Source: Hyphomicrobium zavarzinii ATCC 27496
GTDB lineage: Bacteria; Pseudomonadota; Alphaproteobacteria; Rhizobiales; Hyphomicrobiaceae
DNA length: 64,000 nt
Reading direction: 5' to 3'
Assembly: GCF_000383415.1 (NCBI RefSeq)
Contig: NZ_KB911258.1
Location: forward strand, 454,267-518,266
Below the pieces are notes generated by a model, which saw only the letters and a list, made by a program, of their open reading frames with translations, did not search any database and was not told where the DNA came from. Shown here piece by piece: positions 1 to 64,000 of this stretch (position 1 is its first letter; each line of letters begins with the position of its first letter). A program made the position numbers and the translations under genes.

Positions 1-158
1 GGCACCAGCATTCCCTCCGAGACGACGAAACCCTCCTGAAGGCGCTGCCTTTTGCGTGCGAGCGCGCGCCCCCAGGCATCGGCCGCGCGCGAGCACGGGG
101 CGGTTTCGTGTGCGTCCTGCAATCCGAGTGCAATGGCGAGCTTTTGAAATAGCGACAT
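1..158 (-). CDS. Hypothetical protein, N-terminal fragment cut by window edge
   Basis: An open minus-strand frame starts at the ATG at 158 and runs off the left edge without a stop, giving the first 52 residues. They begin MSLFQKLAIALGLQD and contain a run of Arg, Lys and Gln (GRALARKRQRLQE). No family is recognised. The stretch upstream is AT-rich and could hold promoters for this gene and the divergent chemotaxis receptor. No strong ribosome binding site is visible, so the start is uncertain. Confidence 0.4.
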   Translation of the reverse strand, partial: MSLFQKLAIALGLQDAHETAPCSRAADAWGRALARKRQRLQEGFVVSEGMLV

Positions 159-380
159 GGGCGTATCGAACAACAGATAAGCCGAGCAATGGTGATCAGA
201 TCAAAACGTGCGCGTAAACCGGATTATTTCGAACTCTGGGAAAAGTTATCGCTTCGAAAGAAGTATTATAAACAACGAGTAAAAGTGAAATAAACAAATC
301 GCATGAAACCATTCATTCATTGGCAAAACATATTCTGACGCACGACAATTGCAGGACCCTTTGCAAGAAAAAGGTCGCAG

Positions 381-2105
381 ATGAAACTATTCAACACGGC
401 TTTTGGGCGAATCCGGCTCGAAACGCTGATTTCGCTGCTTACGATCGCCGCGGTCGTCGTTTCGACGGTATGCCTGATGTTGATCGTTCATCTGCAACTC
501 AAGGCGGACGCCGAAGGAAAGGCGATCGAAAGCCAGCAACTCTCGCTGCGCATCGGCGCGGAGCTGCTCGGCAAAGTTCTGCCTGGCACGAAGATCACGT
601 GGTCCCAATCCGGCGTGGTCGAGAAGATTGCGGTCTCCGAGCTTCCTCAGGACAAGGACCACGCGATCGTGGATTCCATGACGCGCATGACCGGCGCGCC
701 GATCACGCTATTTTCCTACGATGCCGCGGCCGATGATTTCGTCCGTGTTTCGACAACCGTAACGACGGCGGATGGAAACCGCGCCGTTGGCACCTGGCTC
801 GGTCACGGTAGTGCAGCTTATGGCGCGGTGAAAAAAGGACAGCCCTACAACGGAGCAGCCGACATTCTCGGAACGCCCTATTTCACCGTCTATTTTCCCA
901 TCGTCGATCACTCGTCGAAAGTGATCGGAATTTTGTTTGCAGGCACCAAGCAAGCTGCCGTGTTCGAGCTTGCTGCCGCGCTCGAGCGCAAGATCCTGTT
1001 CGCGTCCGTCGCGCTGCTCGTCGTCATGGCCATCGTCGGCTTCATGCTGTCGCGTCTGCTGACGCGCCCGATCCCGGTTCTCGCCGCCGTTATGGGGCAT
1101 CTCGCCCGCAACAATTCCGAAGAGACCATCCCCTACACCGAGTTCACCAACGAGATCGGCGAGATGGCCCGCGCCGTCGCCGTGTTCCGAAACAACACCA
1201 TCGAACGAACGAGGCTCGAAGCCGAGCGTGCGCGCGAATCCTCGCGGCGTGAGGCACGCCAGAAAGCGCTCGAAGCGCTGATCGACAGTTTCAAATCCGA
1301 TGCCGAGCAGAGCATCGCTGCCGTTGCAGCCATGGCCGAGGATCTGGAGCGCACCGCCGCGTCGCTGCAGGGCATCGCCTCCGGAACCAACGACAAGGCC
1401 CAACTCGTGGCCACCGCGTCCGATCAGGCATCCGCCAACGTCGGCACCGTCGCCGCAGCCGCCGAGGAGCTGACGGCATCGATCGCCGAGATCGGCAACC
1501 AGATCTCGGAAGCGTTGAACAACGTCGGCAGCACCAGCACGATGGCCGCGACCACCAATGACCGCATGTCGGAGTTGTTGGCGTCCGCCCAGCAGATCGG
1601 CGAGGTCGTCACGCTCATCCGCGAGATCGCGGGGCAGACAAACCTGCTCGCGCTCAACGCCACCATCGAGGCCGCGCGTGCGGGCGAGGCGGGACGCGGC
1701 TTCGCCGTCGTTGCCACCGAAGTCAAGACGCTCGCGACCCGCACGGCGCAGGCTACCGAAAGCATTTCGGAGCAGGTGAGCTCGATTCAGGCCGCGACCG
1801 ATCACGCCGTTCTCGCCATTGGCGAGATCGCCGAGCGCATGGGGCACGTCAACGGCATCACGACGCAGATCGCCGCCGCCGTGACGGAGCAGGGCGCCGC
1901 GACATCAGAGATCAACGCCAGTGTGCATCACGCAGCCGGCGACACGCGCCATGTCAGCGAGACGATCGCGGGCGTGACTGAGGCCGCCACCTCGACCTTC
2001 AAGTCCGCGCGTCAGTTGCTCGAAACCAGCGCCCAGGTCAGCGCGCGCACGAAGGCGTTGAGCGCGCGTATCGAGAGCTTCCTCTCCGGCGTCGCCGCCG
2101 CCTGA
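381..2105 (+). CDS. Methyl-accepting chemotaxis protein with periplasmic Cache domain
   Basis: This is a transmembrane chemoreceptor of 574 residues that signals through CheW/CheA to the flagellar motor. A membrane helix lies at about residues 13-36. A periplasmic domain of about 170 residues follows, with features of single-Cache (Cache_3-Cache_2) sensors such as [11 protein letters not shown] and [10 protein letters not shown] second helix is at about 207-227, then a HAMP linker ([18 protein letters not shown]). The cytoplasmic coiled coil carries the conserved hairpin tip at about 411-445 ([20 protein letters not shown]). The ligand cannot be read from sequence. No other che genes are adjacent, and a strong terminator follows, so it is probably a monocistronic orphan receptor. 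Confidence 0.93.
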
Positions 2106-2130
2106 TTTCCGCGGCAGTCTTGGAAACAAG

Positions 2131-2164
2131 AAAGGCGGGAGCGCTTGCACGCTCCCGCCTTTTC
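2131..2164 (+). terminator. Rho-independent terminator after the chemoreceptor
   Basis: There is a perfect 13-bp stem (AAAGGCGGGAGCG paired with CGCTCCCGCCTTT), a 6-base loop and a short T run, 26 bases after the chemoreceptor stop. The T/A symmetry means it could also act on the minus strand. Confidence 0.88.
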
Positions 2165-2191
2165 AATTCTCCCGCTGCCCGCTGCCTGCGC

Positions 2192-2368
2192 TTACGGCCC
2201 GTCGATATGCACCACCAGGCTGCGTGCCTCGCCCTTGAGGGCGGCAAGCTCGAGCCGCACGTCGTCCGAGTTGCGCACGCTGTCGGCTGGGGAGGAGCGC
2301 AGCGATCCCATCAGCACTAACGGTGCCAGGGCGAAAACGAGCAGGTTCCGCGCGGTGTTCCGGGTCAT
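2192..2368 (-). CDS. Small protein with N-terminal membrane or signal segment
   Basis: This is a 58-residue frame starting MTRNTARNLLVFALAPLVLMG, a basic N-terminus followed by a hydrophobic segment typical of a signal anchor. A polar tail ends VVHIDGP. An upstream in-frame start at 2476 would add 36 residues of low-complexity sequence in front of the hydrophobic segment and is less likely. No family is recognised. It lies between the chemoreceptor terminator and the MoxR gene on the same strand as the latter. Confidence 0.45.
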   Translation of the reverse strand: MTRNTARNLLVFALAPLVLMGSLRSSPADSVRNSDDVRLELAALKGEARSLVVHIDGP

Positions 2369-2503
2369 GGCTGGTCCTGGGCTTTTCTGTCTGACGCTTG
2401 TTTGGTTGGCATCAGACTGCCATGACGGCCCTCTCGCTTCCCTTAAAAAGGGGCGGTAGAGGTGAAATCGCAGCACTGACTTGAGAGCAGGGTTGCCGGG
2501 AGG

Positions 2504-3367
2504 TTAATCGCCCTTCCGCCGGCTCATGAACGCGAGCCGCTCGAACAGGTGGACGTCCTGCTCGTTCTTGAGTAGCGCTCCGGCGAGGGGCGGGATGACC
2601 TTGCGGCTGTCGGTCTCGCGCAGCACGGCGGGATCGATGTCCTCGTTGAGCAGCAGCTTCAGCCAGTCCAGAAGCTCCGAGGTAGAGGGCTTCTTCTTGA
2701 GCCCCGGCATGTCGCGCAGTTCGTAGAACACGCGCAAGGCTTCGGAGACGAGACGGCCCTTGAGGTTCGGGAAATGCACCTCGACGATCTGCGCCATCGT
2801 CTCAGGATCGGGAAATTTGATGTAGTGGAAGAAGCAGCGGCGCAGGAACGCGTCCGGCAGCTCCTTCTCGTTGTTGGAGGTGATGATCACGATCGGGCGC
2901 ACTGATGCGCGCACCGTCTCGCCCGTCTCGTAGACGAAGAACTCCATCCGGTCGAGCTCCTGCAGGAGATCGTTCGGAAACTCGATGTCCGCCTTGTCGA
3001 TCTCGTCGATCAGCAGCACCGGCCGCGCGTCGGCCACGAAGGCATCCCACAGCTTTCCGCGCTTGATGTAGTTGCGGATGTCCTTCACGCGCTCATCGCC
3101 GAGCTGGCCGTCGCGGAGCCGCGAGACGGCGTCGTACTCGTAGAGGCCCTGCTGCGCCTTGGTAGTCGATTTGACATGCCACTCGATCAGCGGCGCGCCA
3201 AGCGCGCGGGCCACCTCGAGCGCCAGTACCGACTTGCCCGTTCCAGGCTCACCCTTGATCAGGAGAGGCCGCTGCAACGTGATGGCCGCATTCACGGCAA
3301 CGGTCAGGTCGCGCGTGGCTACATAGTTGGTGGTGCCTTCGAAGCGGGGCGTGGCGGGGGCTGTCAT
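2504..3367 (-). CDS. MoxR-family AAA+ ATPase
   Basis: This is a 287-residue AAA+ ATPase of the MoxR/RavA group, chaperone-like ATPases that usually act with von Willebrand factor A proteins in metal-cofactor insertion or complex assembly. Walker A is GEPGTGKS at about residues 39-46. Walker B is VLLIDEID ending near 123. A sensor-1 asparagine pair (ITSNNEKELPDAFLRRCFF) follows. The start chosen is the ATG at 3367 (MTAPATPRFEG), with GGAG 12 bases upstream. The ATG at 3379 has no spacing from the same GGAG. The usual VWA/CoxE partner is not next to it in this window, so its client is unknown. Confidence 0.88.
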   Translation of the reverse strand: MTAPATPRFEGTTNYVATRDLTVAVNAAITLQRPLLIKGEPGTGKSVLALEVARALGAPLIEWHVKSTTKAQQGLYEYDAVSRLRDGQLGDERVKDIRNYIKRGKLWDAFVADARPVLLIDEIDKADIEFPNDLLQELDRMEFFVYETGETVRASVRPIVIITSNNEKELPDAFLRRCFFHYIKFPDPETMAQIVEVHFPNLKGRLVSEALRVFYELRDMPGLKKKPSTSELLDWLKLLLNEDIDPAVLRETDSRKVIPPLAGALLKNEQDVHLFERLAFMSRRKGD

Positions 3368-3656
3368 GCGCCGGATCATCTCCGTGAGAGTCGATTTCCC
3401 CTCATAGGCGCCACGCCCCGGCCCTGCAACCGAGAGAGCCCGGGTGTGAGGTCGCACTAAAGGACGGGGAGGGCTAGTTAATGCGAGACACGGTGGCGCG
3501 AAGCATGGGCCATATGCAACTAAAAATTGAAGGGCCTGTTCGCTGCGGATGACAATCCGGTCATGTGGAACGGACAGGGGCCGGAATTGCTTACAATTTC
3601 CGCCACTTGTCTATTCGGCAGGCGGCCAGCTTTTAACAGTTAAACGGCGGATTTTC

Positions 3657-3687
3657 TTGACATAAGCGGCCGCGCCCGCCAATAGAG
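3657..3687 (+). promoter_or_regulatory. Candidate promoter upstream of the DksA-like gene
   Basis: A consensus-like -35 box TTGACA at 3657-3662 is followed about 18 bases later by a weak AATAGA -10-like box. The 412-base gap between the divergent MoxR and DksA-like genes holds nothing else recognisable apart from an AT-rich TTAACAGTTAAA stretch near 3632. Assigned by eye only. Confidence 0.3.
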
Positions 3688-3779
3688 CCACGCCAAACTC
3701 TCAGCTGCTGAAGTTCAGTCATGAGTCGTAACGGCGGCGGCACAAGTGCCTCAGGCAGGCCCATCATTGGAGGCCCCAT

Positions 3780-4451
3780 ATGAGCAAGCGAGCCACGTCG
3801 AAGCCGGTCAAAGGGAAGGCCGCACCGAAGGCTGCTGTTAAGGGTAAGGCAGCAGCGAAGCCATCTGCGAAAGCCGCGTCCGCGAAGTCGAGCTCCCCGC
3901 GCAGTGCCGCGAAGCCCGCCGCAGCCGCAAAGGCCAAGGCTCCTCCCAAAGCCGTCGTAGAGAGCAAGCCCAAAGCGAGGACGCGCGCCATCGAAAAGGC
4001 ACAGGACAAGAAGCTGACGGCGAAAGCCGGCACTTCAACCATCGTTCTTCCGCCGGACTACCGTCCGTCCGAGGACGAGCCGTTCATGAACGAGCGGCAT
4101 CGGGTCTACTTCCGCCAGAAGCTCACCAACTGGAAGGAAGAGATCATCCGCCAGACCAAGGAAACGCTGGTCGGCTTGCACGAGGATTCGACGCAGCACG
4201 CCGATCTGGCGGACCGCGCCACCTCCGAGACCGATCGTGCGCTCGAGCTCAGGGCGCGCGACCGCCAGCGCAAGCTGATCGCCAAGATCGACGCCGCCCT
4301 CGCACGCATCGAGGACGGAACCTACGGATATTGCGAGGAGACCGGCGAGCCGATCGGCTTGAAGCGTCTCGACGCCCGCCCCATCGCCACGCTGTCGCTC
4401 GAGGCGCAGGAGCGCCATGAGCGCCGCGAGCGCGTCTACCGCGAAGACTGA
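3780..4451 (+). CDS. dksA: DksA/TraR-family RNA polymerase-binding regulator with Lys/Ala-rich N-terminal tail
   Basis: This 223-residue protein ends in a DksA/TraR domain. Residues 1-85 or so are a low-complexity Lys/Ala/Ser tail. From about 97 the coiled-coil region (MNERHRVYFRQKLTNWKEEI) and the C-terminal zinc-finger-like region (YGYCEETGEPIG...LSLEAQERHE) are recognisable. DksA proteins bind the RNA polymerase secondary channel and act with ppGpp in the stringent response. The four metal-ligand positions read Cys, Thr, Ser, Ala instead of four Cys, so the finger is predicted not to bind zinc in the classical way. The gene symbol is given by family and the orthology is likely but not proven. 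Confidence 0.87.
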   Translation: MSKRATSKPVKGKAAPKAAVKGKAAAKPSAKAASAKSSSPRSAAKPAAAAKAKAPPKAVVESKPKARTRAIEKAQDKKLTAKAGTSTIVLPPDYRPSEDEPFMNERHRVYFRQKLTNWKEEIIRQTKETLVGLHEDSTQHADLADRATSETDRALELRARDRQRKLIAKIDAALARIEDGTYGYCEETGEPIGLKRLDARPIATLSLEAQERHERRERVYRED

Positions 4452-4458
4452 GATCGCG

Positions 4459-4486
4459 CCTTCTCCCTGCCGTTGCGGGGAGAAGG
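4459..4486. terminator. Hairpin between convergent dksA-like and mscS-type genes
   Basis: CCTTCTCCC pairs with GGGAGAAGG around a 9-base loop, in the 47-base gap between two convergent stops. No clear T tract follows on either strand, so it may act bidirectionally but weakly. Confidence 0.5.
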
Positions 4487-4498
4487 CTGCTCCGGCCC

Positions 4499-7186
4499 CT
4501 ATGCCGTCCCGCCGCCTTTGGGTTTCGGCTCCGTGACGGTCATGCTCGCCTGCCGCGCGCGCTCCTCGGCCAACCGCATCAGCAGCATCTTCACCCCGTC
4601 GAGATCGCGCAGGTGAATGTCGTGCTGCGCGTAGGCGATCTCGATGCCCGCCGCGCGGAACGCCTTGAGAATGCCGAGCCGCAGATCCGTCTGTGTCGCG
4701 CCCGCCTTGTTGACGTCGGGAATGACCGCGGCGAGCGAGAATTCGAGCCCGTTCGGTCCGAAGTTGTCGAGGGTCACCCCCGGCGGCGGATGCTGGAGCA
4801 CCAGCGAGCATTCCGCGCCCACCTTTTGCAGGATCTCGCGCACGCGGTTGGGATCGGACCGGTAGCTCACCGCCACCCGCACGACCACCTGCCCGAGCGC
4901 ATTGCGGTGCGTCCAGTTCGTCACCGCCGAGGTGATGAGATCAGAGTTCGGAACGATGAGGCTCGCCTTGTCCGCCGTCTCGATCTCGGTCGAGCGGACC
5001 GAGATGCGCCGCACGTAGCCTTCCTGGCCTTTCACGGCCACGCGGTCGCCGACCTTGATCGGCCGTTCCACGAGCAGGATGAGCCCCGAGACGAAATTGT
5101 TGACGATCGACTGCAGGCCAAAACCGATACCGACCGAAAGCGCACCGGCGACGATGGCGAAATTCGTGATGTCGAGCCCGCCGTAGGACACGGCCGCGAG
5201 CGCCGCCACGATGAAGCCGCCATACCCGATGGCCGTGTGGATTGAGTTCGCGATGCCCTGGTCGATGCGCCGTGACTTGAGTATCCCCGTGTCGAGCCAG
5301 CGCTGGACGAGCCGCGTGAGGAAGATGAGCCCGAGGAACAGGCAAACCGCGAGCAGGATGCGGGCCAGCGAGATGCGGAAATCGCCGACCTCAAATCCGA
5401 ACACGGCCGCCTTGAGCCACGCGAGGGCTTCCGCGGGAGAGTAGCCCCACGTCATCAGGATGAGCGGCAGCGCGAACAGTGCGAGCGCGCCGTTGAGCAG
5501 GAGCGACAGTGTGCGCGTGAGCGCCGTGCTCTGGTCGGAATCGAGACCGACCCGTTCCTCGAGCACGGTCGAAAGCGGCTTGGTGCCCGTGCCCGGCTCC
5601 TCCAGCATGGCCCGGATTGCAAGGTGGAACACGAGCACGAGCGCGATTGCGCTGCCCGTCACCACCACCTGGGTGGTCATGAAACGGCCGAGGCCGACAT
5701 AGCCGACGAGAGACAGCGCGAGGATGGCCGTTGCGATGGCGAGCAGCGGCAGCTTGATGAGATATGGCCTGTAGCGCGAGACGGGCGTCGCGGCGGTCAC
5801 GCCGTCGCCATGCGGCAGCGCGCCGGACACGGATGTTTTCGGCTCGAACGGAGTGCGGACGAGCAGCAGCAGCAAGGCAGCGATCAAGATGCTGGTGAGT
5901 GCCGTCTCCATGATGGAGATGGAGAGCGGCAGATAGAGCCGCTTGATCGCCTCTTGCAGGATGAGGTCGGCGGAGAAGACGGCCGCAATCAGCGTGATGA
6001 TGCGCGTGAGCGTGCGGGCCGCAGGCGTCGAGAGATTGACCACGCGCCAGAGAGGACGCCGGGGCGAGAGAATGGCGCGCGTCAGCGCGGAGACGGCGAC
6101 GAAGATGACGAGCGCCGGAAACGCCGCCTTTGCGATCTGCCCCACTTCCAGCGTGAGCAAATTGAGGTTGTCGAGTCCCACGGCGGCAAGTGCGATGCCG
6201 GCGAGCGAAGGCAGTGCCAGGAGCGGCGCGACCCAACCTATGGCGGACACTTGCTCGAAGAACCCGGGCGGCGCCTCGCGCGGCCGGTCGAGGCGGTAGG
6301 AGAGGAAGCGCCGCACCAGCGCCGTCAATGCGATGAACAGCACCAGCACGCCCGCGAGAAGGCCCGCAAGCTCGATCCCCTTGCGCGATGCGGAGTCGAT
6401 CCAGATCGAGAGCGAATCCGTGACTTGCCGCCAGGTGCCGGGAACATCGTCGGTCAGATGCTGCCAGGTGACCGGCGCGAGTGGAGAGGGCGTCCGCTTC
6501 AGGATCTGCTTTGCGAACAGGCTCTGGCGGGTCGATTGCACGGTCGCGTTGAGCTGGCGGGCACGCACCTGCACGAGTTCACTGGTCTTGAGGGCGCCGT
6601 CCACCTCCGCCGCCATGGCATTGAGGCGCGCGCGCTCGTTGGCCACTTGCTCGGCCTCGGGCGCTGCATCCTTCGCGGGCGGCGGGCCCAGCTTCTCGAT
6701 CTGCTGACGCAGCGCGTCGGACTTGGGCTTCAAGCTATCGTGCGTCTGCTGCGCGCCGGCCATGAGGCCGGTAAGCTCCACGCGCAGCCGCTCCAGCTCC
6801 TCGTCGTTCTCCGCATTGCGCTCGACCGACTTTTCGAGAGTCTCGATAGCCGTCTTGAGATTGAGCGCGGGCAGACGGACCTCCTCCATCGCCTGCATGT
6901 CGGCAGGAGAGAGGACAGGGGCGGGCGGAGGTGCGGGCGCGGGGGCCGGCTCTGCCGGGGGAGCCGCCGCCGTGGGGGCTGCCTGCGCGTCGGGCGCGGC
7001 GGCCGGAGCGGCCCCGTTATGGGCAGGAGCTGCGGGAGGCTGAGCCTGAGCCGCGCCGGGTGCGGCCTGTTGTACTCCCGTCTGAGCCTGCTGGGCGAAT
7101 GCGCCACCGCCGATACTCGCCAGGAGCAGAGCCGTCAGCGCCAGAAGATTGGCGGCGAGCCGGGCCGAAAAGCGGTGCGAAACCAT
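4499..7186 (-). CDS. Large mechanosensitive channel, MscS family with DUF3772 periplasmic region
   Basis: This is an 895-residue inner-membrane protein. It has a signal peptide (SARLAANLLALTALLLASIG...AFA), a Pro/Ala-rich linker, a periplasmic region of about 250 residues rich in coiled-coil heptads (DUF3772-like), several membrane helices, and the MscS pore and beta domain. The pore-helix region reads IVAGALSVGIGFGLQSIVNN and the beta domain reads VKGQEGYVRRISVRSTEI. Such channels release solutes on hypo-osmotic shock. The start at 7186 has GAGG 7 bases upstream and directly precedes the signal peptide. An upstream in-frame extension to 7405 is low-complexity and rejected. Confidence 0.9.
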   Translation of the reverse strand: MVSHRFSARLAANLLALTALLLASIGGGAFAQQAQTGVQQAAPGAAQAQPPAAPAHNGAAPAAAPDAQAAPTAAAPPAEPAPAPAPPPAPVLSPADMQAMEEVRLPALNLKTAIETLEKSVERNAENDEELERLRVELTGLMAGAQQTHDSLKPKSDALRQQIEKLGPPPAKDAAPEAEQVANERARLNAMAAEVDGALKTSELVQVRARQLNATVQSTRQSLFAKQILKRTPSPLAPVTWQHLTDDVPGTWRQVTDSLSIWIDSASRKGIELAGLLAGVLVLFIALTALVRRFLSYRLDRPREAPPGFFEQVSAIGWVAPLLALPSLAGIALAAVGLDNLNLLTLEVGQIAKAAFPALVIFVAVSALTRAILSPRRPLWRVVNLSTPAARTLTRIITLIAAVFSADLILQEAIKRLYLPLSISIMETALTSILIAALLLLLVRTPFEPKTSVSGALPHGDGVTAATPVSRYRPYLIKLPLLAIATAILALSLVGYVGLGRFMTTQVVVTGSAIALVLVFHLAIRAMLEEPGTGTKPLSTVLEERVGLDSDQSTALTRTLSLLLNGALALFALPLILMTWGYSPAEALAWLKAAVFGFEVGDFRISLARILLAVCLFLGLIFLTRLVQRWLDTGILKSRRIDQGIANSIHTAIGYGGFIVAALAAVSYGGLDITNFAIVAGALSVGIGFGLQSIVNNFVSGLILLVERPIKVGDRVAVKGQEGYVRRISVRSTEIETADKASLIVPNSDLITSAVTNWTHRNALGQVVVRVAVSYRSDPNRVREILQKVGAECSLVLQHPPPGVTLDNFGPNGLEFSLAAVIPDVNKAGATQTDLRLGILKAFRAAGIEIAYAQHDIHLRDLDGVKMLLMRLAEERARQASMTVTEPKPKGGGTA

Positions 7187-7337
7187 GAACGATCCTCGTG
7201 AGGGGACACGCATCGAGATCCCCGAAACTGCCGGACGGCCCGAAGCTGCCGGACGGAACGAGGGCGCCCCTCTCGGGGCATGGGGAGGTTCGCATCCGCC
7301 CCTGCGCGGGGCAACCTCGTGCCCGTCCCCGCGAAGC

Positions 7338-7685
7338 TTAGCCACGACCCGGCGCACGGGAGGAGACTGTTGCGCCGGAGGCCGCGCTGTCGGCCCGCGG
7401 GTCATGCGGAGCGCCGATTCCCGTCTCGATCACCAGGTCGACCGGACCCCCGGTCATGATCAGATGCTCGACGTCGTCTCGCCGGATCAGCACGAGCCGC
7501 CGGCGGTTGTCGATGTTGTACTGCTCGGTGATTGAAAGGCGCCGCTCGGGCTTCGGTCCGAACAGGGCGCCGACCGCCTGCATCGGCCCGGTACCGCCCA
7601 TGTAGGCACGCACGGCAAATGCGCCTCCGATCATCGCGACCGCGAGGAACAGCACGATGGAGAGGTAATAAACGATATCCCACAT
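7338..7685 (-). CDS. FliO-like flagellar biosynthesis protein
   Basis: This is a 115-residue protein with one N-terminal membrane helix (IVYYLSIVLFLAVAMIGGAF). A short cytoplasmic domain follows with the FliO-type pattern RRLVLIRRDDVEHLIMTGG followed by PVDLVIETGI. FliO helps assemble the FliP/FliQ/FliR export gate of the flagellar type III system. The start MWDIVYY is preferred over the upstream start at 7760 because it begins directly before the membrane helix. No other flagellar export gene is adjacent. It sits divergent from cckA. Confidence 0.7.
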   Translation of the reverse strand: MWDIVYYLSIVLFLAVAMIGGAFAVRAYMGGTGPMQAVGALFGPKPERRLSITEQYNIDNRRRLVLIRRDDVEHLIMTGGPVDLVIETGIGAPHDPRADSAASGATVSSRAPGRG

Positions 7686-7894
7686 GTGCTTACCGCCGCG
7701 AGTTACCTCGCGCGTCCTCCCCGAGCCCGATGTCTGGAGCCCGTATAGCGCGGAATTCATGCCATTTTAACCCTAATGATCGAACTGTGGATGGACAGAA
7801 GGGCGCGGGGATGGGTGCCACGGACGGTCGATACGGCCGGCGTGAGGATCTTCGCCTCGCCCTCAAGGGCACGACACGGGCGTAGCGTAAGCGT

Positions 7895-10501
7895 ATGAGT
7901 TCCAGAGTTTCCATGCAGGCTTCCGAGGCGGCTGCGGCCGAGAATCAGATAGCTTTCGCCTTCATGAGCGATAGCGATATCCGCCCACCTCAACCCGGCA
8001 TGGCCCGCGCCCAAGCCCAAGCCGTAAACGGCGGCGCCCAAGAGCCCGGAATCGTCCCCATTGTCGCCGCGGCCCTCGCCGCCGGCGCGCTCGTGCTCGC
8101 GCTCGTTGCTTCGCCCGCGGGCGAGCCTCTGCTCCTCACGCTCATGGCCGTGCTCGCCATGCTCGGCCTGTTCGCCGTGTTCGGCTACGTCGCGGGGCAC
8201 ATCCGCATCGGCGAACGCGTGCGCGACGACGACCTGATCCGCGCCTTCGCCAACAGCCTCGACGACGGCCTGATCGTCACCCGCCGCGACGGCCGCCCGC
8301 TCTACGCCAACAAGACGCTTGCCGATCTCGTCGGCGTCACGGCCGCGGGCGAGGTGAACGCGCTGGAGACCCTGTTCGCGGGCGATCCGAAAGCCGCTGC
8401 CGCCTACTTCCGCCTGGAGCGCGCCGCCTCCCGCCGCGAGCCGTGGCGCGAGGAGATCGAGATCGCCGCCGCGGCAGGCCGTCCGGCCCGCTTGCTCCGC
8501 GTCAGCCAGCGCCCCTGCTATGTGCCGGGGCACGACCGGGAACTCGGCCAGATGGTGCTGTGGACCATCTCCGACGTAACCGCCGAGCGCGCCCGCCAGG
8601 CCAGCGCGGTCGAGACGCTGGAAGCGACCCTCGAGCGGATGGATAGCGTCCCCGCCGGCCTCATGGAGGTCGACAGCCGCGGCGTCGTCCGCCGTCTCAA
8701 TGCCACGCTGCTGCGCTGGCTCGGCATCGAGCCGCAGAGCCTTTCGGACCGCGGCCTGAAGATCACCGACATCGTCGCGCCCGAAGGCGCCGAGCTGATC
8801 GCCAACGCCGCCGCCGCGTTCTACACGCACGGCCAGGGCGTCGACCTCGACGTCAAGCTGGACAAGGGCGCGTCCGTTCCGCTCCGCTTCTTCGCCCGCC
8901 GCGATAACCAGGGCGGCCTTCTGATCGCAGCCTTCCGCCGTGAGGCGAGCGCTGCTGACGGCGATCCCGGTGCCGCCGAGATCCGCTTCGCGCGCTTCTT
9001 CCAGTCTGCTCCGTTCGGCATCGCCACCGTTGGCGCCGATGGACGCCTCATGAGCACCAACGCCGCCTTCGCCCGCATGATCCCGGACGGATCGGCCGCC
9101 ATCGGTGCACCTGCCGTGGCCGCGCTCTGCAAGTTCGGCGATACGGAGATGACGGCGTCCGTGGAGACTGCCATCAAGCAGGCGATCGCCGGAACCGTCA
9201 GCCCCACGCCGATTGAGATCACCGTCGGCTCGCAGAACGAATTCTCGCGCCGCCTCTACCTCGCCCCGCTCACCCAGGCCAAGGATGCGCGTGAAGCCGC
9301 GATCCTCTACCTGATCGACGCCACCGAGCAGAAGGCGCTCGAAGCGAAATTCGCCCAGTCCTCGAAGATGGAGGCCGTGGGCAAGCTCGCAGGCGGCATC
9401 GCGCACGACTTCAACAACGTGCTCACCGCGATCATCGGCTTCTCCGACCTGCTGTTGCAGACGCATCGGCCCACCGACCCCGCGCACAAGGACATCATGA
9501 ACATCCGCTCGAGCGCCACGCGCGCCGCGGGTCTGGTGGCCAAGCTGCTCGCCTTCTCCCGCCGCCAGACACTGCAGACCGAGCCGTTGCAGCTCGGCGA
9601 GGTGCTGGGCGATCTTGCCCCGCTCCTCAAGCGCTCGATCGGCGAGACCATCGACCTCAAGATGCCGTCCGGCCGCGATCTCTGGTACGTGAAGACAGAC
9701 CGCACGCAGTTCGAGCAGGTCGTCATCAACCTCGCGGTCAATGCGCGCGATGCGATGCCCGAGGGCGGCACGCTCTCGATCACGACCCGCAACGTCACCG
9801 AGCGTGACAGCCAGCGCCTCGCCCACCACGGCATGGCTGTCGGCGAATACGTACTCATCGAGGTTTCCGACACCGGCTCCGGCATGCCCCCCGAGGTCAT
9901 GGCCAAGATCTTCGAGCCGTTCTTCACCACCAAGGGCGTCGGCAAGGGCACCGGCCTCGGCCTCTCGACCGTCTACGGCATCGTCAAGCAGACCGGCGGC
10001 TTCATCTATCCCGAGAGCACGCCCGGACACGGAACCACGTTCCGCGTGTACCTGCCGCGCTACCTGCCCGACAACGAGGACGAGATCGTGGCCCAGAAGA
10101 CGGCCAAGAAAGAGCGTCCCCAGGATCTCACGGGCTCGGGCCGCGTGCTGCTCGTCGAGGACGAGGACGTCGTGCGCTCGTTCGCGGTTCGCGCGCTGAA
10201 GCGGCAGGGCTACGAGGTGCTGGAAGCCTCCACCGGCGTCGAGGCTCTGGAGCTTATGGAGCAGCACGAGGACCAGATCGATCTCGTCGTGTCCGACGTG
10301 GTGATGCCCGAGATGGACGGGCCGACGCTGCTGAAGGAGCTTCGCAAGAAGAACCCGCACCTCAAGATCATCTTCGTGTCGGGCTATCCGCACGAGGCCT
10401 TCGAGACCAGCCTCGACAAGAACGAGCAGTTCGCCTTCCTGCCGAAACCGTTCTCTCTGCCCCAGCTCGCCGCCAAGGTGAAAGAGCAGCTCGCGCGCTG
10501 A
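7895..10501 (+). CDS. cckA: Cell-cycle hybrid histidine kinase CckA
   Basis: This is an 868-residue membrane hybrid kinase/phosphatase that in alphaproteobacteria drives phosphate through ChpT to CtrA and CpdR, controlling replication and division. Two membrane helices lie at about residues 53-100. PAS-type domains fill about 110-480. The HisKA box is GGIAHDFNN with phospho-acceptor His at about 504. The HATPase N, G1 and G2 boxes follow ([37 protein letters not shown]). A C-terminal receiver domain begins [11 protein letters not shown], with phospho-acceptor Asp near 801 ([12 protein letters not shown]). The HDFNN box with fused receiver is characteristic of CckA. Position before recA and alaS supports the call. 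Confidence 0.92.
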
Positions 10502-10717
10502 GCCGCCAAATTGCGAAACCACGACGCGGGCGCGCTTCTCCGGACGAGAAGCGTTCCCGCGCGTGTTTTCAGAAAAGCACTGTTTCGAGGGATCGAGGGC
10601 CGCGCTCGCTCTGGCCTGAAATCGGCGCTTAAGCATACGCCGGCACGGCTTTGCCACGTTTCAGCCAAAGCCTTCACAATACTGTCCAACGGATCGAGGA
10701 AGCCTCGGGAGGCGCGT

Positions 10718-12685
10718 GTGAGGGCTCCCCACCGGTATGCCGCTGTTGCGACAGCCGTTTTGCTGATCGCCGGGGTGTCGCTTCTCCCTGTCGTAGCCGG
10801 AGCCCAGTCCAAGAGCGCCGCTCCCAAGGCCGCTGCCAAGTGCGAGGAAAGCCTCGGCATCTCCATTCTCGCCGCCCCGCTGACGCCCTGGTCCGGCGCG
10901 CCGCTCCGCGTGGTCGTGACGGCCGAGCAGCCGCTCACGGGCGAGCTGTCGCTCGTGGCGCCTGATGGAAGCGTCGCCGCGAAGTCGAGCGATCGCCACG
11001 GCGGGCCGCCCTATTTCTGGTATGCCGAGGTCGCCGCGCCGGGAGCGGGAAAATGGCAAGCGAAGCTCGTGCGCGACGGCGCGGCGGGCGAGTGCGGCAC
11101 GATCCTCCAGGAGGTCGCCGTTCAGCGCAAGCGCCCGCCGGGATTGCGCGCGTCGTCCAAGAATGTCTGGCCCTTGCGCGATGCCTGGAGCCGCGCCAAC
11201 GAGAACCTCTATTCCGCCTGGATCGAGCTTCTCTTCGATGCCCCGCCCGATCAGACGCTGTCCTGGCCCGCGCTGCACGAGGTGCTGCGCGACCGCTCGC
11301 GCAACGTGCTCTTCAATCACCTGGGGCTCGGTGAGGACGAGAAGGGGCAGATCGTGAAGCCCGACTGCGCGGATCTCCCCTATACGCTGCGCGCCTATTT
11401 CGCCTTCAAGATGGGATTGCCGTTCGGATATGCGAAGTGCACGCGCGGAGACAAGGGCAAGCCGCCGCGCTGCGCACAGTGGTGGAACATCGAGAACGAG
11501 GAGCCACCGCCGTCGCCGCAACAGCCCGCGCCCGCCGCCTCTGGCGGTCAGCTCTTCGGACTGTTCGGGGCAGCGGCTCAAACGCCGCCCGCCACCAAGG
11601 TGCCCCAGAGACCGCCGGGCCTCGTGCCCGGCTTCGGGTATTACATCCGCACGACGGTCGCCAACAGCGTCCATTCCGGCAACGGGCGCACGATGGCCGA
11701 TGACGACAACAGCGACTATTACCCCGTGTCGCTCAAGCAGGAGACGCTGCGCCCGGGCACCATCTATGCGGACCCTTACGGGCACCTTCTGGTGCTGGTG
11801 AAGCGCGTGTCGCAGACGAGCGATGCGGCCGGCGTGTTGCTCGCCGTCGATGGGCAGCCCGATGGGACCATCGCGCGCAAGCGGTTCTGGCGCGGCAACT
11901 TCCTGTTCGCCCAGGACCCGGCGCTGGGCGGGCCCGGCTTCAAGCGCTTCCGTCCCATCATGCGCGGCAAAGGCGGTTTGCGCAGGCTTGCGAATGCCGA
12001 GATCGAGAAAAACCCGGGCTACGGCGATTTCTCGCGCGATCAGGCAGCGCTCGCGATCGAGGACTTCTACGATCGCATGGACGACGTGATCTCCCCCAAT
12101 CCGCTGGACCCCGATCGCGCCATGAGGGAGGCCGTTGTCGCGCTCGAGGAGCAGGTGAAGGCCCGCGTCACGTCGGTCGAGAACGGCCGCAAGTATCAGG
12201 ATGGCGGCGGCGCCGAGGTGGCGATGCCGGACGGCGCGTCGATTTTCGAGACCACCGGCGCGTGGGAGGACTTCGCGACGCCCTCCCGCGACCTGCGGCT
12301 GCTGATCGCCATCGACGTCGTGCGCCATTTCCCCGACCGCGTGGCCCGCCGTCCCGAGCGCTATGCGATGCCGCCCGGCAAGAGCGCGGCCGATGTAAAG
12401 GACGCGCTGGAACGCTCACTCTCGTCCGACCTGGAGGCCCGAAAGTTCACCTATACGCGCAGCGATGGCTCGGCGTGGACGCTAACTCTCAAGGACGTCG
12501 TCGGCCGGATCGGCGCGCTGGAGATGGCCTACAACGTCAACGACTGTGTGGAGCTGCGCTGGGGCGCGGCAGACGGCAGCGACGAGGCGAAGACCTGCAA
12601 GCGCCGCGCGCCCGAAGCGCAACGCGGGAAGATGACGGAGTACCGCGCCTGGTTCAACGAACGCCGCCGCCCGCCGCGCGGCTGA
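10718..12685 (+). CDS. Exported protein of unknown function with possible papain/NlpC-like Cys-His pair
   Basis: This is a 655-residue protein. The start chosen is GTG at 10718, with GGGAGG 5 bases upstream, which places a signal peptide at the N-terminus (RYAAVATAVLLIAGVSLLPV, cleavage near AGA-QS). An Ig-like or beta-rich segment (residues about 40-140) is followed by a region with KPDCADLPYTLRAYFAFK, Cys at about 217. After a Pro/Gln-rich linker comes GTIYADPYGHLLVLVKRV, His at about 356. A Cys at a helix start followed by a strand with His resembles NlpC/P60 or papain-like folds, but this is inference only. No named family is recognised. It lies between cckA and recA as a likely single gene. 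Confidence 0.8.
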   Translation: MRAPHRYAAVATAVLLIAGVSLLPVVAGAQSKSAAPKAAAKCEESLGISILAAPLTPWSGAPLRVVVTAEQPLTGELSLVAPDGSVAAKSSDRHGGPPYFWYAEVAAPGAGKWQAKLVRDGAAGECGTILQEVAVQRKRPPGLRASSKNVWPLRDAWSRANENLYSAWIELLFDAPPDQTLSWPALHEVLRDRSRNVLFNHLGLGEDEKGQIVKPDCADLPYTLRAYFAFKMGLPFGYAKCTRGDKGKPPRCAQWWNIENEEPPPSPQQPAPAASGGQLFGLFGAAAQTPPATKVPQRPPGLVPGFGYYIRTTVANSVHSGNGRTMADDDNSDYYPVSLKQETLRPGTIYADPYGHLLVLVKRVSQTSDAAGVLLAVDGQPDGTIARKRFWRGNFLFAQDPALGGPGFKRFRPIMRGKGGLRRLANAEIEKNPGYGDFSRDQAALAIEDFYDRMDDVISPNPLDPDRAMREAVVALEEQVKARVTSVENGRKYQDGGGAEVAMPDGASIFETTGAWEDFATPSRDLRLLIAIDVVRHFPDRVARRPERYAMPPGKSAADVKDALERSLSSDLEARKFTYTRSDGSAWTLTLKDVVGRIGALEMAYNVNDCVELRWGAADGSDEAKTCKRRAPEAQRGKMTEYRAWFNERRRPPRG

Positions 12686-12699
12686 TCACTTGAGGCCGG

Positions 12700-12894
12700 T
12701 CAGCCGAGGTCGATGCGCCCGTCCACCTCATGGCGAAGATCGGTCCCTTCCGCCGTCAGCACCATCTTCACTTTCAGCGTGCCTTTGCCGGCGAGTGCCC
12801 GCTCGCGCACGATCCGCTCGATCTCCTGCTGCGAGGAGATGCCCACTTCCTTGAGGAAGCGGCGTAGCGACAGATTGAAGTGCTCGTTTTCCAT
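12700..12894 (-). CDS. Small DUF6494-like protein
   Basis: This 64-residue acidic/basic cytoplasmic protein begins MENEHFNLSLRRFLKEVGIS and contains QQEIERIVRERALAGKG and a C-terminal LTAEGTDLRHEVDGRIDLG. I recall the pattern from DUF6494 proteins of alphaproteobacteria; the function is unknown. GGAG lies 7 bases before the ATG. It is convergent with the large exported-protein gene, with only 14 bases between the stops. Confidence 0.72.
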   Translation of the reverse strand: MENEHFNLSLRRFLKEVGISSQQEIERIVRERALAGKGTLKVKMVLTAEGTDLRHEVDGRIDLG

Positions 12895-13039
12895 GACGTG
12901 TCTCCATCTCGTTCTCGTTTGGGCGCGCACACTCCGGGCACACAGCGGGTTAAGCGCGGCCCTGTGCGGGGCGGCGCAGGCGTGGCAGGCATCATAGCTC
13001 TCTCCCAACGAGAAGAGCCGACTTAGGTTCAGCGGAGGA

Positions 13040-13330
13040 TCAGCGCTTCTGGGGCGAGACGGCGTCGAGCAGCGTCTCGAGCATTTCACTTGCTGTCGAG
13101 AGCACGGCCGCATTCATGCGGTAGGCAAGCTCGACCTCTTTGAGCGAGACGAGGTTTTCGATCGGGTCTCCGACAGGAAGCGCGCCCACACGAACCCCCG
13201 GCGTGCCGCTCGCGGGAGACGAGGGGGACGGCGCCGTCGCACCCGTCGCCGCGATGCTCGACGCAATCTCCCCAGCCCGCTGCGCTTGGATCGCGAGGCC
13301 GTTGGAGGCGATGGTGAGGGGAGCGAACAT
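13040..13330 (-). CDS. Small flagellar rod/hook-like protein
   Basis: This is a 96-residue protein. The N-terminus (MFAPLTIASNGLAIQAQRAG) resembles the start helix of flagellar rod proteins such as FlgC. The C-terminus (VSLKEVELAYRMNAAVLSTASEMLETLLDAV) resembles the terminal helix of rod and hook proteins. The central part is a Pro/Ser/Thr/Gly-rich linker. It therefore looks like the two coiled-coil ends of a flagellar axial protein without a folded middle domain. A GTG at 13363 is an alternative start that adds 11 residues. The gene stands alone, divergent from recA, away from any flagellar cluster in view. Confidence 0.68.
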   Translation of the reverse strand: MFAPLTIASNGLAIQAQRAGEIASSIAATGATAPSPSSPASGTPGVRVGALPVGDPIENLVSLKEVELAYRMNAAVLSTASEMLETLLDAVSPQKR

Positions 13331-13432
13331 GGAGGCCGGTTCCGGGAGCCCAGACACCTCCACCCTGACCGCCAGCCCCTAAAAGCCCGTTAAGAACTTT
13401 CCGCAGCCACGCGATCACACGTAGACAGATGA

Positions 13433-13447
13433 GAACAAAACAAGTAC
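13433..13447 (+). promoter_or_regulatory. Candidate LexA (SOS) box upstream of recA
   Basis: GAAC, 7 bases, GTAC lies about 70 bases upstream of the recA start. The established alphaproteobacterial LexA site is GAAC-N7-GAAC (equivalently GTTC-N7-GTTC), so there is one mismatch. Position and partner gene fit SOS control. The site is shared with the divergent small flagellar-like gene. Confidence 0.5.
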
Positions 13448-13515
13448 AACTTATCCAACGCGTCGAGTCGCCCCGAACCTGTAACCACAACCGTTAACAT
13501 GCCATAAGGTGCCAC

Positions 13516-14682
13516 ATGAACAAGCCGGACCTGCGTGTCGTCGAAGGGGGAAGTATGATGGACAAGAACAAGGCGCAGGCACTCGCGCAGGCGCTGGAGC
13601 TGATCGACAAGAACTTCGGAAAAGGGTCGATCATGCGGTTGGGCGCCAACGAGCGCTCCATGGACATCGAGGCCGTCTCGACGGGGTCGCTGGGCCTCGA
13701 CATCGCCCTCGGCATCGGCGGTCTGCCCAAGGGCCGCGTCATCGAGATCTACGGCCCGGAATCCTCGGGCAAGACCACGCTTACGCTTCAGGTTATCGCG
13801 GAAGCCCAGAAGAAGGGCGGCGTCTGCGCGTTCGTGGACGCCGAGCATGCGCTCGATCCCGCTTACGCCAAGAAGCTCGGCGTGAAGATCGAGGATCTTC
13901 TGGTCTCCCAGCCAGACGCTGGCGAGCAGGCGCTCGAAATCACCAATACGCTCGTAAGCTCGGGTGCGATCGACGTTGTGGTCGTGGATAGCGTGGCCGC
14001 GTTGACCCCCAAGGCCGAGCTCGACGGCGAGATGGGCGACTCGCTCCCCGGTCTCCAGGCGCGCCTCATGAGCCAGGCGCTCCGCAAGCTCACCGCCTCG
14101 ATTTCGAAATCGAAGTGCATGGTGATCTTCATCAACCAGATCCGCATGAAGATCGGCGTGATGTTCGGCAACCCCGAGACCACGACCGGCGGCAACGCCT
14201 TGAAGTTCTACTCCTCCGTCCGCCTCGACATCCGCCGCATCGGCCAGATCAAGGAGCGCGAGGAGACGATCGGCAACCAGACCCGCGTCAAGGTCGTCAA
14301 GAACAAGGTCGCTCCGCCCTTCAAGCAGGTCGAGTTCGACATCATGTACGGCGAGGGCATCTCCAAGACGGGCGAGTTGATCGACCTCGGCGTCAAGGCC
14401 GGCATCGTCGAGAAGTCGGGCGCGTGGCTCTCCTACGAGGGCGAGCGCATCGGCCAGGGCCGCGAGAACGCCAAGCTGTTCCTCAAGGAAAATCCCAAGA
14501 TTGCCAATCAGATCGAGAAGGCGATCCGGGCCAGTGCAGGGCTCATCGTCGACAAGATGCTGACCGATCCGGACGACGAAGGCTCCTCGGCCGACACCGA
14601 GATGCCAGACGAGGACGGCGTGCTCCCGGAGGCGTCCGACGCCGCCGCCAAGAAGGGGGCAGGACGCGGCGCCAAGCGCTGA
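13516..14682 (+). CDS. recA: Recombinase RecA
   Basis: This 388-residue protein forms ATP-dependent filaments on single-stranded DNA for homologous recombination and stimulates LexA self-cleavage. Walker A is GPESSGKTT at residues 80-88. Walker B is [10 protein letters not shown]. The MAW motif and loop L2 ([20 protein letters not shown]) and the C-terminal acidic tail ([17 protein letters not shown]) are present. The length is somewhat above the usual 350-360 because of a 14-residue N-terminal lead. The internal ATG-ATG at 13555 and 13558 offers alternative starts. The upstream GAAC-N7-GTAC site suggests SOS control. Confidence 0.97.
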
Positions 14683-14708
14683 TCCGGAAAATACGAGGAA
14701 AATCATTG

Positions 14709-14745
14709 GGCGCAGCCTGGGGAAGCCCGGCGCTGCGCCTTTTGC
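14709..14745 (+). terminator. Rho-independent terminator after recA
   Basis: GGCGCAGC pairs with GCTGCGCC around a 15-base loop and is followed by TTTTGCGTTT, 26 bases after the recA stop. Confidence 0.75.
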
Positions 14746-14896
14746 GTTTCTGGACAAGGCCAGGGCCAGACGGCTAAAAGCAGCCCAATAGCCAATAGCG
14801 CCTTCCGAGCGCGACCGGCACCGACCGCTTCTACCCCGTCTTGGCTGCGAAGGCGGCCGTCCACGCAAGTCTCCGTACCTCGACTTCGAGGCGTCG

Positions 14897-14975
14897 TGGA
14901 TCCCGGCCGTTGTCCGTGCGAAGCATGGCTCCGTCATGAGATGGAGCCCGGCTCCGTCAGGGCACCGGGATGACG
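14897..14975. repeat. Palindromic intergenic element between recA and alaS
   Basis: The 346-base gap between recA and alaS contains an imperfect palindrome. Its outer arms are GGATCCCGG and CCGGGATGAC and an inner stem is GGCTCC/GGAGCC. The arms resemble the CATCCCGG...CCGGGAT units found elsewhere in the window (27336 and 29384), suggesting a degenerate member of a REP-like family. Nothing else is recognised in the gap apart from the recA terminator. Confidence 0.5.
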
Positions 14976-15028
14976 AAAGCTGAGTTGGTCGGTCTCTGTC
15001 GGTCGGTGGCCAAACCACGGATTATGAG

Positions 15029-17728
15029 ATGACTGGCGTCAACGAGATCAGACGGGCGTTTCTCGAGTACTTCAAGGCGGCGGGCCACGAGGTGGTGCCG
15101 TCGTCGCCGCTCGTGCCGCGCAACGACCCCTCGCTGATGTTCACCAACGCCGGCATGGTGCAGTTCAAGAACGTCTTCACCGGCCAGGAGACGCGACCCT
15201 ACGTGCGCGCCGCCTCCTCGCAGAAGTGCGTCCGCGCCGGCGGCAAGCACAACGACCTCGACAACGTCGGCTACACCGCCCGCCACCACACCTTCTTCGA
15301 GATGCTCGGCAACTTCTCGTTCGGCGACTACTTCAAGGAGCGCGCGATCGAGCTGGCCTGGAACCTCATCACGAAGGAGTTCGGCCTCGACGCGAAACGC
15401 CTCTCCGTCACCGTCTATCACGAGGACGACGAGGCACACGCCATCTGGAAGAAGCTCACCGGCTTTGGCGACGACAAGCTGATCCGCATCGCCACCAAGG
15501 ACAACTTCTGGCAGATGGGCGACACGGGCCCGTGCGGCCCCTGCACCGAGATCTTCTATGATCACGGGCCCAAGATCCCCGGCGGCCCGCCCGGCTCGCC
15601 GGATGCCGACGGCGATCGCTTTATCGAGATCTGGAACCTCGTGTTCATGCAGTTCGAGCAGCTGCCCTCGGGCGAGCGCATCAATCTGCCGAAGGCGTCC
15701 GTCGATACCGGCATGGGGCTTGAGCGCATCGCAGCCGTGCTCCAGGGCACGCACGACAACTACGAGATCGATCTTTTCAGGAACCTGATCGCTACGATCC
15801 GCGACGAGTGCCGCAAGCTCGGCGCGTCCGATCACCCCGAAGGCGTTGACGTGAAGCCCGCCCGCCGCGTCATTGCCGATCACCTGCGCGCCACGAGCTT
15901 CCTGATCGCCGACGGCGTGCTGCCCTCGAACGAAGGCCGCGGCTACGTGCTCCGCCGTATTATGCGCCGCGCCATGCGCTACGCCCACCAGTTGGGCTGC
16001 AACGATCCGCTGATGTACCGCCTCGTGCCCTCGCTGGTCCGCGAGATGGGCGCGGCTTATCCGGAGCTCGGCCGCGCCGAAGCGCTCATCACCGAGACGC
16101 TGAAGCTCGAGGAGACCAAGTTCAAGAAGACGCTCGGTAACGGCTTGAAGCTGCTGGGCGAAGCTTCGGCAAGCCTGAAGAAGGGTGACGTCTTCCCGGG
16201 CGATGTCGCCTTCAAGCTCTACGATACCTACGGCTTCCCCCTCGATCTCACCGAGGATGCGCTGCGCGCCCGCGACATCGCCGTCGATACCAAGGGATTC
16301 GACAGCGCCATGGCGAAGCAGAAGGAGGAGGCGCGCCGCGCCTGGAAGGGATCGGGCGAGGCCGCAACCGAGGAGATCTGGTTCGAAATCAAGGAGGAGA
16401 CTGGCGCCACCGAGTTCCTCGGCTACGACACCGAGGTGGCTGAAGGCGAGATCCGCGCGATCGTCGCCGGCGGAAAGCCGGTGAAGGCGCTGAAGGCGGG
16501 CGAGGAAGGCGCACTTATTCTCAACCAGACGCCCTTCTACGGCGAGAGCGGCGGCCAGGTCGGAGACGAGGGCGTCATCCGGGGCGCCAAGGGTGCGCTA
16601 TTCCGCGTGACGGATACGCAGAAGAAGCTAGGCGACCTGTTCGTGCATTTCGGCAAGGTGGAGAAGGGCAGCTTCAAGTCCGGCGAGGCCGTCGAACTCG
16701 AGGTCGATCACGAGCGGCGCACGGCGACACGTGCGAACCATTCGGCAACCCACCTCTTGCACGAGGCCCTTCGCCAAGTGCTCGGCCTCCATGTGGCCCA
16801 GAAGGGCTCTCTCGTCTCGCCGGAGCGCCTGCGCTTCGACTTCGTGCACCAGAAGCCCATGACGGCGGATGAGATTGCCGAGGTCGAGAAGCTCGCCAAC
16901 GAGATCGTGCTGCAGAACAGTCCGGTCGAGACGCGCCTGATGGCGCTCGAGGATGCGAAGGCGTCGGGGGCCATGGCGTTGTTCGGTGAGAAGTACGGCG
17001 ACGAGGTGCGCGTGGTCTCCATGGGCGACGCTGCCCCCGGCGCGAACAAGGCTTGGTCCGTCGAGCTGTGCGGCGGCACGCACGCGCGGCGCACGGGCGA
17101 TATCGGTCTCGTGAAGGTCGTAGCCGAAAGTGCAAGCTCGGCCGGTGTGCGCCGTATCGAGGCGCTGACCGGCGATGGCGCACGCGCCTACCTCGCCGAA
17201 GCCGATGCGCGTCTCAAGGAGGCGGCAGCCGTGCTGAAGACGCGGCCCGAGGATCTCGTCGAGCGGCTGAAGATCCTCGTCGAGGAGCGTAAGACGCTCG
17301 AGCGCCAGCTCGCCGAGGCCAAGAAGCAGATTGCGCTCGGCGGAGCCGGGCCGGCTCAGAACGGCGCCTCGGCGCCCGCCAGCGCCGTGCGCACGGTGGG
17401 CGACGTGAAGCTGCTCGCCCGCTCCGTGCAGGGGCTCAACCCGAAAGACCTGCGCGGCCTCGTCGACGACGGAAAGAAGCAGGTCGGTTCGGGCGTCGTC
17501 GCCATTGTCGGCGTCACCGAGGATGGCAAGGCCGGCCTTGCGGTCGGCGTGACCGAGGACCTGATCAAGGTCTGGAGCGCTGTCGATCTCGTGAAGGTCG
17601 GCGCGGAGGCCCTTGGCGGCAAGGGCGGCGGTGGCCGGCCGGACATGGCCCAGGCCGGAGGCCCTGACGGCGCCAAGGCTCCGGACGCGCTCGCCGCCAT
17701 CGAAGCCCGTCTCGGCGCCGGCGCTTAA
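15029..17728 (+). CDS. alaS: Alanyl-tRNA synthetase
   Basis: This is an 899-residue class II synthetase charging tRNA-Ala. The N-terminal catalytic core shows motif 2 ([19 protein letters not shown]). The editing domain has both metal-binding halves, HSATHLLH and CGGTH, which clear mischarged Ser and Gly. The C-terminal coiled-coil and C-Ala domain ends in the [12 protein letters not shown] motif. Length is standard. Position after recA matches the gene order I recall in related genomes. Confidence 0.97.
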
Positions 17729-17762
17729 AGCCGGTTCGCTCAAGACAACGCGACAAAGAACA

Positions 17763-17807
17763 TGCGGGAGCGTGCGATCCAACGGTATCGGATTGCGCGC
17801 TCCCGCA
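17763..17807 (+). terminator. Hairpin terminator after alaS
   Basis: There is a long stem: TGCGGGAGCG pairs with CGCTCCCGCA, extended inward by the partly paired TGCGATCC/GGATTGCG arms. CATTTGCTC follows. It is 34 bases after the alaS stop. The T run is interrupted, so strength is uncertain. Confidence 0.65.
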
Positions 17808-17854
17808 CATTTGCTCGCATGGCCGCTTGCGCCGGAGAAGCACGCAGGCACCAT

Positions 17855-17896
17855 CCACTGCCCACTGCCCACTGCCCACTGCCCACTGCCCACTGC
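17855..17896. repeat. Six perfect tandem copies of a 7-bp unit
   Basis: CCACTGC is repeated six times without mismatch between the alaS terminator and the small gene that ends at 17902. It is non-coding by position and has the form of a variable-number tandem repeat. Confidence 0.9.
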
Positions 17897-17901
17897 CTCA
17901 C

Positions 17902-18135
17902 TCACGGTCTGCACGCCATCGCCAGCTTGAACAGCCCCCACGAGAGGCCGCGCCGCGAATGCCGCCAGCAGAGTGCGATCAGCGGCTTCGAGAGAATGTC
18001 CCAGATCATCAGCGTCGCCGCCGTCGTCGCGATCTCGCGCCAGGTGAGATCGGGCATCGCCAGCACCAGATCCAAAAGCGTCGGATCGAGCACCAGGTCG
18101 TAGAGAAGCTCGGAAACCTGTGAAGACGCCGCCAT
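17902..18135 (-). CDS. Small hypothetical protein
   Basis: This is a 77-residue protein, MAASSQVSELLYDLVLDPTL..., with amphipathic or weakly hydrophobic segments (TAATLMIWDILSKPLIALCW) and a basic patch (RHSRRGLSW). A strong ribosome binding site (GGAGGGG, 5 bases before the ATG) supports it. No family is recognised. It lies convergent to alaS. Confidence 0.6.
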   Translation of the reverse strand: MAASSQVSELLYDLVLDPTLLDLVLAMPDLTWREIATTAATLMIWDILSKPLIALCWRHSRRGLSWGLFKLAMACRP

Positions 18136-18185
18136 CGCACCCCTCCCTCAATCGCCGTCGGGAGGAAGCTGAAAACATCCTTAAG

Positions 18186-18359
18186 ATGGACAAGTGCGAA
18201 CATGAAAAGCGTGAGTTGACGGAATACCTTGAAGAGCACGGCGAAGAATTTGATTTAATGCGTGCGGACACAACTCGAAGCCGGCGCATTCCTTCGAATT
18301 GCGATGACAAGAAGAGGATAAAAAATAAGCAAAATCAGTTCGTTGACGAACCAGATTAG
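18186..18359 (+). CDS. Doubtful small charged ORF in AT-rich region
   Basis: A 57-residue frame (MDKCEHEKRELTEYLEEHGE...) is highly charged and lies in the AT-rich 18136-18503 stretch between two divergent genes. It lacks a good ribosome binding site and its composition may only reflect the local A-richness. Apart from this and probable promoters, nothing else is seen in that stretch. Confidence 0.22.
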   Translation: MDKCEHEKRELTEYLEEHGEEFDLMRADTTRSRRIPSNCDDKKRIKNKQNQFVDEPD

Positions 18360-18503
18360 AGTGAAATGTAACGAATGAAATGAATGCAACGCCATCTGGC
18401 TTGCGACGCATCGGATCAAATGCAATAGAAGGAACCATACGCATTCGCATCGGCAGCGCGCGAATGCAAAGCCATTCAATTCCATTCGTATGGAGTAGAG
18501 GCG

Positions 18504-19073
18504 ATGGCCGCCGATGGCACCGCGGGCGGACCTGGCCACGATCAGGTCACACACATTTTCGCGACGTTCGCCCGTGAGGTGTTCAACCCCATGGTGGCGC
18601 TTAGTGGTGTCTCCACCGCCGAGCGGCGCCGGTTGCTGGACGAGATCCGCCGCCGCCTTGATGTCGTGGAGCAGGTGATCGCGACGGCGGACGCTGCAAC
18701 CTATCCCATGCCCGGCTTCCACGCGCCGATTTCTGAGACTTCGCCCTCCGATCTGACGGCTGCCGAGGCCGATGCCGAGGGCTCGGCTCTCGACGAGATT
18801 GGGCGTAACCAGCGCAGCCGGGTGCGGGAGCTGGTGCTGCTTGAGGCGCTCTCTCGCGAAGCTAAAGCCTACTCGCTGCAGCAACTCATGGGTGCCCTCA
18901 CGCAGCGGGGGTTCCAGGATACGCCCTCGGCCGTCGTCTCCCAGCTCCACCGGCTGAAGAAGCTCGAGCTGATCCGCCAGCCGGCCAACAGCACAGGGAT
19001 GTACGAGATCACCAACGCGGGTCTCGGCCATGCCCGCAACCTCCGGTCTAGCTTCGGAGCCTATGTCCCTTAA
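18504..19073 (+). CDS. Hypothetical protein with C-terminal winged-helix-like domain
   Basis: This is a 189-residue protein. Residues about 15-65 are helical (FAREVFNPMVALSGVSTAERRRLLDEI). After an acidic linker, residues about 110-185 look like a winged helix-turn-helix: ELVLLEALSREAKAYSLQQL, then SAVVSQLHRLKKLELIRQP and a final YEITNAG strand. This resembles DNA-binding domains of MarR or PadR type, so a regulator is plausible, with unknown target. It is preceded by AGAGG at moderate spacing and lies in the AT-rich gap after the small gene at 17902. Confidence 0.75.
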   Translation: MAADGTAGGPGHDQVTHIFATFAREVFNPMVALSGVSTAERRRLLDEIRRRLDVVEQVIATADAATYPMPGFHAPISETSPSDLTAAEADAEGSALDEIGRNQRSRVRELVLLEALSREAKAYSLQQLMGALTQRGFQDTPSAVVSQLHRLKKLELIRQPANSTGMYEITNAGLGHARNLRSSFGAYVP

Positions 19074-19244
19074 CGCGATATAAGGGCTTACCCTCGCGGC
19101 AAGTCGTCCATTGACCGGCTACGCGCTGATCTATATCTGGCGCCCCCAACACGGGCCGGGAACTTTTTCCCTGCCCGCTCCGCTGATCGGTCGACTCGGC
19201 TAAAATCGCCGGTCTCGGGGGAATTTCATGAGCGAACAGGACAC

Positions 19245-19406
19245 ATGCGCACACGTCTGCGCGCCTATGCGCGCTTTGAGAGCCTCGTTGCCGCTTTGCG
19301 GCAAGGGTTTCTCCGTCTGATCTTCGGTAAGAACTGGGCATGCGCCCGTTATCAGCGCCGTCGCGTTCCTCTTGCAGGGCCGCGTCCGGGCGCCCGCCTG
19401 AACTGA
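19245..19406 (+). CDS. Doubtful small Arg-rich ORF
   Basis: A 53-residue, strongly basic frame (MRTRLRAYARFESLVAALRQ...) has AGGA just before the ATG. It lies in the 535-base gap between the winged-helix gene and icd, where nothing else is seen except the icd terminator. It may be a small basic protein or chance; no family is recognised. Confidence 0.3.
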   Translation: MRTRLRAYARFESLVAALRQGFLRLIFGKNWACARYQRRRVPLAGPRPGARLN

Positions 19407-19552
19407 TCGTCTGAAGGCGCGCGAGAACGGCTGCCTTCCGGCAGCGAGCGCCGGATCGAGGCTGGCGCCGAGGCGGAAAGCTTCAGGCGCATATCTTCCG
19501 CCGCGCCGGCTGCGGCCACACCCTATTCTCTCGCGATTCTCTCGCGCAAAGG

Positions 19553-19583
19553 AAAACCCGCCCCGGCGTCTGCCGAAGCGGGT
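19553..19583 (-). terminator. Rho-independent terminator after icd
   Basis: Read on the minus strand, ACCCGC with TTCGGC pairs with GCCGGG and GCGGGT around a short loop, followed by TTTTCC. It is 26 bases beyond the icd stop. Confidence 0.75.
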
Positions 19584-19608
19584 CTATTTTGGGTAACCGC
19601 GTAGAGGC

Positions 19609-20826
19609 TCAGGACTTCGCCATCGCGGCCTTGAGGTTTTCGTCGATCTTGTCGAGGAAGCCCGAAGTCGACAGCCACTTCTGATCGGGGCCGACGAGGA
19701 GCGCGAGGTCCTTGGTCATGAAGCCCGCTTCCACGGTGTCGACGCAGACCTTTTCCAGCGTGGCCGAGAATTTCGCGAGCGCCTCGTTGTTGTCGAGCTT
19801 CGCGCGATGCGTGAGGCCCCGCGTCCAGGCGAAGATGGAGGCGATCGAGTTGGTCGAGGTCTCCTTGCCCTTCTGGTGCTCGCGATAGTGCCGCGTGACG
19901 GTGCCGTGCGCGGCTTCCGCCTCGACAGTTGCGCCGTCGGGCGTCATCAGCACGGACGTCATGAGACCGAGTGAGCCGAAGCCCTGCGCCACCGTATCGG
20001 ACTGCACGTCGCCGTCGTAGTTCTTGCAGGCCCACACATACCCGCCGCTCCACTTGAGCGCGGAGGCCACCATGTCGTCGATCAGGCGGTGCTCGTAGAC
20101 GATCTTGCGCTTGGCGAACTCGTCCTTGAACTCCGCGTCGAACACCTCCTGGAACAGATCCTTGAAGCGCCCGTCGTAGGCCTTGAGGATGGTGTTCTTG
20201 GTCGAGAGATAGACCGGGAAGTTGCGGTTGAGGCCGTAGTTGAAGGAGGCGCGCGCGAACTCGCGGATGCTTTCGTCGAGATTGTACATGGCGAGAGCCA
20301 CGCCCGCGCCCGGCGCCTTGAACACTTCCTTCTCGATGACCTTGCCGTCCTCACCTTCGAACTTGATGGTGAGCTTGCCCTTGCCGGGGAACTTGAAGTC
20401 GGTGGCTTTGTACTGGTCGCCGAAGGCGTGGCGGCCGATCACGATGGGCTGCGTCCAGCCCGGCACGAGCCGGGGCACGTTCTTGGCGATGATGGGCTCG
20501 CGGAAGATCACGCCGCCCAGGATGTTGCGGATGGTGCCGTTGGGGCTCTTCCACATGTCCTTGAGATTGAATTCTTTGACGCGCGCCTCGTCCGGCGTGA
20601 TCGTCGCGCACTTGACGCCGACGCCGTGCTTCTTGATGGCGTTGGCTGCGTCGACCGTAACCTGGTCCGAGGTCTTGTCGCGGCTTTCGATGCCGAGATC
20701 GTAGTATTCGAGGTTCACATCCAGATAGGGATGGATGAGCTTGTCCTTGATCAGCTTCCAGATGATGCGTGTCATCTCATCGCCGTCGAGCTCGACGACT
20801 GTGCCGGTCACCTTGATCTTCTGCAT
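19609..20826 (-). CDS. icd: NADP-dependent isocitrate dehydrogenase
   Basis: This 405-residue enzyme oxidatively decarboxylates isocitrate to 2-oxoglutarate with NADP+ in the TCA cycle. It belongs to the eukaryote-like dimeric group ([51 protein letters not shown]). The start at 20826 ([20 protein letters not shown]) is where homologues begin; the in-frame extension to 21021 is rejected. It is divergent from the trmJ-like gene, with about 150 bases of shared promoter region. Confidence 0.96.
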
Positions 20827-20978
20827 GGAAAGGCCTTCGGATGGGGTGGGTGGATTTTGCCTGACCTTAGCCTCAGGGGTGCGCTGCAACAAGGAGGCGA
20901 TAAGTATAGAACGGTCTCCCCCGGCCGCCTGCCACGTAAGGCGGGACTTTTCCGGGCGGGTGATGCTATTGCGAGCCC

Positions 20979-22256
20979 ATGCAAGTCTTGTCCACCACCG
21001 CCGGCGACATCGAGATCGCATCCGAATCGGGAGATCGGGTGCCGATGGTGTCCGCCCGTGCGCTTCCCGTTGCCGCTCTCGTCCATGCCTGCCACGAGAA
21101 GACCATCGACGACGGGCTCGCCGCCCTCGGCATGGCTGATTTCGACCGGGGCGCCCTCGACCGTATCCTGACGTATTGCGCGGAGCTCCGCTGCGAGAGC
21201 GACCGGGCGACCTGCCCCGGCTGCAAGCGGCGGACGGAGGCGCGCGGTCTCGATACGCTCGACGACTTCATTGCGGCCCACAAGGAGATCATAGTCGGAG
21301 ACGGCTCCGTGCGCCTCGTCGGCAAAGGCACGGAAACGCTGACGACACCCGCCATCGCCGCGCTCGAGAAAACCTGGTCCGGCGAGAATTACTGGTTCTG
21401 GTCGCGCCGCGTGCTGCGCAAGCTGCGCCACGGCATCCGCCGCGCTCACATCACCGGCGAGCCCGTGGCTGGCCCCGGCGAAACGCCGGCCGTAATCCTG
21501 GTCGAGCCTCAGCTTGCCGACAACATCGGCATGGTCGCCCGCGCCATGGCCAACTTCGGTTTGGACGATCTGCGCCTCGTGGCCCCGCGCGATGGCTGGC
21601 CCAACGAGAAGGCCCGCATCGCGGCGTCCGGCGCGAATTACGTGATCGACGACGCGCGGTCTTATCCGACGCTCGAAGCCTCCATGGGCGACCTGACCTA
21701 TGTGGTGGCCACCACCGCCCGCCAGCGGCCCTTGAAGAAGCCGGTCCTCACCCCCGAGGAAGCGATTGAAGCGCTCCAGCAGAGGATCAGCCGGGGTGAG
21801 CGCTGCGGAATTCTGTTCGGGCGCGAGAGAAACGGCCTCGAGACCAGCGAGATCGCCAACGCCGACGCGCTCGTGATGATTCCCGTGAACTCCCGGTTTG
21901 CGTCGCTCAATTTGGCCCAAGCCGTTCTTCTCCTGGGCTATTGCTGGATAAGAGAGTGCGGAAAGGGCTCCCTCGGCCGCGTCACCACCTACGAAGCCCC
22001 GATATCCACAGGCCTGAACCTCGGATCTGACCGCTTGGCGGAAAAAGAGGAGCTTTTCGGCCTTCTGGGCCACCTCGAATCCGAGCTGGATAGGCTCGGA
22101 TTCTTCAATCCGGTCGAGAAACGCCCTTCTGTCGTCCAAAACTTGAGGACAATGTTCACGCGGATGGCGCTCACGGAGCAGGAAGTGCGCTCTCTTCGTG
22201 GTATTGTTGCCACTCTTTCAAGAGGCAAAGGCCACAGCCGCAAGCCGTCTTCGTAG
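20979..22256 (+). CDS. TrmJ-type SPOUT RNA methyltransferase with extra N-terminal Cys-containing domain
   Basis: This is a 425-residue protein. The C-terminal part (from about residue 150) is a SpoU/TrmJ 2'-O-methyltransferase, shown by [37 protein letters not shown] and [20 protein letters not shown], the knot motifs that bind S-adenosylmethionine. TrmJ methylates position 32 of tRNA. The first 150 residues are not part of ordinary TrmJ. Residues 25-75 resemble a DUF433-like helical module, and four cysteines at about 67, 72, 79 and 82 could bind a metal. Few internal ATG codons exist between the two parts, so the fusion appears genuine. Confidence 0.85.
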
Positions 22257-22378
22257 ACCGCCATGATCTTGCCAGTTTTTGGGCAGAGCGATGCCCGCAA
22301 ACACGGCTCAACCAGCACCCGGAGGCGAACCGGGCCTGGGCTCGTGGCGGGACAATAAACAGATCGCAGCAGGGGCAA

Positions 22379-23020
22379 ATGATGCGGACGATGATCATGG
22401 CGAAAAGAGCATGGCTCGGTATGGCCGTAGCAGCAGCGGGCGCGATGGCGCTGGCTCCGACGGTCGCTTCGGCCGGCGAGGGTGAACTCAGCGATAAGTC
22501 CGTGCAGGTGATCATGGATTACGCCTGGTCGCTCACGCCCCAGCAGTTCAGCAAGAAGGACGGCACCGTTATCGTCGTCGACAAGACGAAGCGCGAGCAG
22601 GCCATGGTGCCGCTCGATGTGGCCCGTGAGGTCGTCCGCGTCGGCCGTATTTCCGCCCACGCGCAGGTCTGCAACCTCCCCGAGGAGCAGACGCTCAACC
22701 ATCGCTCTCTGATGAAGCGTGAGGTCGACAAGAAAAAGTGGAGCGACCAGCAAACGCTGTACATCAACCAGCTCCACCTCACGACCGTCATGCTGCTCTC
22801 CGGCAAGATCAAGCTGGTCGAGAAGGACGGCGACAAGGAAGTCGTGGTGGACGAGAAGCAGACCCCGCCCCAGACCTGCACCGAGGAGCAGCGTCAGAAG
22901 GTGAAGGATCTGGTCGCCGCCTACGTAAAGGCCGGCCCGGCACTCGCATCGAACGAGAAGGCGGCTTCGCCCGAGACCACGGGTGCAGCGGCAGCCCCGG
23001 CGGCCGAAAAGAAGAAGTAA
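22379..23020 (+). CDS. Exported hypothetical protein
   Basis: This is a 213-residue protein with a signal peptide (KRAWLGMAVAAAGAMALAPT, cleavage near ASA-GE). The mature part is charged, with two separated Cys (VCNLPEEQ and QTCTEEQ) that could form a disulphide, and an Ala/Pro/Lys-rich tail. It contains LMKREVDKKKWSDQQTLYIN. Start ambiguity between two adjacent ATGs is trivial. No family is recognised. It stands alone before rpsD and is followed by a terminator. Confidence 0.8.
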   Translation: MMRTMIMAKRAWLGMAVAAAGAMALAPTVASAGEGELSDKSVQVIMDYAWSLTPQQFSKKDGTVIVVDKTKREQAMVPLDVAREVVRVGRISAHAQVCNLPEEQTLNHRSLMKREVDKKKWSDQQTLYINQLHLTTVMLLSGKIKLVEKDGDKEVVVDEKQTPPQTCTEEQRQKVKDLVAAYVKAGPALASNEKAASPETTGAAAAPAAEKKK

Positions 23021-23139
23021 GGCCCCTGCAAACCGCCGCTGATTGGGGCATCGGCCCAGAAATTCGGGCGTCTGGCGGGGCTTATGATTAACGGCGCCCA
23101 TTGACGCCGCCTCTGCTCTCGACTAAGGAAGCTCTCACG

Positions 23140-23170
23140 ACGCGGGCCGCTTTGGCCCGCGTTCTATTTC
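23140..23170 (+). terminator. Rho-independent terminator before rpsD
   Basis: ACGCGGGCC pairs with GGCCCGCGT around GCTTT, followed by TCTATTTC. It ends the exported-protein transcript about 120 bases after its stop. Confidence 0.72.
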
Positions 23171-23297
23171 GCGCACCCGCGGCAGACCCCTTTTTGGGTT
23201 TGACCTGTCGGCCCGTTACACCCGCGAGGGACAGGACGGGCAGAGGAGGGGGCGCTCCAGGCTACAAACCAACAGCAACTCTTGGAGTGCCGTTACC

Positions 23298-23915
23298 ATG
23301 ACGAAGCGCATTCGCGCCAAGCACAAGATCGACCGCCGCCTCAGCGAGAACATCTGGGGCCGTCCGAAGAGCCCGCTCAATAAGCGCCAGAGCCGTCCCG
23401 GCCAGCATGGCGAGCGCCGCGTGTCCAAGCTGTCCGACTTCGGTCAGCAGCTCCGCGCCAAGCAGAAGCTCAAGGGCTACTACGCCAACCTCTCCGAGCG
23501 CCAGTTCTCGCGTCTCTACGTCGAGGCCACCCGTCTCAAGGGCTCGACGTCCGAGCACTTGATCGGCCTGCTCGAGCGCCGCCTCGACGCCGTCGTCTAC
23601 CGCTCCAAGTTCGTGCCGACCGTCTTCGCGGCCCGCCAGTTCGTCTCGCACGGCCACATCACCGTGAACGGTCGCCGCGTCACCATCCCGAGCTTCCGCG
23701 TTCGCATCGGCGACGTGGTCGAGGTGAAGGAGAAGTCGCGCCAGCTTCCGCTCGTTCTCGAAGCGCTGAAGAGCGCCGAGCGCGACATCCCGGATTACAT
23801 CGACGTCGACCAGAACAAGCTGACGGCGAAGCTCACCCGCGTTCCGGCTCTCTCCGACGTGCCCTATCCGGTCACGATGGAGCCGAACCTCGTGGTCGAG
23901 TTCTACTCGCGCTAA
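23298..23915 (+). CDS. rpsD: 30S ribosomal protein S4
   Basis: This 205-residue primary 16S rRNA-binding protein nucleates assembly of the 30S body. It begins [20 protein letters not shown]. The S4 RNA-binding domain is at about residues 94-155 ([30 protein letters not shown]). It has the alphaproteobacterial form without zinc-binding cysteines near the start. It is monocistronic, as is usual for alphaproteobacterial rpsD. The stop codon lies inside a short tandem repeat (see 23901). Confidence 0.97.
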
Positions 23916-23957
23916 ACGAGCGTTCTACTCGCGCTATCTGAGCGTCCTACTCGCTGG
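23901..23957. repeat. 22-bp tandem repeat spanning the rpsD stop
   Basis: Two 22-base units at 23901-23922 and 23923-23944, both starting TTCTACTCGCGCTA and ending GAGCG, differ at only a few bases. A partial third unit is at 23945-23957. The first unit contains the last codons and stop of rpsD, so the 3' end of the gene has been duplicated into the trailer. Confidence 0.8.
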
Positions 23958-23981
23958 GCAATACCCAGCCATCGAATTCGG

Positions 23982-24014
23982 AAAAGGCCGGCGTCCCAGA
24001 CGCCGGCCTTTTTT
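23982..24014 (+). terminator. Rho-independent terminator after rpsD
   Basis: AAAAGGCCGGCGTC pairs with GACGCCGGCCTTTT around a 3-base loop and runs into six Ts. It is a very strong hairpin, 67 bases after the rpsD stop. Confidence 0.92.
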
Positions 24015-24091
24015 ACTTTGGAACCGAGGCCGAGCATGGTCGCTTCGTAAAGCGCGCGGGTGCGAGATCCGGAGACGGAGAAGACGGAGCA

Positions 24092-24592
24092 ATGAGTGAC
24101 ATCGCAGCACTGTTTCAACGCCTCACGCAGGGCGTCTACGTGATCGGCGTCGGTGATGCAGCAGAGCAGAACGCTTTCACGGCCGCCTGGGTCATGCAGG
24201 TTTCGTTCGACCCATTGCTTCTGGCGTTGAGCGTGAATCCCCGCCATGCTTCGTATGCTCTGCTGCAGCGCGGGCGCGCTTTCAGTGTCAACGTGCTCTC
24301 GAAGGAGCAGTTGGCGCTCGCCGCTCACTTCGGCCGGCCGGCCAGTGTCGACAAGCTGGCGTCGGTAAGCTGGACGAAGGGCAGCACCGGGATGCCGCTG
24401 CTGCACGATGCCATTGCCTGGTTCGAGTGCGCAGTCGAGGACGAGCGTCGGGCCGGCGATCACGTGCTGGTGGTCGGGCGGGTGACAGGCGGTGAGCTGC
24501 GGGACAAGACCGCGATACCTCTGGCCTATCGCGACACCGGAACGATGGACGGCGCGGCGGCGCTATTCCCCACGCGCTTTTCGAAGTCCTGA
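24092..24592 (+). CDS. Flavin reductase-like domain protein
   Basis: This 166-residue single-domain protein of the flavin reductase (FMN-binding split barrel) family reduces FMN or FAD with NAD(P)H, often to supply a partner monooxygenase. The family pattern is clear: LTQGVYVIGVGD, NAFTAAWVMQVSFDPLLLALSV, FSVNVLSKEQLALAAHFG and GDHVLVVGRVTGG. No partner oxygenase is nearby. It is convergent with the lipid kinase gene, 24 bases between stops. Confidence 0.88.
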   Translation: MSDIAALFQRLTQGVYVIGVGDAAEQNAFTAAWVMQVSFDPLLLALSVNPRHASYALLQRGRAFSVNVLSKEQLALAAHFGRPASVDKLASVSWTKGSTGMPLLHDAIAWFECAVEDERRAGDHVLVVGRVTGGELRDKTAIPLAYRDTGTMDGAAALFPTRFSKS

Positions 24593-24616
24593 CGTGCGGC
24601 CGTTCCGAATGGCCAT

Positions 24617-25567
24617 CTAACCCTTCGCCAGCACCGTCAGAGCGCGCGGCACGATCTCGTACCGCAGCGGCGTGTCGAACTTGCTGATCTCCCCGTCGTT
24701 CGCGAGGCGCTTGCGCTTGAGCGGCGAGTGAATCACGAACCCCGTTCCCGTTATCTTGGTCATCTCGGGATCGTCCCATCGGCCGAGCAGCGCGCGCAGC
24801 AGCGCTTTCGCCAAGCCCCAGCCGCTCCGATGCTTCGAGACGTACATCGTGAGCTTGCCGCGATCGAGCTTGGACCGGCGCAGCCACACCGTATCCTCGT
24901 CGTAGCCGTTGTTGGTCACGGCTACGGACAGCGCGCGGATGCGAATGAGCTCCTTGCCGTTGTCGACTGCGATCGAGATCTTGCGGCGGCTGGCGAGAAT
25001 TTCCCGGATGAGGGCGAAATACCTCGGTAGCCGTTCAGTGGCCGGCCGTCCGCGCAGACGCGCCCGCCCCACCGAATAGCGGAGCGTTGCTCCCATCAGC
25101 GAATTGCAGAGGAAGAGGCTGCCGTTGACCTTGGCGACGTCCATCTTCATCGGCTTCGCGCGAGCGAGAAATTGGGCCGCCTGCGTGAGATCGAGCGGGA
25201 TCTCGAGGTCTTTGGCGAGCCGGTTCATCGTGCCGAGGGGCAGGATGCCGAGGGCGATGTCGCTGCCGGCGAGATGGCGCGCGGCGGTGCGCACCGTGCC
25301 GTCCCCGCCACCGATGATCAAAATGTCGATTTTCTCCTTCACCGCCTGCACGATGGCGGGCTCGATCGCGTCCGGGGGCAGACACTCCACCGTGATATCG
25401 TAGCCCTGCGCCGCAAACGCGTTGCGGATCGTTTCGCGCATGACGTCAGGCGATAATCCGAGCGCGGTTCCGGCGCGGAGGTTGACGAGAGCCCGGCACG
25501 CGAGCCCGCGGTTGCGGTTTTGCGGGGGCTCATCCGGTCCTGCGGGAACGAATACGTCGAAAGCCAA
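24617..25567 (-). CDS. Diacylglycerol kinase family lipid kinase
   Basis: This 316-residue enzyme of the DagK/YegS catalytic family transfers phosphate from ATP to a lipid such as diacylglycerol or a sphingolipid-like base. The nucleotide loop IIGGGDGTVRTAA is at about residues 84-96, with LGILPLGTMNRLAKDLEIP just after it. The chosen start is TTG at 25567 with GGAG 8 bases upstream. An ATG at 25687 would add 40 residues that overlap the divergent PAP2-phosphatase start region and look non-coding. It is paired divergently with a PAP2-type phosphatase. Confidence 0.88.
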   Translation of the reverse strand: MAFDVFVPAGPDEPPQNRNRGLACRALVNLRAGTALGLSPDVMRETIRNAFAAQGYDITVECLPPDAIEPAIVQAVKEKIDILIIGGGDGTVRTAARHLAGSDIALGILPLGTMNRLAKDLEIPLDLTQAAQFLARAKPMKMDVAKVNGSLFLCNSLMGATLRYSVGRARLRGRPATERLPRYFALIREILASRRKISIAVDNGKELIRIRALSVAVTNNGYDEDTVWLRRSKLDRGKLTMYVSKHRSGWGLAKALLRALLGRWDDPEMTKITGTGFVIHSPLKRKRLANDGEISKFDTPLRYEIVPRALTVLAKG

Positions 25568-25701
25568 GTTGAACGCTCCGTTTCGAGTGTACGCTCCGAA
25601 AATGCACTGCGGCGGGATTTGGTTGCGCGCTAGATCTGGGGGCGAAAAATCGTGAATCAAGAATGGGATCTGCCGGGGATGCCGCACCCAAAGGGGGGAG
25701 A

Positions 25702-26433
25702 ATGACCGAGGAACCGCACAAAGCCGTGCCCGAGCAGAAGACAGGAGTGGGGCTGTCGTCGCCGGCCCGCTGGTTCGAGCTCAAGCCCCTTCTGGCCGTG
25801 GCCGCCGTGGGCGCGGCTGGGTTCGGCTTCGCCCAATTCGCAGATGCAGTGATGGAAGGCCATACGCGCCGCTTCGACGAATGGGTCCTGCTGGCGCTGC
25901 GCGAGCCTGGCAACCCGGCCGATCCCATAGGTCCCCTCTGGTTCGAGGAGATGGTGCGCGATGTCACCGCGCTCGGCAGCACGGTTGTGCTGACGCTCGC
26001 CGTGATCGTCGTCGCCGGATACCTCTTCATGACCCGGTCGCCGGAGAAGGCGGCCTTCCTCATCTTCGCCGTCGCCGCGGGGGCTGGGGTCAATCGTCTG
26101 CTGAAGCTCGGCTTTGCGCGCCCCCGCCCGGACATCGTGGCGCACGGCGCCTATGTCACGACCGAGAGTTTTCCCTCGGGCCACTCCGCCAACTCGACGA
26201 TCGTCTACTTGATGCTCGGCATGATGCTGGCGCGCGTGGAGGCGAGCAGCCGCGTGAAGATCTTCATCCTGTCGGTGTGTGTCGCCATCGCGCTGATGGT
26301 CGGCCTGAGCCGCATCTATCTTGGAGTGCACTGGCCGACGGACGTGCTCGCCGGGTGGGCTATCGGCGGCAGCTGGGTGCTCATGTGCTGGTATCTGCTG
26401 CTGCGCCTGCAGCCGACGGGCACGCGCCGCTGA
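25702..26433 (+). CDS. PAP2-family membrane phosphatase
   Basis: This 243-residue integral membrane protein of the type 2 phosphatidic acid phosphatase superfamily has the three signature motifs: KLGFARPRP, PSGHSANS and SRIYLGVHWPTDVL (the catalytic His pair lies in the second and third). About six membrane helices are present. It likely dephosphorylates a lipid phosphate such as phosphatidate or undecaprenyl pyrophosphate. The start at 25702 follows a GGGGGGAGA ribosome site. Divergent pairing with a lipid kinase suggests opposing roles on the same lipid pool, which is inference. Confidence 0.9.
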   Translation: MTEEPHKAVPEQKTGVGLSSPARWFELKPLLAVAAVGAAGFGFAQFADAVMEGHTRRFDEWVLLALREPGNPADPIGPLWFEEMVRDVTALGSTVVLTLAVIVVAGYLFMTRSPEKAAFLIFAVAAGAGVNRLLKLGFARPRPDIVAHGAYVTTESFPSGHSANSTIVYLMLGMMLARVEASSRVKIFILSVCVAIALMVGLSRIYLGVHWPTDVLAGWAIGGSWVLMCWYLLLRLQPTGTRR

Positions 26434-26563
26434 GCATGTGCAGCGAGCGTAATCTACGTGACGCCAGTATCTTCGTCAGAAAGTCAGCGGCGAAATGGAG
26501 CTAAAGACTTAGCCAAAATAACGAGAATCTGGTGAATTACTGGGGTGCCACGGAGGACACCCC

Positions 26564-27031
26564 ATGAAAGCCACGATCCTTGCAGTCGTAGCGCTCGCGT
26601 TCTCAGTGAGTAATGTCCACGCCGTCAGTCTGGCGGTGAAACTGGCATGCCGCGATGACTACTTCGCTCATTGCAGCATGCATGCTGTCGGAAGCCCCGG
26701 CCTCCGACAGTGCATGAGGGATGTCGGACCCCGGCTTTCCTCACGGTGTATTGGTGCTCTCGCGGATGCGGGAGAGATCAAGAAGGCAAAGGTCGCTTCG
26801 CTTCAGAAGAAGAAGACCTACGCTCAGAAGCCGGCCACCAAGAAGCACTACGCAGCCAAGGCCGACACCAAGAAGCAGTACGCCTACAAGGCCGCTGCGA
26901 AACGGAAGGCCTACGCAAAGAAGGACGACGTAGCCAAGAGCTACGACAAGCAGAACGTAGTCAAAAAGCGCTACGCGAAAAAACAATACATCCGGAAACA
27001 GTACGCCAAGAGAGATCTCACGCGCACCTGA
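26564..27031 (+). CDS. Exported protein with Cys-rich motif and Lys/Tyr repeat tail
   Basis: This is a 155-residue protein with a signal peptide (MKATILAVVALAFSVSNVHA). A Cys-rich segment follows (ACRDDYFAHC, then LRQCMRD and LSSRC), spaced like the Cys-rich repeat of GLG1-type proteins. From about residue 78 to the end there are roughly seven degenerate 10-residue units of form K-K-x-Y-A-x-K. The tail is extremely basic, with a regular tyrosine per unit, and so may bind polyanions or be cross-linked. GGAGG precedes the ATG at good spacing. No named family covers the whole. Confidence 0.8.
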   Translation: MKATILAVVALAFSVSNVHAVSLAVKLACRDDYFAHCSMHAVGSPGLRQCMRDVGPRLSSRCIGALADAGEIKKAKVASLQKKKTYAQKPATKKHYAAKADTKKQYAYKAAAKRKAYAKKDDVAKSYDKQNVVKKRYAKKQYIRKQYAKRDLTRT

Positions 27032-27629
27032 ACCTCCGAATTCGCGCCTGTGTGGGACAGCCCCGTGCAGGCGCCGTTTGTTTGAGCGATCGCGCTTCGA
27101 CCTCGTTTCGGCCGTATGCACGAGCCGCAAAGGCCTGCGCTTCTTTTTCTTTTAGAGCCTGATCGAGCCACCGAAACGGTGCGTCGTGACCGCATGAAGC
27201 CGCTGAGTGGCGCGCTGCATCTCCCGTCATCCCGTCGCAGGCCGGCCGAATGCGGAGGCGAGCAGCCTCCGTCCTGATGGCATCCAGGCCGACCGCCCCG
27301 GCGGTGTGTTCGGGTGACGCCTCCACCGCATTCGTCATCCCGGCGCAGGCCGGGATCCAGACACGCTCCAGAATGCAGCCGTCGGTGACTGGTCGCGCGA
27401 TCCACCGATAGCTTTCAACTCGACGCGGCCTCGCCATCCGCCACGGTGCGACGACGCTTCCCATAAACAGCATGACCGCCCTCGTCGCGGAGCGATGCTT
27501 CGCATCGACAGGCGGTCATCCAGGGCAGCTTGCTGCAACGGCCCTGGATCGGCCGGCCCACGCCCGGCCATGGAGTTGGTGGGCGCAAGGAAATGGGGTG
27601 CGGCGCGGCGCATGACGGCGCCGCTCGGG
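27032..27629. other. Non-coding stretch with degenerate repeat elements
   Basis: About 600 bases have no credible gene. It contains several palindromic GC-rich segments, including the 29-base unit at 27336-27364 and related CATCCCG/CAGGCCGG pieces near 27228. Frames here on both strands read as Arg/Pro/Ser-rich low-complexity sequence typical of intergenic repeats. Confidence 0.6.
27336..27364. repeat. REP-like element, copy 1
   Basis: A palindromic core CATCCCGGCGCAGGCCGGGA is followed by TCCAGACAC. A second copy with a single difference is at 29384-29412. Units of this form are common intergenic repeats in Rhizobiales. Confidence 0.75.
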
Positions 27630-27794
27630 TCAATGCAGATAAACGACCGCAATTACAGTGACGAGGCCCCACACGCACATGTTTACGAACGAGCGGATGA
27701 TGCCGCCATCCTCCTCGACGGTGATGCCGAGGCGCCGGCGGACGAGATCTCCCGGCGCGAGAAACAGGCGCACAACCCAATCGAGCAGGACCAT
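27630..27794 (-). CDS. Small membrane protein
   Basis: This is a 54-residue frame, MVLLDWVVRLFLAPGDLVRR then a short polar middle (LGITVEEDGG) and a C-terminal hydrophobic helix (FVNMCVWGLVTVIAVVYLH). It has the look of a conserved small inner-membrane protein. AAGG lies upstream of the ATG, and an AT-rich region with an inverted repeat lies about 20 bases before the start. No family name can be given. Confidence 0.55.
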   Translation of the reverse strand: MVLLDWVVRLFLAPGDLVRRRLGITVEEDGGIIRSFVNMCVWGLVTVIAVVYLH

Positions 27795-27813
27795 GAGACG
27801 ACCTTTTTTAAAG

Positions 27814-27830
27814 ATGTATTATTAATACAT
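27814..27830. promoter_or_regulatory. 8-bp inverted repeat upstream of small membrane gene
   Basis: ATGTATTA and TAATACAT form a perfect inverted repeat around a central T, 19 bases upstream of the ATG at 27794, in an AT-rich patch. It has the form of an operator half-site pair; no regulator is identified. Confidence 0.4.
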
Positions 27831-27999
27831 ATTTTGCGCCGAGGTCTTTGCGCTGTCAATCCGCGCGCGTGGACGCACCCACAGAAGCCATGAAGCGGGC
27901 TGCTATCGTTCAGAAATCCAGCAAAGGAAAAGAGGGAGAGACAAGCGAGCCGCACCGTGCAGCTCCCCGGCGCCTCGCACCACGGCTGATACGGACGGC

Positions 28000-29115
28000 C
28001 TAAGCCGGACGGTGACGCCGCCCCGGGTTCGTGGGCAAGGAGACGATATGCGAGGTGTCGTCCTCTTGCGTGGCTTTGGGCGCAGGCGGCGAGGGCGGCG
28101 GAGGCTCGGCGACAGGGGCAGTTTGCGCGCGACGGGCGGCTGGGACCGAGTTCGCCCACCCATAGGCGAGCATCGTGATGATGGCGGAGGCGGCGAAGAA
28201 ATAGACGCCCGGCAGCACGGTCGCTTCCGTGTAGCCCGACGAGTTCACGTAGAAGATCATGAGCGCCAGCACCATCACATCCGTCATCGAGTACCGGCCG
28301 AGCCATTCCATGGTCGAGATCGATTTCTTGCGGAACTCGGGCGGGATGTCGGGAGAGGTGACGAGCGTGAGCAGATAGAACAGCTTCAGGAACGGGAAAA
28401 AGATCGAGAACAGGAACAGCACCACCGTCAGGAAGTACTCCTCGTTCTCGAACAGCGCCCAGATGATGGTCGCGATCGAGTGCTCGTTGGTCCACACGTA
28501 GATGGTGGTGAAGCGGATCACCGGCAGGATGATGCCGAGCGCGAAGAACACCGTCGCCAGGATGATCAGGAACGAGAGCACGAAGTTGCGGAACGGCGAG
28601 AGCGGGCGCGTCATCGCCGTCTGCGTCACGGGCTCGCGCATCGCCGCCAGACCTTCCGTGCGCAGCCAGGCATAGGAGAGGATCATCAGCACGACCGCGG
28701 CCGTGAAGAAGTAAACGCCCGACAGGCTCGCCGCGTCGTAGAAGCCCTGTGCCTTGATGAAGAAGATGGTGAGGGAGAGCACGAGCACGTCGTGCATCGA
28801 CCATTTGCCGAGCCACTCGAGCGCCTTGAGCCTGCGCTGCTGGCGCGTGATCTCGACGGCGGGGAGGGTGGAGACGAGCAGGAGATAAAGCAGCTTCAGG
28901 ACCGGCAGCACGATCGAGAAGATGAGAACGGTGCCGCCGAGAAACGTCTGCCCGTCCTCGATCAGCACCTGAACTGTCGAGAGCAGCGAATGCTCGGTTG
29001 TCCAGAAGACGTACTTGGTGAGCCGGATGATCGGCAGCGAGATGCCGAGAGCGAGGCACACCGCCGCCCCGATGATGGCGAGGCTCAACAGAAATCGCCG
29101 TCCGCCCAGCCTCAT
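28000..29115 (-). CDS. Paraquat-inducible protein A (PqiA)-like membrane protein
   Basis: This integral membrane protein of about 371 residues has two PqiA-type halves of four helices each. Family signatures are duplicated: GISLPIIRLTKY and GIILPVIRFTTIY open the two halves. PVLKLLYLLLVSTLP and FFPFLKLFYLLTLVTSP follow, and WLGKWSMHDVLVLSL and WLGRYSMTDVMVLAL close them. PqiA works with MCE-domain PqiB in envelope lipid transport; no pqiB is nearby. The C-terminus is a Pro-rich cytoplasmic tail. The start is uncertain: ATG at 29115 is used, and a TTG at 29181 would add 22 residues. Confidence 0.85.
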   Translation of the reverse strand: MRLGGRRFLLSLAIIGAAVCLALGISLPIIRLTKYVFWTTEHSLLSTVQVLIEDGQTFLGGTVLIFSIVLPVLKLLYLLLVSTLPAVEITRQQRRLKALEWLGKWSMHDVLVLSLTIFFIKAQGFYDAASLSGVYFFTAAVVLMILSYAWLRTEGLAAMREPVTQTAMTRPLSPFRNFVLSFLIILATVFFALGIILPVIRFTTIYVWTNEHSIATIIWALFENEEYFLTVVLFLFSIFFPFLKLFYLLTLVTSPDIPPEFRKKSISTMEWLGRYSMTDVMVLALMIFYVNSSGYTEATVLPGVYFFAASAIITMLAYGWANSVPAARRAQTAPVAEPPPPSPPAPKATQEDDTSHIVSLPTNPGRRHRPA

Positions 29116-29383
29116 CGCCCGATCCAAGCCCTGCACCCAGTCACGCCGCTCAGAATGAACTAGAGGCGGCCCCGGCGTCAAAACTTTGACCGGGTATGTA
29201 GGGTTGCGCCCGCTGGCTCGGCCGAAGTGCTCGCCTGGCCGCGGATAGCTTAAACCTCGACGTCCGTTTCAAGGCGGAAATCGCCCACCCCCGGCCGTTG
29301 CCGTGGAGGATATGAGCCGCCGCCGAAAAGTGCGGCGCCAGGTGGACGTCGCGCTACGGCGACGTGCTCCCTCTCTATCCCGC

Positions 29384-29412
29384 CATCCCGGCGGAGGCCG
29401 GGATCCAGACAC
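29384..29412. repeat. REP-like element, copy 2
   Basis: Identical to 27336-27364 except one base (GCGG for GCGC in the loop). It lies in the 398-base gap between the PqiA-like gene and grxD, where nothing else is recognised. Confidence 0.75.
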
Positions 29413-29513
29413 ATCGCAGCCATGCGTCGCGTTAGGGGAGAAGCCGTGCTCGACCGGGGCGACAGCCGCATCCAGCCCCTCTCGGAGCAGAAGCCACGAA
29501 GCGGTCCGCGGTC

Positions 29514-29855
29514 TTAGCCGTGGTTGGTATGGGCAATGCCCTTCTCGTGAATGAGCGCATGCAACTCACCAGCCTGGAACATCTCACGGACGATGTCGCA
29601 GCCGCCGATGAACTCGCCCTTCACGTAGAGCTGGGGAATGGTCGGCCAGTTGGTGTAGGCCTTGATGCCTTCACGAAGGGCCTGATCTTCCAGCACGTTG
29701 ACGTCCTTGTAGGGCACGCCGAGGTGGTTGAGGATCTGCGCCACCTGCGCGGAGAACCCGCACTGGGGGAACTTGGCCGTCCCCTTCATGAAAAGAACCA
29801 CGTCGTTGCTGTCGATGGTCTTCTTGATCGCATCGTTCACGGCCGCATCGGTCAT
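29514..29855 (-). CDS. grxD: Monothiol glutaredoxin Grx4 family
   Basis: This 113-residue CGFS glutaredoxin has its active site at residues 32-35 ([10 protein letters not shown]), with conserved [20 protein letters not shown] for glutathione and iron-sulphur cluster binding. Such proteins carry [2Fe-2S] clusters and form complexes with BolA. A bolA homologue lies just upstream on the same strand, the usual pairing, so the two are probably co-transcribed although 137 bases separate them. Confidence 0.95.
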
Positions 29856-29992
29856 AGTCGGAGCCTTCCTGGTCTGGGCCCGGCGGCAAGCGCGCCGGTC
29901 TGAAATCGTGCCGGTAGATGTGGCGTCGATTGGGCAGTTGTCAATGCGCGCTTGGGCACGCCCGGGCAGGGCGCGCGCACGGCGGCCTCGTC

Positions 29993-30229
29993 TTACTCCG
30001 GCGGCGCGGCGGTGGTCAGCGCCAGGGCGTGCAGCACGCCGCCCATGCGCCCGCCGAGGGCGTCATAGACCATCTGATGCTGTTGCACCCTGGATTTGCC
30101 TTTGAATTCACGGCTTACCACGCGGGCAGCATAATGATCGCCATCTCCTGCGAGATCTTGGATGTCCACGGTGGCATCCGGAAACTTGGTCTTGATCAGC
30201 CGCTCGATCTCGGTCGGGTCCATGGGCAT
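29993..30229 (-). CDS. BolA-family protein
   Basis: This 78-residue single-domain BolA-like protein ([32 protein letters not shown], split here across the fold) has the conserved C-terminal [21 protein letters not shown]. It partners CGFS glutaredoxins in iron-sulphur cluster trafficking. It is upstream of grxD on the same strand. The start could be either of two ATGs six bases apart. Confidence 0.9.
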
Positions 30230-30342
30230 GGGGCGTAGGGTCTCCTGAAACGGTCAAGGCCGCCTGGGCGGGCGGCCTTGCCAAGTCTACAGGGAGAGAA
30301 AACGAAGGGAAAGACGCGCGGCGGTTGTGCCTCCTCTCGCGT

Positions 30343-31158
30343 TCAGCGAGCGGGCTCAAGGGTCTTGATGCTGCCGGTCTCGATCCGGCCGGCATCGAGA
30401 TTGCGGGTATGGAGGTGGCCCGTCTGGGCGATGTAGGGCGCGATGCGGGCCAGCGCCACGAAGTTCGAATCCCCCGCCACGCGCGCCATCGAGAGCTCGA
30501 TCTCGGCGTTGCGGGCGGCGACGAATGCGATCTCGCGCTGGCGCTCGACGAGCGCGTGGCTCGTCTCGATCTCACGATTGCGGGCCTCCGCGAACATCTG
30601 GGTGCGCTGGGCCTCGTAGGCGGACGTCGATGCGGCGATCTCCGCATTCCGCTCGGCCGCGAAGGCTGCCGTGCGGACGCTTTCCACCATCTCCATCGAG
30701 CGGGCAATCTCCTGATTACGCGCTTCTTGGAAAAGTGCCGGGCGGGCGATCTGATGGCGCGCGAGCGACTGATGGATCTCGGCGTTGCGAGCGGCCACGA
30801 AAACGGCGATCTGGAACTTCTCGGCGCGCACGCGCCAGGCGTCGAGTTCCTGCATGCGCGCGGCGGCGAAGAGCGCCGGCCTCGCGGCAGCGCTCGCGAT
30901 TATAGAGGCGTCGATTTCACGATTGCGCGCCACGGCGAATTCCTTGCCGCGAGCCAATTTCGAAACGATGAGCGATCTTTCAATTTCGCTGTTGCGCTTG
31001 GCTGTCGCGAGCGCGGTGAGCACCGAAGCCTGGATGCTCGGTCCCATGATGGACTGCGAAATCCGGGGCGCGGGCGTGCTTTGAGGATGATGATCCAGCG
31101 AAAGAGGAACGAGGGCCGCAGTCAAGAGCCCGGCGAGGGTGAAGGTCGCGGTACGCAT
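30343..31158 (-). CDS. Exported protein of eight 23-residue tandem repeats
   Basis: This is a 271-residue protein. Start ATG at 31158 has GGGGAG 8 bases upstream and gives a signal peptide (MRTATFTLAGLLTAALVPLS). Residues 47-230 consist of eight contiguous units of exactly 23 residues with the pattern R-x-x-x-F-x-x-A-R-N-x-E-I-x-x-S. Good examples are RTQMFAEARNREIETSHALV and RPALFQEARNQEIARSMEMV. A short non-repeat tail ends IETGSIKTLEPAR. The units are predicted helical and amphipathic. No described repeat family is recognised. It is divergent from the aldehyde dehydrogenase gene across an AT-rich gap. Confidence 0.82.
   Translation of the reverse strand: MRTATFTLAGLLTAALVPLSLDHHPQSTPAPRISQSIMGPSIQASVLTALATAKRNSEIERSLIVSKLARGKEFAVARNREIDASIIASAAARPALFAAARMQELDAWRVRAEKFQIAVFVAARNAEIHQSLARHQIARPALFQEARNQEIARSMEMVESVRTAAFAAERNAEIAASTSAYEAQRTQMFAEARNREIETSHALVERQREIAFVAARNAEIELSMARVAGDSNFVALARIAPYIAQTGHLHTRNLDAGRIETGSIKTLEPAR
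30469..31020 (-). repeat. Coding tandem repeat, 8 x 69 bp
   Basis: This is the DNA for residues 47-230 of the exported repeat protein: eight 69-base units with no insertions or deletions between them. The CGCAATCGTGAGATC-like core (encoding ARN-x-EI) recurs in each unit, with third-position divergence indicating an old expansion. Confidence 0.8.
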
Positions 31159-31405
31159 TACTGAAACTCCCCTTGAAACTTGAGAGCCAGTATCCGCCCG
31201 CAAACTTAAACTTTTATCTATTCGAGAAATTTGCCGGATAGAAATCGCGAAATTTCCAAGAAAATAAAAGGAAGAAACTGGTTATTTTTTCATTTCCGAA
31301 TAGGCGGGCGCAGATACAAGGAGTCGCGGCCCTAGGGCTGGCCCCGCAGGGTTTTGCGTGCGAAGAGAGACGCCTGGGTCTGTTCAGGGAGGCAACACGA
31401 TCGAC

Positions 31406-32833
31406 ATGACGGAGCGGACGAAATTTTACATCGGTGGAGCGTGGGTCGAGCCGAAGGAGCTGCGGACGCTTCCGGTCGTCAATCCTGCGACCGAGGAGCC
31501 GCTCTACGAGATCGCACTCGGCAGCCCCGCCGATGTGGACAGCGCCGTCGCCGCTGCACGCGAGGCCTGGCCCGCCTTCGCCGCAACCACGCGCGAGGAG
31601 CGCGTGGCGCTGCTCACGCGCATCATGGAGATCTACTCGCGGCGCATGAGGGAGATCGGCGCCGCGGTGTCGGATGAGATGGGTGCGCCGCTCACGCTGG
31701 CCGAGCGGGCTCACGCGGGCTCCGGCCTCAGCCATTTCATGACGACGCTCGAAGCCTTGAAGACCTACGAGTTCGAGGAGCGCCTGGGCCACGCGCTCGT
31801 GGTGCGCGAGCCGGTCGGCGTCGCCGGCATGGTGACGCCGTGGAACTGGCCGCTGAACCAGATCGCCTGCAAGGTCGCCCCCGCGCTGGCCGCAGGCTGC
31901 ACCATGGTTCTGAAGCCGTCCGAATACACGCCGACCGCGGCGCTCATCCTGGCCGAGGTGCTGCACGAAGCCGGTGTGCCGCCGGGCGTGTTCAACATGA
32001 TCAACGGATTGGGCCCAGAGGTTGGCGCTGCGCTCAGTGCCCATCCCGGCATCGACATGATCTCGTTCACGGGTTCGACCCGCGCCGGGATCGATGTGGC
32101 GATCCGCGCCGCCCCCACCGTGAAGCGCGTGACTCAGGAGCTCGGCGGAAAGTCGCCGAACATCATTCTGCCCGACGCAGACTTCGAGAAGGCCGTGGCG
32201 GGCGGCACGCGCCACTGCTTCAACAATTCCGGCCAGTCCTGCAACGCGCCGACGCGCATGCTGGTGCCGGCCGAGCGCATGAAGGAGGCCGCGGAGATCG
32301 CGGCGGGCGTCGCCAACAGTCTCCGCGTCGGCAACCCGCGCACGGCGGGCATCGATCTCGGCCCCGTCGTCAATCGCACGCAGTGGGAGAAAATCCAGCG
32401 TCTGATCGAAAGTGGCGTGGCAGAAGGCGCAACGCTCGCGGCGGGTGGCCCCGGCCGCCCCGAGGGCTTGAACAAAGGCTTCTACGTGCGTCCGACCGTG
32501 TTCGCCGGCGTGACGCCCGAGATGACGATCGCGCGCGAGGAGATCTTCGGCCCCGTGCTCTCGATCCTCGCCTACAAGGACGAGGAGGAGGCTGTGCGCA
32601 TCGCCAACGACACGCCCTACGGCCTCGCGGGATACGTCTCGTCCGGCGACATCGCACACGCTCGCGCCGTCGCGCGGCGCATCCGGGCCGGCAACGTCAA
32701 CCTCAACGGCGTCATGAACGACCGCCGTGCGCCGTTCGGCGGCTTCAAGCAATCGGGCAACGGCCGCGAATGGGGCCGCTTCGGCCTGGAGGAATACCTC
32801 GAGGTCAAGGCCATCGGCGGCTGGGGCGAGTAG
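31406..32833 (+). CDS. Aldehyde dehydrogenase family protein
   Basis: This 475-residue NAD(P)-dependent aldehyde dehydrogenase has catalytic Cys at about residue 279 (NNSGQSCNAPTRM), general-base Glu in VTQELGGKSPN, and the cofactor loop FTGSTRAGIDV. Length is typical. Substrate is not evident; the AGNVNLNG and FGGFKQSGNGREWG motifs are general to the family. The start ATG at 31406 (MTERTKFYIGGAW) is where the fold begins. It is transcribed alone, with a VOC protein gene following after a hairpin. Confidence 0.92.
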   Translation: MTERTKFYIGGAWVEPKELRTLPVVNPATEEPLYEIALGSPADVDSAVAAAREAWPAFAATTREERVALLTRIMEIYSRRMREIGAAVSDEMGAPLTLAERAHAGSGLSHFMTTLEALKTYEFEERLGHALVVREPVGVAGMVTPWNWPLNQIACKVAPALAAGCTMVLKPSEYTPTAALILAEVLHEAGVPPGVFNMINGLGPEVGAALSAHPGIDMISFTGSTRAGIDVAIRAAPTVKRVTQELGGKSPNIILPDADFEKAVAGGTRHCFNNSGQSCNAPTRMLVPAERMKEAAEIAAGVANSLRVGNPRTAGIDLGPVVNRTQWEKIQRLIESGVAEGATLAAGGPGRPEGLNKGFYVRPTVFAGVTPEMTIAREEIFGPVLSILAYKDEEEAVRIANDTPYGLAGYVSSGDIAHARAVARRIRAGNVNLNGVMNDRRAPFGGFKQSGNGREWGRFGLEEYLEVKAIGGWGE

Positions 32834-32857
32834 CGCCAGGAGAGGCGCGTCTGCATG

Positions 32858-32896
32858 GTCCGGCAACGCTGAGGGCTAAGCCGTCGAGTGCCGGAC
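32858..32896 (+). terminator. Weak hairpin after aldehyde dehydrogenase gene
   Basis: GTCCGGCA pairs with TGCCGGAC around a 23-base loop, followed by CGGCTTTCATC. There is no proper T run, so it is only a possible terminator. Confidence 0.4.
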
Positions 32897-33005
32897 CGGC
32901 TTTCATCTGGCAGCCACGGCGGAAAAAGTTGCGGCGCGATGTCGGATAGGCAGGATCGCCGTCGTCCTTGAGGCATCAACCCTTCCCGGGACGAGAGGAG
33001 ACGCC

Positions 33006-33479
33006 ATGGCCAAGAACACGATCTGCGTCTGGTACGACAAGGATGCCGAGGCTGCCGCGCGGTTCTATGCGGCGACCTTCCCCGACAGCACCGTCACGGC
33101 TGTTCACCGCGCGCCGAGCGACTATCCGTCCGGCAAGGCGGGCGATGTTCTCACCGTGGAGTTCACGGTGGCGGGCGTTCCGTGCCTCGGCCTCAACGGC
33201 GGCCCGGCCTTCAAGCACACCGAAGCCTTCTCGTTCCAGATCGCGACCGACGATCAGGAGGAGACAGACCGCTACTGGAACGCCATTGTCGGCAACGGCG
33301 GCCAGGAGAGCGCGTGCGGCTGGTGCAAGGACAAGTGGGGCATCTCCTGGCAGATCACGCCGCGCGTGCTGACGGAGGCACTTGCCGCCGGCGGGGCGGA
33401 AGCAAAACGTGCCTTCGAGGCGATGATGACCATGGGCAAGATCGACATCGCCGCCATCGAAGCCGCCCGGCGCGGGTGA
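33006..33479 (+). CDS. VOC-superfamily (PhnB-like) protein
   Basis: This is a 157-residue vicinal-oxygen-chelate protein of the PhnB / 3-demethylubiquinone-methyltransferase-like group. It shows KNTICVWYDKDAEAAARFYA, FPDSTVTAVHRAP, VLTVEFTVAGVPCLGLNGGP and KWGISWQITPRVL. The reaction is unknown; many members are uncharacterised. GAGGAG precedes the ATG. Downstream DNA contains a small TCCCGGCAAAAGCCGGGA hairpin at 33557. Confidence 0.88.
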   Translation: MAKNTICVWYDKDAEAAARFYAATFPDSTVTAVHRAPSDYPSGKAGDVLTVEFTVAGVPCLGLNGGPAFKHTEAFSFQIATDDQEETDRYWNAIVGNGGQESACGWCKDKWGISWQITPRVLTEALAAGGAEAKRAFEAMMTMGKIDIAAIEAARRG

Positions 33480-33556
33480 ACGGGGCCGGGACTATCTAAG
33501 CGCTCTCTAAGAAGCGACGCCGAACCACCCTCCAAGGCCGAACGCCCCACAACCAA

Positions 33557-33574
33557 TCCCGGCAAAAGCCGGGA
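33557..33574. repeat. Short perfect hairpin in intergenic DNA
   Basis: TCCCGGC and GCCGGGA are separated by AAAA. It has no T tail. It resembles the short intergenic palindromes elsewhere in this genome. Confidence 0.5.
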
Positions 33575-33599
33575 CCTTCACGCGTTATGTGAGATGACT

Positions 33600-33619
33600 G
33601 CTTTTGACCCGAAGCGGAC
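33600..33619 (+). repeat. 20-bp dispersed repeat, copy 1
   Basis: GCTTTTGACCCGAAGCGGAC here matches 39351-39370 with one difference. Read as protein it starts M(T/S)AFDPK, a known spurious-ORF repeat of Rhizobiales intergenic DNA. Confidence 0.7.
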
Positions 33620-33689
33620 GTCTTCAATATTCTGGTTGAGAACTCACCGGCGCCTTCCCAGTCTAGCCGCAATCCAGTAAAATTACGGC

Positions 33690-34727
33690 GTGACCGCCAA
33701 GAACCCAGCCAACGAAAAACAACATTATGTTCCGGAGGTCGTCCTGACCCTCTTTGCCGAAGCGGCTGGCAAAGAAAGACTATGCGTGTTCGACAAGCAC
33801 AGCGGGCGCGCCTTTCCGGGACCAACGGCGGTCCAGAAGCTTTGCAAAGAAAGCGGCTTCTACACCGCGGACGCGGCCCACGGCTCCGTCTCTATAGAGA
33901 GCGCCTTCCACGAGCTTGAGAATGAATACCGAAAGATCGCGGGAAAGGTCATCGCGGCGCGGTCTCTCGCAGTCCTCTCGGCACAAGAACGTGGCACTCT
34001 TGTCGGCTTCGTCTGCGTGCAATATCTGCGCGTTCCCCGGCTACGCATAGGCTTTGCGCAAATGACAAAGGTGATCGCCGACAAAGTGCGCGCCTTAGCG
34101 CCCGAAGCCCCGAACCTTGGTGAGTTCGAGCTGGGTGACAACGAGATCCGCCTGCAACACCTAGAGTTCATCGCGCGGGGCGCCGTTGAAGGCACTAACA
34201 TTCTCTCAGAGTACGTCTGGTTCCTCATCGAGCCTGAAGCAGGGCGCGGTTTGTGGATTTCCGATTGTCCCGTCGTCATGCACAACGATGAGAAGAGCAT
34301 CTATGCCGGGCTCGGCTTCGCATCCCCAGGGGTGCAGATCTATTTTCCCCTTACGCCCAAACTTCTTCTTGCTTGCTGGCATCCAGTCGTAGCGGGACAG
34401 TTCTTGCAGCAGCGCGACTCCGCCAGAAAGCACCTCGGCCAAATGAAGGGACAGTACACGCTCGGCCTCAACGGCAACAAGGCGGCGCTCGCCGTTGAGA
34501 TCGATGCAATGGAGGAGACGCTCAAGCCTATCGAGCATATCATCAACGCCTTCGAGACCGGTGGCTCGGCCATGGCTTCGGCCGACAACGTCCGGCACTT
34601 CAACGCGCTGCAGTTTCAGTGGTCGCATCGCTTCATTTTGTGCACCGAAGGCGCGTTCGACGAGGCCGCCCATCTGTTGAAGGAACATCCACACCTGAAG
34701 ACCGGCATAGCGATGGGCGGTGACTAA
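33690..34727 (+). CDS. DUF4238 domain-containing protein
   Basis: This 345-residue protein starts at GTG and shows the DUF4238 signature near its N-terminus: NEKQHYVPEVVLTLFAEAAG, then LCVFDKHSGRAF. The central part includes YVWFLIEPEAGRGLWISDCP and YFPLTPKLLLACWHP. DUF4238 proteins are sporadic and uncharacterised. The gene has noticeably lower GC than its neighbours, is isolated between repeat-bearing spacers, and looks horizontally acquired. Confidence 0.82.
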   Translation: MTAKNPANEKQHYVPEVVLTLFAEAAGKERLCVFDKHSGRAFPGPTAVQKLCKESGFYTADAAHGSVSIESAFHELENEYRKIAGKVIAARSLAVLSAQERGTLVGFVCVQYLRVPRLRIGFAQMTKVIADKVRALAPEAPNLGEFELGDNEIRLQHLEFIARGAVEGTNILSEYVWFLIEPEAGRGLWISDCPVVMHNDEKSIYAGLGFASPGVQIYFPLTPKLLLACWHPVVAGQFLQQRDSARKHLGQMKGQYTLGLNGNKAALAVEIDAMEETLKPIEHIINAFETGGSAMASADNVRHFNALQFQWSHRFILCTEGAFDEAAHLLKEHPHLKTGIAMGGD

Positions 34728-34837
34728 ACGCGCAGGCAGCCAGCCGCCGCACGGGAACCCCGATCTACAGTCCGCTCCTGCCCCCAAGCGATAACCACCC
34801 AGCAAGCGCACCGTGTCGTCACCGACGCGTGGCCAAT

Positions 34838-35284
34838 TCATCGCCAGCGCTTGCCCTTAGAGAGACCAAAACGCGCTCCGATCAGCACGAACAGCATCAT
34901 TCCGGCGGACGCCACGAAGCTCCAGGGGCGCGGATCGATTGAGCCTTCCAGGGACATAAGACGGAGTATCGGATCCAAAACGATACTGCTGAGACTGGCG
35001 GCGACGAAAGCGCCGAGCACCGCCAGCGCTATGCTCACGACATAACCTCCCGCACCACGCGCATTGACTATCGCCTCATGGGTTCCGACAGCGATTGCCG
35101 CGGCGAGAAAAGCCAGCGTGAGAAGTATCGTGCCCGCAACGCTCGACTGCGGGACCGCGCCCGTCGCCTTTTGAAAGGCGATGTCTACGATGACGATGCC
35201 AAGAATGGCAATCAGCGCGATCTGCTGCATGAGGTCGATCACCCGAGCGCGTAATCGGAGACGGCCTTCGCGTTCATACCACAT
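34838..35284 (-). CDS. Small membrane protein of unknown function
   Basis: This is a 148-residue protein with about four membrane helices (QIALIAILGIVIVDIAF, GTILLTLAFLAAAIAVG, YVVSIALAVLGAFVAASL and WSFVASAGMMLFVLIG) after a basic start (MWYEREGRLRLRARVID). It is divergent from arsR, so it may share the ars regulatory region, but no arsenic link is visible in the protein itself. Confidence 0.7.
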   Translation of the reverse strand: MWYEREGRLRLRARVIDLMQQIALIAILGIVIVDIAFQKATGAVPQSSVAGTILLTLAFLAAAIAVGTHEAIVNARGAGGYVVSIALAVLGAFVAASLSSIVLDPILRLMSLEGSIDPRPWSFVASAGMMLFVLIGARFGLSKGKRWR

Positions 35285-35370
35285 CGGAAGCGAAGTGACC
35301 GAGCCTGTGACGCCTTCCCCTGATAAGGCGTGTTCGAAAGAAAACGCGATCGCATCTGCTCTTCATATTG

Positions 35371-35396
35371 CACACTACAATAATTATTGTAGTGTG
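35371..35396. promoter_or_regulatory. 26-bp perfect palindrome, likely ArsR operator
   Basis: The half-site CACACTACAATAA is followed immediately by its exact reverse complement, ending 5 bases before the arsR ATG. Position and symmetry fit autorepression by ArsR, released by arsenite or antimonite. The site probably covers the -10 region or ribosome binding site. Confidence 0.75.
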
Positions 35397-35401
35397 GGTG
35401 T

Positions 35402-35737
35402 ATGGATGAGAACCAGGCAGTAACCGCCCTTGCCGCGCTCGCGCATCAGCAGCGCCTTGCGATCTTCCGTTTGCTGGTGGTCGAAGGCCCCAATGGCCTG
35501 CCGGCATCGGAGATTGCCGAAGCTGTGGGGGCAACGCCGACAGGCGCCTCCTTTCATCTGAAGGAGCTGGATCGGGCCGGTCTGATCCGCGGCACGCGAG
35601 ACGGCCGGTTCATCCGTTACGCGGTTCACGTCGAAGGCATGCGCCAGCTTTTGACTTACCTCACCGAGGATTGCTGCCAGGGCAAACCGCAGCTCTGTGG
35701 CGCAAGCGTCAAGAAGGTCCGTAGCGTCTGTAAGTAA
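35402..35737 (+). CDS. arsR: ArsR-family arsenic-responsive repressor
   Basis: This 111-residue winged-helix repressor shows the ArsR helix-turn-helix ASEIAEAVGATPTGASFHLK followed by ELDRAGLIRGTRDGRFIRYA. The C-terminal ECC-like site (EDCCQGKPQLC) is that of the rhizobial ArsR group, where metalloid sensing uses C-terminal cysteines. It heads the operon arsR-arsC-aqpS-arsC-arsH with short gaps, and a perfect palindrome lies just in front. Confidence 0.92.
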   Translation: MDENQAVTALAALAHQQRLAIFRLLVVEGPNGLPASEIAEAVGATPTGASFHLKELDRAGLIRGTRDGRFIRYAVHVEGMRQLLTYLTEDCCQGKPQLCGASVKKVRSVCK

Positions 35738-35749
35738 GGGAGGCCAACG

Positions 35750-36271
35750 ATGACAACAGAGAAGCCGCTCAACGTGCTGTTCCTCTGCACTCACAATTCT
35801 GCGCGCTCCGTCATCGCGGAGGCGATCCTCAACCGTCTAGGTGCCGGACGTTTCAGGGCCTACAGCGCCGGCAGCCAGCCGAGCGGCAGGGTGCATCGGT
35901 ATGCCCACGAGCTCTTGGAGAAGCTCAACTACGATACGTCTTCGTTGCGCTCGAAGTCCTGGGAGGAATTCACGGGGCCGGGCGCGCCAGACCTCGATTT
36001 CGTGTTCACGGTCTGCGACAATGCAGCCAATGAAGTCTGCCCCGTTTGGCCGGGCCAGCCCATCAGCGCCCATTGGGGCTTGCCCGATCCGGGCATGGCC
36101 GAGGGCAATGAGAGCGAGCGGCGCTTTGCCTTCGCCGATACGCATCGGATGCTCTACCAGCGGATCAGCATCTTCACGAACCTGCCGCTCGCCTCGCTCG
36201 ACAAGCTGTCGCTTCAAAAGCGTCTGGACGAGATCGGAGGCGCGGCCGTGGCTGCACCGGAGGACGCCTGA
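35750..36271 (+). CDS. arsC: Arsenate reductase, low-molecular-weight phosphatase type
   Basis: This is a 173-residue enzyme of the protein-tyrosine-phosphatase fold. The catalytic P-loop CTHNSARS begins at Cys13, and LPDPGMAEGNE carries the acid Asp. It reduces arsenate to arsenite. It is the second gene of the ars operon. Its stop shares a base with the aqpS start (TGATG), implying translational coupling. Confidence 0.92.
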   Translation: MTTEKPLNVLFLCTHNSARSVIAEAILNRLGAGRFRAYSAGSQPSGRVHRYAHELLEKLNYDTSSLRSKSWEEFTGPGAPDLDFVFTVCDNAANEVCPVWPGQPISAHWGLPDPGMAEGNESERRFAFADTHRMLYQRISIFTNLPLASLDKLSLQKRLDEIGGAAVAAPEDA

Positions 36272-36972
36272 TGGGGCCGTCTCTCTCGCAGCGCCTGCTC
36301 GCGGAGTTCGCGGGCACCGCTCTGCTGCTTGCTACCGTGATCGGCTCCGGCGTCATGGGTGAGGCGCTTTCCGGCGGCAACGTCGCCGTGGCGCTCTTGG
36401 CCAACACGCTGGCGACCGGGGCGATCCTGGTGGTTTTGATCACCATGCTGGGGCCGGTCTCGGGCGCTCATTTCAACCCGGCTGTCACCACCGTCTTCGC
36501 CGTCCGGCGCGATATCGAGCTTCCGGCAGCGGCGGCCTACATCCTGGCGCAGACGGCGGGCGCGATTGCCGGCGTGCTCTTGGCCCATGCCATGTTCGAT
36601 TTGCCGATCCTTCAGCTTTCCCAGAAAGTCAGAAGCGGGTGGGGTCAAGCCCTGTCCGAATGGGTCGCCGCTTTCGGTTTGGTCGCGACGATCCTTTTGA
36701 CGTTGCGGAGCAGACCCGAGGCCGTTGCCACGAGCGTCGGGCTCTACATCACGGCCGCCTACTGGTTCACCGCGTCCACGTCGTTCGCCAATCCTGCGGT
36801 GACGCTGGCACGCGCTTTCTCGGACACGTTCGCAGGCATAAGGTTGATGGATGTGCCGGTGTTCGTCGTCGTTCAAGTCGCTGGAGCGCTTTCGGCTCTC
36901 GCGTTCGTATTTATGCTGGCCGGGGCTCGACAGCCGAGCGAGCGCCCCGGTGTAACGTCGCCTGCGGAGTGA
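36271..36972 (+). CDS. aqpS: Aquaglyceroporin AqpS, arsenite channel
   Basis: This 233-residue six-helix major intrinsic protein has both NPA boxes, at residues 69-71 (GAHFNPAVT) and 174-176 (SFANPAVTLAR). It lies inside an ars operon in the place where an arsenite pump would be expected. In Sinorhizobium meliloti AqpS does this job, letting arsenite made inside diffuse out. It overlaps arsC by one base and is followed after 2 bases by a second arsenate reductase. Confidence 0.92.
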   Translation: MGPSLSQRLLAEFAGTALLLATVIGSGVMGEALSGGNVAVALLANTLATGAILVVLITMLGPVSGAHFNPAVTTVFAVRRDIELPAAAAYILAQTAGAIAGVLLAHAMFDLPILQLSQKVRSGWGQALSEWVAAFGLVATILLTLRSRPEAVATSVGLYITAAYWFTASTSFANPAVTLARAFSDTFAGIRLMDVPVFVVVQVAGALSALAFVFMLAGARQPSERPGVTSPAE

Positions 36973-36974
36973 GC

Positions 36975-37394
36975 ATGAGCATCACCATCTACCACAACCC
37001 TGCGTGCGGCACCTCGCGCAACACGCTGGCCATGATCCGCCAAAGTGGCGAAGAGCCGCGCGTGGTCGAGTACCTGGTCACGCCTCCGTCGCGCGAGGAG
37101 CTGGCGGCGCTCATCCGAGCCATGGGCATCCCCGTGCGGGATCTGTTGCGGCGGAAGGGCACGCCGTACGACGCGCTCGGGCTCGATGATCCCAAATGGA
37201 CCGACGACGAGCTGATCGATTTCATGATGGCGCATCCGATCCTCATCAATCGCCCGATCGTGGTGACGCCTCTCGGCACGCGGCTTTGCCGGCCTTCGGA
37301 AGCCGTTATCGACATCCTGCCGAATCCGGATATCGGCCCTTTCGTAAAAGAGGACGGCGAGATCATCGCGGCGCGGAAGGCGGCGCGCGCATGA
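36975..37394 (+). CDS. arsC: Arsenate reductase, glutaredoxin-dependent type
   Basis: This 139-residue ArsC of the Spx/ArsC thioredoxin-like family has its active site in NPACGTSRN with Cys11, and LLRRKGTPY and [16 protein letters not shown] form the arsenate-binding region. It is a second reductase, unrelated in fold to the phosphatase-type enzyme in the same operon. Its stop overlaps the arsH start (ATGA). Confidence 0.93.
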
Positions 37395-38188
37395 CAGCAG
37401 ACGGCCCCGCCAGCGCATATCCGACGCTTCCCAACATCGACCCGGCCTGCTTCGAGATACCCGGCGCGCAATTGCTCGATGTGAAGACCCCGTCACGGCA
37501 TCCGCCCCGCATCCTCCTGCTTTACGGCTCGGTCCGGAAGCGCTCGTACAGCCGGCTGCTGGCATGCGAAGCGCAGCGGCTGCTCGAGGCCTTTGGCGCC
37601 GAGACGCGCCTCTTTCATCCGGACGGACTTCCTCTTCCTGACGGCGCGCCGGAAGACCATCCCAAGGTGAAGGAGCTGCGCGAGCTCGCGGCATGGTCAG
37701 AGGGAATGGTGTGGTGCTCGCCCGAGCGACACGGGGCCATGAGCGCCATCCTGAAGGCACAGATCGATTGGATCCCGCTTGCGGTGGGCGCCGTGCGCCC
37801 GACGCAGGGAAAAACGCTCGCCCTGATGCAGGTGTGCGGCGGCTCTCAGTCTTTCAACGCCGTGAACCAGATGCGCGTGCTGGGGCGGTGGATGCGGATG
37901 TTCACGATCCCGAACCAGTCTTCCGTCGCCAAGGCCTTCAACGAATTCGATGAAGCCGGCCGCATGAAGCCGTCCGCCTTCTATGATCGTGTGGTCGACG
38001 TCATGGAAGAGATGGTCAAGATGACCCTGCTGCTTCGTGACCGCGCTCCCTACCTCGTCGACCGCTACAGCGAGCGGAAGGAGAGCGCGGAGGAGCTTTC
38101 GAAGCGGGTCAACCTTGCGGCCGCCGTCGACACGCCGCCATGTTGCGGACCGGCTGCGTCCGCAAACAAAGGCACGCCAAGCCGATAG
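37391..38188 (+). CDS. arsH: Arsenical resistance protein ArsH
   Basis: This 265-residue NADPH-dependent FMN reductase oxidises trivalent organoarsenicals and protects from oxidants. Flavin-binding [13 protein letters not shown] is near residue 43, and [20 protein letters not shown] and [15 protein letters not shown] are typical of ArsH. It is the last gene of the operon, overlapping the preceding arsC by four bases. The C-terminus has vicinal Cys (TPPCCGPA). Confidence 0.94.
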
Positions 38189-38282
38189 CCGCGCACCCAT
38201 CTGCCGAACGCCCCTGTACGCCATCCCGGCGCAAGAGCGGCCGGACTGCGCCGCCGATGAAGCACAGCCCGGCCTTCTTCTG

Positions 38283-38783
38283 TCACTCCTGCTGGTCGAG
38301 ACCGAACGCGCGGGGGTGAATGAGCTCCCCGCGCGGCTCGCTGCCGTCGAACGGCAAGGCCTGCACCACCTCCGGCGGACAGCCGGCCACGCCCAGGCCG
38401 GGGAACGCCCGGAAGCCGAACCGGCCATAATAGGCGGGATCGCCCACCAGGGCTGCGCCCCGGCCCGTGGCCCGCAAACGGCGCAGGGCTTCTTCCATCA
38501 GCGCGCTGCCGATGCCTTGGCGATGCCTCGACGGCGAAACGACGAGCGGGCCGATCAAGCCCCAGCCGCCCTGCGTCCCGATCCGCGCCGCGGAAGCGGC
38601 CAGATAACCGACCGCCTCGCCCTCATCCTCAGCCACGAGCGAGAGGAGAAGTGCGCCGTCCGCGCGCAGCTTCTCGACGATGCTCGCCTCCGTTCCCGTA
38701 GATTGCGGAAGCAGCAGGAGAGCTTCCGTGACAAGCCGGCTGATCGTAGGGATGTCACGAGGAGTTTCGTTGCGGATCAGCAT
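38283..38783 (-). CDS. GNAT-family acetyltransferase, YjhQ/YhbS-like
   Basis: This is a 166-residue N-acetyltransferase. The acetyl-CoA motif reads IGPLVVSPSRHRQGIGSALM, followed by GDPAYYGRFGFRAF, which is characteristic of YhbS-like enzymes. It starts one base after the stop of the upstream yjhX-like gene, so the two are an operon. In Escherichia coli a GNAT protein (YjhQ) is the antitoxin for YjhX, and the same role is inferred here. Confidence 0.85.
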   Translation of the reverse strand: MLIRNETPRDIPTISRLVTEALLLLPQSTGTEASIVEKLRADGALLLSLVAEDEGEAVGYLAASAARIGTQGGWGLIGPLVVSPSRHRQGIGSALMEEALRRLRATGRGAALVGDPAYYGRFGFRAFPGLGVAGCPPEVVQALPFDGSEPRGELIHPRAFGLDQQE

Positions 38784-38784
38784 G

Positions 38785-39048
38785 TCATGCCCCCTGATTG
38801 TCGAGTTGCGCGCGGACAAAGGTTCGGCCGCGCTTCGAAATCCGATAGGGGCTGCCCGACCGGGATTCGATCAGCCGCTTTCGCCGCAATCGGTTGAAGA
38901 TAGTGAGATCGAAGTCCGCGAGGATCATACCCTCGCGCGTGACGCATGTGACGGCCGTGACCTTGGGACCGTCGCCGCGTTCGTGCTGGATGCAGCCGCC
39001 AAGGGCCAGAACGTGCAGCGCACGTTGCTCATGTCGTGAGATGTTCAT
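38785..39048 (-). CDS. YjhX-family (UPF0386) putative toxin
   Basis: This 87-residue protein matches the YjhX/UPF0386 pattern throughout: MNISRHEQRALHVLALGGCI, the HERGDGP turn, VTCVTREGMILADFDL and SGSPYRISKRGRTFVRAQL. YjhX is the toxin of the YjhX/YjhQ module in E. coli. The start at 39048 is preferred because family members begin there; the upstream frame to 39096 reads as spurious sequence. It is followed directly by the GNAT gene. Confidence 0.88.
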   Translation of the reverse strand: MNISRHEQRALHVLALGGCIQHERGDGPKVTAVTCVTREGMILADFDLTIFNRLRRKRLIESRSGSPYRISKRGRTFVRAQLDNQGA

Positions 39049-39350
39049 GGAGGTCTCGTGTGATGGCGCGAAAAAACACCCCGCGTGCGCGTGCACGCGG
39101 CGGCGATGAATTTCACGAGGCTCTCTGAGGTTCAGAGAGCCTGATCACACAATCTCAGACATCCAGTCTCCAGGTTTCGCGAGACGAACAGTGCCGCCGC
39201 GCACCCTGCCAATATCGGGCGCGCGCGTTCCTGACAATTCAAAAAAGCGAATGCACGGACGTCGATCCGGCGCGCGATGCGCGGATCGGTGGCACTGACC
39301 GCCTCAAGCGCGGTCATGGTCCAATCTCCACGCCCTCTGTGGAATGTCAG

Positions 39351-39370
39351 CTTTTGACCCGAAGCAGACC
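39351..39370 (+). repeat. 20-bp dispersed repeat, copy 2
   Basis: It matches 33600-33619 with one difference and is in the same orientation. A more diverged relative (GTCAGCTTCTGGCCGAAA) is at about 39668. The surrounding 337-base gap holds no convincing gene. Confidence 0.7.
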
Positions 39371-39385
39371 TCTGTGTGTTTGGCG

Positions 39386-39610
39386 TCAACCCACAACCCG
39401 CTTTCCCACAAGCACGGCAGAAATGTAGTAGCGAACCCCATTTGGAGGGTTAGCCCACTCCTCCTTGAGGGCCGTAGTGACCTGGACTAGCTCATATCCC
39501 TGTGAATTCATCTGAGCAGTTGTCGTCGCCACGGCGTTAGCAAAGGCGGCTGTAGCCTCGTCTTTGCCATACACGTAGCCACTGGAGGCCCACCAAATCT
39601 GATTGACCAT
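39386..39610 (-). CDS. Small hypothetical protein, DUF4177-like pattern
   Basis: This is a 74-residue protein beginning MVNQIWWASSGYVYGKDEAT. The segment GYELVQVTTALKEEW followed by RYYISAVLVGKR resembles the beta-alpha-beta pattern of DUF4177-like proteins, but that match is loose. GGGGAG lies close before the ATG. Composition is less GC-rich than neighbours, in line with an acquired segment. Confidence 0.6.
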   Translation of the reverse strand: MVNQIWWASSGYVYGKDEATAAFANAVATTTAQMNSQGYELVQVTTALKEEWANPPNGVRYYISAVLVGKRVVG

Positions 39611-39707
39611 TATCTCCCCGCTAGTTCCAGAGCATCACAGGCTAATGATCGTCGTGACAAAGAGCAACGTCAGCTTCTGGCCGAAAACGACACCGTCAAA
39701 CAGCACA

Positions 39708-40184
39708 TCACGCGGGTGCCGTTTTCCTGGCGGGCGCAATATCGAAATGATGCGCGGTCTCCTTGATGCCGAGCTTCTCGTAAAGCGCGATGGCGGGAGC
39801 ATCCACCAGATCGGCTTGCACGAAAATCACATAGGCATCCCTGCGAAGAGCCTCGTCCTGCAGGAGATTTATCATTGCAGTGGCGATGCCTCGACGCCGG
39901 AACTCAGCATCGACAGCGAGGTCGTAGATGTAGATCTCGCGCCGGTCTTGCTCGAATTTGTCGAGTTGATACGCGACCAAGCCTCCGGCGACAGCCGGGC
40001 CGGTCTTGGCGCAGATGGCGATGAAGTGAGCCTTTCCAAGAAGGTCGCTGAGGTAAGCGTCAGTTGCTTGATTGCCGAGATAGGTCTCGGGGTCCTCGAA
40101 AGCCCTTGCGAATGTCCCGAGCATTTCTCGCATCAGGGGAACATCTGCCGGGCGCAGAATGATGAAATCAATGGGTGGAGTCAT
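39708..40184 (-). CDS. AAC(3)-I-family aminoglycoside acetyltransferase homologue
   Basis: This 158-residue GNAT protein closely follows AAC(3)-I enzymes along its length: YLGNQATDAYLSDLLGKAHF, KFEQDRREIYIYDLAV, RRRGIATAMINLLQDEA, AYVIFVQADLVDAPAIALYE and KLGIKETAHHFDI. Known AAC(3)-I enzymes acetylate the 3-amino group of gentamicin-type antibiotics. Whether this chromosomal homologue confers resistance cannot be read from sequence. It has lower GC than the core genes and no integron features nearby. Confidence 0.88.
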   Translation of the reverse strand: MTPPIDFIILRPADVPLMREMLGTFARAFEDPETYLGNQATDAYLSDLLGKAHFIAICAKTGPAVAGGLVAYQLDKFEQDRREIYIYDLAVDAEFRRRGIATAMINLLQDEALRRDAYVIFVQADLVDAPAIALYEKLGIKETAHHFDIAPARKTAPA

Positions 40185-40439
40185 TTCGAAAGACTACCAC
40201 AGTCACGCAATTCCAGGTCTCGCCCTGAGCGCCAGCGCCCGCGACTGCACCCGGGCGGAAATGCTCAAGCCCAGAGAGGTGTCTTCCCTGCGGCGTGCCG
40301 AGCGCCGGATGCGTGGCAATTGCGGCACGCTTTTCGGACGCTCGCGGGTAAACGCAGTTCTCAACAGGCTGAGTCTATTGTCGGGCGCCGTGCGCTCAAC
40401 TAGTTCTCAAGCAGGGATCGATCATTCTTCGGAGGGATC

Positions 40440-40736
40440 ATGCGTTCGTTGAAACTCGGCTTGGCGGCTACGGGGATCATCTTCGCGCTTTCAGCGGCGG
40501 CTCAAGCCGACTGCGTCAAAGTCGGAACGGTTGGAGAAGCTCCGACCCATGCGATCGCGGAGCTCTTCGCTAAGAACGGCCTTAAGAACATAATCTATGG
40601 GCAGGGCCGCGAGGGCAGGGGTCCGGTCCACCTCAAGTGCGAAGACGGAGCGGCGACAACGACGTGCCGCGCCTCGCAGATGGCTTGCAAAGTGTCGGAA
40701 CCCAAGACCTGCTTGGGCGCTTGGTTGTGCCTGTAG
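40440..40736 (+). CDS. Small exported protein with three to four Cys
   Basis: This is a 98-residue protein with a signal peptide (MRSLKLGLAATGIIFALSAA, cleavage near AQA-DC). The mature part carries Cys at DCVKVG, LKCEDG, TTCRASQMAC and PKTCLGAWLC, enough for two or three disulphides. GGAGG lies 4 bases before the ATG. No family is recognised. It is convergent with purL. Confidence 0.68.
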   Translation: MRSLKLGLAATGIIFALSAAAQADCVKVGTVGEAPTHAIAELFAKNGLKNIIYGQGREGRGPVHLKCEDGAATTTCRASQMACKVSEPKTCLGAWLCL

Positions 40737-40794
40737 AGAAGACCTCGACGCCTGGCGCGAATAGATAGCGCAACGTCGGACGGGCTTCGGTCTG

Positions 40795-40819
40795 CTCAAG
40801 GGACGCTTCGTCCCTTGAG
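40795..40819. terminator. Perfect 11-bp hairpin between convergent genes
   Basis: CTCAAGGGACG pairs with CGTCCCTTGAG around CTT, in the gap between the small exported protein and purL. There is no T run, so it may be a repeat-derived stem acting in both directions. Confidence 0.45.
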
Positions 40820-40993
40820 AGGGATCTGCACACGCCATCCTGGCGCGAGCCCGGGCTCACGTGCTCGCGAGTGTGCACAGTCTTGCCTCGGAGAGCGGTC
40901 GGGCTGCGCCCCACGACGCTAGAGAGCCCGACCTTCAATCACTTCTCTGTCGTTCGAGACCGGACGCGCAGGCGCCCGGCCTGACAGCCGCCC

Positions 40994-43234
<2,241 letters not shown>

Positions 43235-43629
43235 CAAGAATATGGCCTTAGGTCTCGGCGGAGTGTTTCAGCTCTGCTTTAAAGAGATTCAAGCGGAGTT
43301 TGATCGCTAAAGCCGAGCTTATAGCGAGTGGTGCGGCACTTGTCGCTCGCGTGAGGACGCTTCTCCCATCCCCGCGACACCGCATCAGCCCAAGGGGAGG
43401 GGCGGGGAGCCTCTCCTCCGCGACTCCTTTATGGCGGCGAGAGGTGGTGCGACATCGGAGTGATGCGGCATTCCCGCGCTGCACAAAACTGCATACTGCT
43501 ATGCAGCATTGTGGATTTTGTCTGCCAAGTCATAGTGTTAGAAAATGCCCAAGCCGGATTGCTGGACTGCGTTGAGTGTCCCGCCGCGGCGATCGATGAG
43601 CAACCTGAAGATAAGAGAGGAGCACAGCC
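43235..43629. other. Intergenic region upstream of purL
   Basis: This 395-base divergent gap holds the presumed promoters of purL and of the small exported-protein gene at 43630. No gene, riboswitch or clear operator could be recognised by eye. Confidence 0.4.
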
Positions 43630-44025
43630 ATGTCGAAGACGATGAAGCGTCTCGCTGCAGTGGGTGTGATGGGTGTTCTGGCGGCTGGTGCGGTGTATGC
43701 CGGATCGACGCCGAAGGTCGACCTGGGCAGTTCGCACGAGATCATGAGCCCCGGGCACGGTTTGAGCCTGGATATCGGCGGCAAACACGCCATTGGCTAC
43801 TTCGAGACAAAGGACAACGCCTGCCACCTGACTGTCGTCGTGGCCGACGTTTCCGGCGGTGAGACGGGGCTGGATAGCCCGGGCACCCGCTTCGTTGTTC
43901 CCGTAAACCCCGGCAAGGGCGTCCAGGTGGATGCCAGCGCCGGTCAGTCTGCAGAATTCTTCTGCGGTCCGGGAGCAGCCCGTATGACTGCGCGCGTATT
44001 CGATCGTGCGCCCTACAAGTCGTAA
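43630..44025 (+). CDS. Exported hypothetical protein
   Basis: This is a 131-residue protein with a signal peptide (KRLAAVGVMGVLAAGAVYAG). The mature part is beta-rich (HGLSLDIGGKHAIGYFETKD, LTVVVADVSGG, RFVVPVNPGKGVQVDASAGQ) with two Cys (NACHL and FFCGPG) likely paired. A compact periplasmic beta domain is likely; no family is recognised. GAGGAG precedes the ATG and a strong terminator follows, so it is a single-gene unit set inside the pur cluster. Confidence 0.75.
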   Translation: MSKTMKRLAAVGVMGVLAAGAVYAGSTPKVDLGSSHEIMSPGHGLSLDIGGKHAIGYFETKDNACHLTVVVADVSGGETGLDSPGTRFVVPVNPGKGVQVDASAGQSAEFFCGPGAARMTARVFDRAPYKS

Positions 44026-44053
44026 GAAGTATTTCTAAGTTGAGTGCTTGAAT

Positions 44054-44087
44054 AGCGGGCAGGCCCCCAGGGTCTGCCCGCTTTTTA
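44054..44087 (+). terminator. Rho-independent terminator
   Basis: AGCGGGCAG pairs with CTGCCCGCT around an 11-base loop, followed by TTTTTAT, 28 bases after the exported-protein stop. Confidence 0.88.
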
Positions 44088-44362
44088 TGTAATTATATCA
44101 AGAGGCGACATACGGCCGCGGCGCCAAATGCATTGCTGGCGAGCAAGTGCCGCAGTTCTTTTGGGCAGCGAAGCAGGCTATAAGGATACCAACGCAAGCA
44201 CTAACCAAGAGAGACTTTCCAATGAAAGCCGTGTTGCTCGCGCTTCTTCAGACCCTGTCCGCCGAGACCGTCTCGGGCCGGGGTTCCAAGCGGCGCTGAG
44301 TTCGGCCCGCCCGGTGAGATGCCGGGTACCGATACTCACTCCGGCAAAGCCGGAGGATAAAG

Positions 44363-44390
44363 AAGGGGCAGATCGCAAGATCTGCCCCTT
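44363..44390 (-). terminator. Rho-independent terminator after purQ
   Basis: AAGGGGCAGATC pairs with GATCTGCCCCTT around a 4-base loop. On the minus strand it is followed by CTTTATCC, 36 bases past the purQ stop. It implies purL has its own promoter. The rest of the 44026-44426 gap holds no credible gene. Confidence 0.8.
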
Positions 44391-44426
44391 TCGCTTTTCC
44401 GAACCTCAGTGTGTTCCAGCGCTGCC

Positions 44427-45131
44427 CTACGCCATGGCCGCCACCGCGCTGACGAGCGCGCTCTCGAAAATTCGCCGTCCGTCGGTGCCGCCGAGCGGGT
44501 CTTCGTAGAGGCGCTCCGGATGCGGCATCATTCCGAGAATGCGCCCCGTGGGGTCCGCGATTCCCGCGATGTTGCGTTGCGCGCCGTTCGGGCTGGTCTC
44601 CGCCGAGACGGAGCCGTCTTTGTCGCAATAGCGAAACACGACCTGTCCCTCGCCCTCCAGGCGATCCAGCGTCTCGGCGTCTGCGAAATAGTTGCCCTCG
44701 GCGTGCGCGATCGGCACGCGAATGACCTCGCCCGCCCGATAGGTGTTGGTGAAGAACGTCTTGTCGGTTTCCACCTTGAGGTAGACGTCGCGGCAGATGA
44801 AGCGCAACGAGGCGTTGCGCATCAGCACGCCGGGCAGAAGCCCCGACTCGCACAGAATTTGAAAGCCGTTGCAGATGCCGAGCACGGGCGTGCCGGCTTT
44901 CGCCTTCGCGATCACGTCGCGCATGATCGGAGAATGCGCCGCCATCGCCCCGCAGCGCAGGTAGTCGCCGTAGGAAAAGCCGCCCGGCAGCACGATCAGG
45001 TCGGAAGCGGGCACAGACGCATCGCCGTGCCAGACCATCTTCACCGGAAACCCGGTGATGCGCTCGAGCGCGGTCTTGACGTCGCGGTCGCAGTTCGAGC
45101 CCGGAAAGACGATGACGGAAGCGCGCAGCAT
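44427..45131 (-). CDS. purQ: Phosphoribosylformylglycinamidine synthase, glutaminase subunit PurQ
   Basis: This 234-residue class I glutamine amidotransferase supplies ammonia to PurL. The nucleophile Cys lies in [11 protein letters not shown], and the His/Glu pair in [33 protein letters not shown] opens the fold. The start at 45131 has GGAG 6 bases upstream; a TTG at 45143 is a poorer alternative. It is preceded on the same strand by an exported hypothetical gene and purS. Confidence 0.96.
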
Positions 45132-45162
45132 AGTTGGCTCCAAACCTCTTGTTCGCGTGACC

Positions 45163-45615
45163 TCAGGGCGCCGGCCCGAGAGGCGATTGCTCCTGTTTTC
45201 TGCGCTCGGCGTCCGCCCGGGACGCGTTGGTCAGCTGCGTGTCGCCAGCTTTCATGTCTGCCATGAGAGCGCTGAACGCGCTGCTGTCGCCGTAGCCGCA
45301 CCCTTTGCTGTCCGCAGTCCAGACCCCCGTAACCTGCTTGCGGAAGGTGCGCAAGGTCGCGGCGGGATGTGCGGGATGTCCGGGTGCGGAGAAGGCGATG
45401 TGCACGCTCCACGTATCGGGCGCCGAAAGCGTCACCGCCTCGAAGCCGCCCTCTTGCCCGTGCTGGGCGCCGGGTAGCGCGTAGGCCATGGCGCGCAGTC
45501 CCTCGAAGCCGAGGGTGCAGTCGAGCGTCGGAGGGCGGGTATCCTGCGCGGCCGCGCCGCTCACATGAAGAAAAACGAGGCCGCCGAGCCAAAAAGCCTT
45601 GCGGACACGCAGCAT
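45163..45615 (-). CDS. Exported hypothetical protein between purS and purQ
   Basis: This is a 150-residue protein with a signal peptide ([20 protein letters not shown]). The mature domain has Cys in [10 protein letters not shown] and GCGYGDSS, and a run [16 protein letters not shown]. It starts 1 base after the purS stop, so it is co-transcribed and probably translationally coupled with the purine genes although it looks periplasmic. No family is recognised and no purine role is evident. Confidence 0.75.
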
Positions 45616-45616
45616 G

Positions 45617-45859
45617 TCAGGGCGCGAGCTCGTAGCTGTAGTTCTCGATGACGGTGTTGGCGAGCAGGTCGCGGCACATGCGGTCGACCTCGGCGCGCGC
45701 CTTCTCCTCGCTCATGCCGGCGACATCGACTTCGATGTACTTGCCCTGACGGACGTCGTTGACGCCCTCGAAGCCGAGCGCGCCGAGCGCCTGCTGGATG
45801 GCCTTGCCCTGCGGATCGAGCACGCCGGATTTGAGGGTGATTTTGATGCGGGCTTTCAT
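45617..45859 (-). CDS. purS: Phosphoribosylformylglycinamidine synthase subunit PurS
   Basis: This 80-residue small subunit bridges PurL and PurQ. Family pattern: MKARIKITLKSGVLDPQGKA, ALGFEGVNDVRQGKYIEVDV, and a C-terminal MCRDLLANTVIENYSYEL. It is downstream of purC on the same strand, with a 91-base gap. Confidence 0.95.
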   Translation of the reverse strand: MKARIKITLKSGVLDPQGKAIQQALGALGFEGVNDVRQGKYIEVDVAGMSEEKARAEVDRMCRDLLANTVIENYSYELAP

Positions 45860-45950
45860 TGAGGTCCTATAGGCAGCGGTCAGCAGGCAACTGACAGCAG
45901 GATATGAAGCGGATCGCTGCCTGCTGCCATGCTGCCTGTTGCCTCATCGA

Positions 45951-46739
45951 TCAGTTCGGCTTTCCTGCCGGATTCGAGGCGACCAGAACCGGCCCCACGC
46001 CCTTGGGCGGGCGGTTCTCGGTCAACACGCCGAGACGGCGCGCAACTTCCTGATACGCTTCGAGCACGCCACCGAGGTCGCGGCGGAAGCGATCCTTGTC
46101 GAGCTTGTCGCCGGAGGTGATGTCCCACAGGCGGCAGCAATCGGGGCTGATCTCGTCCGCCAGCACGATGCGCATCTGCTCGTTGTCCCACAGGCGGCCG
46201 AACTCGACCTTGAAGTCGACGAGGCGGATGCCGATGCCGAGGAACAGGCCGACGAGGAAGTCGTTCACCCGCAGCGCGAGCTGCATGATCTCGTCGATCT
46301 CCTGCGGCGTCGCCCAGCCGAACGCGGTGATGTGCTCTTCCGAGACCATCGGGTCGTTCAGGTTGTCGGCCTTGTAGTAGAACTCGATGATCGAGCGCGG
46401 CAGCTGCATGCCTTCCTCGAGCCCGAGACGCGTCGAGAGCGAGCCGGCGGCCACGTTGCGCACCACCACCTCGAGCGGAATGATCTCGACCTCGCGGATG
46501 AGCTGCTCGCGCATGTTGAGACGCTTGAGGAAGTGCGTCGGCACGCCGATCTCGCCGAGCCGCTGGAAGATGTACTCGGAGATGCGATTGTTGAGCACGC
46601 CCTTGCCTTCGATGAGCGCATGCTTCTTCGCGTTGAAAGCCGTCGCGTCGTCCTTGAAGTGCTGAATGAGAGTGCCGGGCTCCGGTCCTTCGTAGAGAAC
46701 CTTAGCTTTTCCCTCGTAGATACGACGCCGCTTGTTCAT
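45951..46739 (-). CDS. purC: SAICAR synthetase PurC
   Basis: This 262-residue enzyme joins CAIR with aspartate using ATP. Conserved regions: [40 protein letters not shown] and [20 protein letters not shown] followed by [13 protein letters not shown]. The start [10 protein letters not shown] at 46739 matches family members; an ATG at 46769 would add ten residues. It opens the minus-strand run purC-purS-hyp-purQ. Confidence 0.96.
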
Positions 46740-47101
46740 CGATCCTGGTCCCTTGACGATCACGCTCATGTTCAATCTTGTCTCTGAGGAAGGACGGCCT
46801 GTCCCGCGGAGCCGACCCCTTGATCTTTCAGCGAGATTTTTGGAGTTCTCGTCTTGGTTGGGGGGCGGCCGAACGCACAAAAATCATGTTCTGGACACTA
46901 GCTGAAGCAGGGGGCAGAAACAATCTAAACGAGGGGTCGGAAGGCCCTTGCGGCCATGCGGCGGACAAGCCGTTGATTTGTCTGCCACGTCAGGTTACGG
47001 CTCCCGGGTGAGAGGGTAACCGTTCGGCCCATACAACACATTTTTCACCCAGAACAAACCCGGAACTATCCGGTTCGGAACAGCACCTGTTGGAGACGGT
47101 C
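46740..47101. other. Divergent promoter region purC / DUF1476 gene
   Basis: This 362-base gap between divergent core genes has no credible ORF. Promoters for both are expected here; none stands out by eye. Confidence 0.4.
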
Positions 47102-47428
47102 ATGACGACGTTCGATGAGCGTGAGAAGGCGTTCGAAAAGAAGTTTGCCCACGACCAGGACTTGCGCTTCAAGGCCGAGAGCAGGCGCAACAAGATGCTG
47201 GCCGAGTGGGCCGCAGAGAAGCTCGGCATCACCGGTCCCGCACTCGAGGAGTACGTGAAGGCGGTGCGCAAGGCTGATCTCGCCGAGAAGGGCGACGAGG
47301 ATGTGCTGCGCAAGGTGAAGCAGGACTTCGCCGACAAGGGTATCGCCATCGACGAGGCGGAGATCCGCAAGCAACTCGGCGAGTTCCTCGCCAAGGCCGT
47401 CAAGGACATCGAGTCTGCCAGCAAGTAG
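47102..47428 (+). CDS. DUF1476 protein, F1-ATPase inhibitor zeta-subunit family
   Basis: This 108-residue, all-helical, highly charged protein begins MTTFDEREKAFEKKFAHDQD, with RFKAESRRNKMLAEWAAEKL and DFADKGIAIDEAEIRKQLGE. In Paracoccus the member of this family (zeta subunit) blocks reverse rotation of F1FO-ATP synthase. GGAG lies 6 bases before the ATG at 47102. It is beside purC, as I recall for many alphaproteobacteria. Confidence 0.92.
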   Translation: MTTFDEREKAFEKKFAHDQDLRFKAESRRNKMLAEWAAEKLGITGPALEEYVKAVRKADLAEKGDEDVLRKVKQDFADKGIAIDEAEIRKQLGEFLAKAVKDIESASK

Positions 47429-47459
47429 CTCGCAAGCTCACTCCCGGATTGAAGAGGAA

Positions 47460-47495
47460 GGGCGGCGCTCCCGGTTGGGAAGCGCCGCCCTTTTT
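47460..47495 (+). terminator. Rho-independent terminator
   Basis: GGGCGGCGCT pairs with AGCGCCGCCC around an 11-base loop and runs into five Ts, 31 bases after the DUF1476 stop and just before the convergent hydrolase stop. Confidence 0.9.
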
Positions 47496-47513
47496 CGTGT
47501 GCCTCGCGCGTCC

Positions 47514-48095
47514 TCACTCCGAGAGGGAGGAGAGGAACGAGCCGAAGCGCAGCACGCCCTCCGGCCACGGCCCGTGTCCGGACTCGCCGTTGATGTGGCC
47601 GAGGTCGCCCGCTTCCACCAGCGTCGAGCCCCACGCATTCGCGAGCACGGTTGCCCGATCGATCCTGCAGTAGGGATCGTTCGACGACGCCACCATCACC
47701 GATGGGAACGGCAGCGGATCGAGCGGCAGCGGCGCAAACCCGCTCGCGGCTGCGTCGAGCCGGAAGCCGTCGCTCTCGGGCCAGTCAGACGCGGTATCCA
47801 CGTCGGCCGGTGCCACCAGGAACGCACCCGACAGGAACCCCTTCGGAATGCGCCCGGCAAGATGCGCGACGGCAGCCACGCCGAGGCTGTGCGCGACAAG
47901 CACGACAGGCCGCGTGCTCTGCACGGTGCTCTCGATGATCCGGCCCACCCAGGCCTCGCGGTCGGGCGTCACCCAGTTGTCCTGCTCCACGCGCCGCGCG
48001 GTCTTGAGCGTACGCTCCCATCGTGACTGCCAGTGGTCGGGTCCCGAGCTGGACCAGCCGGGAACGATCAGGATGTCGACTTCGGACGTGCGCAT
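47514..48095 (-). CDS. RBBP9/YdeN-type serine hydrolase
   Basis: This is a 193-residue alpha/beta hydrolase. The oxyanion and start motif is LIVPGWSSSGPDHWQSRWE. The nucleophile Ser sits in LVAHSLGVAAVAHLAG, the acid in SSNDPYC, and the catalytic His in LGHINGESGHGPWPEG. Family members are small esterases of unclear substrate. The start at 48095 (MRTSEVDILIVPGW) is preferred; the in-frame extension to 48167 lacks similarity. Confidence 0.88.
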   Translation of the reverse strand: MRTSEVDILIVPGWSSSGPDHWQSRWERTLKTARRVEQDNWVTPDREAWVGRIIESTVQSTRPVVLVAHSLGVAAVAHLAGRIPKGFLSGAFLVAPADVDTASDWPESDGFRLDAAASGFAPLPLDPLPFPSVMVASSNDPYCRIDRATVLANAWGSTLVEAGDLGHINGESGHGPWPEGVLRFGSFLSSLSE

Positions 48096-48212
48096 GGTTT
48101 TCGCTCCGAGAGAAAGCGCCGGTTTAAGGGGATTGTGATGAGGGTTTGCATGGAGCGCGCCCTCCATGCTGCGCCATCAGATGGGGACGCACGGCGGAAA
48201 TTACGAGTCCCG

Positions 48213-49268
48213 TTATGGAGCCGGCGCCGTCCGCTGTGTCGCAAGGCCCTCGACGATCATCAGCCCCACGGCCGCCAGAATAAGCGCCGTCGACGGGCTT
48301 GGGAACAGCCGCAGCGCTGCCATCTCCGGGACCACAACCCCGATCAGAAAGAGGCCGCCGAGCGCGAGTACGAGCGGAACGGCGGAGGCTGGCGCGAACG
48401 GCTCGCCCGGACGCGCGAGGCTGCGCCGCCTGAGTAGCACGACGAAGGCGAGAGAGGCGAGCATCAGGAGCGTGATGCCCAGGTCGCTGGACGGCAGGTC
48501 GGGCGGCACGGAAAAGAGAAGCCACGGGATCAGAAGCGCACCCATGAGCGCCCAGTGCGCCACCGTGAAGCCGAGCAGAGGCGCCCAGGCCGCCTCCTCC
48601 GTGTCGGCAAGCTGAGGACGGCAGAGTGTAAGCGCGGCCAGCACGGAGATCGTGAGCGCGATGTAGCCTGCAGAAAGCAGCACCGCGGGCGAGCCCGCCA
48701 CTCCGGTCATCTGCGCTTGCGCCATCAGCATCTTCATGAAACTCAGCGCGTGAGGAGCGGCCACCAGGATCCACATGCCGAACCCGATGCCATGGCGCGT
48801 GATGACGGAAGCTAGCCAGATCAAGAAGGCCGTGGCCGCGACGAGAGAGGCTACCACCCCGGCGCGGAACGCGAGACAGGGCTCTGCGACGAGCCCTGAC
48901 GTGATCTGCTCCAGCGCCACGGCGATCCCGTTCGCTTGAAAGGCGGCGATGAGGAGCGCGCACAGTATGAGCCAGCTCCAGAGGCGCGCGCCGTTAGCGG
49001 GGACACGCGACCATCCTCTGAGTTTTGGCCAGGCCATCATCGCAACTTCGGCCAGCATGACCGCGGACAGCAGAGGAATGACGCCGAGCGCCATCAGAGA
49101 GATCCGCTCGACCGGAGGCGCCGAACCACCGGCTTCGAGGAGCGAAGCGGGAACGTTGAGGCCCGGCAGCGGGATGCAGGCACCCAGACGATACGCGGCA
49201 AGCGCGGCGAGCGTGACCGCGATGCGGCGCGACAGGGAACCTTCTGCAAGCGTGATGGTGAGCGTCAT
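48213..49268 (-). CDS. Divergent SecY-like membrane protein
   Basis: This is a 351-residue protein with about nine to ten hydrophobic helices. The N-terminal part resembles SecY: RIAVTLAALAAYRLGACIPL followed by PGLNVPASLL, then ISLMALGVIPLLSAVMLAEV. The region VITRHGIGFGMWILVAAPHA resembles the SecY loop with GIGNG. It is shorter than housekeeping SecY (about 440 residues) and lacks obvious long cytoplasmic loops, and it stands outside any ribosomal protein operon. It is probably a paralogue with altered function. The start at 49268 has a weak ribosome binding site. Confidence 0.7.
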   Translation of the reverse strand: MTLTITLAEGSLSRRIAVTLAALAAYRLGACIPLPGLNVPASLLEAGGSAPPVERISLMALGVIPLLSAVMLAEVAMMAWPKLRGWSRVPANGARLWSWLILCALLIAAFQANGIAVALEQITSGLVAEPCLAFRAGVVASLVAATAFLIWLASVITRHGIGFGMWILVAAPHALSFMKMLMAQAQMTGVAGSPAVLLSAGYIALTISVLAALTLCRPQLADTEEAAWAPLLGFTVAHWALMGALLIPWLLFSVPPDLPSSDLGITLLMLASLAFVVLLRRRSLARPGEPFAPASAVPLVLALGGLFLIGVVVPEMAALRLFPSPSTALILAAVGLMIVEGLATQRTAPAP

Positions 49269-49410
49269 TGATCGTTGCTTTGGTGAGACCCGAATGGGGC
49301 TGGCGAACGCCGGAGCTGATGAGAGCGATCCAAGATTTAATCGCGCTCGGCATCGAAGCATGTTCCGCGCGGCACATGCATGTTGAGCGCCAGTAAGCCA
49401 CGACCCGGCG

Positions 49411-50385
49411 TTAAGGCTCGGACGCTTGCGCTGCGGCTGGCGCGGGTTGGGCCGCAGGCTGCGGCGCCGGGGCGGGTTTCCTGCGGCTGTCCCCCCACGT
49501 GAACAGCCCCACGCCCAGGAGCACGAGGCTCGAGCCGATGGCGTCCGCGAGTGTGAACGGCTCGCCGAGGATCTGGATGGCGAGCCCGATGGTCACGATC
49601 GGCGACACGGTTGCGATCATGGAGACGACCTGGGGCGAGACGCGCGCGAGCCCGGCGTTGACGAGGAACGAAGGCAGCACCGTCGCCACCATGGCGCAGC
49701 CGAACGAAAGCCACAGGAAGCGTGGCGACGCCGCAAAGCTCCCGCTGCCGAAGACCACGTGGTGAAGCACGCAGAAGACGCCCGCTGCCGTGAGCGCGAT
49801 GCTCGTGAACAGCGCGCTGCCAAGCGGCGCGATACAGCGCTTGGCGAGGATCTGATGCCAGGCGAACGAGATGGCCGCGCCGAGCACGAGCGCGGTGCCG
49901 ATCGCCGTGTTGCGGCCGCCTGCGGGCAGATCTACCGCGAACACGATGGCTAGCCCGATGTAGGTGACGACAGCGGCGGCAATACCGAAGCGTGTGAGGG
50001 GCTGGCCATAGAACGCCGCTCCGATGAGCATCACGAACAGAGGGTAGGTGAACAGCACCAGCCGCTCGAGCGCGGCGGTGATGTACTGGAGCCCGGCGAA
50101 ATCGAAGGCAGAGGCCATGTAGTAGCCGAGGAAGCCGACCAGCACGGCCCAGGCGACGCTGGCGCGGTCGGGCGGCGGATCACCTTTCGCGCGGCGCTTC
50201 GCATAGGCCCACAAGCCGATCGCCACGAACACCGGGGTAGCGAAGATCATGCGATAGGCGAGCATCAGCGACGCGTCGACCTGCTCCTGGAAGGCGAGCT
50301 TGATGAAGATCGCCTTGGTCGAGAAGAACGCGGCGCCGAGTGCGGCGCACGTGTAGCCGAAGGCGCGACTGACGGACGATCCCAT
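49411..50385 (-). CDS. EamA/DMT-family transporter
   Basis: This is a 324-residue drug/metabolite exporter-type protein with ten predicted helices in two EamA halves (AALGAAFFSTKAIFIKLAFQ and LVLGAAISFAWHQILAKRCI open them). AGLQYITAALERLVLFTYPL and SMIATVSPIVTIGLAIQILG are typical. A Pro/Ala-rich cytoplasmic tail closes the protein. The substrate is unknown. It is downstream of purB on the same strand, 118 bases apart. Confidence 0.88.
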   Translation of the reverse strand: MGSSVSRAFGYTCAALGAAFFSTKAIFIKLAFQEQVDASLMLAYRMIFATPVFVAIGLWAYAKRRAKGDPPPDRASVAWAVLVGFLGYYMASAFDFAGLQYITAALERLVLFTYPLFVMLIGAAFYGQPLTRFGIAAAVVTYIGLAIVFAVDLPAGGRNTAIGTALVLGAAISFAWHQILAKRCIAPLGSALFTSIALTAAGVFCVLHHVVFGSGSFAASPRFLWLSFGCAMVATVLPSFLVNAGLARVSPQVVSMIATVSPIVTIGLAIQILGEPFTLADAIGSSLVLLGVGLFTWGDSRRKPAPAPQPAAQPAPAAAQASEP

Positions 50386-50503
50386 GGGAGGTGCAGCCGG
50401 CTAGAGCATTTTCCGACGAGGCTAAACCCGCTCGCCGTAAGAGAATGCGACCAATCAAAAACCTGGAGCGCTCGGGTCCGGCACCGCCGGATCGCAGAAC
50501 GAT

Positions 50504-51811
50504 CTAGGGCTCTCCGAACACCCGTTTGAAGATGGTATCGACCTGCTTCAGGTGATAGCCGAGGTCGAACATCGCATCGAGGTCCTTGGCGGCGAGCTTC
50601 GCCGTCACGTCCTTGTCCGCCTTGAGCTCGGTCAGGAAGTCGAGGCCCTTCTCCCACGTCTTCATGGCGTTGCGCTGCACCAGCGCATAGGCTTCCTCGC
50701 GCGAGGCGCCCGCCTGCGTGAGAGCGAGCAGCACGCGCTGGGAATTGTGAAGACCGCCGAGCTTGTCGAGGTTTTTCTGCATGTTCTCGGGATAGACGAC
50801 GAGCTTTTCGATGACGCCCGCGAGGCGAGCGAGCGCGAAATCGAGCGTCACCGTCGCGTCCGGACCGATCATGCGCTCGACCGAGGAATGCGAGATGTCG
50901 CGCTCGTGCCAGAGCGCCACGTTTTCCATGGCGGGGAGAGCGTAGGCGCGCACCATGCGCGCGAGCCCCGTCAGGTTCTCCGAGAGAACGGGGTTGCGCT
51001 TGTGCGGCATGGCCGACGAGCCCTTCTGGCCCGCCGAGAAGAACTCCTCGGCTTCCAGAACCTCGGTGCGCTGGAGGTGACGGATCTCCGTCGCCAGCCG
51101 CTCGATCGACGACGCGACGACGCCGAGCGTCGCGAAATACATGGCGTGCCGGTCGCGCGGGATCACCTGCGTCGAGACCGGCTCGGGAACGAGCCCCAGC
51201 TTCTCCGCTACATAGGTTTCCACGAACGGATCGATGTTGGCGAAGGTGCCGACGGCGCCCGAGATCGCGCAGGTGGCGACCTCACGGCGCGCGGCAACCA
51301 GCCGCTCGCGACAGCGCGCGAACTCAGCATAGGCGAACGCCAGCTTGACGCCGAACGTCGTCGGCTCCGCGTGGATGCCATGGCTGCGGCCGATGGTGAC
51401 GGTCGACTTGTGCTCGTAAGCGCGCACCTTGAGGGCGGCGAGCAGACGGTCGACATCCGCGATCAGGATGTCCGCCGCGCGCACGAGCTGCACGTTGAGG
51501 CAGGTGTCGAGCACGTCCGACGACGTCATGCCCTGGTGCACGAAGCGCGCTTCCGGCCCCACGTGCTCCGCGAGATGGGTGAGAAACGCGATGACGTCAT
51601 GCTTGGTCACCGCCTCGATCTCGTCGATGCGCGCGGTATCGAAGGTCGCCTTCGACCCCTTGTCCCAAATGACCTGTGCGGCCTCCTTGGGAATGACGCC
51701 GATCTCCGCCATCGCTTGGGCCGCGTGCGCCTCGATCTCGAACCAGATCCGGAAGCGTGTCTCGGGCGTCCAGATGGACGCCATCTCGGGGCGTGAGTAG
51801 CGGGGAATCAT
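50504..51811 (-). CDS. purB: Adenylosuccinate lyase PurB
   Basis: This 435-residue fumarase-superfamily enzyme cleaves SAICAR to AICAR and adenylosuccinate to AMP. The signature loop [20 protein letters not shown] carries the mobile catalytic Ser, and [13 protein letters not shown] and [14 protein letters not shown] are the other conserved regions. The start [17 protein letters not shown] matches the family. Confidence 0.97.
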
Positions 51812-52428
51812 CGAAATCTCTTTGGTCGGGCGCCAGGCGGCGGAAGGGCAGGCTTCGAGCCTGAGATGGCTACACGCCGTACCAGAGGGCGCTCAAAGCT
51901 TCAATTACGCCGCGGCGCGCACTGGGGGCTGCAGGGCCGCGCATGTGGATACTCGATTGCGACATTATGTCGTGGCCGCCACAACCCGGCGAGCCGGAAT
52001 AGCCTTGATTATCCGCCATTCTCGCAGCCAGCCCGTTCACGGTTGAAATATGTGCAATGCGACAATTTCTTTTCATTTACGCATCGGAAAGAATGGAAAA
52101 ATAAATTCCATCAATAAATTGCTCCGTGGTGCGCTGCCTAAGTAACATTTTTGCAACGCAACAATTCGTGAGCGCCGCAAGCCCAGATCGAGCCATAATT
52201 CGATGGTTGATCAGGCTCCGACGCCGAGGACGCAAGTAGACGTGATGATGAAACTGTTGCCGAATTGTCAGAGCAAAGTCTTCCAACTCTCGATAGTCTT
52301 GTAGCGCTGTCATCGAGTTGGACGAAATGCAGGGATTTGAGAGAGGTCAAAGACGCCGTTCGCCGTGCGCCTACAATTAAAAAACCCACGAAATCCCGAC
52401 GATGACGCGACGAAGCCAGGGGTAAGTG
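51812..52428. other. AT-rich intergenic region upstream of purB
   Basis: About 600 bases of clearly lower GC (52040-52400 especially) contain the purB promoter and possible upstream signals. Several overlapping frames exist but none has both a ribosome binding site and recognisable protein features. Confidence 0.45.
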
Positions 52429-52626
52429 ATGACTGAACAAATGCAGGCGGAGATTGCGGAACTCAATCTTCGACTCGATGAAATCGACGATCCGCGCCGA
52501 TCTTATGCTCTCGTTCTTGAGCGAATTCGCTCTTGCCGTGCACACGGACAGCAGGTTCCCGAAGCGCTTGCGCTGATGGAACGCCGCCTCGCAGCGGAAT
52601 GCAGGCTGGAATCGCAGGGGCGCTGA
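52429..52626 (+). CDS. Small helical hypothetical protein
   Basis: This is a 65-residue acidic/basic helical protein, MTEQMQAEIAELNLRLDEID...ERIRSCRAHGQQVPEALALM, likely a short coiled coil. AGGGG lies upstream at usable spacing. No family is recognised. It is convergent with the liv substrate-binding gene. Confidence 0.52.
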   Translation: MTEQMQAEIAELNLRLDEIDDPRRSYALVLERIRSCRAHGQQVPEALALMERRLAAECRLESQGR

Positions 52627-52650
52627 TCGCCTCTCGATCACGCGGAAAGC

Positions 52651-52676
52651 CAGCCGCCCGTCAGTATCGGCGGCTG
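52651..52676. terminator. Hairpin between convergent genes
   Basis: CAGCCGCC pairs with GGCGGCTG around a 10-base loop, 9 bases beyond the liv substrate-binding stop. No T tract is present; possible bidirectional terminator. Confidence 0.45.
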
Positions 52677-52684
52677 CCAATACT

Positions 52685-53902
52685 TCAGTTTTCTCCGATC
52701 CACTGACCGGATCGTGCTGATGCGGCTGCAAAGGCGGCCGCATCCAGGTCTCCGTTCGCATCGAAGACGATTTCGCCGAGCGACGGCGTATCGATCCGTG
52801 CGCCCCTGAGCGCCGGGGCCAGCGTCGCCCCCTCCGTCGAGCCGGTCTTGCCGGCAATTACGGTCCACGCTTCGAAAGCACCCCGGGCTCGTGCCCCCGC
52901 CGCCGTGTCGGTATCCCCACCGTTTGTACGTGCGCCGCGCGACGCCGAGTTGGTCCCCGCACGCGGGGCAGGCTCTCTCGGCAACAGAACCTCGACTCGG
53001 CCCGGCGCCCGTTCTGCAATCCGCGCAAAACCCTCCGTGGCCAGCGCATCGGAGCCGATCAGGGGAATCGCGAGACCCAGCCGTCCGATTGCGGCGACGA
53101 CAATGGCCGCCTCGTCGGGGTAGCCCGCGAACAGCACCGACTCGGCGCCGCTGTCGCGAAGCTGCCGGACCGTCTCCTCGTAATCCCGCTTGCTCGCGAC
53201 GATCGGAAGATTGGCGACCGGCTCCACGCCGGACGCCTTGAGCGCGGCCATGGCCCCGTCCGCGATCCCACGCGCATATCCCGTCCGGTCGTGGATGATC
53301 CCGACGCGCCGCGCCGGTGCATGTGCCAGAAGCCACGCTGCGGCAGCCTGGCCCTGCCGGTCGTCGCGCCCCGCGAGACGCAGCACCGGCACCGGGCCGT
53401 GCGTGCGCGTCACATCGGGGTGGCGCGCGCCGACCGTGATCAGGAGAACGCCCGCCTGTCCGTAAAGCGCCGCCACCGCCGTTGCCGCGCCCGAGCACGG
53501 ATGGCCGATCACAAGCGCAGGCTTTTGCGCAATGAGAACGCTCGCGGCGCCCGCGGCGCTCGCGCCCGCGCAGCCGTCATCCTCGACCAGCAGCGCCACG
53601 CGCTCGCCGAGCACGCCGCCCGCCGCGTTGGCCTCTGCCACCGCCGCTTCGAGCGCGGCTTTCATGGCAAGCCCCGTCCCGGCCATGCGGCCGCTGAGCG
53701 GCACCGCGAGTCCGATGCGGATCTCGGCCGAGGCCGCGACCGGAAACACGGCGGCAAGCCACACGGCCGCGCCGAGCAAAAGCCCTGCGCGCCCTAGGCT
53801 GGCGCCCGCGCGGTCAGTTCTGGACGTAGGTGATCGTTCCGTCAGGCTGAGCTTTCCAGGTGTACATGACGTAGTCGATACGGGTGACGTCGCCCTTCGC
53901 AT
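52685..53902 (-). CDS. Branched-chain amino acid-type ABC transporter substrate-binding protein (second copy)
   Basis: This periplasmic binding protein of the LivJ/LivK (type I) family has IRIGLAVPLSGRMAGTGLAM, GHPCSGAATAVAALYGQAGV and RDDRQGQAAAAWLLAHAPAR. It follows livK and is more diverged, with an Arg/Thr/Gly-rich inserted linker near residue 315. The start is unclear: ATG at 53902 gives 405 residues but overlaps livK by 89 bases. A TTG at 53779 would start inside the signal-like segment AGLLLGAAVWLAAVFPVAAS. Likely export and amide or amino-acid binding are inferred from family. Confidence 0.78.
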   Translation of the reverse strand: MRRATSPVSTTSCTPGKLSLTERSPTSRTDRAGASLGRAGLLLGAAVWLAAVFPVAASAEIRIGLAVPLSGRMAGTGLAMKAALEAAVAEANAAGGVLGERVALLVEDDGCAGASAAGAASVLIAQKPALVIGHPCSGAATAVAALYGQAGVLLITVGARHPDVTRTHGPVPVLRLAGRDDRQGQAAAAWLLAHAPARRVGIIHDRTGYARGIADGAMAALKASGVEPVANLPIVASKRDYEETVRQLRDSGAESVLFAGYPDEAAIVVAAIGRLGLAIPLIGSDALATEGFARIAERAPGRVEVLLPREPAPRAGTNSASRGARTNGGDTDTAAGARARGAFEAWTVIAGKTGSTEGATLAPALRGARIDTPSLGEIVFDANGDLDAAAFAAASARSGQWIGEN

Positions 53903-54929
53903 CGAAGGAGAGGTCGCCGATCACGGTTTTATACGTCTTGCCGGTGTGCAGTTCTGCGGCGACCTTCACGGGATCCACCGAGTTGATGGCCTTCGCGGCT
54001 TCCGCGATCACCTGAACGGCTGCGTAGCTGTAGAGCGTGTAGGCCTCCGGCTTGAACTTGCGCGCCGCGAACTTCTCGATAACGGCCTGCGCTTCCGGGC
54101 GCTTCTGCGGATCCGGGCCGAACGTCATCAGCGTGCCTTCGGTGCCCGGGCCGCCGAGCGCCGCGAACTCGTCGGTCGCGATGCCGTCGCCGCCCATCAT
54201 GACCGCGTTGACGCCCGCGCTGCGCATCTGGCGCAGGATGCTGCCGCCTTCCGTGTGCACGCCGCCCCAGTAGACGACGTCGGCGCCCGACGCCTTGATC
54301 TTCGAAACCAGCGCGCTGAAGTCGCGCTCGCCAGCGTTGATGCCTTCGTAGAGGACCTCGGTCACGCCAAGCGCATTCATCACCTTCTTCGTCTCGTCCG
54401 CGAGCCCCTTGCCGTAGGTGGTCTTGTCGTGGGTGATCGCGATCTTCTTGTCCTTGAAGTGCTGGGCGATGTACTCGCCCGCCACCTTGCCCTGCTGGTC
54501 GTCGCGCCCGCAGGTGCGGAACACGGTGGCGAGGCCGCGCTCCGTGATCTTGGGGTTCGTCGAGCCGGGCGTGATCATCAGGAGGCCATTCTCGGCGTAG
54601 ACGTCGGAGGCGGGCTCCGAGACGCCCGAATTGAAGTGACCGACGACGAAGCTCACCCCTTCGCCGACAAAGGTGTTGGCGACAGAGCGGCCTTGCTTGG
54701 GGTCCGCGGCGTCGTCGCCGAACACCAGCTCCACCTGCTGTCCGTTGAGGCCGCCGGCCGCATTGATGTCCTGGACGGCCTGCTCGGCCCCGTTGCGAAG
54801 CTGCGCGCCGAACACGGCGTCCTTGCCGGTGAACGGCCCCGCGACGCCGATCTTGAGCTTCTGCTCTGCCCCGCAGGAAGCGAGTGCCAGGGTGGCGAGA
54901 AGGGCTCCCGCGAGCTTCACGAGGCGCAT
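53814..54929 (-). CDS. livK: Branched-chain amino acid ABC transporter substrate-binding lipoprotein
   Basis: This is a 371-residue type I periplasmic binding protein with a lipoprotein signal (MRLVKLAGALLATLALASCG, lipid-modified Cys19). Conserved features: KIGVAGPFTGKDAVFGAQLR, NAAGGLNGQQVELVFGDD and VFRTCGRDDQQGKVAGEYIA. The start at 54929 has GGAGG 9 bases upstream; the ATG at 54938 sits directly on the GGAGG. The liv permease and ATPase genes lie upstream on the same strand. Ligand assigned by family and context only. Confidence 0.88.
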   Translation of the reverse strand: MRLVKLAGALLATLALASCGAEQKLKIGVAGPFTGKDAVFGAQLRNGAEQAVQDINAAGGLNGQQVELVFGDDAADPKQGRSVANTFVGEGVSFVVGHFNSGVSEPASDVYAENGLLMITPGSTNPKITERGLATVFRTCGRDDQQGKVAGEYIAQHFKDKKIAITHDKTTYGKGLADETKKVMNALGVTEVLYEGINAGERDFSALVSKIKASGADVVYWGGVHTEGGSILRQMRSAGVNAVMMGGDGIATDEFAALGGPGTEGTLMTFGPDPQKRPEAQAVIEKFAARKFKPEAYTLYSYAAVQVIAEAAKAINSVDPVKVAAELHTGKTYKTVIGDLSFDAKGDVTRIDYVMYTWKAQPDGTITYVQN

Positions 54930-55177
54930 ATGCGACATCCTCCAAAAGGTGCGCCGGCGACCGGAGCACGAATGAGCAACCTGACCATGATCGTTCCGGA
55001 CTTTTCGCCCCGAAGCGTAATCATCGGTCTCTCCGAAGACCTGAGGGTGATCCCGTTCAAAGAGACGCAGCGCGCGGGCCGAAGCCGCGAAACGCGCGCG
55101 ACGACGCCGCCCCCCGGGACCGTCCGCCCACGTTTTTCACTCGAAATGGCGGCGAAGTCACGTCCGATCGGCATACC

Positions 55178-55546
55178 TCAGGTACGATCCCGCCAGGTGA
55201 ACGGGCCCGAGCGTTCGAACATCCATCGGTACTGCTCGGTCATGTGCCGCGTCCGCCGCATCCGGTGGGCGATGAGCGCGACCACGAGCAGGATCGAATA
55301 GTCGACGAGATAGCTTGGCAGCGAGAGCAGGGTGCCCCCGAAAAGCGCGTAGTGCAGGAAGCGCACGGCCGCTGCGAGGAGCGCGGTGTAGGCGGCCACC
55401 GGCCACATCGCGCCCCACACCTGCGCAACGGCCTGTCCGGTTCTCCACGCGGCCCCGCCGCCGACCAGCAGTGTCAGAAGGACGAACGCGAGCACGCCGT
55501 TGCTCGGAGGCAGCGCGTAGCCGATGTCGGTGAGCACGGTCTCCAT
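55178..55546 (-). CDS. DUF6867 membrane protein in liv operon
   Basis: This is a 122-residue protein with about three membrane helices (GVLAFVLLTLLVGGGAAW, AMWPVAAYTALLAAAVRFLH and SYLVDYSILLVVALIAHRM) and a conserved C-terminus TEQYRWMFERSGPFTWRDR. I recall this as DUF6867, seen beside liv genes in Rhizobiales. It starts within the livF stop (TGATG), so it is translationally coupled with the transporter. Its role is unknown; an accessory membrane subunit is plausible. Confidence 0.78.
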   Translation of the reverse strand: METVLTDIGYALPPSNGVLAFVLLTLLVGGGAAWRTGQAVAQVWGAMWPVAAYTALLAAAVRFLHYALFGGTLLSLPSYLVDYSILLVVALIAHRMRRTRHMTEQYRWMFERSGPFTWRDRT

Positions 55547-56268
55547 CAATGCCTCCCGCCTTCGAGGTAGGCTTGGCGGATCTCGGGGCGCGCAAGCAGG
55601 TCGCGGCTCGGTCCACTCATGGTGATCACGCCGTTGACCATCACGTAGGCCCGATGCGCGAGCTTGAGGGCGTGGAAGGCATTCTGCTCCACGAGGAAGA
55701 TCGTCATGCCCTGCGCGTTGAGCTCCGCGAGCGTCGCGAAGATCTGCTTCACGATGAGCGGCGCGAGACCGAGCGACGGTTCGTCAAGCATCAGGAGTTT
55801 CGGCCGGCTCATCAGCGCGCGCGCGATGGCGAGCATCTGCTGCTCGCCGCCCGACAGCGTGCCTCCGCGCTGCGAGAGCCGCTCTTTGAGGCGTGGAAAC
55901 AGGCGCGTGACGCGGTCGAGATCCTCGTCGAAATTGACGCTGCCATCCACGGCAGCCCCCATCTGCAGGTTCTCGAGCACCGTCATGCGCTGGAAGATGC
56001 GCCGCCCCTCCGGTGATTGAGCGATGCGAAGACGCGCGATGGCGTGCGTCGAAAGATCGGTGATCGGCTTGTCCTCGAACAGGATGCGCCCCTCGCGCGC
56101 CCGCGGGTTGCCGAACACGGTCATCATCAGCGTGGATTTGCCTGCGCCGTTGGCGCCGATCAAGGTCACGATTTCGCCGCGGTTGACCTCGAGCGACACG
56201 CCCTTGAGCGCCTGGATGTTCCCGTAGAAGGCGGACACGCCTTCGATAGAAAGGAGAGGCGTGCTCAT
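55546..56268 (-). CDS. livF: Branched-chain amino acid ABC transporter ATPase LivF
   Basis: This 240-residue ABC ATPase has Walker A GANGAGKST, signature LSGGEQQMLAIARAL, Walker B LLMLDEPSLGLAP and the His switch in LVEQNAFHAL. LivF pairs with LivG to energise uptake through LivHM. The start at 56268 overlaps the livG stop by four bases. Confidence 0.95.
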   Translation of the reverse strand: MSTPLLSIEGVSAFYGNIQALKGVSLEVNRGEIVTLIGANGAGKSTLMMTVFGNPRAREGRILFEDKPITDLSTHAIARLRIAQSPEGRRIFQRMTVLENLQMGAAVDGSVNFDEDLDRVTRLFPRLKERLSQRGGTLSGGEQQMLAIARALMSRPKLLMLDEPSLGLAPLIVKQIFATLAELNAQGMTIFLVEQNAFHALKLAHRAYVMVNGVITMSGPSRDLLARPEIRQAYLEGGRH

Positions 56269-57173
56269 GGGGGTCCGCCTCCTGTCGAGAGTGCCACCTC
56301 GTCGTCGTCCACGCCGAGATAGGCCGCGATCACCTTGGGGTCGTTCTTCACGCTGGCCGCCGTGTCGTCGGCGATCTTCACGCCGTACTCGATCACGACG
56401 ACATGATCGGAGATGTCCATGACGACCGACATGTCGTGCTCGATCAGAAGGATCGAGACGCCGGTCTGCTCGCGGATGCCGCGCAGAAGGCGTGTCAGCT
56501 CCGCGCTCTCCTTGTTGTTGAGGCCCGCAGCCGGCTCGTCGAGGCAGAGAAGCACCGGATTGGTGCACATGGCCCGCGCGATCTCGAGGCGGCGTTGCGC
56601 GCCATAGGGCAGGTCGCCCGCCGGATCGTCCGCGCGGTCGATGAGGCCGACCACCTCGAGCCACGCTTTGGCAAGCTCGAACGCCTTGCGCTCCGCCGCG
56701 CGATATTTGGAGAGACCGAGCAACCCGCCGAGGCTGAAGCCCGAGGCCTTCATCAGCGTCTTGTGTTGGGCGACGATGAGGTTCTCGAGCACCGTCATGC
56801 CCGCGAACAGGCGGATGTTCTGGAACGTGCGTGCTACCCGCGCTTCCGATGCGATCGCGTGGTCGGGCATCCGCTCCAGCAGGAACAGCTCGGGCGTTGC
56901 CCCATGCGTCCGCCGCTGGTCCGAGCGCGTCAGCGCATCCACGGCTTTGGGCGCGACGGTGCCGCCGTGGGCCAGAGCGAGGCGCCCGCTCGTCGGTTTG
57001 TAGAAGCCCGTGATGCAGTTGAAGACGGTGGTCTTGCCCGCGCCGTTCGGACCGATCAGGGCCGTGATGTCGCCGCGCCCCACCGTGAAGGAGAGATCGT
57101 TCACGGCCACCAGTCCGCCGAACCTCATCGACAGATGGTCGACCGTGAGCAAGGGTTGGGCAAGCCAGCGCAT
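56265..57173 (-). CDS. livG: Branched-chain amino acid ABC transporter ATPase LivG
   Basis: This 302-residue ABC ATPase has Walker A GPNGAGKTT, the Q-loop in ARTFQNIRLFAGMTVLEN, signature-region LPYGAQRRLEIARAM and Walker B LLCLDEPAAGLN. It is about 45 residues longer than typical LivG, partly from an insert between the first beta strands and the Q-loop (containing VAPKAVDALTRSDQRRTHGA). The start chosen is MRWLAQPLLTVDHLSMRFGG at 57173; a start at 57218 is possible. Confidence 0.94.
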   Translation of the reverse strand: MRWLAQPLLTVDHLSMRFGGLVAVNDLSFTVGRGDITALIGPNGAGKTTVFNCITGFYKPTSGRLALAHGGTVAPKAVDALTRSDQRRTHGATPELFLLERMPDHAIASEARVARTFQNIRLFAGMTVLENLIVAQHKTLMKASGFSLGGLLGLSKYRAAERKAFELAKAWLEVVGLIDRADDPAGDLPYGAQRRLEIARAMCTNPVLLCLDEPAAGLNNKESAELTRLLRGIREQTGVSILLIEHDMSVVMDISDHVVVIEYGVKIADDTAASVKNDPKVIAAYLGVDDDEVALSTGGGPP

Positions 57174-57183
57174 CAGGTCTGCC

Positions 57184-58533
57184 TCACTCTGCCGCCGAGG
57201 GGAAAGACGGTGCGCCACGCGCAGGCTGTGGCTTGAGCCGGACTGTTGGCTCGCGAGTCGAGATGAGCCCCTTCGGCCGCCAGATCATCAGCAGCACCAT
57301 AGCGAGGCCGAACAGCAGCATGCGGTACTGCGCGGGATCGAAATCGTTGCCGAACACCGCTTTCAACGCATCGAGCTCGCGCAGAAGCTCCGTGCCGCCT
57401 ATCATCACCACCGCAGCGATCGCGACGCCGACCGCGCTGCCGAGCCCGCCGAGAACGACGATCGCCACGATCACCGCGCTCTCCATGAACTCGAACGACT
57501 TGGGGCTAACGAAGCTCTGGTGTGCGGAGAAGAATGCGCCGGCGAGGCCGCCGAAAAACGCGCCCGTCGCGAAGGCGGAGAGCTTGGTCGTGACCGTGTT
57601 GATGCCGAGCGACCTGCAGGCGATCTCGTCCTCGCGCATGGCCTCCCAGGCGCGTCCGACCGGAAGCGAGCGCAGCTTCTGCGTCACCCAGTAGGTGAAG
57701 AGAGCCAGCGCCAGCAGGAGATAGTACATGAAGGCGAGGCGGTAGACGGGAGATGGCGGCAGCCCGATGAGTGAAGGAATGCCGCCGGGCTCCGAGCCTA
57801 GCGAATATCCGAACAGCGTCGGCTTCGGAATGCTGGAGAGGCCGGCGTACCCGCCCGTCACCGGCACCCAGTTGATCAGCACGAGGCGCACAATCTCGGC
57901 GAAGGCGAGGGTGACGATGGCGAGATAGTCGCCCCTGAGCCGGAGCACCGGAAAGCCGATCAGCAGGCCCCAGAACGCGGCGAGGATGCCCGCTAGCGGC
58001 AGCGCCAGCCAGAACGAGAGTCCGAAAGTCTTGGTCAGCAGCGCCGACGAGTACGCGCCGACCGCGTAAAACGCCACGTAGCCGAGATCGAGAAGGCCCG
58101 CGAGACCAACGACGATGTTGAGGCCCCAGCCGAGCAGCACGTAGGTCAGGATCTGGATGCCGTAGTTGTCGAGCAGCTTGAGCGCACCGGGCCCGCCCGC
58201 CGCCGCAATGCCCGAGGCAATGAGCGGAAATGCGATGAGCAGCGCGAGGCCGATCCGCGGCAGGTAGCGCCGGAACGGGTGAGGGGGGGCGGCCGTGCGC
58301 GACGACACCTTGGGGGTTGCGCGAGCCGCCAGAACGGGCCGGACGAGGGTGAGCAGAAATACCCCCGCGCCGACGACGGCGGCCAGGATGAACGTGAGGC
58401 CCCAACGCTCCGTGAGAACGAGCTGGTTCGAGAGATTGGTGTCCGTGCGCAGCGCGACGATCGGAAATGCGAGCCCTAACGTAACGAGGGCCGCGAGAAG
58501 CGCCGACTTGAACGCGTCTCCCGCCTTGCCCAT
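57184..58533 (-). CDS. livM: Branched-chain amino acid ABC transporter permease LivM
   Basis: This is a 449-residue permease with ten or more helices. The family core begins near residue 120 (LDNYGIQILTYVLLGWGLNI, VGLAGLLDLGYVAFYAVGAY, FPVLRLRGDYLAIVTLAFAE). It ends RMLLFGLAMVLLMIWRPKGL. The first 110 residues carry two or three additional helices and a cytoplasmic linker, a longer version like that of E. coli LivM. It lies between livH and livG with short gaps. Confidence 0.94.
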   Translation of the reverse strand: MGKAGDAFKSALLAALVTLGLAFPIVALRTDTNLSNQLVLTERWGLTFILAAVVGAGVFLLTLVRPVLAARATPKVSSRTAAPPHPFRRYLPRIGLALLIAFPLIASGIAAAGGPGALKLLDNYGIQILTYVLLGWGLNIVVGLAGLLDLGYVAFYAVGAYSSALLTKTFGLSFWLALPLAGILAAFWGLLIGFPVLRLRGDYLAIVTLAFAEIVRLVLINWVPVTGGYAGLSSIPKPTLFGYSLGSEPGGIPSLIGLPPSPVYRLAFMYYLLLALALFTYWVTQKLRSLPVGRAWEAMREDEIACRSLGINTVTTKLSAFATGAFFGGLAGAFFSAHQSFVSPKSFEFMESAVIVAIVVLGGLGSAVGVAIAAVVMIGGTELLRELDALKAVFGNDFDPAQYRMLLFGLAMVLLMIWRPKGLISTREPTVRLKPQPARGAPSFPSAAE

Positions 58534-58538
58534 GGTGC

Positions 58539-59453
58539 TCAGACCTTCTCGACGTCAGGCCGGCCGAGCAGCCCGGACGGAAGGAAGATGAGCACGATCG
58601 CGAGGATCGAGAACGCGGCAACGTCCTTGTAGTCGATCGTGAAGTAGGCGGACCAGAACGTCTCGATGAGGCCGATCAGCAGGCCCCCGAGCACCGCGCC
58701 CGGTAGCGAGCCGATGCCGCCCAGCACCGCGGCTGTGAAGGCTTTGACGCCCGGTACGAAGCCGTCGGAAAAGCTCACGACGCCGTAGTAGGTCATCCAC
58801 AGCAGTCCGGCGACGGAGGCAAGTGCTGCTCCCATGATGAAGGTGAGCGAAACGGTGCGGTCGACGTCCACGCCGAGCAGCGAAGCCATCTTGCGGTCCT
58901 GCTCGCAGGCGCGTTGCGCCCGCCCGAGCGGCGTGTGGCGCACCACGTACCACAGCACGGCGAGCAGCACGGCCGTCACCACCATGATCAGGAGCTGCTT
59001 CTCCGCGAGGGTGATGGATCCGGAGCCGACGGGAATGACCAGCACGTTGGAAAGGATTGGCTCCAGCGACTTGTTGCGCGGGCCCTGCACGAGCTGGACG
59101 AAATTGGAAAGGAAGATCGACATGCCGATCGCCGAGATCAGCGGCGCGAGGCGGAAGGACCCGCGCAGCGGCCGGTACGCCAGCCGCTCGATCACCCAGC
59201 CCCAGAGGCTGGTGAGCGCCATGCCGAGCACCAGCACGATCAGCAACGCGAGCCCAAGCGAGCCGACGCCCAGAAGCTGCGTGAGTGCGAGGAACAGGAT
59301 GAGCGCGATGAAGGCTGCCAGCATGAACACGTCGCCGTGGGCGAAGTTGACCATGCCGATGATGCCGTAGACCATCGTGTAGCCGATGGCGATCAGTCCG
59401 TAGATCGATCCGAGCGTGAGCCCGTTGATGAGCTGCTGGAGAAAATAATCCAT
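58539..59453 (-). CDS. livH: Branched-chain amino acid ABC transporter permease LivH
   Basis: This is a 304-residue permease of eight helices that forms the channel with LivM. Family core: LINGLTLGSIYGLIAIGYTM, MVNFAHGDVFMLAAFIAL and KAFTAAVLGGIGSLPGAVLG. The start MDYFLQQLINGL at 59453 is standard. It is the first gene of the run livH-livM-livG-livF-DUF6867. The 375-base gap upstream (59454-59828) holds its promoter and nothing else recognisable. Confidence 0.95.
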   Translation of the reverse strand: MDYFLQQLINGLTLGSIYGLIAIGYTMVYGIIGMVNFAHGDVFMLAAFIALILFLALTQLLGVGSLGLALLIVLVLGMALTSLWGWVIERLAYRPLRGSFRLAPLISAIGMSIFLSNFVQLVQGPRNKSLEPILSNVLVIPVGSGSITLAEKQLLIMVVTAVLLAVLWYVVRHTPLGRAQRACEQDRKMASLLGVDVDRTVSLTFIMGAALASVAGLLWMTYYGVVSFSDGFVPGVKAFTAAVLGGIGSLPGAVLGGLLIGLIETFWSAYFTIDYKDVAAFSILAIVLIFLPSGLLGRPDVEKV

Positions 59454-59828
59454 CGGTTCCCCATCCCCCCGAGTTCGGCTCTCGCCCTGCACCACGCGCG
59501 CCTCGGGTCCCGTTGCTCCGAAGCGCGAAACATGGGTCTCGCCAAGACCTTGAGCGCGATCGCGAGTCGAGCGAACCCGATCGCACCCTCCATGCTGTTT
59601 AGAGCGTGCGCGCCCGCGATGGGAACTGATTTTTCACTTCATTCGCCGCTCTGGCGGCCACTCCGGCTCAACTGCTGTGGATTTAGGCAGCTCCTGAGCG
59701 GGATTTGGCAGTCCGGCACCCGTTTTGTGGGAAGTGCCAAGTGCGAAAGCGCGACGGCGAGAGGGGCCGCGAATCTTTACGCTGCGATGCAGCGTGCCGC
59801 ATCCGGCCGTCGGCTCTCAGCGCGCTGC

Positions 59829-60071
59829 CTAGAGTACGTTATGGCTGCCGTCGCACCAGGGCTCGTCGTCGGTCGCCTTGCAGCCGCAGAGATTGAAGGT
59901 GCCAGTGGAGGGCGCCACGAATTCAAGCGGTTCGATTCCGGTGTCCTGGTGGGAGCCGTCGCAGAAGGGTTGAGACTGGGAGCGGCCGCAGCGGCAATAC
60001 CAGTACGTCTCCCCCTCGACGAGATCGACTTGATAGGGGCTCGTTTGTGCGATGATCGGGTCTTCTGCCAT
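59829..60071 (-). CDS. Double CDGSH iron-sulphur protein
   Basis: This 80-residue protein has two CDGSH-type [2Fe-2S] motifs: CRCGRSQSQPFCDGSH and CGCKATDDEPWCDGSH, each with the three-Cys-one-His ligand set. Bacterial tandem CDGSH proteins are redox or cluster-transfer proteins of uncertain role. The start MAEDPIIAQ at 60071 is used; the upstream frame to 60146 is Arg/Gly-rich and not family-like. It is next to soxZ on the same strand. Confidence 0.9.
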   Translation of the reverse strand: MAEDPIIAQTSPYQVDLVEGETYWYCRCGRSQSQPFCDGSHQDTGIEPLEFVAPSTGTFNLCGCKATDDEPWCDGSHNVL

Positions 60072-60204
60072 GGTCCCTCTCCCGGTTGGGCCAGACCTTC
60101 GGCGTACCGGCTTCCCACCTCGCGGGCAAGAGCCAGCTTGTCTCAAGTCAGCGCAATCGACACACGAGCTGCGAGGTCGGAATTAAAGCGTCCGCGCGCG
60201 GCCT

Positions 60205-60531
60205 TCAGACCACGTTCAACGGATAGCGCTCGATCGTCTCGCCGCCCGCATCATCCTTCCAAGATACCCAGAGCTCGCCCGGGCCCGGCACTTTGAGGAA
60301 GAACGAGATGAAGGGATTGGCCGAGATGCCAGGCCCGAACTCGGCCTTGAAGATCAACTGGTCGTCGTAGTGCGCCGTGAAAGTGTGGATGATGTCGCGG
60401 GGAATGCGGTTGCCGTCCGCGTCTTTGCGGTTGCCCGTCTCCATCACGTGGGTGATCAGCGCCTTGATCTCGATGATCTCGCCGGCGGAAGCCTGCTCCG
60501 GAAATTTGAGACGCGGTTTGGATGCAGCCAT
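60205..60531 (-). CDS. soxZ: Thiosulphate-oxidation carrier protein SoxZ
   Basis: This 108-residue SoxZ is the immunoglobulin-like partner of SoxY. Features: PRLKFPEQASAGEIIEIKAL, a DIIHTFTAHYDDQLIFKAEF strand and PFISFFLKVPGPGELWVSW. It lies 6 bases after soxY. SoxYZ carries sulphur intermediates on the SoxY C-terminal Cys in the periplasm; SoxZ is exported together with SoxY. Confidence 0.94.
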   Translation of the reverse strand: MAASKPRLKFPEQASAGEIIEIKALITHVMETGNRKDADGNRIPRDIIHTFTAHYDDQLIFKAEFGPGISANPFISFFLKVPGPGELWVSWKDDAGGETIERYPLNVV

Positions 60532-60537
60532 GATGCT

Positions 60538-61086
60538 CTACTCCGCTCCGCAGCCGCCGATGCCGACGGTGATCTTGTGCCGGCCTATGAGCAGCGTGTT
60601 ACTGGAGGTCAGCGCCACCGCCACCACCTCCTGCGTCTTGGCGAGCCGCATGCGTCCGGAGACGGCCGCCTTGCCCGAAAGCGGCGTGAATTGGAACACC
60701 GCGACGGAGGCCTGCGGGTTCTGCGTCGAAAGCAGATGCACTTCCGCGATATGATCGTCCGCGGTCATGGGGCTTTCGATGCTGATCTTGTAAGGAACGA
60801 TGTTGCCGTTCTCCGCATCTTCCGGCAGCTCGAGCACGACGCGCCCTTCGATCGGCGTTCCGTTCCCCACGACCTTTGCGAAAGCCTGCTCGAATTGCGG
60901 CGTCGGAACGAGCGGAGGCGCATCTGCGGCAGCAGCTTCCGCGCGTCCCGCCTGCGTGTCGGCGAAAGCGGGCCGCGAGGTGGCTGCGGCAAGCGCCAGC
61001 GCGCCGGTGCTGGCAAGCAGAGTGCGCCTGTCGATCAGGCGGTCAGCGGCCGGGCTGCGGGAAGTCACGATCGATCTCGCATCCAT
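60538..61086 (-). CDS. soxY: Sulphur carrier protein SoxY
   Basis: This is a 182-residue protein with a twin-arginine signal (DRRTLLASTGALALAAATS). The SoxY domain ends with the carrier motif at the C-terminus, reading VGIGGCGAE. Canonical SoxY ends GGCGG; here the swinging-arm Cys is followed by Gly-Ala-Glu, one residue more and acidic. The start at 61086 is preferred; a frame to 61194 has sequence unlike SoxY. It is divergent from the soxS-like gene across about 130 bases. Confidence 0.92.
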   Translation of the reverse strand: MDARSIVTSRSPAADRLIDRRTLLASTGALALAAATSRPAFADTQAGRAEAAAADAPPLVPTPQFEQAFAKVVGNGTPIEGRVVLELPEDAENGNIVPYKISIESPMTADDHIAEVHLLSTQNPQASVAVFQFTPLSGKAAVSGRMRLAKTQEVVAVALTSSNTLLIGRHKITVGIGGCGAE

Positions 61087-61217
61087 ATCAATGAGGAAGC
61101 CCAAAGGCCAGGATGTCGCTCCATCCCAAGAAGATAGGAACGACCTGCCCCTTTGGCCATAGCGCTTCTCGGCAAACCAAGGGACTGCTACCATAGGTCC
61201 AAAAGAGGGTGCAAATC

Positions 61218-61649
61218 ATGCCGCCGGGTCTCCCGCAACGAAACCGGCTTGGGATGTTGCTTGAGCGCCGGAGGTCCGCGGCCATGTGGTTCGCTCTGCT
61301 TGCCGTCTTGATCGGTGCTTTGGGCACTGGCGGGGGCGAGGTGCGCTCGGCGAGTGGCGTTCGCCTGATCATGGTGGAAGAGGTGGGCTGCCGCTTCTGC
61401 CGCAAGTGGGATGCCGAGATCGGCTCCGGCTACAAGAAATCCGAGGAAGGCCGTTTCGCTCCGCTGAAGCGCGTGATGCGCGGAGCCCCCGAGATCAAAG
61501 GCTTCGCGCCTGTCGTCTTTACGCCCACATTCCTGGTCGTCCGTTCCAACGAGGAATTGGGCCGGATCACCGGCTATCCGGGCGCGGACTACTTCTACGA
61601 GGAGCTGCGCCCGATTTTGGCAGGCGCGGGATTCTTTCCGGGACCGTGA
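61218..61649 (+). CDS. SoxS-like periplasmic thioredoxin
   Basis: This is a 143-residue protein with an N-terminal membrane or signal segment (AAMWFALLAVLIGALGTGGG) and a thioredoxin-like CRFC active site (Cys58, Cys61) in IMVEEVGCRFCRKWDAEIG. A cis-Pro region PVVFTPTFLVV follows. In sox clusters such proteins (SoxS) keep the SoxY Cys reduced. AGAGG lies 9 bases before the ATG. It is 21 bases upstream of the flavoprotein gene, so the two form an operon divergent from soxYZ. Confidence 0.85.
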   Translation: MPPGLPQRNRLGMLLERRRSAAMWFALLAVLIGALGTGGGEVRSASGVRLIMVEEVGCRFCRKWDAEIGSGYKKSEEGRFAPLKRVMRGAPEIKGFAPVVFTPTFLVVRSNEELGRITGYPGADYFYEELRPILAGAGFFPGP

Positions 61650-61670
61650 TCGAAGGAGGGCCTTGCGTCC

Positions 61671-63005
61671 ATGTACGACATCGACCGCCGGCAGTTCACG
61701 ATAGGATTCGGCGCTCTTACGCTCGCGGCCACAGTTGGGGCGAGGCCGCTGCGCGCGGCCTCCAAAGGGCGCGTCGTCATCGTCGGCGGCGGGCCGGGCG
61801 GCGCCACCGTGGCGGTGACGCTGAAGCGCGCCGCGCCGGATCTCGACGTGACGCTGATCGAGCCGCAACGCCACTACACGACCTGCTTCTATTCAAATCA
61901 CTTCATCGGCGGTCTTCTGAGCTTCAAGCGCATCACGCACACCTATCTCGGGCTTGCCTCGCTCGGCATCAATGTGATCCACGAGCGGGCCTCGGCGCTC
62001 GATCTCGGCGCGCGCGAGGTGAGGGTAGAGCATGTCGCCGCCGCAATCCCCTATGACAGGCTCGTCGTCGCGCCCGGCATTGGCTTCAAGTACGGAGCCA
62101 TCGAGGGCTATACGGAAGAGGCGAGCTATTTCATGCCGCACGCCTGGTCCGGGGGCCGCCAGTCGCGCCTTCTGCGCGAGCGTCTCGATGACATGAAGGA
62201 CGGCGGTCTCGTCGTCATCGCGACGCCCCGCAATCCCTACCGGTGCCCGCCGGGTCCTTACGAGCGGGCCTGCCTCATCGCCAACTACCTGAAACGCGAG
62301 AAGCCGAAGAGCAAGCTCGTGATCCTCGATCCCAAGATGGCCTTCTCGAAGCAGGCCGTGTTCGAGGAAGCCTTCGCCAAGTACTACAAGGGTCTCATCG
62401 ATCTGCGTCTGACCAACGACATCGACGACATGAGCGTCGTGCGCGTCGATCCCAAGACCGGCGAGGTCGTGACCAAATCAGGCGAGACTTTCAAGGCGGA
62501 CGTCGCCAACATCATCCCCGACCAGACGGCAGGCGCCATCGCGCTGGAGGCCGGGCTGGCAGAAGGTGGCTGGTGCCCGATCGAGCCGGAGACGTTCCGC
62601 TCCGCCAAGGCGGAGAACGTCTACGTTGTCGGCGATGCCACGATCGCGGCGGACATGCCGAAGTCGGCCTATTCCGCCGCCAACCAGGCGCGCAGCGTGG
62701 CCGGCCATATCCTGGCCGACCTCACGGGCTCGGAGCGCCCGCAGGCCGCTTATCGCAACACCTGCTGGTCGATGCTCGCGCCCGATGACAGCGTCAAGAT
62801 CGGTGCCGACTACGTTCCGGGAGACGTGAAGGGCAAGCACGCGCTCGTCGCAAAGAACGCCTTCATCTCCCAGACGGGTGAGAGCGCGGCGCTGCGCAAG
62901 GAGACCTACGAGGAGAGCATCGCCTGGTACGATACCCTCGTCGACGACATGTTCGCCAAGTCGGCAACCGCCACCGGGCGCGCGCCGAGCGGCCAGCGGG
63001 GCTGA
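61671..63005 (+). CDS. Flavocytochrome c sulphide dehydrogenase-type flavoprotein (SoxF/FccB)
   Basis: This is a 444-residue protein with a twin-arginine-like signal (DRRQFTIGFGALTLAATVGA). The FAD-binding motif VVIVGGGPGGATVA is at about residues 35-48. Redox-active Cys are seen in HYTTCFYSNHFIGG and PYRCPPGPYERACL, and the family C-terminal part in YRNTCWSMLAPDDSVKIGA. This is the flavin subunit that oxidises sulphide with a cytochrome c partner. No cytochrome subunit (fccA/soxE) is adjacent. It lies after the soxS-like gene. Confidence 0.9.
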   Translation: MYDIDRRQFTIGFGALTLAATVGARPLRAASKGRVVIVGGGPGGATVAVTLKRAAPDLDVTLIEPQRHYTTCFYSNHFIGGLLSFKRITHTYLGLASLGINVIHERASALDLGAREVRVEHVAAAIPYDRLVVAPGIGFKYGAIEGYTEEASYFMPHAWSGGRQSRLLRERLDDMKDGGLVVIATPRNPYRCPPGPYERACLIANYLKREKPKSKLVILDPKMAFSKQAVFEEAFAKYYKGLIDLRLTNDIDDMSVVRVDPKTGEVVTKSGETFKADVANIIPDQTAGAIALEAGLAEGGWCPIEPETFRSAKAENVYVVGDATIAADMPKSAYSAANQARSVAGHILADLTGSERPQAAYRNTCWSMLAPDDSVKIGADYVPGDVKGKHALVAKNAFISQTGESAALRKETYEESIAWYDTLVDDMFAKSATATGRAPSGQRG

Positions 63006-63348
63006 CGGCGCCTTTTGCGGCGGCCGCGTGATTTCAATCAGCCCATACAGGAAGATACAACTATAAGTGACGGGCCAAGCAGAGAAAATTTCCGCTGCGT
63101 ATAGCCCTCAAACCGCCCTGCGGAGAGAAACACTTTATACTCTTCGCTTACCATGAGGCTGAGGGCGGACTCTTGAGTGAGTGGCGTAGGGTCGCCTCGA
63201 AGGCTGAGCGGTCTCGGCAACACGAACGAGGCTGGCAGCCCTCGCGTTGAATGGGGTCTCCGGGGGCGGCTGTTGAGGCCGGTCTCCAGGCGCCGGGCGT
63301 TTGGCCCGTACCGCCACGACACCCCAGGACCTGAGTGCGGAGACCTCG
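63006..63348. other. Intergenic region upstream of fadE
   Basis: This 343-base gap carries an AT-richer start (63030-63160) likely holding a promoter. No RNA gene or clear operator was recognised. Confidence 0.4.
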
Positions 63349-64000
63349 ATGGCTTTGATTCTGCTTCTGATTGCTCTGATTGCCGTAGCGCTTGCGCTCG
63401 GCATGTGGCGCGCATCTGCATGGCAGTGGGCCGTCGGTCTCGGCGCAGTCACGCTCGCTTGGCAGAGCGGTGTCTTCCACGGCGCACTCCACTGGCCCTC
63501 GTTCGGCCTTCTCGGGTTTATCGTCTGGCTCGGCCTGGCCGCGCTGGCATCGTTCTCCATACCGAAGGTCCGCCGCCAGATCCTGGTGCAGCCGGCCTTC
63601 AAGCTGGTACGTGGGATCCTGCCCAAGGTCTCCGATACGGAGCAGCAGGCGCTTGATGCCGGCACCGTCGGCTTCGACGCCGAGATCTTCTCGGGCACGC
63701 CCGACTGGACCAAGCTGCGCGCCGTGCCCCCGATCGTGCTGACGCCCGAGGAGCGCGCGTTCCTCGACGGTCCGACGGAGCAACTCTGCGGGATGATCGA
63801 TCACTGGCAGATCCGTCACGCCGAGCGGCGCATGCCTCCCGGGATCTGGGAGTTCGTGAAGGCCAACGGCTTCCTCGGCATGCTGATTTCCAAGGAGCAC
63901 GGTGGCCTCGGATTCTCCGCTCAGGCCCAGTCGCTCATCCTCGGCAAGATCGCCTCCCGCTCGCCCGACGTCGTCACCATCGTCATGGTGCCGAATTCGC
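63349..64000 (+). CDS. fadE: FadE-type acyl-CoA dehydrogenase, 5' part, cut by window edge
   Basis: The frame opens at the ATG at 63349 (GGAG 6 bases upstream) and is still open at the window end, giving 217 residues of a protein normally about 780-820 long. It has N-terminal membrane helices (LILLLIALIAVALALGMWRA and FIVWLGLAALASFSIPKVRR) and then the acyl-CoA dehydrogenase N-terminal domain (AERRMPPGIWEFVKANGFLG, ISKEHGGLGFSAQAQS). FadE does the first oxidation of beta-oxidation. The assignment to FadE rather than other acyl-CoA dehydrogenases rests on the membrane segment and the DTEQQALDAGTVGFDAE region. Confidence 0.88.
   Translation, partial: MALILLLIALIAVALALGMWRASAWQWAVGLGAVTLAWQSGVFHGALHWPSFGLLGFIVWLGLAALASFSIPKVRRQILVQPAFKLVRGILPKVSDTEQQALDAGTVGFDAEIFSGTPDWTKLRAVPPIVLTPEERAFLDGPTEQLCGMIDHWQIRHAERRMPPGIWEFVKANGFLGMLISKEHGGLGFSAQAQSLILGKIASRSPDVVTIVMVPNS

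Follow-up and report, generated by a model that had tools for sequence, protein, structure and literature searches.

A SecY-derived paralogue of Hyphomicrobiales with a shortened plug region and cut-back cytosolic loops

In a 64,000-nucleotide window from Hyphomicrobium zavarzinii ATCC 27496, the stretch of DNA analysed here, a reading frame of 351 open codons on the minus strand (48213-49268) codes for a plugless, loop-shortened SecY paralogue of 351 amino acids, as identified by Pfam, profile comparison and predicted fold. We coined the name SecYL for the group of SecY-derived paralogues to which it belongs. The start codon is the one chosen in the initial annotation; an alternative in-frame ATG at 49361, which would add 31 residues, was disfavoured because the N-termini of homologues align to the later start. 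Pfam analyses identified an EamA-family transporter (49411-50385, minus strand) as the upstream neighbour and adenylosuccinate lyase, purB (50504-51811, minus strand), as the upstream border of the insertion site, which bears out the purine-gene neighbourhood and the position outside the ribosomal operon reported for this gene. The next gene downstream, after a gap of 117 nucleotides, codes for a serine hydrolase (PF06821; 47514-48095, minus strand), and the downstream border is an ATPase inhibitor zeta/DUF1476 gene (PF07345; 47090-47428, plus strand). The EamA transporter was not found in some homologous loci. The neighbourhood also contains what we take, by the look of their sequences, to be purC, purS, purQ and purL, which were traced across genomes. 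Between purS and purQ lies a gene for a 150-residue protein (45163-45615, minus strand) with a start that resembles a signal peptide by eye and without a Pfam match at E 0.01; it occupies the same position in 8 homologous loci. Two neighbouring genes on the minus strand (52685-53902 and 53814-54938), which by their look presumably code for tandem branched-chain amino-acid binding proteins, are about 27-31% similar to each other in related loci and have relatives near purB in other genomes.

The 351-residue protein matched the Pfam SecY family PF00344 with 52.8 bits (E = 4.9e-14, cut-off 32.2), and plasmid-borne members of SecYL scored 37.0 and 40.7 bits against the same cut-off. The NCBIfam SecY equivalog model gave 67.1 bits and did not reach its cut-off of 253.6. 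SecY-like sequence had initially been recognised in the first 75 residues and one further segment; this resemblance is real but is not confined there, as it spans all ten helices. The partial impression arises because a single SecYL query aligns with no more than the first half of SecY. With a family profile (A2, built from 18 sequences including the window protein), the alignment to E. coli SecY took in positions 11-349 of the 362 in the profile (E = 4.2e-49). The protein is, as had been stated, about 90 residues shorter than housekeeping SecY (443 residues in E. coli and 453 in the window's genome), a deficit that corresponds to the loss of specific functional loops. SecYL and bacterial SecY (PF00344, TIGR00967) thus share a near full-length profile alignment and the ten-helix fold, together with conserved residues that include R22, P40, P42, G43, L80, P84, Q131, G134, G182, G184, G186 and G213 (E. 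coli numbering).

The AlphaFold model of the window protein (mean pLDDT 85.6, pTM 0.83) contains ten membrane-length helices, so that the complete ten-helix SecY fold is predicted to be retained. All 33 Foldseek matches at E ≤ 0.001 were SecY/Sec61 entries, and the best structural alignment, to Thermus SecY, gave a Z score of 25.3 with an rmsd of 3.7 over 327 residues. A distant member, L114 from genome G435, was also modelled as a SecY fold at a lower confidence of 82.6. In the model of the window protein the plug region is shortened, and short helices persist in it. A missing SecY profile match and a fold unlike that of SecY had been named as outcomes that would speak against homology; both were looked for, and both results favour it. 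YidC was absent among the 50 Foldseek matches listed, which comprise SecY/Sec61 and weak unrelated entries, a result that does not exclude an Oxa1 core; its absence among the VIA matches listed likewise proves nothing.

To locate the missing residues, we compared 24 SecYL sequences in an alignment with 13 ordinary SecY sequences; the latter include those of E. coli and of the window's genome and are otherwise drawn largely from the same order or class. Left out of the 24 were a copy that runs off its contig (G048), a truncated copy from Rhizobium tumorigenes, a remnant from Neorhizobium galegae and another three Shinella records, relatives of the included one. The connection between TM1 and TM2b (49098-49154, minus strand), in which most of the plug (TM2a) is missing, has a median length of 19 residues (range 10-24) in SecYL compared to 30 in SecY. 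The C4 loop between TM6 and TM7 (site at 48594-48626, minus strand) is reduced to a median of 13 residues (12-32) compared to 35, and its median number of Lys and Arg residues falls from 7 to 2. Likewise, the C5 loop between TM8 and TM9 (site at 48390-48419, minus strand) has a median of 14 residues (7-36) in SecYL and 39 in SecY. Both loops are short in the window protein, and some single members keep a longer, different loop (C4 up to 32, C5 up to 36). The C-terminal tail is 9 residues long compared to 16, and the column of E. coli R357 holds Arg in 13/13 SecY and in 2/24 SecYL, R357 thus being lost in 22 members. SecYL is almost certainly a distinct group whose plug is largely missing and whose C4 and C5 loops are cut back. 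In SecY, C4 and C5 dock SecA and ribosomes, and R357 acts in SecA-driven transport. Since these loops are cut back and R357 is mostly gone, SecYL is unlikely to dock the ribosome or to be driven by SecA, and therefore not a second general translocon; very probably it is not a SecA- or ribosome-driven translocon at all. As features that define a translocon fail despite the homology, we classify SecYL as a SecY variant and not as a second SecY.

The group has acquired residues of its own. Glu74 in TM2b (49047-49049, minus strand; E. coli position 93) is Glu in 24/24 SecYL and Gln in 13/13 SecY; Trp166 in TM5 (48771-48773, minus strand; position 188) is Trp in 23/24 SecYL and Ser in 13/13 SecY; and Trp228 in TM7 (48585-48587, minus strand; position 275) is Trp in 23/24 SecYL and Ile in 13/13 SecY. 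None of the 13 SecY proteins carries E93, W188 or W275. Position 334 is Arg in 19/24 SecYL compared to Ala in SecY, and Ser76 is found in all 24 SecYL but also in 2 of the 13 SecY. The columns 82, 86, 191, 278 and 408, which we take to be the pore-ring positions of E. coli SecY, hold Ile in 13/13 SecY and in just 8, 2, 2, 4 and 8 of the 24 SecYL, respectively, the remainder being mixed and mostly other hydrophobic residues. Positions 93, 188 and 275 lie seven or three residues from ring positions 86, 191 and 278, presumably on the cytosolic side judging from the run of the helices. From helix periodicity and these ring positions, we infer that Glu93, Trp188 and Trp275 share helix faces with the pore-ring residues, which suggests a funnel that is re-lined and probably narrowed.

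In a maximum likelihood tree of 39 proteins, all 24 SecYL fell to the same side of a branch supported at 100/100, and the split between SecYL and SecY was present in all 200 bootstrap trees. Genera g1 and g8 each formed one group, and copies from other families formed another together with the Rhizobiaceae plasmid copies (100/99). The finer branching order is unsure because some long branches join (the g37 pair and SecY; G423 and Shinella), and the tree does not fix the position of the root; four rows are of unusual composition. SecYL is constrained but fast-evolving: dN/dS was 0.17 (G068/G072), 0.17 (G104/G103) and 0.35 (two Shinella copies) in close pairs, and between the window's genome, G000, and G002 it was 0.42 at a dS of 1.1, compared to 0.11 for the hydrolase. 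Mean identity among SecYL proteins was 0.34 in the N-terminal half and 0.21 in the C-terminal half, compared to 0.75 and 0.71 in a SecY set drawn mostly from the same order or class. The suggestion that the gene is a relic of a duplicated secY in the course of decay draws on its shortening and fast evolution, and on the truncated copy of 181 residues and the short remnant found on Rhizobiaceae plasmids. Such decay is barely credible given the dN/dS of 0.17-0.35 in close pairs, the nearly invariant family-specific residues and the separate grouping from SecY, on which we reject it; nor was a SecYL remnant found in the gap between purB and the hydrolase of five SecYL-lacking loci (best E 0.34). 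The open frames of the 24 members are not independent evidence because members were selected as open frames. A membrane protein with a new role, the other option in the initial annotation, fits the evidence.

Within the window's family, matches extending past the first half of SecY were found in 19/103 genomes: 6/8 of the same genus, 6/8 of g8, 2/2 of g5, 1/1 of g14, 2/6 of g37, 1/22 of g11 and 1/4 of g4. The two same-genus absences may reflect a missing locus since both assemblies are fragmented and lack the DUF1476 gene as well. Searching a sample of 397 genomes of the order with a C-terminal profile revealed at least 9 SecYL, six of them in the window's family and the others in G248, G294 and G435. 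One more, in G423, came from a later C-terminal profile (A6), and all these counts are lower bounds. Because A6 also catches ordinary SecY, SecYL was scored by the absence of loop insertions. Genomes G241, G271, G291 and G460 gave two matches each. Four Shinella plasmid records carry SecYL, annotated as hypothetical or left without annotation; a further plasmid copy occurs in Sinorhizobium sp. RAC02, and the truncated and remnant copies lie on plasmids of R. tumorigenes and N. galegae, respectively. All named carriers belong to Hyphomicrobiales. No SecYL was seen beyond this order among the matches listed from 385 genomes of the class and 398 of the phylum, searches in which a distant SecYL could be missed. 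In G423 (L138, 348-1523, plus strand), SecYL converges on a phage portal gene (PF04860, 286 bits), a setting that may belong to a prophage or a gene-transfer agent. The distribution of SecYL in Hyphomicrobiales is patchy, and its presence in 19/103 genomes is as compatible with an accessory or conflict function as with a role in biogenesis.

The window's genome codes for one full SecY (G000:C7, 398.5 bits), the second secY whose presence had been marked for checking, and for one SecE (G000:C7:99410-99574) and one SecA. One full SecA was found in each of 10 carrier genomes searched; a second, weak SecA_DEAD match in 9 of them spans 65-107 positions of the profile, within frames that are 707-770 residues long, and we read these matches as other helicases. 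SecA2 was not found in the window's genome or in the 10 carriers. One SecE each was detected in 9 of the 10, and its absence from the search of G011 is taken as a search or assembly miss. The scores against the SecY2 models (25 bits for TIGR02920, cut-off 249.6; 28.2 bits for NF009082, cut-off 353) together with the missing SecA2 rule out a SecY2 system, in line with the initial annotation. Accessory SecY2, which is described from Gram-positives (PMC12445088), resembles SecYL as a second SecY-like protein beside the housekeeping one; SecYL differs in falling far below the SecY2 cut-offs and in lacking SecA2.

These data bear on two ways in which SecYL could still serve the Sec pathway. A divergent SecY2-like accessory translocon might use the housekeeping SecA and SecE for special substrates, a reading compatible with the SecY fold, the shared ancestry and the weak SecY2 matches; with most of the plug, C4 and C5 missing, R357 kept in just two members and SecY2 scores at about a tenth of the cut-offs, we regard it as highly improbable. 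Alternatively, SecYL could take SecE (or SecG) and thereby tune or replace SecYEG under some condition. SecE presumably binds near TM1 and the GxGxG segment before TM5, which are among the best conserved parts of SecYL, and 9 of the 10 carriers searched have a single SecE. However, the SecE contact surface includes TM6 and TM10, and part of it thus falls in the fast-evolving half, which leaves such a modulator of the housekeeping Sec system decidedly unlikely.

In 18 of the 19 carriers of the family, a PF06821 serine hydrolase gene follows SecYL on the same strand, no more than 2 kb downstream; the exception is G048, whose contig ends at this point and whose genome gave no PF06821 match. The SecYL stop overlaps the hydrolase start by 4 nucleotides in G020 and G103, while G020 and G081 carry the two genes away from the pur genes. 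A membrane protein acting with the hydrolase, for example by presenting a lipid or peptide to it, would fit this arrangement. However, in the seven SecYL-lacking loci read the hydrolase adjoins DUF1476 (7/7), with purB within 5 kb in 6/7; the hydrolase is thus part of the site even where SecYL is absent, which weakens a pairing based on neighbourhood. In the g8 genomes, moreover, SecYL and the hydrolase are some 0.9-1.7 kb apart, with other reading frames in between. A functional partnership between the two is therefore very unlikely. In two of the g8 loci (L028 and L102), the intervening frames lie on the opposite strand and resemble outer-membrane beta-barrel proteins by eye, and G066 apparently has two copies of such a frame. 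The gap between purB and the hydrolase in G102, G105, G067, G070 and G074 showed no trace of SecYL and contains other reading frames, some of which, in L093-L097, we take by eye to be glutathione S-transferase- or DJ-1-like. In G067 (L095, 6428-7002), the hydrolase is divided between two frames, which could reflect a disrupted gene or a faulty assembly. The site between purB and the hydrolase seems to be one with a turnover of accessory genes.

Plasmid copies have a different setting. On plasmid pBSY16_2 of RAC02 (L164, 80000-99600), SecYL is located inside an immunity-like gene island, followed by genes annotated as TPR and YcxB and accompanied within 20 kb by DUF3396, SMI1/KNR4 and two DUF1963 genes. 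Upon Pfam analysis, DUF1963 exceeded its cut-off in the one copy scanned, SMI1_KNR4 (SUKH-1) reached 23.6 of 25.4 and TsiV 19.9 of 25, and the YcxB-annotated protein had no Pfam match. In Shinella, a DKNYY gene precedes SecYL and a YcxB gene follows on the other strand, both over the Pfam cut-off, and the Neorhizobium remnant lies beside an annotated DUF1963 gene. We assume DUF1963, DUF3396, YcxB and DKNYY to be immunity-like families. In G248, G294 and G435, on the other hand, the neighbours are regulatory, transport or metabolic genes; no immunity-like island was seen at the chromosomal SecYL loci read, and no toxin gene was recognised by Pfam beside the window gene, the other Hyphomicrobiaceae loci being covered by BLAST matching to genes of the window. 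PADLOC gave no match.

These plasmid loci, few as they are, together with the use of SecY by contact-dependent inhibition (CDI) toxins, suggest that SecYL could be a non-conducting look-alike of SecY that binds or blocks agents, be they toxins, phage proteins or others, that use SecY as a port through the inner membrane. Two CDI toxins enter via SecY, and with the TM7 substitution S281F cells are fully resistant to one of them and partially to the other (PMC7858069); the corresponding column holds Ser in 4/24 SecYL. SUKH arrays are described as polyimmunity loci (PMC3482391), and the RAC02 copy resembles these in standing among immunity-like genes. Fast evolution and a patchy, partly plasmid-borne spread also fit. 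Against this, all but a few of the immunity proteins known to that source are cytoplasmic globular proteins whereas SecYL is a membrane protein, and of the families concerned its accessible text mentions just SUKH, not DUF1963, YwqG, DUF3396, YcxB or DKNYY. The SUKH and TsiV matches of RAC02 stay below their cut-offs, its YcxB-annotated protein is unsupported by Pfam, and the contexts of the other copies listed above point elsewhere. Immunity by decoy is thus unlikely in our view, and the specific form in which SecYL is a sealed, loopless natural Sec decoy against SecY-using toxins or phage proteins is distinctly improbable.

The best explanation overall, to which we assign a probability of roughly 40%, is that SecYL is a distinct SecY-derived paralogue with a lateral, motor-free role. 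The protein would then work laterally and not as a through-channel. Its actual job is tentatively that of a lateral chaperone or insertase: ungated and motor-independent, it would assist certain membrane segments much as YidC does, by means of its remaining polar residues (Glu74, Gln111 and often Arg282) and of TM2b and TM3, the half of the lateral gate that is conserved. We rank the YidC-like chaperone or insertase as first choice and the Sec decoy as the bolder one, and no single job has more than about one chance in three. The comparison with YidC/Oxa1 insertases concerns the proposed mode of work only, which would likewise be ungated, plugless and motor-independent; SecYL has ten helices compared to the three-helix core of Oxa1. 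A working plugless SecY fold is plausible because, as Lewis and Hegde argue (PMC8675477), the ancestor of SecY may have lacked both plug and gating, and because plug deletions, as they note, are tolerated. A common origin of SecY and YidC is argued for in the same paper. Several observations speak against this explanation. The rapid evolution of the C-terminal half extends to TM7, which forms one wall of the lateral gate, and a surface that binds clients would not be expected to change so fast. Longer C4 or C5 loops in single members mean that the loops are not lost everywhere. Finally, the isoleucines of the pore ring have been replaced by mixed, mostly hydrophobic residues.

Among the matches listed from a full-text literature search, whose coverage mostly excludes subscription journals, we found no description of such a SecY-derived protein. 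To our knowledge, SecY is universal. It is normally kept whole, and SecYL is a constrained natural group that has lost the larger part of the plug together with the loops for motor docking. It thereby offers a test case for the capabilities of a SecY fold that has no motor, and for whether a plugless, ungated SecY is workable, as proposed for the ancestor (PMC8675477). Should the decoy reading prove true, SecYL would represent a new way to resist toxins that hijack the export channel.
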